A stretch of DNA of 36,981 bases, taken from assembly GCA_017859815.1 (NCBI GenBank), contig JAFMMM010000012.1, positions 1 to 36,981 on the forward strand, read 5' to 3'. Numbering within the stretch: the stretch's first letter is position 1; every line of letters begins with the position of its first letter. The notes under the pieces are model-generated. The model was not told where the DNA came from and did no database searches. It saw only the letters and a program-made list of their open reading frames with translations. The position numbers and the translations under genes were made by a program. This DNA comes from Planctomycetota bacterium (GTDB lineage Bacteria > Planctomycetota > Planctomycetia > Planctomycetales > Planctomycetaceae). Below are positions 1 to 36,981 of the stretch, one piece after another.

Positions 1-1
1 T

Positions 2-196
2 ACACCGGGCGGCACAGTGGTCGGGGCGACGGACCGCAAAGGGTTTTCCGCAGTTGATCGCGTGCTGTCTCCTGAGAATTTCGTCTCTACGGTTTACACC
101 AAATTGGGCATCAATCCGAACCGTGTGCTGTATACACCTCAGGGACGCCCAACTCATCTGGTCAGTAATCCGGAGCCGATCCACGAACTTCTTTGA
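2..196 (+). CDS. DUF1501 domain protein, C-terminal fragment (5' end outside window)
   Basis: The first 64 codons of the window read in frame as the C-terminal end of a DUF1501 protein, a planctomycete-enriched family usually linked to the alkaline phosphatase/sulfatase fold and exported by Tat. The visible features are the closing pattern of the family: GGTVVGATD near the start, then SPENFVSTVY, GINPNR, QGRP and a final PIHELL before TGA. The start lies upstream of the window, so signal peptide and metal-binding core cannot be judged. The next gene, for a PPC-domain protein, follows in the same direction within 45 bases and is probably co-transcribed. DUF1501 genes typically sit beside DUF1549/DUF1553 or PPC genes, which fits. 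The exact biochemical role of the family is not established. Confidence 0.85.
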   Translation, partial: TPGGTVVGATDRKGFSAVDRVLSPENFVSTVYTKLGINPNRVLYTPQGRPTHLVSNPEPIHELL

Positions 197-240
197 CGTT
201 CAGTTCAGACAGGCGGGCGAGTCAGGAGTTGCCAGAGAAG

Positions 241-1836
241 ATGGCTGATATTCGAATTCTGTCCCTGCTGGCGGCGAGTATTATTCACGCCGGGATTTCT
301 CATGCGGGGGATCCTCCCGTGCTGAATCGACTGACGCCTGCGGGCGGCCAGCGTGGCAGCGTGGTCACAGCGACTCTGGATGGAAAAGCCGGTACTGAGG
401 GGACAGTCGCGTCGTCCCGAAGCGGACAGCTGCAACTGAGTTTTTCAGAGAAACGGGACTCACTGCAGATCACAATCCCAGCCGACGCCAGTCCAGGGGT
501 GCACTGGATTCGACTTCATAACGATTTTGGTGCCAGCGAATTGCGTCCATTTATCGTGGGAGTGATTCCGGAGATCGTGGAAACTGAATCCAACGATCTG
601 ATTGCTGAGGCTGTCTCGCTGCCGTTGCCGGGTGTCACCGTGAACGGGGTGCTGCAGAAGTCCAATGACGTTGACTCCTACGCCATCAGACTGAATCGCG
701 GTACAACTTTGGTGGCCGGAATGACGGCCAGGCGGATTCTTGATTCACCAATGGATGCCATTCTGCAGGTGACCGACAGCCGTGGGACAGTTGTTGCGCA
801 AAATGATGACGATGTCACAACAGATCCGCTGGTGACGTTCACAGCTCCTCAGGACGGGGTCTGGAATGTGCGAACCTTTGCCTTTCCGTCAGCGCCCAAC
901 AGTACCATCGGATTTGCGGGTGCGGCGACGTATGTCTATCGGTTGACGATGTCGACCGACGCCGTCGTTCACCATACGGAGCCTGTTGTCCGACAGGCGG
1001 GCAGCGGCGCGCAGCGACTCCAGTTGAAGGGCTGGAATATCACAGTTCCGGAGGCCGTTCTGGCCGAAGACAGCAATGTTCTGACCGGTCAGTTCGCGCT
1101 GCCGCGGTTCGTTCACACAGTCTCCGAGCCGGTGGTGACGGAGGATCGGATCAGCGATGGCGTGTTGTCAATGCCGACGGCATTGTGCGGACGTCTTACT
1201 GACGAGCGTGCTGATGAGTACCTGCTGCAGGCAGGGAAGGGGGATCGCATCCGTTTTCGGGTGGAGTGCCGTCGTCATGGTTCGCTGATGGATCCGGTTC
1301 TGCGTGTCTATGACTCTGCCGGGACACTTCTGAAGGAAGTTGACGATATCAGCCGCACTGATTCGGACATCGATCTGGTATTCACAGCGCCGGCGAATGA
1401 TCAATTACGGCTGGTTGTTGCCGACCGGTTTCTGAAGAGTGGAGACCGACATTTCTATGTCATGCGAATTGCTCCGCCAGTTGCATCCTGTCAGGCCACG
1501 GTCGCCGGTACTGCTTTCTCTGTTGCCGCCGGTGGTGAACTCAAGATTCCTTTGACCATTGATCGTCAGCAGGGCTTCGCAGAGAAGCTGAGTTTTGAAG
1601 TCAGTGGTCTTCCCGAGCAGGTGACAGCCACGGCAACGGTTTCGGAAAAGAGCGGAGATACCGCGAAGAAGGCAGAGTTGACGCTGCAGAGCACCGGCCA
1701 GGCCGGGTGGTCCGGGCCAGTGCAAATACGTGCCACTGGTGAAGAAAGTGGTCAGTCATTTCCTGCTGTATGGTCTGCCTCGGATGGCAGTTCCATTGAT
1801 CAGTTATGGTTGACTGTTACTCCGGCTGCTGAGTGA
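241..1836 (+). CDS. Secreted PPC (pre-peptidase C-terminal) domain protein
   Basis: This 531-residue protein has a hydrophobic N-terminal segment (residues about 4-22, ending at ISHAG) that looks like a Sec signal peptide, so it is probably exported. An Ig-like segment of about 90 residues follows (NRLTPAGGQRG onwards). Then come two beta-rich domains of the bacterial pre-peptidase C-terminal (PPC) type at about 112-215 and 308-397; both carry the D-x-D-x-Y/F-x-L strand (DVDSYAIRL; ADEYLLQA) and end in a TAP..G-type strand. I see no protease catalytic motif, so it is more likely a binding or scaffold protein than an enzyme. The ATG at 241 is preferred because it starts the signal peptide; an in-frame TTG at 193 overlaps the preceding stop. 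The gene probably belongs with the upstream DUF1501 gene. Its 3' end overlaps the convergent transporter gene by 20 bases. Function is unknown. Confidence 0.85.
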   Translation: MADIRILSLLAASIIHAGISHAGDPPVLNRLTPAGGQRGSVVTATLDGKAGTEGTVASSRSGQLQLSFSEKRDSLQITIPADASPGVHWIRLHNDFGASELRPFIVGVIPEIVETESNDLIAEAVSLPLPGVTVNGVLQKSNDVDSYAIRLNRGTTLVAGMTARRILDSPMDAILQVTDSRGTVVAQNDDDVTTDPLVTFTAPQDGVWNVRTFAFPSAPNSTIGFAGAATYVYRLTMSTDAVVHHTEPVVRQAGSGAQRLQLKGWNITVPEAVLAEDSNVLTGQFALPRFVHTVSEPVVTEDRISDGVLSMPTALCGRLTDERADEYLLQAGKGDRIRFRVECRRHGSLMDPVLRVYDSAGTLLKEVDDISRTDSDIDLVFTAPANDQLRLVVADRFLKSGDRHFYVMRIAPPVASCQATVAGTAFSVAAGGELKIPLTIDRQQGFAEKLSFEVSGLPEQVTATATVSEKSGDTAKKAELTLQSTGQAGWSGPVQIRATGEESGQSFPAVWSASDGSSIDQLWLTVTPAAE

Positions 1837-2857
1837 TTCGAGGCTTTCTGCGGATTCCTCGAACGGGGATTCCCAGCAGCAGCAGTCCACCAATGGTCAG
1901 TACGATCCCCACGAGTGCCGCAGTAGAAATGGGTTCTCCAAAGACCAGCACAGCGCCCGCCGCGCACATGGCATTCTGTGACGCATTAATAACATTTGCA
2001 CGGCTGATGTTCAGTTGCTTCATGGCCGCGGTGATCGAAAAGAAACCCAGTGCGTTGAATGTCCCTGCGACAATGATCGTCCGCCATTCCGGCCACGAGA
2101 TCTGCAGAATTTCGGCGGTCGATAATTGTGTCAGACTGGCCGGGCAAAGTGTCAGGAAGCCGGCACCGCTAAACAGAAACAGTGTCCCGGCGATGGGCAT
2201 CTTTGAACGTACTGCGTGGCGAATGTAGACGCCGCTGACGCCATAGGAAAGGCCGGAAATGACGGCGGCTGTGACGCCCGGCAGTACACTCAGAACCGAG
2301 TCGGTGAACTCTGCGTCTGCAGGTGCAACTTCCCCGGCGTCGTCATTGATTGTTCTGGCCCGGGCTCCTGAGGAGAGAAAAATAATTGCTGTCATCATGA
2401 CTGCGATGCTGGCTGCCGTTCGCAGCGTGACTCGATCTCCAATGACCAATCGCCCTGCGACCGCGCCGCTGCAGATGATTGATGCGAAACAGATGGGAAC
2501 CGAGACCGCCAGTCCGATGTATTTGAGAGACAGCTGAAACGCAAAATTTCCGCCGATCTGGTTGAAGATGGCTGCAATTGCAATTGGACGAACAAAACTC
2601 CATTCCGCAAAAGACCCAAGTGACCGAAGACGGCGGTAAAGAATGAATGCAACGGCCACCAAAAAAGTGGGGATCGCTTTCGTGCCGGATACCCACATGT
2701 CCCATCCGATTCCGGCCTCCGGTCGGGCCAGATCTCGCAGAGCCATATTGGCGATGGAATAGGTGGCTGCAGCGGTAAGTCCCAGCAGCACCGCAGTGAC
2801 CGATTCTTCAGGCGGTGCTGCGGGCTGCAGTTTGGAATCGGCAGACGCTGTGGTCAT
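1817..2857 (-). CDS. EamA/DMT-superfamily permease
   Basis: A 346-residue membrane protein with about ten hydrophobic segments and no soluble domain, organised as two halves like the drug/metabolite transporter (DMT) superfamily. The N-terminal half has a small-residue-rich helix (AVLLGLTAAATYSIANMALR) and the C-terminal half ends in ALVGIVLTIGGLLLLG followed by a basic tail, both typical of EamA proteins. It probably sits in the cytoplasmic membrane and exports or imports a small metabolite; the substrate cannot be inferred. The insert between halves (around residue 180) is acidic and probably loops out. ATG 2857 is chosen because the residues in front of it, back to an in-frame GTG at 2932, are not membrane-like. 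The gene lies downstream of the phosphohexomutase gene on the same strand with a gap of about 190 bases, so co-transcription is possible but not shown. Confidence 0.85.
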   Translation of the reverse strand: MTTASADSKLQPAAPPEESVTAVLLGLTAAATYSIANMALRDLARPEAGIGWDMWVSGTKAIPTFLVAVAFILYRRLRSLGSFAEWSFVRPIAIAAIFNQIGGNFAFQLSLKYIGLAVSVPICFASIICSGAVAGRLVIGDRVTLRTAASIAVMMTAIIFLSSGARARTINDDAGEVAPADAEFTDSVLSVLPGVTAAVISGLSYGVSGVYIRHAVRSKMPIAGTLFLFSGAGFLTLCPASLTQLSTAEILQISWPEWRTIIVAGTFNALGFFSITAAMKQLNISRANVINASQNAMCAAGAVLVFGEPISTAALVGIVLTIGGLLLLGIPVRGIRRKPRITQQPE

Positions 2858-3048
2858 GGCTGTGACACCGTAAGAGTGACAGTCGGACCGTAAAGCGGAA
2901 ATTGACTGCGAGAAAGAAGATGATGCCGGCACAGTATTGTTCCGCCGAAACCCGGAAACCAGCCGAGTTGCATGGGTTTCAACCGGAATTCTCAGTGGTT
3001 GCGACGGGAATCAGCATTTGCTGCTGCGGTTCGACCGGGAATGCGGGC

Positions 3049-4407
3049 TCAGCCTGCCGGATCAAGGCAGGCTTCCACGATTGCCCGAGCGTCCCGAACC
3101 AATGTCGATGCTGACGCTTCCTCCGGAGCCTCAGCGATGACCCGTACAATAGGTTCTGTATTGCTGGATCGCACATGGAGCCAGCGATCATTCCAGTCCA
3201 GTCGAAGTCCATCACCATCCTTCGCTGTGGCATCTGCAAATCGCTTTCGCAGAGCTTCACATGCTGCAGGGACAGCTGACGCCGGACAGGTCAGACTGTC
3301 CTTAACGATCACGTATTGCGGCAGACTGTCGGACCATTCCGAGAGTGAAGTTGACTTCTCAACGAGCCCGGCGAGCACGTAAGCCATGGAGACGAGGCTG
3401 TCCCGTACGTAGCCGACAGCGGGTTCAATCACGCCGCCGTTGCCTTCACCACCCAGAACTGCATTCACGCGGCGCATTTCAGCACAGACATTTGCTTCAC
3501 CAACGAAACTGCGGTGGAATTCGCAACCATAGCGAGCTGCGATATCTGCGGTGACACGGCTGGTGGATTCGTTGACGACAACGGCCCCCTGCCTGTTTTG
3601 CAAAACAAAGTCGGCGGCCAGCGCCAACGTGAGTTCTTCGCCAATGTATCGCCCCTGATTATCGACAATCGCCAGACGGTCAGCGTCGGGGTCCTGAGCA
3701 AATCCGGCGTCTGCCTGATGTTCGCGGACGGCATCACACAGTCCACCAAGGTTTTTTGCGAGTGGTTCGGGAGGGTGTGCGAACTTGCCGTCGGGTGTGC
3801 CACCGAGCGTGACAACATCACATCCGAGAGCTTCCAGCAGTTGTGGACCGCACACGCCACCTGAGCCATGATTGCAGTCGAGGACCACTCGAAATCGCCG
3901 TTCTCGAATACGCTGTGTATCTACCAGCGAAAGCACTCGTTCAATGTGTACCGCAGAAGAGGAGGGGAGTTGCACGAGCGTGCCGAGATCAGAGTGTGAG
4001 GTCCACTGTGCTGTTGGTCCGGCAAGCAGATCCAGGAGTTGTCGACCAAGGTCGGCATTGAAAACAGAGCCGTCAGCGGAGAACGGCTTGAGTCCGTTCC
4101 ACTGTACGGGATTATGGCTGGCTGTGATCTGAAGTCCTCCGACCGCGTCATGGTGGCGAACCAGAACACCGCAGGTGGGGGTCGTACAGATACCGGCATC
4201 GAGCACTTCACACCCGGTAGCCAGCAGTCCGGAGACGACTGCATGTCGCACCATCTCACCCGTGCTGCGCCCGTCCCGTGAGAGGATAACTCGCCCTCCC
4301 CGGAACATTGTTCCGAGTGCCGCTGCGAACTGTGTCATGTAGACCGGATCCAGTCCGTCTCCGATGACCCCGCGGAGACCCGAAATACTGAGAATACGAT
4401 TGCTCAT
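3049..4407 (-). CDS. Alpha-D-phosphohexomutase (phosphoglucosamine mutase/phosphomannomutase, GlmM-like)
   Basis: A 452-residue cytoplasmic phosphohexomutase that moves phosphate between C6 and C1 of a hexose phosphate through a phosphoserine. The full signature set is present: the catalytic serine loop TASHNP with Ser97, the Mg-binding loop DPDADR at 239-244, the sugar-specificity loop GEGNGG at 320-325, and the phosphate-binding loop RSSNTEP near 414. Length fits the family (about 445-460). The GE-x-NGG loop is the form seen in archaeal-type phosphoglucosamine mutases and phosphomannomutases rather than the GEQSGH of E. coli GlmM, so substrate preference (GlcN-6-P for UDP-GlcNAc synthesis, or Man/Glc-6-P) stays open. 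An AAAGGTG ribosome-binding site sits about 8 bases before the ATG. Its product would feed cell envelope sugar precursors. Confidence 0.93.
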   Translation of the reverse strand: MSNRILSISGLRGVIGDGLDPVYMTQFAAALGTMFRGGRVILSRDGRSTGEMVRHAVVSGLLATGCEVLDAGICTTPTCGVLVRHHDAVGGLQITASHNPVQWNGLKPFSADGSVFNADLGRQLLDLLAGPTAQWTSHSDLGTLVQLPSSSAVHIERVLSLVDTQRIRERRFRVVLDCNHGSGGVCGPQLLEALGCDVVTLGGTPDGKFAHPPEPLAKNLGGLCDAVREHQADAGFAQDPDADRLAIVDNQGRYIGEELTLALAADFVLQNRQGAVVVNESTSRVTADIAARYGCEFHRSFVGEANVCAEMRRVNAVLGGEGNGGVIEPAVGYVRDSLVSMAYVLAGLVEKSTSLSEWSDSLPQYVIVKDSLTCPASAVPAACEALRKRFADATAKDGDGLRLDWNDRWLHVRSSNTEPIVRVIAEAPEEASASTLVRDARAIVEACLDPAG

Positions 4408-4531
4408 TGAGAAAACACCTTTGATTTGGAACAGTCCTGCCGGGTGATCTTAGGGCGATCCACCGCTCTGGTGACAGGTGGACTTTTGCCGATGTCGGCA
4501 ATTGCAGTCAGGATTCCCGGGATCTGTGACT

Positions 4532-5308
4532 TCATGAGTGCATGACGAAGCCGCCGTCGACGTTAATTGTCTGGCCGGTGATTTCACCGGCTCGTTTGCT
4601 GCAGAGAAAGACAATTGCGTTTGCCACGTCTTCGGCCTTTTGCCATCGCCCCAGAGGGACAACCTGGCCAATTTTTTCCGTCGCCCAGTCATCGTAACTG
4701 GTATCGGCCTGCTGTTGTTCGGCCCACGACTTCCAGACTGACTGATTCAGCGGTGTACGGACCATGCCCGGGCAGACTGTGTTGACTCGCACTCCCGCAG
4801 GTGCGAGGTCCTGCGCGAGGCACTGAGCGAAATTAATATTAGCAGCCTTGCTGGCGCTGTAGGGAGGATCTGTTCGGGAACCAATCTGACCGGCAACGCT
4901 GGACAAAAACACCATCGCTCCACGTTGTTTCTCTGCCATGAACCTGCCTGCAACCGTGGCAACATGCGTCATCCCCATGATGTTCACCTGCAACGTTTTT
5001 TCCCAGGCGGAGGCCGGCACGTTGTACCACGGGAATCCAAAGCAACCGGAGCCGATTGCGGCACAGTGAACAAGAATCTCGGGTTCGCCGAATTTGTGGA
5101 GTGTTTGTCGCCAGGCCGCTGTCACGCTGGATTCATCGCTGACATCGGTGTTCAGAAACGGTGCCGCAGGTCCTGAGCTCAGTGGCTCCTGCAGATCCCA
5201 GATTACGGGACAAGCCGCTTCCTGCTGTAGTAGATCGACAACGGCGGCGCCGATACCGCTGCTGCCCCCGGTCACCACGGCGACGCGTCCTTTGAGTTCC
5301 AGATCCAC
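4532..5308 (-). CDS. Short-chain dehydrogenase/reductase (SDR) with GTG start
   Basis: A 258-residue classical SDR that probably oxidises or reduces an alcohol/ketone with NAD(P)(H). Visible are the cofactor loop TGGSSGIG (13-20), an aspartate at the end of beta-2 (Asp38, suggesting NAD preference), the catalytic serine at 136/137 in FLSSVAG, and YSASK with Tyr150 and Lys154. The usual NNAG motif is replaced by HCAAIG (81-86). The C-terminal GQTINVDGG strand is typical. The GTG at 5308 is preferred because it gives family length and has AGAAGGGA about 8-10 bases upstream; the reading frame stays open for another 179 codons upstream, but that part has no domain features and crosses the divergent SGNH gene. 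The substrate is unknown. The gene may be co-transcribed with the phosphohexomutase, whose start lies 125 bases downstream. Confidence 0.9.
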   Translation of the reverse strand: MDLELKGRVAVVTGGSSGIGAAVVDLLQQEAACPVIWDLQEPLSSGPAAPFLNTDVSDESSVTAAWRQTLHKFGEPEILVHCAAIGSGCFGFPWYNVPASAWEKTLQVNIMGMTHVATVAGRFMAEKQRGAMVFLSSVAGQIGSRTDPPYSASKAANINFAQCLAQDLAPAGVRVNTVCPGMVRTPLNQSVWKSWAEQQQADTSYDDWATEKIGQVVPLGRWQKAEDVANAIVFLCSKRAGEITGQTINVDGGFVMHS

Positions 5309-5457
5309 TGTACGCGGTTCCCTTCTGCAGGTTGATGAGCGACGTTTCGGTTTTGCGATGGCGCTTGGAATATCGCCGGAGTTTAGCCTAATCTTTGCAG
5401 GTGTCAGGCAGGTCACCGCAGGGGTCTCCTGTTTTCCGACGCGCAGAGTACATTCAT

Positions 5458-5479
5458 TCTGAGACGAGCCCGTCTCAGA
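5458..5479. promoter_or_regulatory. Perfect 9-bp palindrome between divergent SDR and SGNH genes
   Basis: TCTGAGACG and CGTCTCAGA are perfect inverted copies separated by the four bases AGCC. The element lies in the 222-base region between the divergent SDR and SGNH-esterase starts, 52 bases before the SGNH start. A dyad in this position could be an operator for a dimeric regulator or an RNA hairpin in the leader. There is no T-tract, so it is not an intrinsic terminator. Its function is inferred only from symmetry and position. Confidence 0.45.
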
Positions 5480-5484
5480 GGGTG

Positions 5485-5526
5485 GCTGCAGAGAATCAGG
5501 CTGCAGAGAATCAGGCTGTGGAGAAG
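5485..5526. repeat. 15-bp direct tandem repeat (2 full copies plus partial third)
   Basis: GCTGCAGAGAATCAG occurs at 5485-5499 and again at 5500-5514, followed by a degenerate third copy (GCTGTGGAGAA) that contains the likely GGAG ribosome-binding site of the SGNH esterase. The repeat sits just after the palindrome at 5458. It may be a slippage product or a cluster of binding half-sites. Confidence 0.6.
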
Positions 5527-5530
5527 AGCA

Positions 5531-6634
5531 ATGCAAACGGGGCGTCGTCAGTTTCTTGCAGCGACAGGAAGTCTTTTGGCCGGTCTGTCCGCAAAGAATC
5601 CTGCATGGGGGTTCGCGAATGACATCGAGTGGGCTGACGTTCGGGACTGGGGCGTGGAGGGACGTGGATTTCATGACACTGCCAGGTACTTTGACCGTCT
5701 GCCGTCGCGGGCCAAAGGAGTTGTTCGCGATGCTGTCTGGAATCTGAGTCGGCATTCTGCCGGCATGATGGTTCAGTTCCGAACGGACGCCACGGAGATT
5801 CACGTGGATCATGCTGTCACGTCGTCCAGTCTGGCCATGCCGCACATGCCGGCCACCGGTGTAAGCGGCCTGGACCTGTATGCTCAGGATGAGCGGGGCG
5901 TTTGGAAGTGGGTGGCGGTGCTGGCGCCGCGCGAGCAGTCAACGAAGAAAGCCATGGTAACCGGTCTGCGTCCCGGGCTGCGTAATTACGCGATTTATCT
6001 GCCACTTTACAACGGCACTGAACATCTCCGGGTGGGAGTTCCGGCAGGAGGTACTTTTCAGACAGTTGCACCTCGGCAACAAAGGCCATTGGTTTTCTAC
6101 GGCACATCAATTACGCATGGCGCCTGTGCTTCCCGCCCGGGGATGCCTCACCCCGCAATTCTTGGCCGTCGTTTGAACATGCCGGTCATCAATCTCGGGT
6201 TCAGCGGTAACGGCCGAATGGAAGCGGAAGTCGGGAATTATCTGCAGGAACTCGACGCCGCAGCATTTGTGATTGACTGCCTGCCCAACATGCAGGCCGG
6301 CGAAATCAATGAACGGACCGTTCCTTTGATTCAACAACTTCGCGATGTCTATCCAGGCACGCCGATTGTGATCGTCGAGGATCGTTCCTATTCCGGTTCA
6401 TGGCTGATTGAGGAGCAGCAGCGACGCAACGAGGGCAGTCGAGCAGCGTTGCAGGCACAGTACAAACGCCTGCAGGACAGCGGTGTGGACGGCTTGTGGT
6501 ACATCGATGGCGAGACGCTGCTGGGGGCGGACCGGGATGATACGACCGATGGCTCACACCCATCCGATCTGGGGTTCTTCCGTCATGCAGACGCGATGGA
6601 ACCTGTACTCCGCCAGGCGTTGAAGCAGGCTTAG
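5531..6634 (+). CDS. Exported SGNH/GDSL hydrolase with N-terminal GxDLY domain
   Basis: A 367-residue esterase of the SGNH superfamily. The N-terminus (RRQFLAATGSLLAGL) is a Tat-type signal, so the enzyme probably acts outside the cytoplasmic membrane. Residues about 30-175 form the beta-sandwich that carries the hallmark GLDLY (113-117), known as the N-terminal domain of SGNH-type esterases (GxDLY family). The catalytic domain follows: YGTSITHG with nucleophile Ser193, a GFSGNG block (Gly/Asn of the oxyanion hole) near 220, and the D-G-S-H dyad at Asp340/His343. This is the usual order for carbohydrate or acyl esterases, often sugar O-deacetylases. ATG 5531 has GGAGAAGAG just upstream. The gene is divergent from the SDR gene and stands alone before a convergent neighbour. 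The true substrate cannot be read from the sequence. Confidence 0.9.
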   Translation: MQTGRRQFLAATGSLLAGLSAKNPAWGFANDIEWADVRDWGVEGRGFHDTARYFDRLPSRAKGVVRDAVWNLSRHSAGMMVQFRTDATEIHVDHAVTSSSLAMPHMPATGVSGLDLYAQDERGVWKWVAVLAPREQSTKKAMVTGLRPGLRNYAIYLPLYNGTEHLRVGVPAGGTFQTVAPRQQRPLVFYGTSITHGACASRPGMPHPAILGRRLNMPVINLGFSGNGRMEAEVGNYLQELDAAAFVIDCLPNMQAGEINERTVPLIQQLRDVYPGTPIVIVEDRSYSGSWLIEEQQRRNEGSRAALQAQYKRLQDSGVDGLWYIDGETLLGADRDDTTDGSHPSDLGFFRHADAMEPVLRQALKQA

Positions 6635-6682
6635 GCGACAGCCGAACGGCCCTGAGCGTGGGGCCTGTTGAGATTGTTCAGC

Positions 6683-7981
6683 TCATGCATCAGCTGCGAT
6701 GAGCTGTTGCAGCAACTTCAGTGCATCGCTGCGATTTTCCAGCTGTTGATCCAGCTGAGCGTTGCGAACCGCATTCAGCAGTGTGCGAATTTTCGGACCC
6801 GGAGCGATGCCCTGCTGCTGAATATCCTGCCCATCGATCAGTGGCGGCGGGCAAAGTTCCTTTGCTGACCATGCAGTGCGGAATTCGTCTGCTGCAACCG
6901 GATCGTCGTGCGACGGGAAGGATGGATTGATATCAGCAACAGCTCGGGCTGTTTGCAGCAGGATATCCGCACGAGGGTCTGCAAGCAGCGGACGCACAAC
7001 GTGCAGCGGCTGCTGCCGAAACATCCGCAGACTGTCGAGCGACTCGATGAGCCATTCGACGGTTGCGACTTCCTTGTTGGACATGGTGAGATTGCGACAG
7101 GTTTGTCGAACGGTGCCGAGCCGATGCCTGGAAGTTGGTTTTTCCGGGGCGTGGAAGGGCAGCATCAGAATTGCTGCGGCCGGGAGGAATTCCTGTGACT
7201 GCAAACGCCCCAGCATCTCCGCCACATGTTCCATTGAAACTCCACTGGAGGCTGACGCCTGCTCGTAATCCGGAAGAATTCCGAACAGTAGTCCTGCCTG
7301 CTGCATCAGGCGAAACGCCATCTGCCGATGTGGGTGTGCCAGCATTCGCCGCAGTTCCTGCAGGATTCGCTCAGCACTGACCTGAGTGATCTGGTGAGCT
7401 GTCTGCGTCACGGACTGCAGGGTTTCCGATTCAATTTCAAATTGAAACGTGGCTGCAAACCGGACAGCTCTCAGCATCCGGAGTTTGTCTTCATTGAATC
7501 GATCTGCAGGTCGACCAATACAGCGGAGCAGATTGTTCCGGAGGTCCAGCTGTCCTCCGACATAATCGATAACTTTTTCATTCAGCGGGTCGAAGAACAT
7601 GCCGTTGACCGTGAAGTCTCGTCGTCTGGCGTCCTCTTCCGCACTGCAGAACAGCACGGATTCCGGTCGGCGTCCGTCAACATATTCTCCATCGGATCGG
7701 AATGTGGCAACTTCGGTCTGCAGACCGGTTCCTCGCGGCCCGAGGACGATGATGACGCCAAATGCAGCCCCAATGGAAAGTATTCGATGCTTTCCGAAGA
7801 GTGCTACGATCTGGTCCGGCGTCGCGCTGGTGGCAACGTCGTAATCAACTGGCTCACGTCCCAGCAGAGAGTCTCGCACACAGCCGCCGGCCCACAGTGC
7901 GACGTGCCCGTGTTCATGGAGACGCTGCACGATGTTGAGAGCCAGTTGGCGTGGTGTCATCGTGGAAGTTGGCGGCGACAT
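6683..7981 (-). CDS. CCA tRNA nucleotidyltransferase / poly(A) polymerase family protein
   Basis: A 432-residue class II nucleotidyltransferase. The N-terminal catalytic head shows GGCVRD (32-37), the metal-binding pair Asp46/Asp48 in DYDVAT, and RRDFTVNGM (120-128). The neck contains EDKLRMLRAVRFAA near 185-198, the region that recognises ATP/CTP and the tRNA end in CCA-adding enzymes. The rest is helical with no recognisable HD phosphohydrolase domain. It would add CCA (or A) to tRNA 3' ends or poly(A) to RNAs; sequence alone does not separate these. Start at ATG 7981; an in-frame ATG at 7960 is an alternative, and neither has a Shine-Dalgarno. It lies 101 bases downstream of a DUF1501 gene on the same strand and is convergent with the SGNH gene. 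Confidence 0.92.
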   Translation of the reverse strand: MSPPTSTMTPRQLALNIVQRLHEHGHVALWAGGCVRDSLLGREPVDYDVATSATPDQIVALFGKHRILSIGAAFGVIIVLGPRGTGLQTEVATFRSDGEYVDGRRPESVLFCSAEEDARRRDFTVNGMFFDPLNEKVIDYVGGQLDLRNNLLRCIGRPADRFNEDKLRMLRAVRFAATFQFEIESETLQSVTQTAHQITQVSAERILQELRRMLAHPHRQMAFRLMQQAGLLFGILPDYEQASASSGVSMEHVAEMLGRLQSQEFLPAAAILMLPFHAPEKPTSRHRLGTVRQTCRNLTMSNKEVATVEWLIESLDSLRMFRQQPLHVVRPLLADPRADILLQTARAVADINPSFPSHDDPVAADEFRTAWSAKELCPPPLIDGQDIQQQGIAPGPKIRTLLNAVRNAQLDQQLENRSDALKLLQQLIAADA

Positions 7982-8082
7982 GATTGGGTGCCATCGAGAA
8001 ATCAGGGACGGGAAGACAACGCAGCAGCCGCGGAACGGTGGTGCCGGAATGATCGCCTGTTGCGGGTTTCAGGCCTTTCCGA

Positions 8083-9525
8083 TCAGGTCAGGATGTCATG
8101 CACAACTTCGCCGTGGACATCGGTGAGTCGGAAATCACGTCCCTGAAATCGATAGGTCAGTTGTTTGTGGTTCAGCCCAAGCAAATGCAGGATCGTGGCA
8201 TGCAGATCATGAACATGTACTTTGCCTTCAACCGGGCCGAAGCCCAGTTCATCCGTGTTTCCATGGACATGACCCGCACGGGTTCCGCCTCCGGCCATCC
8301 ACATGGTGAAGGCGTCGACATGATGGTCTCGCCCGGTCGTTTCGCGAGGTTCCCCCATCGGTGTGCGGCCGAATTCTCCGCCCCAGATGACGAGCGTGTC
8401 TTCCAGCAGGCCGCGTTGCTTCAGATCCAGTACGAGTGCTGCCGAAGCCCGGTCGGTTTCGAGGCAAACTTTATCCAGTGCGCCGTCGAGATCGGCATTC
8501 TTACCGCCGTGATGGTCCCAGTCGGTATGGTACAACTGTACGAAGCGAACACCGCGTTCGATCATTCGTCGTGCCAGCAGGCAGTTGGCCCCAAACGATG
8601 GCTGCCCCGCAACCGCCCCGTAGAGATCAAGGGTTTGTTGCGATTCTTCCTCAAGTCGTGTGAGTTCGGGAGCGGCCGTCTGCATTGCGAACGCTGTTTC
8701 ATATGCCTGGATTCGGGTCAGGATTTCAGGATCTCGAACCTGATTCATCCGCATCGCATTCAGTTCGGAGACAGTCGACGTGAAATCTTCCTGAGCATCG
8801 GCTGTGATCCCGGGGGGATTGGCCAAATTCAGAATAGGGTTTCCTCGACTTCGAAATGGAACGCCCTGTCGCGATGTTGGCAGAAAGCCGCTGGACCACA
8901 GAGTATTTCCGGCCCGCGGCCCGCGAGGCCCCGATTGCAAGACCACAAAACCGGGCAGATTCTGTGATTCGCTGCCGAGCCCCCATGTGACCCACGAGCC
9001 GAGGCTGGGGCGTCCGGGAGCCTGAAAACCACAGTTCATGAAGAGTTTCGCCGGACCGTGGTTAAAGACATTCGTTGAGACAGCACGCAGCCAGCAAACG
9101 TCGTCAACAATCCGGCGATGGAACGGGATCACATCGCTGAGATCCATTCCGCAATTGCCCCAGCGTGCGAAACGACGATTGGAACCCAGCAGTGAAGCTG
9201 TGGCCGGCAGAAAGGCAAATCGTCGACCTTCTGTCATCTCTGCCGGCGGTTGTTTGCCGTGGAAACTATTCAGTACCGGCTTGGGAGAAAACATCTCCAG
9301 CTGGCTGGGACCACCCGCCATAAACAGGTAGATCACCCGTTTAGCTTTGGGTAGAAAGTGGGCTGGCGGGAGCGCGACTGCCGGGGATTGGGCAGCGAGG
9401 TCATCGGCAAGAAGGCTGGAGAATGCGACACTGCCGAATCCAAGCCCTGACTGTTGCAGGAATGTCCGGCGGGCAGCGTGCAGATCCGGTTGCTGCGGAG
9501 GTTGATGAAACATCTGAGTATCCAT
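8083..9525 (-). CDS. DUF1501 domain protein with Tat-like signal
   Basis: A 480-residue DUF1501 protein. The N-terminus carries ARRTFLQQSG (Arg19-Arg20) followed by a hydrophobic stretch, a Tat export signal. Family blocks follow in order: GGPSQLEMFSPKP (around 70-82), a WDHHGGKNADLD block, VIWGGEFGRTP, GRDHHVDAFTMWMAGGG and the closing FRLTDVHGE. The conserved Asp/His residues resemble the metal ligands of the alkaline phosphatase/sulfatase superfamily, so a secreted hydrolase is plausible but unproven. Two starts (9525 and 9513) are equally possible. The usual DUF1549/DUF1553 partner is absent: neighbours are the CCA-adding enzyme downstream and recQ, divergent, upstream. It is clearly related to the DUF1501 gene on the far side of recQ. 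Confidence 0.9.
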   Translation of the reverse strand: MDTQMFHQPPQQPDLHAARRTFLQQSGLGFGSVAFSSLLADDLAAQSPAVALPPAHFLPKAKRVIYLFMAGGPSQLEMFSPKPVLNSFHGKQPPAEMTEGRRFAFLPATASLLGSNRRFARWGNCGMDLSDVIPFHRRIVDDVCWLRAVSTNVFNHGPAKLFMNCGFQAPGRPSLGSWVTWGLGSESQNLPGFVVLQSGPRGPRAGNTLWSSGFLPTSRQGVPFRSRGNPILNLANPPGITADAQEDFTSTVSELNAMRMNQVRDPEILTRIQAYETAFAMQTAAPELTRLEEESQQTLDLYGAVAGQPSFGANCLLARRMIERGVRFVQLYHTDWDHHGGKNADLDGALDKVCLETDRASAALVLDLKQRGLLEDTLVIWGGEFGRTPMGEPRETTGRDHHVDAFTMWMAGGGTRAGHVHGNTDELGFGPVEGKVHVHDLHATILHLLGLNHKQLTYRFQGRDFRLTDVHGEVVHDILT

Positions 9526-9621
9526 GATGTTGAACAGCGAATTGGCAGGCTAGCGGACCATTCACGAATTGCGACAGTACCTCAGAGGCTGTGCGTTTTC
9601 CAGACTGAATCGGCAATGATG

Positions 9622-9637
9622 CAGTCGGACTCGACTG
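9622..9637. other. Short dyad between DUF1501 gene and recQ
   Basis: CAGTCG-GACT-CGACTG is a perfect 6-bp dyad in the 242-base divergent region between the DUF1501 start and recQ. It could be an operator or a small leader hairpin. The rest of this region shows no gene and no clear promoter boxes. Confidence 0.25.
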
Positions 9638-9767
9638 TCTGAACTGTTTTGAGAAATCGAATTCGGCAGCAGCTGTTTTTTTCCAGGGATCAGCCCGGCG
9701 CGGTATTCTTGGATCGGTCTGAGTCTGTGCATGATTTGAGGGGCGGATCTGCCGTTAGTGTCAGGTA

Positions 9768-11597
9768 ATGAACCAGCAAACACCTGAGGAACTTAGTGAG
9801 CAATTGCTGACGCAGATGCAGAAATGGTGGGGCTATCCGGAGTTTCGCAGCCTGCAGAAAGCGTCCATGCTGCGCGTCATGCGCGACCAGGATTCGCTCA
9901 CTGTTCTGCCAACCGGTGGGGGGAAGTCGCTTTGCTACCAGGTTCCTGCAGTCGCTCGCCCCGGCCTCGCCATTGTCGTTTCACCGCTGATTTCGCTCAT
10001 GAAGGATCAGGTGGATGCGCTGTGCAGCCTTGGAATCAGTGCCGGCTGCATCAACAGTTCACAGTCATATGAAGAAAAACGCGAGGTCACTCAACGGATC
10101 CGCAGTGGTCAGTTGCGACTGCTTTACATTTCTCCGGAACGACTGGTGCAATCGCGGACGCTGGAATTCCTTTGCGGTTGCAATGTTTCGTTTGTTGCGG
10201 TCGACGAAGCTCATTGCATCAGCCAGTGGGGCCATCAGTTTCGGCCGGAGTATCGTCAGCTCAGTGCGCTGCGGGATCACCTGCCAGGGGTTTCCGTTCA
10301 CGGCTACACGGCGACGGCCACAGAGCAGGTCCGGGCTGATATTGTCAGCCAGCTGGGACTTCGTGACGCCGAAATCCTGGTTGGGCCCTTTGATCGTCCT
10401 AATCTGTTGTATCGGGTCGAGCGAAGAACGGACGCTCTGACGCAGATTCGCGATGTGCTTGCAAGACATCGAAACGAATCGGGGATTATCTACTGTATCA
10501 GCCGAAAGAATGTGGAATCCTTCAGCGAAAAACTGAATGCGCTTGGTCACAGAACCAGGCCTTACCATGCAGGCTTGTCCGACGACCAACGAATGCGGAC
10601 TCAGGAAGAATTTGCCGAAGAGCGAATTCCCATCATTGTGGCGACCGTCGCATTTGGAATGGGGATCGACAAGAGCAACGTGCGATTTGTGATTCACGCC
10701 GGCATGCCCGGATCTCTGGAAAACTATCAGCAGGAGAGTGGGCGCGCAGGACGCGACGGGCTGGCAGCTGAGTGTACGCTGCTGTATTCCCCCGGAGATG
10801 CGGAAACATGGAGGTTTTTGACTCAGGATCCGGAGCATCCCGAAGTCAGTGAAGCCGCGGAGCGTTCGCTCAGATCAATGCAGCGATACTGCACGGGAAT
10901 GCGATGTCGCCATGCCCAGCTTGTCGAACACTTCGGGCAGGACAGCGAGCACGTCAACTGCCAATCCTGCGATATCTGTCTCAGGGAACTGGAAGAAGTT
11001 GACGACGCGGAAGTTCTGGCACGCAAGATCCTCTCCGGTGTTTATCGGCAGGGACAGCGATTCGGCGTGGCCTACACAGCACAGGTGCTGCGAGGATCGG
11101 GCGCGAAACGCATCCTTGAAAATGGCCATCAGCGTCTGAGTACATGGGGGTTGCTGAAGAATGATAGCGAAACGCAGGTCAAACACTGGATTGAACAGTT
11201 GCTGTCGCAGAAGTTTCTGCGTCAGACAGGTGAGTATCGGTGTCTCGAATTGACACAGGAGGGTTGGACGCTGCTGAAACAGGGCGGCGATGTCACTCTC
11301 GTTCGTGAGCGTCGGCAGGAAGCCGCTGAATCGCATGCGACAAAGCAGTGGGAAGGAATCGACCGCGAGCTGTTCAACGAACTGCGAGGATTAAGGACAC
11401 GGCTGGCAACTCAGAAAAATGTCCCACCGTACGTAATCTTCAGTGACGCGACGCTTCGTGCGGTTGCTCGTGAGCGACCTGTGACGCCGGAACAGTTGCG
11501 CGGGATCACAGGCATCGGCGAAAAGAAACTGGAGCAGTTTGGAGCCGCATTGCTGTATGAGGTCGATCGCTGGAATCGCAAGCTGCGGCACGATTGA
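9768..11597 (+). CDS. recQ: ATP-dependent DNA helicase RecQ
   Basis: A 609-residue 3'-5' DNA helicase used in recombination and fork repair. The SF2 helicase core shows PTGGGKS (Walker A, 48-54), VDEAHCISQWGHQFRP (DEAH at 146-149), a TATAT block (motif III), and QESGRAGRDG (motif VI). The RecQ zinc site is complete with Cys380, Cys398, Cys401 and Cys404, almost the E. coli numbering. A winged-helix (RQC) region follows to about 510, and an HRDC domain occupies about 525-605 (PPYVIFSD, then ITGIGEKKLEQFG). Length matches the family (about 610). The ATG at 9768 follows AGGTA closely. The gene stands between two DUF1501 genes that run the opposite way, so it is probably its own transcription unit. 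Confidence 0.97.
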   Translation: MNQQTPEELSEQLLTQMQKWWGYPEFRSLQKASMLRVMRDQDSLTVLPTGGGKSLCYQVPAVARPGLAIVVSPLISLMKDQVDALCSLGISAGCINSSQSYEEKREVTQRIRSGQLRLLYISPERLVQSRTLEFLCGCNVSFVAVDEAHCISQWGHQFRPEYRQLSALRDHLPGVSVHGYTATATEQVRADIVSQLGLRDAEILVGPFDRPNLLYRVERRTDALTQIRDVLARHRNESGIIYCISRKNVESFSEKLNALGHRTRPYHAGLSDDQRMRTQEEFAEERIPIIVATVAFGMGIDKSNVRFVIHAGMPGSLENYQQESGRAGRDGLAAECTLLYSPGDAETWRFLTQDPEHPEVSEAAERSLRSMQRYCTGMRCRHAQLVEHFGQDSEHVNCQSCDICLRELEEVDDAEVLARKILSGVYRQGQRFGVAYTAQVLRGSGAKRILENGHQRLSTWGLLKNDSETQVKHWIEQLLSQKFLRQTGEYRCLELTQEGWTLLKQGGDVTLVRERRQEAAESHATKQWEGIDRELFNELRGLRTRLATQKNVPPYVIFSDATLRAVARERPVTPEQLRGITGIGEKKLEQFGAALLYEVDRWNRKLRHD

Positions 11598-11633
11598 TGC
11601 TGCAAGAAAAATCCAGCTGCATACTGCTGTTGG

Positions 11634-11651
11634 AACCTGCGACAGCAGGTT
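11634..11651. terminator. Hairpin between convergent recQ and DUF1501 genes
   Basis: AACCTGC-GACA-GCAGGTT is a perfect 7-bp stem with a four-base loop in the 52-base space between the recQ and DUF1501 stops, reaching into the DUF1501 stop codon. Its position suggests a bidirectional end-of-gene hairpin, but there is no T-tract on either side, so intrinsic termination is uncertain. Confidence 0.4.
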
Positions 11652-13056
11652 ATGTGCAGATCGGTGTTAACACCTTGCCATGCACATCGGTCAGTCTGAA
11701 ATCGCGACCAGCATAGCGATACGTGAGGCGTCGATGATCGAGTCCGAGGCAGTGCAGAATGGTGGCATGCAGATCGTGCACACTGGTGGGAGATTCGACC
11801 GCTTTGAAACCCAGGTCGTCCGTTGCCCCGAATGTTGTTCCGCCCCGTATGCCGGCACCGGCAAGCCAGACTGAGAATCCCCAGTGGTTGTGATCCCGAC
11901 CGGACTGTGGGCGTCCGTCGGCGGCCAGTTCCACCGTCGGCGTTCGACCAAATTCTCCCCCCCAGATGATCAGCGTTTCCTCCAGAAGTCCTCGCTGCTC
12001 CAAATCTGTGAGCAGCGCTGCGATCGGCTGGTCAATCTGCCCTGCAAGTTTGCGGTGAGCCGCCTCGAGTCCGGAGTGGTTATCCCAGGGCTGCCCGGCG
12101 CCGTGCCAAAGTTGGACGTATCGCACACCACGTTCGACCAGTCGTCGCGCGATCAGCGTCTGTCGTGCATGAATGCCCTCACCGTACAGTTGATGGATAT
12201 GCTCCGGTTCACTGCTCAGATCAAATGCCTCTGCTGCATCACGCTGCATCCGGAAAGCCAGTTCAAACGAGCGGATACGAGCTTCCAGACGCGGATCGGT
12301 TCGGTTCTTTTGATGAGCGAGATTCATTCGTTGCAAAAGCGCCAGCTGCCGCTGCTGCTGTGGCGACGAAATCTGTGGGTGGTCAATGTTCTCGATCAGG
12401 CGGCTCACTTCGGTGTGCTGAGTATCCAGCCAGGTCCCCTGACAATTTCCTGGCAAAAAGCCTGCCTGCCAGTTTTCGGTGTCCTTAATCGGCAGTCCGC
12501 CCGGGCACATTGCGATGAAGCCGGGCAGATTCTGATTCTCGCAGCCAAGGCCATACAGAGTCCATGCGCCGGCGCTGGGACGCGGCTGCACCGAATCTCC
12601 ACAGTTCATTAGCATCAGCGACGGCTCGTGATTTGGAACTTCTGCGTGCATTGAGCGGATCACGGCCAGTTTGTCTGCATGCCGGGCGGTCTGGTGAAAC
12701 AATTCGCTGACCGGCAAACCGCTTTCTCCGTACTGTCTGAACCGGAAGGGGGAGGGCATCGCCGCTCCGGTTTTCCGTTCGGTCAACAGGTTCGTTGGTA
12801 CGGATTTTCCACTGAAACGCTGAAGTTGGGGTTTCTGGTCAAACGTATCAACGTGTGACGGTCCACCATTCAGAAAGAAGTGAATGACACGTTTGGCCTT
12901 CCCCTCAAAATGGGGACCAGAGCTTTCGGACTGCTTTTGATCATCAGCAATCAGAGACTGAAGTCCCAGCGAGCCGATGCCAAGGCCGCTGCTGCGAAGC
13001 AGTTGTCGTCTGTTGAACGTACGGATTTGCTGTTGCACAAACTCACTCCGCAGCAT
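11650..13056 (-). CDS. DUF1501 domain protein with Tat-like signal (second copy)
   Basis: A 468-residue DUF1501 protein with a Tat-type N-terminus (NRRQLLRSSGLGIGSLGLQ, Arg16-Arg17). It shares the family blocks with the copy at 8083-9525: FLNGGPSHVDTFDQKP, WDNHSGLEAAHRK, IIWGGEFGRTP, GRDHNHWGFSVWLAGAG and the final FRLTDVHGK. Unlike the other copy it keeps the common GGPSHVDTFD form (the other has SQLEMFS), so the two have diverged in a probable metal or substrate loop. It probably acts in the cell envelope; the reaction is unknown. No DUF1549/DUF1553 partner lies next to it. Upstream is a gene-poor 0.7-kb region; downstream it converges with recQ. Confidence 0.9.
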   Translation of the reverse strand: MLRSEFVQQQIRTFNRRQLLRSSGLGIGSLGLQSLIADDQKQSESSGPHFEGKAKRVIHFFLNGGPSHVDTFDQKPQLQRFSGKSVPTNLLTERKTGAAMPSPFRFRQYGESGLPVSELFHQTARHADKLAVIRSMHAEVPNHEPSLMLMNCGDSVQPRPSAGAWTLYGLGCENQNLPGFIAMCPGGLPIKDTENWQAGFLPGNCQGTWLDTQHTEVSRLIENIDHPQISSPQQQRQLALLQRMNLAHQKNRTDPRLEARIRSFELAFRMQRDAAEAFDLSSEPEHIHQLYGEGIHARQTLIARRLVERGVRYVQLWHGAGQPWDNHSGLEAAHRKLAGQIDQPIAALLTDLEQRGLLEETLIIWGGEFGRTPTVELAADGRPQSGRDHNHWGFSVWLAGAGIRGGTTFGATDDLGFKAVESPTSVHDLHATILHCLGLDHRRLTYRYAGRDFRLTDVHGKVLTPICT

Positions 13057-13770
13057 GGAAGTCAGACGAGATCGTGAATCAGCCTCGTCCTCACAGATCG
13101 GCTGACGTATTCCCCGGCTCAGATACTAGCTGGAATCGAACCCCAGTGGCAGTCACCGGGGCATTCTTAGCGAAGCCAGCCCCTGCCACCCCACGGGAAT
13201 TTCAGTGGGTTTCGGCCCCGCCAGAGTCTGCTGCGGCAAGACAAATGCGGAATTCCCTTGATCGCAGCAGTGCTCTGGCGAGCGATGCCGAATTATTTAG
13301 ACAAAAAAACGGTGCCAACTGTTGCAGTTTGTCCGGAATTGACGATTACAATTCCAGAGACGGTGACGAGACGTGTTTTTCGTCAGATCGCCCGCGTACG
13401 GAGGACGCTGTTGAAAGTTGCTCCGGAGGCCGAAAGGTCTCGCAATCGCGGTGGGGAATGTCTGCCGCAGCGGCGCAAGTTTCTTTGAAAACTCGTCTAT
13501 TTCACAGGTGCGCGTCGTTGCTAGACTCAAGTGTACGGGTTGGCGAAATTTGCGGGTCCGCGTAAGTTTGGCTCGGAAACGTGGCCTCGCCCCAGGAGTG
13601 GTCAGCCCCGGATGTGGATACCGAAAACTTGTGTTGACTCGTTTTGGGATCTGCCAGCGGCTCTGCATGAACGGTTGAATAGATCGTTTGAGTGGGCCCG
13701 ACGGCCCTGTCGTCGCTACAGTAGTGGCCGTTTTTGCTTTAGCATGCGGATCTTTTGACTGGATAAAAAA
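13057..13770. other. Gene-poor 0.7-kb intergenic region
   Basis: No open frame here has recognisable domains or convincing composition. A frame at about 13288-13488 (plus) could encode a basic peptide of 66 residues but has no clear ribosome-binding site. The region holds a strong stem-loop (13146-13189) and a short perfect hairpin GGGCC-CGAC-GGCCC near 13694-13707. It separates the divergent DUF1501 and FHA genes, so promoters for both should lie in it, but I could not pick reliable -35/-10 pairs. Confidence 0.5.
13146..13189. other. Stem-loop in intergenic region
   Basis: GTGGCA at the left pairs with TGCCAC at the right, and inside it GGGGC pairs with GCCCC; a 6-base bulge lies on the left arm. 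The inner part can close further through CTT/AAG around an AGCG tetraloop. There is no T-tract, so it does not look like a terminator. It may be a structured leader of the DUF1501 gene (minus strand) or an unknown small RNA. Only the pairing is seen; a role is inferred. Confidence 0.35.
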
Positions 13771-14604
13771 ATGCTTGCAGCAGGTCTCAGGGTGGTTAGT
13801 GGAACGCATGCCGGTGAGGTGATCCAACTTAACAGTCGTAAATTTTTGATCGGCCGGGAACAGGATTGCCACCTGCGACCAAACAGCGAAATGGTCAGCC
13901 GCCACCATTGTGCGTTCTCCCTGGACGAGTTTTCAGTCCGATTACGGGACCTTGGCAGTACTAACGGTACGATGGTCAACGGCCAACGGATTCGTAGTGA
14001 GGTTGTACTGGAGAGCGGTGATCGCGTCGTTATCGGAAATCTGGATTTCGTTATCGAGATTTCGCAAGAGCAGCGTGCAGCAGAAGACAGTGTTACCCGA
14101 GCGTCGACGGAAGTGGTCGCGGTTCAGGAGACGCAGGCGACAGATCCGGTTGTTCCACAGCAGCAACCGCCGCAGGTTCCTGCTGGTGGCGACACTGTTG
14201 TTCTTCCAGTGCAGGGGATGATGCCACCGGGACAGCCATTCCCAGGAATGATGCCGCAGATGGGTTTTCCGCCGGGATATGGCATGCAGTCTCCGATGGT
14301 GCCGGGGTTTGGGCAGGTGTATCCGGGGATGATGTATCCTCAGATTGGTGCGGGGATGCCGGGGCAGCAACCGGCGATGATGCCGGGGCAACCTCAGTCG
14401 GCTGAAACGCAGGCTGAGCCCAAGCCTCCGACAGTGGATGTGGCTCTACCCGACCCCAGCGAGACTGGGGTCAAGGAGCAGCCTACGGGGCAATCCAAAG
14501 GCAGTACCGGCTCGGACAAGTCCGACGGAGCAAAGCCGACCGGTGCCGCTGAAAATATTATCAGGAAAATGATGGGTCACGGACGGCCACCGGGCAAGGG
14601 CTAG
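13771..14604 (+). CDS. FHA domain protein with Pro/Met/Gly-rich tail
   Basis: A 277-residue protein. Residues about 5-100 form a forkhead-associated domain, which binds phosphothreonine peptides; the binding-site residues are all present: Gly28-Arg29 (GRE), Ser43-Arg44-His45 (SRHH), and GSTNGT at 62-67 with NG at 70-71. From about 125 the chain becomes low-complexity, with repeated PGMMP, PGYG and GQP units up to 210, then an acidic/Gly/Ser stretch and a short basic end (IIRKMMGHGRPPGKG). No signal peptide or membrane segment is seen, so it is probably cytoplasmic and acts as an adaptor for a Ser/Thr kinase pathway. No kinase lies nearby. The ATG follows an A-rich run without a real Shine-Dalgarno. 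The next gene is 132 bases downstream on the same strand. Confidence 0.88.
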   Translation: MLAAGLRVVSGTHAGEVIQLNSRKFLIGREQDCHLRPNSEMVSRHHCAFSLDEFSVRLRDLGSTNGTMVNGQRIRSEVVLESGDRVVIGNLDFVIEISQEQRAAEDSVTRASTEVVAVQETQATDPVVPQQQPPQVPAGGDTVVLPVQGMMPPGQPFPGMMPQMGFPPGYGMQSPMVPGFGQVYPGMMYPQIGAGMPGQQPAMMPGQPQSAETQAEPKPPTVDVALPDPSETGVKEQPTGQSKGSTGSDKSDGAKPTGAAENIIRKMMGHGRPPGKG

Positions 14605-14736
14605 TGGGTTCTAGCTGCCACATTAGCATTGTGAGTTGCCTGGGATTCAATAAAGACTGGTGAATGCGTTAGCCCGACCCCGTTCGGCAGACGGTTCGAC
14701 GCAGTGACCGAACTCCCGCAGAGAGGTGAGGCCATC

Positions 14737-14958
14737 ATGGCAGAACAGTCAGATATTCAGCGGCGTTACCGAGAGTTTCTGGACCTGATGCCGCTGACTC
14801 TCGCCCTGGCAGGCTTACCACCCAGTGATCCCGGGAAGTATTTCACCGCCGAGCAGATTGAATCACGCCTGTTCACAATTCGGCATGCGTGGAAAGCGTC
14901 GCGTCAGGTGGTACGCGAGTGCGTCTCCGGCAGTGGCGGCGCGTCGGATGGGGCGTGA
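14737..14958 (+). CDS. Small conserved hypothetical protein (73 aa)
   Basis: A 73-residue soluble, mostly helical protein. Notable segments are IQRRYREFLDLMPLTLALAGLP and YFTAEQIESRLFTIRHAWKASRQVVRECV, an amphipathic pattern suggestive of a helical bundle. I recall similar short proteins in planctomycete genomes but cannot name a family. The ATG at 14737 is chosen because GAGAGGTGAGG precedes it; an in-frame ATG-less extension starts at 14704 (GTG). It sits between the FHA gene and the nusA leader on the same strand. Function is unknown; the codon pattern and clean ribosome-binding site support a real gene. Confidence 0.75.
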   Translation: MAEQSDIQRRYREFLDLMPLTLALAGLPPSDPGKYFTAEQIESRLFTIRHAWKASRQVVRECVSGSGGASDGA

Positions 14959-15690
14959 GTAAAACCCTTCACACTCCCCAATCCAGCGAGTGTGATCGTA
15001 TCGCCTGCCTCCAGTTTGCCCGGCGACGGCATTTGCAGCTGAATGCTGCTCCCGCTCTGCCTCTTCTGTGTGCCGGGACTCAATGGCCGGTTGCTTGACT
15101 TTTCTATGATGTGCGACTAACGTTCTGCCGATGAGTCGGTGGGGAGGTCCGGGTTCGTTACGCGCGCTATCGTTCGCGTGAACCGCCGTGTCCTGATCGC
15201 CGCTCGAAAGTCGCGGCCTGTCGCGATCCGGCTGGTGATTCTGATGGCGAGTGAAGTCGTCCAGTTTTTCCTGCTCTCAAGTGATAGGCGTCGCCTGCTC
15301 GGTAGGTTTTGCTAGCGGATTTTTCGCATCAAAAATGTCCGGCAGGTGTGTCGCGGTGTTGAGAATGAATTCAGCATATTGCGAAACAGCGTCCGAAGGT
15401 CGGAGGTTGCTGGAGCAAAAAAAACAACTCGCTCCTGCGTTGGATGAAGGTCAGTTCGGCATTCCACCGAGTGGTTGCGGCGGCCATGTGTGACGTGGTG
15501 CTATGGGCGGCTTGTTTTCAGCTGTTGGTTTTCGTGCTTGAGGGACCTGAAATGGGCAAGATGTAGGTCTTTCTCCATTTCTCCGCTCGGATTCCTGTGG
15601 GTCCGCCTTGCTTCCTTTTGGGGGGAGTTTGGTGGTTCTTCGCCGGGGTCGTTGCGGTTTGGTTTCGGCAGAACTGCTCTGTCGGGTGCG
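14959..15690 (+). other. Long nusA leader / intergenic region without rimP
   Basis: About 790 bases separate the 73-residue protein from nusA. In many bacteria rimP lies here, but no frame encodes a RimP-like protein. Frames open at 15251-15493 and 15475-15762 have no domain-like composition. The region holds one promoter-like pair near 15096 and, at its end, a strong intrinsic terminator. It is best read as a long untranslated leader. Confidence 0.55.
15096..15124 (+). promoter_or_regulatory. Candidate sigma-70 promoter for the nusA operon
   Basis: TTGACT is followed after about 17 bases by TAACGT. The -35 matches five of six consensus bases, the -10 only three of six. If used, the transcript would have a leader of about 620 bases before nusA. 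Confidence 0.35.
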
Positions 15691-15721
15691 AAAAGTGGGA
15701 CTTGTTCCCGCTTTTTTTTTT
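15691..15721 (+). terminator. Intrinsic terminator/attenuator in nusA leader
   Basis: AAAAGTGGGA (15691-15700) pairs with TCCCGCTTTT (15706-15715) through ten pairs, one of them G-U, around a CTTGT loop. Ten consecutive T follow the C at 15711 (15712-15721), the first four inside the stem. This is a textbook Rho-independent terminator. It ends only 27 bases before the nusA ATG and points into nusA, so it must be read through for expression. This suggests attenuation, possibly by NusA itself. Confidence 0.85.
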
Positions 15722-15748
15722 ACATTTGGGTACAGCAGATTCACTCAT

Positions 15749-17358
<1,610 letters not shown>

Positions 17359-17359
<1 letters not shown>

Positions 17360-17382
17360 ACAATCCGTGACAGGATTGTTTT
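17359..17382 (+). terminator. Hairpin directly after nusA stop
   Basis: AACAATCC (17359-17366) and GGATTGTT (17373-17380) are perfect inverted copies around GTGACA, starting within the nusA TGA. Only four T (two of them in the stem) follow, so it is a weak terminator or an attenuator between nusA and infB, or a 3'-end stabiliser. Confidence 0.5.
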
Positions 17383-17694
17383 CGTACAACGCTTTCGGGG
17401 CTGGGATATTTTTGGAGGGTCTTGAGTTCAAAAACTGAGACGTGGCAGGCAGCGAATGTGGGGCAATGAGTGTCCCGGTGAAGGTGACAATCCGGCTGAT
17501 CATTATTTGGTGGAGAGAATTGCTGATTAACCCGCGCAGGTACGTCTGTGGCAGAGTTTTCCAACTGGATTGAAGATGTTGGGGAAGACGTGAAATGCAT
17601 CGGTTAAGGCCGAGAGGGAGATCGCTTTGAGAGGTTGATTGACGATCAGAGCGGGCTCGTTTGGGGTCTGGCAGCAGTCTAAGGGGTTTGTGTT
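17383..17694 (+). other. nusA-infB spacer, no gene seen
   Basis: About 310 bases between the hairpin after nusA and the infB start. I see no gene in it. Its last bases hold AAGGGG, the likely ribosome-binding site for the TTG start of infB at 17695. An internal promoter is possible but not evident. Confidence 0.5.
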
Positions 17695-20538
17695 TTGAAG
17701 ATTCGTATCTTTGCCCTCGCGAGAGATCTTGGGCTTGACAGTAAGGTTCTGATTGAGCTTTGCGAAGAGGCCGGCGTCAAGCTGCGCAATGCGCTTGCTA
17801 CGATTAGCGAGGAAGAGCGGGATCGCATTGTTGAGTACGTCCGCAACCGCGGTGAGAAGCCGGAACCGGTCGGGGAGAATGAGCCTGCTGCTCCGGTTCG
17901 TGAGAGCGCTGCCGCAAGCGGTCGAGTGCGAGTCATTGGATCGTCCGGCATTAGTCGTGATGGCGGGGAGGCTCTTGAAGAGTCTGTCGCAGCAGATGAA
18001 GCTGTAGTCGCCGATGTGCAGGAGGCACCTGAAGAGGTCATCGCCGATGTTGTGGCGGAGGCTGCTCCCTCGACAGATGATCCGGAAGCGGCCGCGGAGG
18101 TAGAAGCGGTCCCGGACGTGGAAGCGGCCACGGACGTGGAAGCGGCCCCGGACGTTGAAGTCTCGGCTGCCGAAGAGCCCGAGTCCACATCGGACGAGAG
18201 TGTTGCTGATCAGGTTGCAGAGTCGGCACCGACTGCCGTCGATACGGATCCTGGGGCGGCTCAGAAAAAGCCAGTGGTGACTGATAATGCGGCCCGATCG
18301 GTTTCACCGCTGCGGTCAAGAATGCAGTCCATGCGTGAGATGCGCCCGATTGGTTCGGTCAAAGAACGCGGCGAGAAGGCGTCGGCACCTGCTCCCGAAA
18401 AACCGGCCGGTGGACCGGTCAAGAGCAGCCGCGAACGGCAGGCTCCAAGGCCGCTCGTCGCTGCGGTTCCGGAGTATGTTCCGCCGGTGGCTAAGAAGCC
18501 GAAAGCCAAAGAAGAAAAAGCACAGAAGCCGGATATGTCGCTGTCGGAACTGGTCGACCGACGCAGCCCTCTGGCAGATCAGCTGAAAGCTCTGCGAAAG
18601 CATCGTGAGGAGCATGAAACGAGGGGCCCCGGACAGGGTGCAGGCGGTCGTCGATCGCGGCAGCCGGTTGCTCGTGGGTCGCTTCTGAAGGAACTGAGGG
18701 AATCTCGTGAGGCCGCTCGCCAGGCCAAGCGGCTCAAACGCCGCAAGAAAAATGTTCAGGCTGAGCTGAAGTCGGAAGCCCAGATTTCCTTTCCTGTAAC
18801 AGTGCGTGCCCTCTCCGAAGCAATTGGGCGTCCGGCAAAATCGATCATCAGTATTCTCTTCAAACAGGGAAAAATGGTGACGATTAACGATGAGCTGGGT
18901 GAAGAAGAGGCAATGGAGGTCTCACTCGAGCTTGGTGTCGACCTGACATTCAAGAAATCTCGCGACATTGAAGCCGAACTTTTGGCATCGCTGGATCACG
19001 ATGATGAGCCGGATCTGCTGGAGTCCAGGCCACCGATCATCACGATTCTCGGTCATGTTGACCACGGTAAGACGACCATGGTTGACCGTATTCGCAGCGC
19101 AAACGTTGCGGGCGGGGAAGCAGGCGGTATTACACAGCACATTGCGGCGTATCAGGTGGACTACGAGGGCAATGTTCTCACGTTTGTCGATACGCCTGGT
19201 CACGCGGCATTTGGTGAAATGCGATCACGCGGGGCGAATGTCACCGATATTGTGGTTCTGGTGGTCGCTGCCGACGACGGTGTGATGCCTCAGACGGTCG
19301 AGTGTATCAGCCATGCCCGCAACGCTGGCGTGCCGATTGTTGTGGCACTCAACAAGATCGACCTTCCGGGTGTTGATGAGCAAAAAGTGCTGCAACAACT
19401 TGCTCAGCATGAGATTTTGCCCGCTGAATGGGGCGGAGAGTATGAAGTTGTCCGCACGTCCGGAGAGACTGGGCAGGGTATTGAGCAACTCCTGGAAACC
19501 TTGATCCTCACAGCAGAGCTTCATGAGTTCAAAGCCAATCAAGACAGAGAAGCTGTTGGTGTTTGCCTGGAGGCATTTCGTGACGAGGGACGTGGTGCGA
19601 TAGCGTGGCTGATTGTCCGCAAGGGAACACTGCGTGTGGGTGACGTGCTGCTTTGTGGCAATACCTACGGTCGTATTCGGGCGATGTATAACGATCGCGA
19701 TGAGTTGATCGAGGAGGCGGGGCCGTCGACACCAATTCGCGTCGCGGGGTTGTCTGAGGTTCCCGGTGCCGGTGACCACTTCTTTGTCATGAAAGATATC
19801 GAAGACGCTCGGGAAACTGCAGAAAGTCGACTGCATGAAGGCCGGCGGGAGTCCCTGTCACTGCGGCAGGCACCGCGAACTCTGGAAGATATCCTGAATC
19901 AACCACGCGACGGCGAGGGAGTGCAGGATCTGCCGCTCATTCTGAAGGCTGACACGCCAGGTTCCATTGAAGCTCTGCGGGGTGAAATGGAGAAATTTGA
20001 GCATCCAGAGGTCCGGGTTCAGGTGATTCACTCCGGTATCGGCGGGGTGAACGAGAGTGACGTGTATCTGGCAGCGGCTTCCGGAGCGATTATTATCGCC
20101 TTCCATGTGGTGGCTGAAGAACGTGCAGAAGTTCTGGCGGACCGTGAAGGCGTGCAGATTCGACGCTACGACATCATTTATGAGGTCACAGATCACATTC
20201 GGCTGGCTCTGCAGGGATTGCTGCGTCCGGAACGTGTTGAGGTCACAACGGGACGAGCAATCGTCCTGCGAACATTCAGCATCAGTCGATTTGGCACGAT
20301 CGCCGGTTGCCGCGTTTTAAACGGTACGATTTCGCGCGACAGTCGCATTCACCTGATCCGCGATCAGAAGGTTCTGAACAACTACCGGATTGGATCGCTG
20401 AAACGCGAAAAAGAAGACGCAAAAGAAGTTCGGGAGGGGATGGAGTGTGGCATCCGGCTGGATGGCTTCAACGATATCAAGGAGGGGGACCTTCTTGAGG
20501 CGTTCCGTGTGGACGAGATCAAGAGGACTCTTGACTGA
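17695..20538 (+). CDS. infB: Translation initiation factor IF-2 (TTG start)
   Basis: A 947-residue IF-2, the GTPase that brings initiator tRNA to the small ribosomal subunit. The N-terminal IF2_N module is at the very start ([21 protein letters not shown]), followed by about 250 residues rich in Glu/Ala/Pro and then a Lys/Arg-rich linker. A second IF2_N-like segment precedes the G domain. The GTPase motifs are intact: GHVDHGKT at 453-460, GGITQHI from 477, DTPGH at 499-503 and NKID at 553-556. The C-terminal domains that bind fMet-tRNA follow to the end. The start is TTG because the IF2_N module begins exactly there and AAGGGG lies 11 bases upstream; no ATG exists nearby in frame. rbfA follows 74 bases downstream. 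Confidence 0.97.
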
Positions 20539-20612
20539 ATCATCGGGGGCAAGCCTGAGGGTTGCACGATCGGTGTGAATTCGGAATTGTCTGAAGCTAG
20601 CAGAGGAGTAAC

Positions 20613-21047
20613 ATGTCGACTCGCCGAACTGCTCGTGTCGCATCCATGATCCGAGAGGTTGTGAGTTCTGCCATCCTGACGGAATTGCGAGATCCTCGGA
20701 TTCGCAATGTGACCGTCCTGGGGGCTGAAGTCAGTCCTGATCTGCGCTATGCCAGAGTGCGAGTGACGATCATGGGAGACGAGAAGACTGTGGCTCTGAC
20801 AATGCATGGCCTGAATTCTGCCACTGGGTATTTACGGTCGCGAATTGGAGTGTATATCAAGAGCCGACATGTCCCGGAATTAAAGTTCCTGCTTGACGAT
20901 GAGACCCGAAAGACGTCGGAAGTTGCCGCGATTCTGCGTGAGGTATTACCGGCGGAGGATATTTCGGAAGAGAGCACAGGTCCTGCTGAAACGGCGGAGC
21001 TCTTCCACGATGAAGTCCAGGACGGAGAGCCTTCGGATTCTCATTGA
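20613..21047 (+). CDS. rbfA: Ribosome-binding factor A
   Basis: A 144-residue RbfA, a KH-fold protein that helps mature the 30S subunit and the 16S rRNA 5' end. The family pattern is clear: RVASMIREVVSSAILTELRDPRI at the start, then VSPDLRYARVRVTIMG, RSRIGVYIKSRHVPELKFLLDD. The last 35 residues are an acidic extension (ILREVLPAEDISEE onwards). AGAGGAG lies 5 bases before the ATG, one of the strongest ribosome-binding sites in the window. It follows infB in the usual order; truB, often next, is absent and is replaced by the HhH/histone-like gene. Confidence 0.96.
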   Translation: MSTRRTARVASMIREVVSSAILTELRDPRIRNVTVLGAEVSPDLRYARVRVTIMGDEKTVALTMHGLNSATGYLRSRIGVYIKSRHVPELKFLLDDETRKTSEVAAILREVLPAEDISEESTGPAETAELFHDEVQDGEPSDSH

Positions 21048-21176
21048 ACAGGCAGGCGTTCAGGTGGTTTGCTCCTGTTTTCCGTGGGGCGATTTACTGA
21101 ATTGCCGTGCAGACCATGAATCACTTTGGAACAGTACCTGCGATCGGCTGTACTGGAACGGTAGCAAGGAATTGTT

Positions 21177-22244
21177 ATGAGCGCGTCAAAGGCCCCAAAG
21201 GCATCTGACAAGACCAGGATCTGCAGCAAGCTCGTTAAAGAACTGCAGGCGCTGTACGGAAAAAAAACGCCGGAATTGTCTTCACCTGTCCTTGAGACCA
21301 TTCTGTTTGGAATCTGTCTTGAGGATGGTTCGTGGGAGGCTGCTGAATCCGGACTCGCCGCTCTCATGAAGGGCTATTTTGACCTGAACGAAATTCGTGT
21401 CAGCTCCATTTCTGAAGTAGAGCAGAGCCTTGCGCCCTTGCGTGATGCGGACTGGAAAGCCCTGCGAATCCGTGCGGTCCTGCGTTATGTGTACGAGAGC
21501 AATTATGAGTATCAGTTTGAGAAACTTCGCAAGCTGACTCAGGAACAGTTTGTCAGAGCCATTAAGAAGATTCCCGAACTCAGCCCGTTTGTGCGAGACT
21601 TCGCACTGCAACAGGTTTTGGGCAGTCATTTGATTTGTTTCGACAATTCCACTCTGGCCGCCGCGCGATGGCTGGGTCTGGTGCCGGAAAAGTCCAACAG
21701 TGATTCAGCATCAGAGTTTCTTAAGCCCGGTGTTCGGAAGGCTGACACCGTTGAATTCTCCTACCTGCTGCAGCGACTGGCTAGTGATCCCAGGTACGCA
21801 GAGCGTTTTGCAGAACCACTCGAAGAAGAGCTGTCGGTCTTTGATGTCTTTGATCGGCTGAAGGAGTTGAAGAACCCGTCAGCAAAGCCTGTCCGCAGGG
21901 CGGCTCAGACGGAGGCCGAAGCACAGCCAAAGGCCGGGAAAGCTTCTGCAAAAAAGGCCGCGGCAAAGAAGCCCGCTGCGAAAAAAGTGACCGCGAAGAA
22001 GCCTGCTGTGAAAAAAGCGGCCACAAAGAAGCCCGCGACAAAGAAGCCCGCCGTGAAGAAAGCGGCCGCGAAGAAGCCCGCCGTGAAGAAAGCGGCTGCG
22101 AAGAAGCCCGCTGTGAAGAAAGCGGCCGCAAAGAAGCCCGCTGTGAAAAAAGCGGCCGCAAAGAAGACCACTGCGAAAAAAGCGACCGCAAAGAAGACCG
22201 CTGCGAAAAAGCCGGCTGCGAAGAAACCTGCTCGCAAACGCTGA
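21177..22244 (+). CDS. Degenerate endonuclease-III-like (HhH-GPD) protein with histone-H1-like tail
   Basis: A 355-residue protein of two parts. Residues about 30-175 resemble the helical HhH-GPD fold of endonuclease [18 protein letters not shown] at the start, [13 protein letters not shown] (131-143) where EndoIII has its hairpin LPGVGRKTA, and [15 protein letters not shown] with Asp156 where EndoIII has its catalytic Asp. The hairpin glycines and catalytic Lys are missing and there is no C-terminal Cys cluster for an Fe-S centre, so glycosylase activity is unlikely. From about 250 to the end the chain is Lys/Ala/Pro only, built on a ten-residue repeat ([10 protein letters not shown]) like the C-terminus of histone H1, which binds DNA or RNA through charge. 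AAGGAA precedes the ATG. The position after rbfA suggests a link to nucleoid or ribosome biology. The fold is inferred by eye. Confidence 0.75.
21955..22240 (+). repeat. 30-bp coding tandem repeat (Lys/Ala/Pro tail)
   Basis: A 30-base unit, roughly AAGAAGCCCGCYGTGAARAAAGCGGCYGC, is repeated about four times nearly exactly with flanking degenerate copies. It encodes the H1-like tail of the gene above. All units stay in frame and there are no unique spacers, so it is not a CRISPR. Confidence 0.85.
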
Positions 22245-22360
22245 CAGATCGGGAATGCTGCAATGCGCTTGTTCCGTGTCCGGAAACTGTTGATTGCGGG
22301 AATGAGCAATCAGTTTTGCGGCTGATCTCCCATCCCTTCGCGAAAAGCGAACTCGACAGA

Positions 22361-22394
22361 TTGACTCCTGGTTCTAATAATAACCCGGAGTCAA
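22361..22394 (+). promoter_or_regulatory. Strong hairpin before TPR gene
   Basis: TTGACTCC-T-GGTT and AACC-C-GGAGTCAA are inverted copies with one mismatch around CTAATAAT: a 12-pair stem, 26 bases before the TPR ATG. It could end the infB operon transcript (only TTT follows), or be a leader element near the GGGGGA ribosome-binding site. Confidence 0.5.
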
Positions 22395-22420
22395 TTTCGT
22401 CGTGTTTTGGGGGACTGTTC

Positions 22421-24784
22421 ATGCTGAATGGAACAATGCGTTTGGTTGCCGCCAGACGTCTACTGTACTGCTGTACCGGGCTGATTGTGATTGTCGGCCT
22501 GCCGTTTCAGGTTATGAATTCGGCAGTGATCCCGTCCGACGCGGTCTGCGCGGACGAACCGAACACGAATCCGGAAAACCGTGATGAGCCCGGTATCCAG
22601 GACGAATCTGAAGCGATCGATCCGACGAATAAAGACGCGCTCGCATGGTACATGGCCGGCCATAAGGCACTCAAACGGGGTGACTTGCAGGACGCGGCAG
22701 ACGCGTTCCGAAGTTCCTCCGAGGCGGCACCCGACTCTGCTGTGCCGTTGCGTGCTCTTGCGATTGTGCTGTTCCGTCTGGGGCAGCCACAGGACGGGCT
22801 TCGCACGGCGCAACAGGCAATGGAGAAGGATCCGGACGACTGGAAGACCCGGATGGAACTGGCGGTTGTCTTTGGGCAAAACCGACAGTTCCCGCAGGCT
22901 CTGCAACTCATTGAACAGGCTCTCAATTCCTCGAGGCTTGAAAAGAACACCCGCGATTTTCTGCAGTGTCACCAGGTCCGCGGCGCATTGCTGCTTCAGG
23001 GTCGCCAGATCGGTGCAGCAGCTTCGAGTTACGTGGTGATTTTAAAGGCGTTGACAGACCCGAAAAGTTTCGGGTTGTCGGATCAGGAACACGAGAATCT
23101 GCTTCAGAACAGAACGACTGGTTTCGAGCTTGTCGGAAATGTGCTGCTGGAGGCGGGGCGACTGCAGCCGGCAGTTCAGGCGTTTGAGAATCTGTGCCGT
23201 ATCCGCGGCGACGAAGTTGGTCCTGCACAACTCATGCTGGCACGTGCCCTTTACCAGCAGGACAAGCTGGAAGAGAGCGAGCAACGCTTGCGAGAGTACT
23301 TTGCGGCTGGGTTGCGAAATCGTGACGCGATGGTGTTACTGCAGGATCTTTATCGTAATACGAGGCGTAACGAAGAGTTGCCTGCCGAATTGCGTCGACT
23401 TACGGAAGGAGTCGACCGGCCGACAGTCGTGCAGATGTATCTCGGCGAGGTATTGTTGGATCGCGGTGAAACCGGGCAGGCCGCTGAAGTCTTCCAGACG
23501 GTGCTTGACACCAGTGGTGATTCTGAAGCTCACGTTGGCCTGATTCGGGTCGCGATTGCCGGGCGTGATGTTTCAGGATTGCTGGATGCAGTGAATCAGG
23601 CAGCCCGGGGGAGAATCACAGCGGCAGAACTGTCTCCCCTGACAAGCGGGATGGCGACGCTGGATGATTTTTGTACATCCGCGATCGAGTTGTGCTTACA
23701 GCGGTTCAACGAGGGACCGGGCGATCTGCATCCACTGACGACCTGGTTCTGTGCAGCGATCGCTGAGGAGACTGAAAAGACGACCCAGCAGGCTGAACTG
23801 CTCAAGGCAACGCTGGAGCTGGAGCCGGATCAGATGCTGATGCTCGACACACTGGATAAGTTTGGCACGGCCCAGTTGATCGAGGGAGACGGCGAGATGT
23901 CGGTTCGGGTATTCGAACAGCTGCTTGCCCAGCCAGGATTGGCAGATCCGGCTCGCGTTACGACGTTGTTTCGAATTTCCATTGCGTACGAGATGATTGA
24001 TAATCTGGAGGCGGCTGGCCGTGCGGCAGAGGAGGCATTGAAGTTTAACCGCAACAATCCCCAGTTACTGGCGCGACTGGCCGCTGTAGAGATCCTGCAG
24101 GGGGCCTATGACAAAGCGGAGGCAAGGCTGATTGAGGCAATTTCTGTGCTTGAGGCAGCACCGCCATCAGGTCCGGGCAGAAAAGAGGTTGTTGAGCGGC
24201 TTGCCGATGTTCGTTCTCGGCTGGCCGGGCTTTACGGAAGAATTGGAAGTTGGTCCAGAGCGGTGGAGCAGTATCAGACAGTCATCCAGATGGAAGGCTT
24301 AACTCCGGAGCAGCTGCGGGTACCCAAAATGTTGTTATCCAACGCGATGGTGCAGGACGGAGATACTGATGGGGGGGTGGCGATCCTTGAAGAGTTATAC
24401 GAGTCTGACCCGACGGATAAAGGATTGAACAACGACCTTGGGTACCTTTACGCGGATCTTGGACGCAATCTTGAGAAGGCCGAAAACATGATTCGGCTTG
24501 CTGTTGAGGCAGAGCCGGACAACCCGGCATATCTGGACAGTCTTGGCTGGGTACTGTTTCGACTGGGAAGAAACGAGGAAGCGCTGGAGGTCATGAAGAA
24601 GGCAAACGCAGTGCCTGATTACGAAGATGCAACCTTGCTTGAGCATCAGGGGGACATCCACAAGGCTCTGGGGCAGCAGCAAGAGGCTGCCAGGCTTTGG
24701 CAACGGGCGCTTGAGGTTGAGCAGGATTCTACAGGACCCAATGCCGAGATTGTGGAGCGGCTTGAGAAGAAGCTGAAGGACTAA
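22421..24784 (+). CDS. Exported tetratricopeptide-repeat (TPR) protein
   Basis: A 787-residue protein of TPR type, a helical scaffold for protein contacts. An N-terminal hydrophobic segment ([18 protein letters not shown]) is a signal peptide or anchor, so the bulk lies outside the cytoplasmic membrane. Acidic linker residues follow, then TPR pairs from about 65 to the end. Clear units are [46 protein letters not shown], and three consecutive ones near the C-terminus ([59 protein letters not shown]). The ATG at 22421 has GGGGGA about 7 bases upstream and starts the signal; an in-frame TTG lies 35 codons earlier. The partner is unknown. ruvB follows 91 bases downstream and may be co-transcribed. 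Confidence 0.88.
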
Positions 24785-24875
24785 TTGCTCCGGCTTCAAC
24801 AACGGGACGGCCGCAACCAAAAGGGCAGTCTGTCCTTCGTGCAGGTGTTCCATCAGAGATCGGCTGGCTGAATTC

Positions 24876-25997
24876 ATGGGGCGAAAAACCACAATTACAG
24901 AAAGCGACCATCGCGAGGACAGCGGCGGGGATTCAGAGACTGTTTTGCAGTCTGCGTCTTCGGCTGGCGCGATTGGCATGCCGGTCTCCGGCTCGGAGCC
25001 AGCAGAGGAGACCTCAGAAGACGAACTGCGACCTTCGCGACTTGAGGACGTGGTTGGTCAGCTGGAAGTCGTTGAGCGACTGAGAATTCTGCTGGAGGCG
25101 ACTCGCAAACGTCAGGAGCCGCTGGGGCATCTTTTGCTGGACGGCCCACCCGGGTTGGGAAAGACCACTCTGGCGACTGTGATTCCCCGGGAGTTGGGGA
25201 CAGACATTCAGATCACTGCGGGTCCGTCGCTGTCGGCGCCAAAAGATCTGCTGCCCTATCTCACAAATGCCTCCCACGGAAGTGTCCTGTTTATTGATGA
25301 GATTCATCGAATGCCTCCGGCGGTGGAGGAGTTCATCTATCCAGCCATGGAGGACTTTCGAGTTGATATTACTCTTGGTGAGGGATTGAATGCGCGCACA
25401 ATCAATATGAAGTTACAGCACTTCACTGTGATTGGTGCGACAACTCGAAGTGGTATGCTCACAGCTCCTTTGCGAGATCGCTTTGTCAATCGCGAGCATC
25501 TGGATTTTTACACGGATGCAGAGCTGGCGACGATTGTGTGCAGGAATGCCGCACGACTGAAGTCAGTGATCGAGGCGTCGGCTGCTGAGGAGATCGCAAT
25601 TCGATCCCGCGGCACACCGAGAAAGGCAAACAACTGGCTGCGCTGGACGCGCGACTTTGCGGACGCCCGTGCCGACGGGCGTATCACTCTGGATGTCGCC
25701 AGGGCAGCGCTGGCATTGAAGGGGGTTGACGCCGCCGGATTGGAGGAGCAGGATCGAAGATACCTCCAGACGATCATTTCTGTCTTCGGAGGAGGTCCGG
25801 CCGGGTTGCAGGCCATTGGCCACACGATGAACACACCGGCAGATACGCTCGAAGACGAAGTGGAGCCATTTCTTCTGCGCCAGGGGTTTATCCAACGAAC
25901 GCCTCGGGGCCGGGTGATCACTGCACAGGCTTTGGAACACCTTGGTCGAACGATTGATTCCACCAACAGTTCGCAGGGACAGCAAAAGATGTTCTAG
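24876..25997 (+). CDS. ruvB: Holliday junction branch migration ATPase RuvB
   Basis: A 373-residue RuvB, the hexameric AAA+ motor that drives branch migration with RuvA. Walker A is GPPGLGKTT (90-98), Walker B is FIDEIH with Asp141-Glu142, sensor 1 lies in GATTRSGML and the arginine finger in PLRDRF. The C-terminal winged helix contains [13 protein letters not shown] and [12 protein letters not shown]. The first 50 residues are an acidic, low-complexity extension absent from E. coli RuvB (336 residues). The ATG at 24876 lacks a Shine-Dalgarno; a later start would still keep the whole AAA+ core. ruvA and ruvC are not in the window. It follows the TPR gene and converges with gcvT, with 19 bases between stops. 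Confidence 0.96.
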
Positions 25998-26016
25998 TCT
26001 GCCTCAGATTGATGCT

Positions 26017-27102
26017 TCAACTGCGACTATAGAATGGCAGCGGCACCACTCGAGCCACGACAGGTGTGTTGCGAAGAATGACGCTGACCGGCTGGCTTCC
26101 GACCAGTGCGGACGTCTCCAGCATCGCCATGGCGATTGACTTGTCGAGCGTTGGTGAAAATGTCCCCGAGGTGGTGGAACCAACTTCCACACTGTCGAGC
26201 TGAATCGGGCAGTGATCGCGAACGATACGGCGACCTTCAAGAATCAGTCCGACTCGTTTACGGGTTATTGATGATCTGTCGATTTGCTGCAGACGGTCTC
26301 TCCCCACGAAGTCGCCACCATCGAGTTTCACAGCAAAACCGAGCCCCGCAGTCAGAGGGTCTGTATCTTCGTTGAGTTCTGATCCATAAAGAGGCATCCC
26401 CGCTTCCAGCCGGAGGGTATTTCTGGAGCCAAGGCCGGCAGGAACGACCCCGACATTTTTGTCGGCCAGAAGAATTGCAGTCCAGAGTGCTTCAGCGGAG
26501 TCTGCGCTGGCCACAAATTCGAAACCGTCTTCGCCGGTGTAGCCGGTCCGCGACACAAAGACTTCTCCAAATTGAGCGGACGAGACCTCGCAGCATGAAT
26601 ACCGCTTGAGTTGTTCCGGCAGTTTCGGAAAGCACACCTCCAGAACGTCGGGTGATCGTGGTCCCTGCAGCGCGAACATTGCGGTTGCGAAAGTACGGTC
26701 TTCGATACTGACGATGTATTCACTGCGAAAACGATCCAGCCACTCAATAATCCGGAGGCGATTGGATGCGTTGACGACCAGTTGCCATTCATTCGCTGTT
26801 CGATAGACAAGCACATCATCAAGAATGCCACCGTCTTCACGGCACATCAGCGAGTACCTCACCTGACCGCAACGCATTGACTCCACACTGCACGTCAGCA
26901 TGAAGTCCAGGAATTTTCCTGAGTCAGGTCCGGTGAAGGTCAGTCGACCCATGTGGGAAACATCGAAGAGCCCAGCCGCTGAACGCACCCGGTGATGTTC
27001 TTCTACAATGGTCGAGTACTGTACCGGCATGTCCCAGCCTGCGAATTCAACCAGTCTTGCGTGATGCTCCTGGTGCCAGTCTGCAATGGGTGACTGATAC
27101 AT
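26017..27102 (-). CDS. gcvT: Aminomethyltransferase GcvT (glycine cleavage T protein)
   Basis: A 361-residue T protein that transfers the aminomethyl carbon from the lipoyl H protein to tetrahydrofolate, releasing ammonia and methylene-THF. Family features in order: HARLVEFAGWDMPVQY near the start, EEHHRVRSAAGLFDVSHMGR (Asp of the FDVSHM folate site), GGILDDVLVYR, a SRTGYTGEDGFE block and LRLEAGMPLYG, then the C-terminal beta-barrel with KRVGLILEG and VGSTTSGTFSPTLDKSIAMA. Length matches E. coli GcvT (364). ATG 27102 has only weak AGG/AGGG upstream. gcvH and gcvP do not adjoin it here, so it is split from the rest of the complex. It is a likely monocistronic gene ending against ruvB. Confidence 0.96.
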   Translation of the reverse strand: MYQSPIADWHQEHHARLVEFAGWDMPVQYSTIVEEHHRVRSAAGLFDVSHMGRLTFTGPDSGKFLDFMLTCSVESMRCGQVRYSLMCREDGGILDDVLVYRTANEWQLVVNASNRLRIIEWLDRFRSEYIVSIEDRTFATAMFALQGPRSPDVLEVCFPKLPEQLKRYSCCEVSSAQFGEVFVSRTGYTGEDGFEFVASADSAEALWTAILLADKNVGVVPAGLGSRNTLRLEAGMPLYGSELNEDTDPLTAGLGFAVKLDGGDFVGRDRLQQIDRSSITRKRVGLILEGRRIVRDHCPIQLDSVEVGSTTSGTFSPTLDKSIAMAMLETSALVGSQPVSVILRNTPVVARVVPLPFYSRS

Positions 27103-27298
27103 GCCCTGTGTCCTGAGAGTGCCGGATTGGAAGAGAAAGTCCTTTGCCTGTCCTGCACTTCAGTCTACGGGTAATTGCGAGTGGAGTTCCTCACCGGACC
27201 GCCACGTAAATGGGGGATCTGAAATCAGAGAATGTAGGCGGACAATCGCTGAACGTTGCTGATTCTGCAGTTCTGAAGATGGCCATCCGCGCAAGAAG

Positions 27299-27334
27299 AA
27301 ATGCCCTGGCCTCGGGACGGAGGCCAGAGCATTT
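27299..27334 (-). terminator. Terminator hairpin downstream of secreted protein gene
   Basis: AAATGC-C-CTGGCCTC and GAGGCCAG-A-GCATTT are inverted copies of 15 bases with one mismatch around GGGACG. On the minus strand the stem is followed by CTTCTT, a weak T-rich run. It lies 51 bases after the stop of the minus-strand gene at 27385-27981 and insulates it from gcvT. Confidence 0.75.
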
Positions 27335-27384
27335 CCTGCGGGGAGTCTTCGTGATGGAAACAGATTTCGTTCAGCAGATGCTGA

Positions 27385-27981
27385 TCAACGCTGATAAGTC
27401 GGAGTCATTCGGCCGCGCTGAGCGGGCATCGCCTGTTCATGTCGGATTGGGGATACCTGGTGAGGTGGATTACCGCCGAGGCTGGAGCCCCATGCTCCAG
27501 GAGCATAGGCATCGGAATTAATATGTGGCTGGTTGTTCATGTAGTACCGTCGATAGCGATTCCAGAACTGCTGTGAGTAGGGCATACCCGGAGGCGCACC
27601 CTGCTGGACTGCAATCTGTGCCTGTGCTGCGATGTCCCGATAGTTGTAGGGTCGAAAGCTGGTGTAGCCGCCATACACAGGATGCCGCTGGAAGTAACCG
27701 TGCAGCCATGGATCGGTCTGGTCGAACGGATACATCAGTGGAGGACACATCTGCATATCGAGCAGTGGTGGCGGCGTCACCGCCGGAAGTCCACCGGTGA
27801 GGTGTCCGAACTGAGGCACCATTGGAGGCGAGTAGCCGCCGGAGACAGGCCGCACAGGAACCTGACTGCCCGCAGCCGCATTCTGCATCGGGTAATTCGA
27901 CGCTGTGGCAGAACGTCCCTGAGCTGCCAGATTCGTCTGCAGAAACAGGACAGACGTGATTAAGAAGAGTCCGAGTCGCAT
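27385..27981 (-). CDS. Secreted Pro/Tyr/Gln-rich protein of unknown function
   Basis: A 198-residue protein with a clean Sec signal (MRLGLFLITSVLFLQTNLAAQG). The mature chain is rich in Pro, Gly, Tyr, Met and Gln (GGYSPPMVPQFGHLTGG; PVYGGYTSFRPYNYRD; FWNRYRRYYMNNQPH) with no known domain that I can name. Such low-complexity exported proteins are common in planctomycetes and may be envelope or matrix material. The ATG at 27981 is preferred over an in-frame GTG at 27999 because GGGGAGG lies 9 bases before it and the signal starts there. It is transcribed away from the Cys-rich secreted gene at 28307, with a 325-base shared upstream region. A strong hairpin follows its stop. Confidence 0.8.
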   Translation of the reverse strand: MRLGLFLITSVLFLQTNLAAQGRSATASNYPMQNAAAGSQVPVRPVSGGYSPPMVPQFGHLTGGLPAVTPPPLLDMQMCPPLMYPFDQTDPWLHGYFQRHPVYGGYTSFRPYNYRDIAAQAQIAVQQGAPPGMPYSQQFWNRYRRYYMNNQPHINSDAYAPGAWGSSLGGNPPHQVSPIRHEQAMPAQRGRMTPTYQR

Positions 27982-28306
27982 TCTAAAAATCCTCCCCACA
28001 AACTCAGGAATCGCCCGTGGGGCGAGAACCTGTGAAACAGCTGTTGTGGGATTAATCGGAATAATTGAAGCATCCCGCCCTTATTTACACTCAGAATTCC
28101 GGTGGTTTTTCGGAGTTCCCGGCTGAGGCTCACAGACTGTTCACTAATCGGCAAATTTCCACTGTTTTTCCCATACCGCCCAGGTTTACCCCCGCAGTCC
28201 TGGAAATTCAGCGCACACTTGAACCATGGTCTCCTGCACAAGAGTCGTATTCTGCTGAATGCAGCACGGGAGGCAATTTTGCGATCAGTGATGTGAAAGC
28301 GAGACG
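27982..28306. other. Divergent promoter region between two secreted-protein genes
   Basis: No gene is visible. A perfect hairpin TCGCCC-GTG-GGGCGA lies near 28010-28025, about 30 bases before the minus-strand start. Both neighbouring genes encode exported proteins and should be driven from here. I could not identify convincing -35/-10 boxes. Confidence 0.4.
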
Positions 28307-28666
28307 ATGATGAGAAGCTTGACGGGATGCAAAGCAGGTTTGCTGCTGGTTGTGGTGTGGTTCATAACAGCGGGAGCCCCGCAGGCCACTGCCGGTTTGG
28401 GGCTGGCTCGATTGTGCAAGCCGGCTGGCTGCAATGATCCCTGCCGTCCGCAGACGCAGTGCTGTACAACGGTGAAACCGGCATGTAACAGTTGTGGCAC
28501 GCAGTGGGTTGCCCCCAGCTACTCGTATGGCGTGCATATGGGGGGAGCGTGTTGTGGAACGCGATACTACCAGCCGCACTACAATCCGGTGCATCCTTAT
28601 CACTACTATCGCAACTCATGGTACAACCCGGGTGGCAATGTGATTTACAACGCCTCAGTCTGGTGA
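28307..28666 (+). CDS. Small secreted Cys/Tyr/His-rich protein
   Basis: A 119-residue protein with a signal peptide (GLLLVVVWFITAGAPQATA). The mature part, about 90 residues, holds ten cysteines, including two CC pairs and C-N-S-C, in a pattern of GCNDPCRPQTQCC, KPACNSCGT and GGACCGTRYY, then a His/Tyr/Asn/Pro-rich end (PHYNPVHPYHYYRNSWYNPGG). This suggests disulfides or metal binding in the envelope or matrix. No family is recognised. A second ATG follows the first at once. A long rod-like terminator lies 39 bases after the stop, so the gene is a single transcription unit and probably expressed well. Confidence 0.75.
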   Translation: MMRSLTGCKAGLLLVVVWFITAGAPQATAGLGLARLCKPAGCNDPCRPQTQCCTTVKPACNSCGTQWVAPSYSYGVHMGGACCGTRYYQPHYNPVHPYHYYRNSWYNPGGNVIYNASVW

Positions 28667-28704
28667 TTGCTGAATCACCCTGTTCCTCTGGAAGGGCGTG
28701 ATTG

Positions 28705-28781
28705 AAACAGCCGAGTCTTCGAACCGCAGTGTTTCGGCAGATATTGCCGACATTCGTTCGAGTTCTCGGCTGTTTTTTTTG
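28705..28781 (+). terminator. Rod-like intrinsic terminator
   Basis: The outer stem AAACAGCCGAG (28705-28715) and CTCGGCTGTTT (28765-28775) has 11 perfect pairs and is followed by a run of eight T (28773-28780, partly in the stem). Inside, TCGAAC pairs with GTTCGA (28719-28724 with 28756-28761) and TCGGCA pairs with TGCCGA (28734-28739 with 28745-28750) around GATAT. Three stacked helices make an unusually long rod for a terminator. Confidence 0.85.
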
Positions 28782-29174
28782 CGGGTTCGAAGCCGCCAGG
28801 CTCCGGTCCAAACGATGGGAGGCATGGAGACTGTGAGTTCCGTTGAAGGTTGACGATATTGAGTGAATTTCGCTGTTTTGGGCCCACTGCGAGTTGTTTG
28901 ACGAGGTCATGCCTGCCGATTCAGACAAGAAGTCAGCGAAGCGTCAGGAAACGAAGATTTCATACATCCTGCAGAATTGTTGCAAAACTGTCCGTTTATG
29001 ACTGAAAAACGGGCAGTGAATCGACGATAGAACGAGGGTGGGTGTACGGCTTATGCGGATTGGAGCAAAGAGTCTCTTTGCTCTGGACAGACCCGGTAAC
29101 GGGCATTCGTGGGTAAGCCCACTGCATCATTTGATCTGTTTGTGTTGGGGTGCGACATGGAAGGAGCATCTCGA
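28782..29174 (+). other. Leader region of secretin gene, no gene seen
   Basis: About 390 bases between the terminator and the secretin start. No gene is supported. TTGACG occurs near 28854 without a good -10. The last bases contain AAGGAG at 29161-29166, which decides the secretin start at 29175. Confidence 0.45.
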
Positions 29175-31160
29175 ATGTTGTTTGAACGGCCAGAATTGCA
29201 CAGAGCGGCGGCGAACGTCTGCTCAAACGCGACCTCCTGCAGAGCTTCTCTCGGGATGTTGCTGTGCCTGTTGGCAATGACAATTTCGCCGCGATTGGTG
29301 GATGCCCAGGACGGGCTTCGCTTTGACAGCCCTGCAGTCAGTGGCCAGGTTGATGCGGAGTTAAGTCCAAACATCAACCGGATGGTTCGTCCGCAATACT
29401 ATTTGCAACTCGAACAAAACCACAGTCGCCTGTTGATCATGAATCGCCGTGTCCGTCGGATTGCGATTACTGACAGCAGCATCGCGAATTACGTCCAGTA
29501 TGCCGAGAATGAGATCAGCATGGTTGGACTGGCGTTGGGTCGCACCGACCTGACGATGTGGTTTGAGGATGATCCGGAACCGGTGATCTATGAGGTGACC
29601 GTTGTCCGCGATGCCAGTCTGGAAGAGCAGCGAACAGTTGACCTTGGTCGTCTCGAAAGACGACTGCAGATCCTGTATCCGAATTCCCTTGTGAATCTGA
29701 TACCACTGGGTTCTCAGGTGATTGTTCGCGGAACGGCGTTTGACGCACAGGAGGCTGCAAGCATTCTGTCAGTCGTTTCTGTGGAGGTCGCACGTTCCGG
29801 TGGAGGCATCAGCCCGAGTGATGATCTGAACAACACAATTCTTGGTGGTGGACCTGGCCTCGGTGTAAACCCCGGTGTGGCTGCTAACGCGGCTGGAACA
29901 GCCGGAATGATGAACCAGAACAATCGTGGTGGTGGATCACCACGGGTGATCAATGAGCTGGTCATTCCGGGTGAATACAACATCTCGCTGCGAGTGATTG
30001 TTGCGGAACTGAACCGATCTGCACTGAAGAACTTCGGTCTGAACTGGAATGTTGTGTTTGGTGGTGCGAGCCTCAGCAATGGTGCTGGTGGTGCTGCCAA
30101 CCTGAGCGGAATCTTTGAGAACGGTGATATTCAACTGCTTGTCAACTGGCTGCAGTCGAATGGTACGATTCGCATGCTGGCGGAGCCTCGTCTGACGGTT
30201 CTGAGCGGAACCGGAGCCAGTATTCTTGCCGGTGGCGAGTTTGCTGTCCCAACGATTGTGGGAATTGGTGGCGGTTCCAGCAGTTCGTTCCGCGGCTTTG
30301 GAACAAGTCTTGTTGTCACCCCCACGGTCGTCGACCGCGATTTGATTCGACTTCAGGTCCAGCCTGAGTTCAGCTCCGTGAACTCCGCCAATGCGGTTCA
30401 GGGGATTCCGGGAACCAATGTGAAGCGGGTTCAGACCACTGTGGAACTGCGAGAGGGACAAACGTTTGCGATTGGCGGTTTGATCTCCAGTCAGACTCTG
30501 GTTGAAGTCAGCTCGGTTCCATTGCTGGGAGATATTCCGTGGCTTGGTCCAAGGGTATTTCAGTCCAAGGCATCATCACTGATCGAGACAGAACTGTTGG
30601 TACTGGTTTCTCCTGAAATCGTACGTCCAATGAATGCAGACGAAGTTCCGCCACTGCCGGGATACAACGTTCCGAAACCGACAGATGATGAGATTTACTG
30701 GCATGCTCGCACCGAAGGAGCACCGGATCACACGCTGTACCAGCTTCCGCCACTGGGGTATGGAGAGCTGCGTCCGATTCCTCAGGCACAGACCCAGATG
30801 GGATCGCAACCACCCATCTTTGGTGCACCGGGGGGAAGCCCTGGGCCGTACATGGGTGGTTATCCGGGCGCTCCGATGCAACCGATTGGTTACCCGCAGG
30901 GGAGTTATGGCGGCATGAACCCCGCCTATCCACCAATGGTTCCTCAGGTCGCTCCCAGCGGCTCCGGTGGATCTGCCGGATACGGGGCAACTGATCCTGG
31001 ATTCGGCGGCATCAGGCCGGCGAGCGATACGAGAGTGAAGAAGTCCGGCGGACTGTTTCCGGGTTTCGGCGCATTCTCACGAGAGAAGACGCGGTCAATT
31101 GAAACGGTCAGCGGCGAGGGCGGTCAGCCAACAACAACCGGCTGGTCGTGGGGACAGTAG
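29175..31160 (+). CDS. Outer-membrane secretin, CpaC/RcpA-like (type II/III secretion or Flp pilus)
   Basis: A 661-residue secretin, the ring-forming outer-membrane channel of type II/III secretion and Flp/type IV pilus machines. A signal peptide sits at about 25-45 (LGMLLCLLAMTISPRLVDA). Next comes the pilus-type N domain (YYLQLEQNHSRLLIMNRRVRRIAI and LGRTDLTMWF), then a BON-like unit. The C-terminal secretin domain contains RMLAEPRLTVLSG, a Gly/Ser-rich gate (GIGGGSSSSFRG), VVTPTVVDRDLIRLQV, REGQTFAIGGLI and the hallmark VPLLGDIPWLG. The last 120 residues are a Gly/Pro/Tyr tail (GAPGGSPGPYMGGYPG and similar). ATG 29175 is chosen for its AAGGAG 8 bases upstream. The domain order matches CpaC of tad loci, but no other tad genes are here. 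A lipoprotein follows. Confidence 0.9.
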   Translation: MLFERPELHRAAANVCSNATSCRASLGMLLCLLAMTISPRLVDAQDGLRFDSPAVSGQVDAELSPNINRMVRPQYYLQLEQNHSRLLIMNRRVRRIAITDSSIANYVQYAENEISMVGLALGRTDLTMWFEDDPEPVIYEVTVVRDASLEEQRTVDLGRLERRLQILYPNSLVNLIPLGSQVIVRGTAFDAQEAASILSVVSVEVARSGGGISPSDDLNNTILGGGPGLGVNPGVAANAAGTAGMMNQNNRGGGSPRVINELVIPGEYNISLRVIVAELNRSALKNFGLNWNVVFGGASLSNGAGGAANLSGIFENGDIQLLVNWLQSNGTIRMLAEPRLTVLSGTGASILAGGEFAVPTIVGIGGGSSSSFRGFGTSLVVTPTVVDRDLIRLQVQPEFSSVNSANAVQGIPGTNVKRVQTTVELREGQTFAIGGLISSQTLVEVSSVPLLGDIPWLGPRVFQSKASSLIETELLVLVSPEIVRPMNADEVPPLPGYNVPKPTDDEIYWHARTEGAPDHTLYQLPPLGYGELRPIPQAQTQMGSQPPIFGAPGGSPGPYMGGYPGAPMQPIGYPQGSYGGMNPAYPPMVPQVAPSGSGGSAGYGATDPGFGGIRPASDTRVKKSGGLFPGFGAFSREKTRSIETVSGEGGQPTTTGWSWGQ

Positions 31161-31259
31161 ATCCTGGTCAGGAAACGTGGGAGCGACTCAGCAGTCGCCT
31201 GCCGGCTCAGTTGGAACTGAGGGGGGGCAGTATTCGTTTCAATTTGGGAAGCTGGTTGG

Positions 31260-31823
31260 ATGAATCTTCAGAATCAAACAACGCGATATTTGTCGGTGGT
31301 TGCCACAGCTCTGGTGAGCATTCTGATCAGTGGATGCACTTCGTCAGGTGCGAGCGGCTGCAACGACTGTGAGGGAGTAACCTTTAAGCTTCCTACGGTG
31401 CCCAACTCTGAATGGCCATGGAGCGATAATTATTATCCACCGACCCGTTACCCGATTCCTCACGTGATGCCACTGGGGTCAATCGTGCGGTCACACTGGC
31501 ACGTGATGCAGGAAAACGCAGAGGCGTCGGACTTTGTGATCTACCGTAACGAATTCGTCGGCAGCACATCAGAATTGACGCCTGGCGGGCTGGATCACAT
31601 CGCTGAGATTTCCGCACGCATGCCTTCTACGCCGTTTCCAGTGGTGGTTCAGCGTTCGATGAACAACGCCGATCCGGAACTGGATGCCGTGCGATGGCAG
31701 TTGATTGTTCGACTGCTGGCTGACATGGGGAATTTCGACGCTGCTCGCCGGGTATTTGTTGCCGAGCCGTACAGTCGGGAAGTCAGTGTTGGCCGTGCGA
31801 TGAGCATGACCGGCGGACAGTGA
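31260..31823 (+). CDS. Lipoprotein with OmpA-like C-terminal region
   Basis: A 187-residue lipoprotein: the signal ends in a lipobox (LISGC, Cys26), so it should be lipid-anchored. After a Pro/Tyr-rich linker, residues about 95-180 follow the beta-alpha-beta-alpha-beta order of OmpA C-terminal domains: FVIYRNEFVGSTSELTPGGLDHIAEI, then VVVQRSMNNADPELDAVRWQLIVRLL, then RRVFVAEPYSREV. The N-x-x-L-x-x-x-R spacing resembles the peptidoglycan-binding part but the standard residues are not all kept. It follows the secretin by 99 bases on the same strand, so it may act as a pilotin or a wall anchor for the secretin ring. This role is inference; the fold assignment is by eye. The 3' end is 12 bases from the convergent methyltransferase stop. 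Confidence 0.75.
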   Translation: MNLQNQTTRYLSVVATALVSILISGCTSSGASGCNDCEGVTFKLPTVPNSEWPWSDNYYPPTRYPIPHVMPLGSIVRSHWHVMQENAEASDFVIYRNEFVGSTSELTPGGLDHIAEISARMPSTPFPVVVQRSMNNADPELDAVRWQLIVRLLADMGNFDAARRVFVAEPYSREVSVGRAMSMTGGQ

Positions 31824-31835
31824 CCACGAAACAGA

Positions 31836-32681
31836 TCAGGGTTCTGTTGCTTCCGGGGGCGATTGATTCATCCCTGGGATCCAGAGCCCACTGCTGCTGA
31901 GATGCCCGTCGCGCTCGCTCTCCCCACGAATTCTGCGTCGAGCTTTGATTCTCAGATAGGGTGGAACGAACCGACCTCGGTACCCAAAGTGGGTCACATC
32001 GGCTGACCTGTCGGCTCTGCATGGTTCGCTGAAGTCATCAATGACAAAGCCGGACCTGCACAGACTTCCCAGAAGCTGCTCCAGTCGATGCATGTACTCG
32101 GTGGTGCCGGCTTCCCGGTAATGTGTATCCGGTAACTGCGGGAGTGGGCCGCGGTGGAAGTATTCCACGCCAATGACGAACTGATCACGTTCATTGCGAT
32201 GGCTGACCTGCAGACTGACGGGTTGCTTGTGCTGTGAAATATAGAGCCCGTCATCCCTGAGGACGCGTGCAATCTCCCGGTAGACTGGGGTCAGATCCGG
32301 GATATAGCAGGTACTCACCGGTTGATGCACGATGTCGTAGAAGTCCTCCGCCAGCATGGAAAGATCTTCCATCGTTGTGCGAACTGTCTGCACCTTCAGT
32401 CCTCGTCGCCGACATTCCTGCTGATCAAGTCGCAGCATCGAGTCACTGACATCCACCACCGTGACATTTGCACCGGCAGAGGCGTAGAGTACGGACTGCC
32501 AGCCTCCTCCCCCGGCCAGGCAGAGCACGTTCATTCCGGCAACACTCCTGGGGATCCAGCCTCTCGAGTCCAGTGTGCCAAGGGGGTTGCGGCATTCCTC
32601 GTCCGTGGCGGTCTCGGCGAATTGACTTCCGGTATCAGCCAGGCGATTCCAGGCGCTGCGATTGATGTGAAGATGATCCAC
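31836..32681 (-). CDS. Class I SAM-dependent methyltransferase
   Basis: A protein of about 281 residues with the Rossmann methyltransferase core. Motif I is VLCLAGGGGWQS (AdoMet-binding glycines), then a beta-2 acidic residue in VTVVDVSDSML, motif II/III TTMEDLSML and the post-motif IARVLRDDGLYISQHKQP. The N-terminal INRSAWNRLA and CRNPLGTLDSRGWIP resemble a family common in planctomycetes. The substrate is unknown. The start is uncertain: GTG 32681 is used here because INRSAWN follows soon after, while a TTG at 32717 adds 12 residues without a ribosome-binding site. There is no in-frame ATG before motif I. The gene is divergent from the kinase gene (165 bases between starts). Confidence 0.82.
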   Translation of the reverse strand: MDHLHINRSAWNRLADTGSQFAETATDEECRNPLGTLDSRGWIPRSVAGMNVLCLAGGGGWQSVLYASAGANVTVVDVSDSMLRLDQQECRRRGLKVQTVRTTMEDLSMLAEDFYDIVHQPVSTCYIPDLTPVYREIARVLRDDGLYISQHKQPVSLQVSHRNERDQFVIGVEYFHRGPLPQLPDTHYREAGTTEYMHRLEQLLGSLCRSGFVIDDFSEPCRADRSADVTHFGYRGRFVPPYLRIKARRRIRGESERDGHLSSSGLWIPGMNQSPPEATEP

Positions 32682-32846
32682 GGGGTGTTTCCACTTGCAG
32701 GTAACGGAGCCATACAATGGTTTCAGGATACGAGCTGTCGTCGTGAAATGCAGCTTCCAGCGGCGGTTTCCCGGAGTCGAGTGTGATTGAGATTTCCAGC
32801 AGGCTGTGAAGCGACACCGAGAGTTTTCAGGAGCGCAAGAGGTTCA

Positions 32847-33443
32847 ATGGGACCTACAACCGTGTTAAAACTGGGTGGCAGTTTGCTGAGCCTTCCGGAT
32901 CTGACTGCTCGGCTTAGCCACCTGCTGGATTCTCTGGCAACCAACGTATTGCTGGTCCCCGGCGGCGGAGGCACGGCCGACATCATCCGCCGGCTCGACT
33001 CCCGATATCGATTACCGATGGCGGACAGTCATGCTGCGGCGATTGCAGCGATGTCCTTCAACGCCTGCCTGCTGGCTCGAACGACCGGTCTGTTTCGCGC
33101 CGTGTCCACGCGGGCCGAGCTGGACGCTGTCAGCGGTACTCAGAAATCTCCAATTCTTGATGTTTCTGCATGGCTGCACCACGGGGAGGCCGAGCGGACA
33201 CGAGCATTGCCGGACTCGTGGGATGTCACCAGTGATTCGATCGCTGCCTGCGTCGCTGCAGACTTTGGTATTTCGCGATTAATTCTGATCAAGTCGTGCA
33301 ATCCTCAAAGCAGCCGAGTGCAGGAACTGTCCGATGCGGGCGGAATTGATTCGTGGTTTCCCCGTGTTGCGGGGAATCTGCAGATTCAGTGGTGCAACCT
33401 CCGAGATGCGAGTCCGCGTTTGTGCAGCATCGAGGTCGACTAA
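32847..33443 (+). CDS. Amino-acid-kinase-family protein, MfnE/COG2054-like
   Basis: A 198-residue kinase of the aspartokinase/uridylate kinase fold. LKLGGSLL (7-14) and LLVPGGGGTADIIR (about 36-49) are the phosphate-binding loops, and DVTSDSIAACVAADFGISRLILIKS near 130-155 is the nucleotide-binding part. Length is shorter than aspartokinases and matches the single-domain kinases found in methanopterin (H4MPT) gene sets (archaeal MfnE and the uncharacterised kinases of Methylobacterium). A role in synthesis of the aminomethylfuran part of methanofuran or a related C1 cofactor is therefore likely but inferred. The ATG at 32847 has AAGAGG just upstream; a further in-frame start 20 codons before lacks one. 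uppP follows 152 bases downstream. Confidence 0.78.
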   Translation: MGPTTVLKLGGSLLSLPDLTARLSHLLDSLATNVLLVPGGGGTADIIRRLDSRYRLPMADSHAAAIAAMSFNACLLARTTGLFRAVSTRAELDAVSGTQKSPILDVSAWLHHGEAERTRALPDSWDVTSDSIAACVAADFGISRLILIKSCNPQSSRVQELSDAGGIDSWFPRVAGNLQIQWCNLRDASPRLCSIEVD

Positions 33444-33477
33444 ATCGGCGGTATTCTGCGTCGTCCGGAGTGCGAGT

Positions 33478-33522
33478 GGTTCTTCTCAGCATGTTTGCTG
33501 TATGATCACCCGCTGAAGAACC
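33478..33522. promoter_or_regulatory. Inverted repeat before uppP
   Basis: GGTTCTT-CT-CAGC and GCTG-AAGAACC pair as an 11-bp dyad with a two-base bulge around 21 bases. It ends 73 bases before the uppP ATG. It may be an operator or the end of the kinase transcript; no T-tract follows. Confidence 0.4.
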
Positions 33523-33595
33523 GAACAGGCTTGATCAAAGCGCACACGGGCTGTGATCGTGGCGATGCGACACAGCAGCAGGAATTTGCAGACGG

Positions 33596-34405
33596 ATGGA
33601 ACTTCTCTACGCAGTCATACTGGGCGTCGTGCAGGGGGTGGCCGAGTTTCTGCCGATCAGTTCATCTGGTCACCTTGTGATTGCCGAAGCTCTGCTGCAG
33701 GCGGCTGGTGGAGGGCCACTCCCGGCAATTTTTCATGGTCTGACGATGGAGATCGCGCTCCATGCCGGGACTCTGCTTTCAATAGTCGTGATTTATTTCG
33801 GGGACCTGCTGCTGTTGATTCGTAAGCCCCAGCGAATTCTGCAGATTGTTCTGGCATCGATTCCGGTCGCTTGTACGGGTTTTTTGCTGCGAGATGTTCT
33901 GGAACCACTCTTTGACAGTGCTTTGGCCGCTGGATGCTGCCTGCTGGTGACGGCAGTGATGTTGCGTCTATCCGGCAAGTGGCGGAAGCAGAACCTGACT
34001 GAAGACGAATTTGTTTCGCTGACGACTGGGCGGGCACTGTTGATCGGTTGTTTTCAGGCAGTGGCCATCCTGCCTGGAATCTCCCGGTCCGGGATGACGA
34101 TTAGTACTGGTCTCATTGCGGGTATCTCGGGGGGGGAAGCAGCCCGTTTTTCCTTTCAACTTGCGTTGCCGGCGATCGGTGGTGCCACTCTGCTGGAACT
34201 CATCCGGCTGTTGGGTCAGGATGCGATGGGGGAGATCTCCCTGCAACCACTGCTGGCAGGTGCGGGGGTGAGTTTTATCACCGGCGTAATTGCACTGCGT
34301 TGGTTGCTTGCAGTTCTTGATCGAGGGCAACTGCATCGGTTTTCCCCTTACTGTGGCGGTGTTGGACTGGCAGTGATTCTCTGGCAGGTGACGTCGGCAT
34401 TTTGA
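33596..34405 (+). CDS. uppP: Undecaprenyl-diphosphatase UppP (BacA family)
   Basis: A 269-residue integral membrane enzyme that removes one phosphate from undecaprenyl diphosphate, so that the lipid carrier can be reused for peptidoglycan and other wall polymers. Both family signatures are complete: GVVQGVAEFLPISSSGHLV (Glu17, Ser22-24, His26) and LPGISRSGMTI (160-166, Arg164). About eight hydrophobic segments are visible. Length fits (E. coli 273). The ATG at 33596 starts the family pattern directly; AGGAA lies about 13 bases upstream. The gene is transcribed with the following molybdopterin oxidoreductase (31-base gap), although no functional link is obvious. High confidence. Confidence 0.96.
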   Translation: MELLYAVILGVVQGVAEFLPISSSGHLVIAEALLQAAGGGPLPAIFHGLTMEIALHAGTLLSIVVIYFGDLLLLIRKPQRILQIVLASIPVACTGFLLRDVLEPLFDSALAAGCCLLVTAVMLRLSGKWRKQNLTEDEFVSLTTGRALLIGCFQAVAILPGISRSGMTISTGLIAGISGGEAARFSFQLALPAIGGATLLELIRLLGQDAMGEISLQPLLAGAGVSFITGVIALRWLLAVLDRGQLHRFSPYCGGVGLAVILWQVTSAF

Positions 34406-34436
34406 AGAGCGGGCTGTGTGGGAGCGGGGAATACGA

Positions 34437-36506
34437 ATGAGTGAATCCGGCAGCCTGCAGATTGTTCATGGTGTGTGCTCACACGATTGCCCGGATACCT
34501 GCAGCTGGAAAGCTGAAGTGGAGGATGGGCGGGCGGTACGTCTCTATGGTGATCGCAGTCACCCCTTCACTCGTGGTGTTCTTTGTGCCAAGGTGAATCA
34601 CTACCTCGAGCGCGTCTATCATCCGGACCGTTTGCTGTACCCGCTTCGTCGCTGTGGAAAGAAAGGGTCCGGTAGTTTTGAGCGAATCAGTTGGGAGGCT
34701 GCCCTGCAGGAAATCGCTCAGCGATGGGCGTCGCTGATCGAAGAGGAAGGTGGAGAGAGCATTCTGCCCTACAGTTCGGCCGGGAATCAGGGGCTGATTC
34801 AGCACAGCTCACTGGACATGCGACTGTTTGGGCTGCTGGGGTTCAGTCGTCTGGACCGCAATATTTGTGGCAACGTCGCTCACGAGGGGCTTTGTGCAAC
34901 GCAGGGTTGCGGAACCGGGATTAATCCTGAGGACATTGAGCACAGTCGTCTGATTGTGCTGTGGGGAACCAATACACGGGTTACGAATCTCCATCTTTGG
35001 CCGGTGATCGAGCAGGCCAGAAAACGGGGCGGAAAGGTGATCGTGATTGATCCCATCCGGACTCGTACAGCGGCTGCAGCCGATCGTCATCTGGCTGTGA
35101 ATCCGGGGACTGATACCGTGCTGATGCTGGCGATGATGCACGTGATCATTCAGGAGGGCCTGCACGACCCTGAATACATCAGGGACTACTCCGAGGGGTT
35201 TGAGGAGCTTGCAGCACACGTCTTGCAGTTTACTCCCGAATATGCGGCGTCCATCACCGGTCTGACAGCACAGGAGATTGTGGAATTTGCCAGAGAGTAC
35301 GCCACGACAACGCCGTCGCTACTGCGCCCGCTGATCGGTCTTGAGCATCATCCCAATGGGGCAATGATGTTTCGTACGATTGCCTGTTTGCCGGTTTTGA
35401 CCGGGGCCTGGCGTCATCGAGGAGGTGGACTATCGCGTTCGACCGGGGCATTTCAGTTTTCAGCGTTGAACATTGATGCATTGTTGATGCCCGACACGTG
35501 GCAGAAAGACTGCCGCAGTCTGAATATGAGGGATCTGGGGCGAATCCTGTCGGGGACCGAGGACATCAAACCGGTCCGCAGTTTGCTCGTTTACAACAGC
35601 AATCCTGCCGTCACAATGCCAAACCAAAGGCTTGTTCGTTATGGGCTTGAACGAACAGATCTGTTTACTGTCGTGCATGATCTGTTTCTTACCGACACAG
35701 CCAGGTATGCGGATATTGTGCTGCCAGCCACAAGTCAGCTGGAGCATCTCGACATCGTTCCTTCGTGGGGCCACCATTACATCTCGCTGAACCAGCCTGC
35801 CATCGCACCACGTGGCGAGTGTGTTTCGAACACAGAGTTGTTCCGTCGGCTTGCCTCAGTGCTGCGGAGAGCAGAGTCCTGGTTATTCGATAGCGACGAG
35901 CAGTTGCTGCGGGCGGCACTCTCCGGCGACCACCCAATGCTAAAAGGAATTACACTGGAATCGCTGCGAGAACATGGTTCTCAGCATCTGCATCACGAAG
36001 CAGAATGGCTGCCTTTTGCGGCAGGAGGATTTTCGACACCGTCAGGCCGGGCAAGGTTGTCATCACCTGCACTCGCGGAGAGCGGCTTGCCCGCGTTGCC
36101 GGTTCCCGGTTGCATTCCCGCGCGCCCGGCGGGTCAGTTACAGCTGATTACTGGCAAGACCCTGCATTTCCTGAACAGCAGTTACAGTCACCATGAACGG
36201 CATCAGAATCGTGAGGGTACGCTGTGGATTGAGATTCATGCCAGTGATGCCGCAAACCGCGGTCTTGCTGATGGTGAAGTCGTTGTTGTGTCCAATGAAC
36301 AGGGTGAAATTTGCGCCTTGTGTCAGGTTTCTGACCGTGTCCGTCCCGGTGTTGTATGGATGCCATTTGGAGGACTGCGAGATGCATTGGGTGCACCAGC
36401 GCATGTGAATCTGCTGACACCGGAAGCGCCCACGGATTGGGGCGGGGGCAGTGGTTTTTACGGGTGTTTCGTAGATGTTTTTCAGGGAAAGATGAGGGAA
36501 GGCTGA
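34437..36506 (+). CDS. Molybdopterin oxidoreductase (formate dehydrogenase-like, single subunit)
   Basis: A 689-residue Mo/W-bis-MGD oxidoreductase of the DMSO reductase family. Near the N-terminus lies a 4Fe-4S site: Cys14, Cys18, Cys22 and Cys50 (CX3CX3CX27C). The catalytic region has NICGNVAHEG (likely around the metal ligand), WGTNTRVTNLHLWP, VIDPIRTRTAAAADRHLAVNPGTD, and later ADIVLPATSQLEHLD. The C-terminal MopB domain has ITGKTLHFLNSSY and an AHVNLLTPEAPTDWGGGSGFYGCFVDV ending. No Tat signal is seen, so it is probably cytoplasmic. No electron-transfer partner, chaperone or cofactor gene is adjacent. The ATG at 34437 has GGGGAA before it. The substrate cannot be assigned; formate or another small electron donor is possible. 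Confidence 0.9.
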   Translation: MSESGSLQIVHGVCSHDCPDTCSWKAEVEDGRAVRLYGDRSHPFTRGVLCAKVNHYLERVYHPDRLLYPLRRCGKKGSGSFERISWEAALQEIAQRWASLIEEEGGESILPYSSAGNQGLIQHSSLDMRLFGLLGFSRLDRNICGNVAHEGLCATQGCGTGINPEDIEHSRLIVLWGTNTRVTNLHLWPVIEQARKRGGKVIVIDPIRTRTAAAADRHLAVNPGTDTVLMLAMMHVIIQEGLHDPEYIRDYSEGFEELAAHVLQFTPEYAASITGLTAQEIVEFAREYATTTPSLLRPLIGLEHHPNGAMMFRTIACLPVLTGAWRHRGGGLSRSTGAFQFSALNIDALLMPDTWQKDCRSLNMRDLGRILSGTEDIKPVRSLLVYNSNPAVTMPNQRLVRYGLERTDLFTVVHDLFLTDTARYADIVLPATSQLEHLDIVPSWGHHYISLNQPAIAPRGECVSNTELFRRLASVLRRAESWLFDSDEQLLRAALSGDHPMLKGITLESLREHGSQHLHHEAEWLPFAAGGFSTPSGRARLSSPALAESGLPALPVPGCIPARPAGQLQLITGKTLHFLNSSYSHHERHQNREGTLWIEIHASDAANRGLADGEVVVVSNEQGEICALCQVSDRVRPGVVWMPFGGLRDALGAPAHVNLLTPEAPTDWGGGSGFYGCFVDVFQGKMREG

Positions 36507-36847
36507 TTTTTTTTGCCGGTCTGAATTCCCTCACGTAACCGCACCAGTCTTCTTGGACTGGAGATTCGAAAGAGTCAGACAGGCATCGGTGCAAAGGGTT
36601 TACGGAAATGCTCCCGACTCGTTTGACAGTCGGTGGAAGACGGTTAACATCAGCCGCGTTGAGTGAGCCTGTTGCATTTGGAAATTCTGCTTCCGAGTGC
36701 TTCGCATACTGTCAAATCATTCCAGCGGTTTCGCTGTTCCCCTCAAAGAATTCGGTAACGAGTCAGCGTTGCGTTCGATCCTGCTGCAAGGATTGTGCGT
36801 TCCGGTCGACGGGGATATTGCGCGCTGGCCTCAGGAGGGAAGGTGGC
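36507..36847. other. 340-base intergenic region before final partial gene
   Basis: No gene is supported. Eight T follow the oxidoreductase stop but no clear stem precedes them, so this is not called a terminator. A short hairpin CCAGTC-TTCTTG-GACTGG lies near 36544-36561. One good promoter-like pair is at 36623-36650. Confidence 0.45.
36623..36650 (+). promoter_or_regulatory. Candidate sigma-70 promoter
   Basis: TTGACA, a perfect -35, is followed after 16 bases by TAACAT, which matches four of six -10 bases. It would drive the partial gene starting at 36848. Confidence 0.4.
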
Positions 36848-36981
36848 ATGACGCTGCCGATGAGTCACGATGACCAGCCAGCAAGGGGCAGTGTTCCCGG
36901 AGTGCGTCAGGATCCGCGAGGGCGTGGATCGGATGCATCTTCCTCGATGCCTTCGGTGAGGCCGAAGAATGAGCGAGTTCT
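36848..36981 (+). CDS. Unidentified protein, N-terminal fragment (3' end outside window)
   Basis: ATG at 36848 opens a frame that stays open to the end of the window (44 codons): MTLPMSHDDQPARG and onwards, rich in Ser, Arg, Pro and Asp, probably disordered. AGGAGGGAAGG lies just upstream, a good ribosome-binding site, and a promoter-like pair lies 198 bases before. No domain is visible in this short part, so the product is unknown. Confidence 0.5.
   Translation, partial: MTLPMSHDDQPARGSVPGVRQDPRGRGSDASSSMPSVRPKNERV

Follow-up and report, generated by a model that had tools for sequence, protein, structure and literature searches.

A probable rimP-leader attenuator upstream of the planctomycete nusA-infB-rbfA operon, accompanied by a minimal start-stop reading frame

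The nusA-infB-rbfA operon in the window (the whole stretch of 36,981 nt analyzed here) is preceded by an intrinsic terminator that recurs, as a conserved sequence, just upstream of nusA in relatives. We consider it probable that this element is an attenuator of the operon, namely the planctomycete form of the rimP-leader, which would be subject to NusA feedback and would take a translation-linked input from a minimal upstream open reading frame (mini-ORF). The parts of this reading differ in strength: attenuation by the terminator is well supported by the sequence comparisons below, NusA feedback is plausible, and the contribution of translation status through the mini-ORF is inferred more weakly. 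A preliminary description of this DNA included the terminator but missed the promoter, the adjoining hairpin P1 and the start-stop mini-ORF. The elements are, from 5′ to 3′:

15095..15123, + strand: candidate sigma70-like promoter, TTGACT-N17-TAACGT (motif match)
15540..15545, + strand: Shine-Dalgarno-like (SD) sequence GAGGGA, 8 nt (from GAGG) before the mini-ORF ATG
15549..15581, + strand: hairpin H0 around the mini-ORF start, GAAATGG / CCATTTC with inner AAGAT / RTCTT
15552..15566, + strand: SD-led minimal upstream ORF, ATG GGC AAG ATG TAG (M-G-K-M-stop), inside H0
15665..15685, + strand: hairpin P1, just upstream of the terminator, arms TCGGCAGA / TCTGTCGG (covariation)
15691..15721, + strand: intrinsic terminator of the rimP-leader type, stem 15691-15700 / 15706-15715, T-run 15712-15721
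15749..17359, + strand: nusA, first gene downstream of the terminator (Pfam NusA_N, S1, KH_5)
17695..20538, + strand: infB, encoding IF2 (Pfam IF-2, GTP_EFTU)
20613..21047, + strand: rbfA (Pfam RBFA)

A conserved terminator between promoter and nusA

The terminator stem pairs A15691-A15700 with T15706-T15715 through 10 base pairs, one of them G-U, with arms AAAA GTGGGA and TCCCGC TTTT around a loop at 15701-15705. Its T-run consists of ten T and ends 27 nt before the nusA ATG (15749), confirming the coordinates and the 10-pair stem of the preliminary description; infB, rbfA and an HC2-like histone gene follow nusA in that order. A 12-kb search returned 22 terminator-like sites, compared with 11.3 +/- 3.6 in shuffled sequence, and the nusA-leader site came first in the list. 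The pattern AAAGYGGGA-N2-9-CCCRCTTTTT matches only once in the whole 5.6-Mb genome, so the site is not a product of chance. Separately, minus-strand terminator-like matches cluster at window positions 22020-22237, within the repetitive HC2-like histone gene, whose repeated codons probably give rise to them spuriously.

The preliminary description had made its proposal depend on conservation of the stem in relatives, and this is what we find: a same-strand site just upstream of nusA across the family and in many genera of Planctomycetia. We located nusA in 163 of 170 family genomes and read leaders from about 140 of these, selecting them by nusA and not by the hairpin pattern. A strict form, AAAGTGGGA-N-CCCRCTTTTT, occurs in 68 of the 170 genomes, with one copy each, only at nusA and on the same strand (perfect palindromes in this search match on the opposite strand too). 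The slightly looser GUGGG...CCCRC-T(6-10) is present in 56 of the 61 leaders sampled first, and most of the others carry variants. Class-wide, 91 of the 348 genomes sampled contain the hairpin. Of the 18 genomes beyond the family that have it, 17 carry it 20-330 nt upstream of nusA on the nusA strand. In general, GUGGGA...CCCRC-U(n) is found about once per genome, nearly always upstream of nusA, at a distance that ranges from 20 to 400 nt across relatives. Sampled members of five class families (f2, f5, f7, f9 and f11) have nusA and no such terminator, so the element is not essential to the operon.

We also asked how the stem itself varies. Across 42 aligned instances, which were partly chosen by pattern so that exact frequencies are biased, the five core stem pairs are invariant and hence show no covariation. 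The U of GUGGG is retained opposite A in 24 instances and opposite G in 16, with C-G replacing it in only 2. The 5′ arm is thus conserved as sequence and not as mere pairing; retention of the U regardless of its partner fits recognition by a protein.

Some lineages depart from this arrangement. Genus g52 (L079) has an intact nusA and apparently neither terminator nor mini-ORF. In leaders of genus g45 (L091, L238, L239), the terminator takes the variant form AAAAGTAGGGCATTCCCTGCTTTTTTT and lies a long way upstream of nusA; no SD-led mini-ORF was found in them. In family f3 (L158, L161, L162, L165), the terminator closely follows a conserved reading frame on the same strand, and neither the promoter motif nor the mini-ORF was found in the leaders. 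The f3 operon may be organised differently; since an upstream gene stops shortly ahead of the hairpin and the promoter motif was not found, the hairpin could also end that gene.

Immediately upstream of the terminator, 44 of 64 leaders contain a hairpin of at least 7 pairs ending beside it, against 10.9 expected. This hairpin, P1, is variable in sequence. In genera g1 and g6 combined, its positions are 97.3% paired while 5 of 8 pairs have changed on both sides, and its covariation score was reached by none of 500 shuffles. P1 is absent from the single-sequence minimum free energy fold of the window itself.

Within-genus alignments place a strictly conserved promoter motif, CTTGACA-N17-TATCGT or similar, upstream of the terminator. 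A 17-nt spacer separates the two hexamers in 36 of 40 genera, and the -10 element is often TATCGT, with TAATTT in genus g10. The predicted start precedes the terminator by a median of 248 nt and nusA by 376 nt. The candidate in the window sits farther upstream than in most relatives, with a predicted start at ~15130 and a leader of ~620 nt. Of 130 family leaders, 128 have a sigma70-like motif ahead of the terminator. The preliminary description had raised the alternative that a promoter between the terminator and nusA carries transcription of the gene; a sigma70-like motif is found there in 0 of the 130, and the gap between T-run and ATG is at most 40 nt in 46 leaders of 16 genera, leaving little room for a second promoter. 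Transcription of nusA must therefore pass the terminator, and the order of leader elements is promoter motif, mini-ORF, P1, terminator and nusA.

This layout bears on two simpler explanations. The hairpin could be a plain constitutive terminator that insulates nusA or ends the upstream gene and has no regulatory role, as its strong stem and perfect T-tract would allow and as the upstream gene stopping just before it in f3 would suggest. We regard this as highly improbable, since the conserved promoter motif of the operon lies upstream of the hairpin and none lies downstream, and since the stem sequence is unique in its genome and conserved across phyla, unlike ordinary terminators. The gene upstream of the leader, moreover, is often divergent and differs in kind between family genomes (by our reading of the sequences, a TPR protein, an aldo/keto reductase and a P-type ATPase appear to be among these neighbours; in the window it is an FHA protein gene). 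Because of this the terminator is not part of the upstream gene, and its assignment as that gene's terminator is ruled out for the family.

Alternatively, the region from promoter to terminator could be an independent small RNA gene of ~250 nt, with nusA expressed as a by-product of readthrough. Such a gene would account for the promoter motif, the terminator and the structure of the leader (P1, plus H0 in g1 and g6). We give this very little weight too: the stretches that separate the elements show no conservation from genus to genus, and with no promoter motif left for nusA between terminator and ATG, the leader elements must also control nusA.

Kinship with the rimP-leader

The rimP-leader was described by Naville and Gautheret (2010) as an operon-specific terminator with GGGc...gCCC arms and a T-run before rimP-nusA-infB (PMC2965389). 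It lies 4-130 nt from the first gene, has no visible antiterminator, and was suggested to be regulated by NusA; its gammaproteobacterial form also ends in a GGG...CCC terminator (PMC2965389). In E. coli, we find ACTGGGCTTTAGGCCCTTTTTTT just before rimP. The planctomycete hairpin shares with the rimP-leader the GGG...CCC arms and T-run, a stem conserved in sequence, position before the first gene and specificity for this operon, together with the lack of a visible antiterminator and NusA as the regulator suggested in the literature (PMC2965389). It differs in standing directly on nusA, in an arm extended to GUGGGA / CCCRC, in the adjoining covarying hairpin P1 and, in one family, in the minimal SD-led ORF ~117 nt upstream.

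The two are connected by a search through 84,980 genomes for a pattern drawn from the planctomycete hairpin, with downstream genes identified by tblastn. It returned 30 loci, of which 24 lie just upstream of rimP (13) or directly upstream of nusA (11). The rimP loci are mostly from Acidobacteriota, whereas the nusA loci are mostly from Planctomycetota, with one Chloroflexi bin. One further locus, L285, is placed with the rimP loci because its flanking sequence matches theirs.

The position on nusA follows from gene content. We found rimP (PF02576) in 0 of 46 good genomes of the class, with 10 of 14 control genomes positive; the single match in the class is a fragment at a contig start in a 79%-complete bin. 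Planctomycetia thus lack rimP, nusA is the first gene, and the leader stands on nusA. The hairpin before nusA is therefore the rimP-leader as it occurs where rimP is missing, and it is not new in kind. As a side observation, rimP is missing from essentially all 59 Planctomycetia genomes searched, G000 among them.

These results change how the preliminary description is to be read. Its attenuator is a real, conserved terminator placed between promoter and nusA, but not a new one. The position does differ from that in E. coli, as had been pointed out, although the absence of rimP, which leaves nusA first, is the sole explanation and removes it as a novelty. Nor does the suggestion of a new arrangement, should it prove conserved, survive: the rimP-leader has been described since 2010, and autoregulation through the B. 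subtilis NusA leader is reported in a 2025 review (PMC12288461). The attenuator model itself gains support from these parallels.

Covariance models gave no further relatives. The Rfam family RF01770 (rimP), a model of 102 positions for the leader of the same operon, has no match in the window and none above its 47-bit gathering cut-off in 21 genomes. No other Rfam family reaches its gathering score in the window, and permissive matches were to small RNA models at chance level. The leader of this operon in E. coli contains the tRNA gene metY; we found no tRNA in the window, leader included.

A minimal start-stop reading frame at near-fixed distance

Upstream of P1, the window contains the four-codon frame listed above. 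Its pattern, ATG/GTG-GRC-RAG-ATN-TAG, is present in 22 of 22 leaders of g1 and g6, and AAGGA or GAGGGA is retained in most of the window's genus. At the same place, other genera have an SD followed by ATG-TAG, ATG-TGA or ATG-TAA, or by ATG and a few codons. In genus g51, the stop alternates between TGA and TAG while ATG-stop is retained.

To count such frames, we searched for an SD-led ATG followed by 0-5 codons and a stop between -165 and -85 relative to the terminator, taking expectations from dinucleotide shuffles. Mini-ORFs are found in 39 of 50 genera, which share ancestry and are not independent, compared with 2.1 expected; the bare ATG-stop occurs in 24 against 0.44 expected. In the stretches on either side, the frequency is at expectation. 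Allowing up to 6 codons, 41 of 50 genera have an SD-led ORF. Among leaders collected after the idea of a mini-ORF had been stated, some of them from genera already sampled, about 26 of 39 carry one within the distance and a few more have one nearby. Codons, stops, SD and flanks all differ between genera, making mere inheritance of unconstrained sequence unlikely. At most a few of 43 leaders from sister families have a comparable ORF, and none was seen in Acidobacteriota. We also rejected a longer leader peptide that finishes in the mini-ORF, as most have no longer in-frame SD-led start.

The distance from mini-ORF to terminator has a median of 117 nt (sd 15), while that to nusA is variable. 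This pairing of a mini-ORF with the attenuator at near-fixed distance in the family was previously unnoticed; our literature search found no nusA-leader mini-ORF and no planctomycete transcript-end data. Leader minigenes or mini-ORFs at axe-txe, LEE1 and LEE4 are likewise SD-led and have very few codons; they act in cis (PMC8708949), and the family mini-ORF may also be translated and do so. Those are single cases of at least 2 codons, whereas the family mini-ORF is often a bare ATG-stop, spans ~40 genera and is spaced to the terminator.

In g1 and g6, the mini-ORF start lies within H0, which is found at one copy per genome and only in the nusA leader; a role as a genome-wide regulon element was therefore ruled out. 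H0 is near-invariant in these genera, leaving no covariation signal, and was not found in others. Its strong conservation, limited to these two genera, is notable at a distance of ~110 nt from the terminator. An enclosing hairpin of this kind, along with the AUGUAG common to many instances, raises the alternative that the ATG-stop is untranslated and forms part of a protein-bound RNA motif (AUGURR). We think this unlikely, as all three stops are used (TAG in 15 genera, TAA in 14, TGA in 12), the sense codons vary in number and identity, and an SD is kept at normal spacing.

Possible modes of control

In the mechanism we propose, RNA polymerase would start at the upstream promoter and make a leader of ~250-600 nt before meeting the intrinsic terminator just before nusA, where the fraction reading through would set expression of the operon. 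A protein, most likely NusA, would bind the GUGGG arm, giving more termination when NusA is plentiful. Initiation and release of a ribosome at the mini-ORF could supply a second, translation-linked input to an operon that encodes IF2 and the 30S factor RbfA.

Feedback by NusA has a precedent: according to the review, B. subtilis NusA controls its own synthesis by stimulating termination in the leader (PMC12288461). Both leaders place an intrinsic terminator before the operon encoding NusA; NusA dependence is reported for that of B. subtilis (PMC12288461) and is a prediction for the planctomycete one. The presence of a rimP-leader form without rimP weighs against RimP as its regulator. The signal read would thus not be RimP, which points to NusA on a question open since 2010. 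One feature counts against NusA control: a long, unbroken T-tract such as this suggests a terminator that may not need NusA.

Two results leave a translation-controlled attenuator of the trp type without support. The 5′ arm is about as complementary to the upstream 250 nt as shuffled sequence would be (mean z 0.04), revealing no antiterminator. In partition-function folding, the mean predicted probability of terminator formation is 0.83 without and 0.84 with a ribosome footprint on the mini-ORF, leaving the fold unchanged. By the time polymerase reaches the T-run, a ribosome at the mini-ORF would trail it by more than 100 nt, making direct contact unlikely at that point.

How the mini-ORF might act is a more tentative matter. 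One possibility, which we put forward with reserve, is that it serves as an initiation-only sensor that adjusts readthrough of a NusA-controlled terminator and so balances NusA against IF2 and RbfA. Because the mini-ORF needs no elongation, its occupancy would report the capacity for initiation and release (IF2, 30S supply, release factors). If so, the attenuator would be translation-coupled and yet lack a coding leader peptide. In some 40 natural versions, the family offers a translation signal that is almost free of codons and is tied to a terminator. These make testable whether bacteria sense translation initiation itself, apart from any influence of codons or peptide, to control the operon of NusA and IF2.

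A serious rival to this sensor, and likewise a possibility to be held loosely, is that the mini-ORF influences how stable the RNA is or how ribosomes load: a held ribosome would protect the leader while NusA alone sets termination. Mini-ORFs and SD sites that protect transcripts and affect downstream genes are known, and such a role has been proposed for enterobacterial leaders (PMC8708949). The lack of a folding link between mini-ORF and terminator also favors protection. Against it stands the spacing: the mini-ORF keeps nearly the same distance from the terminator (median 117 nt, sd 15) while its distance from nusA varies, which ties it to the terminator rather than to nusA.
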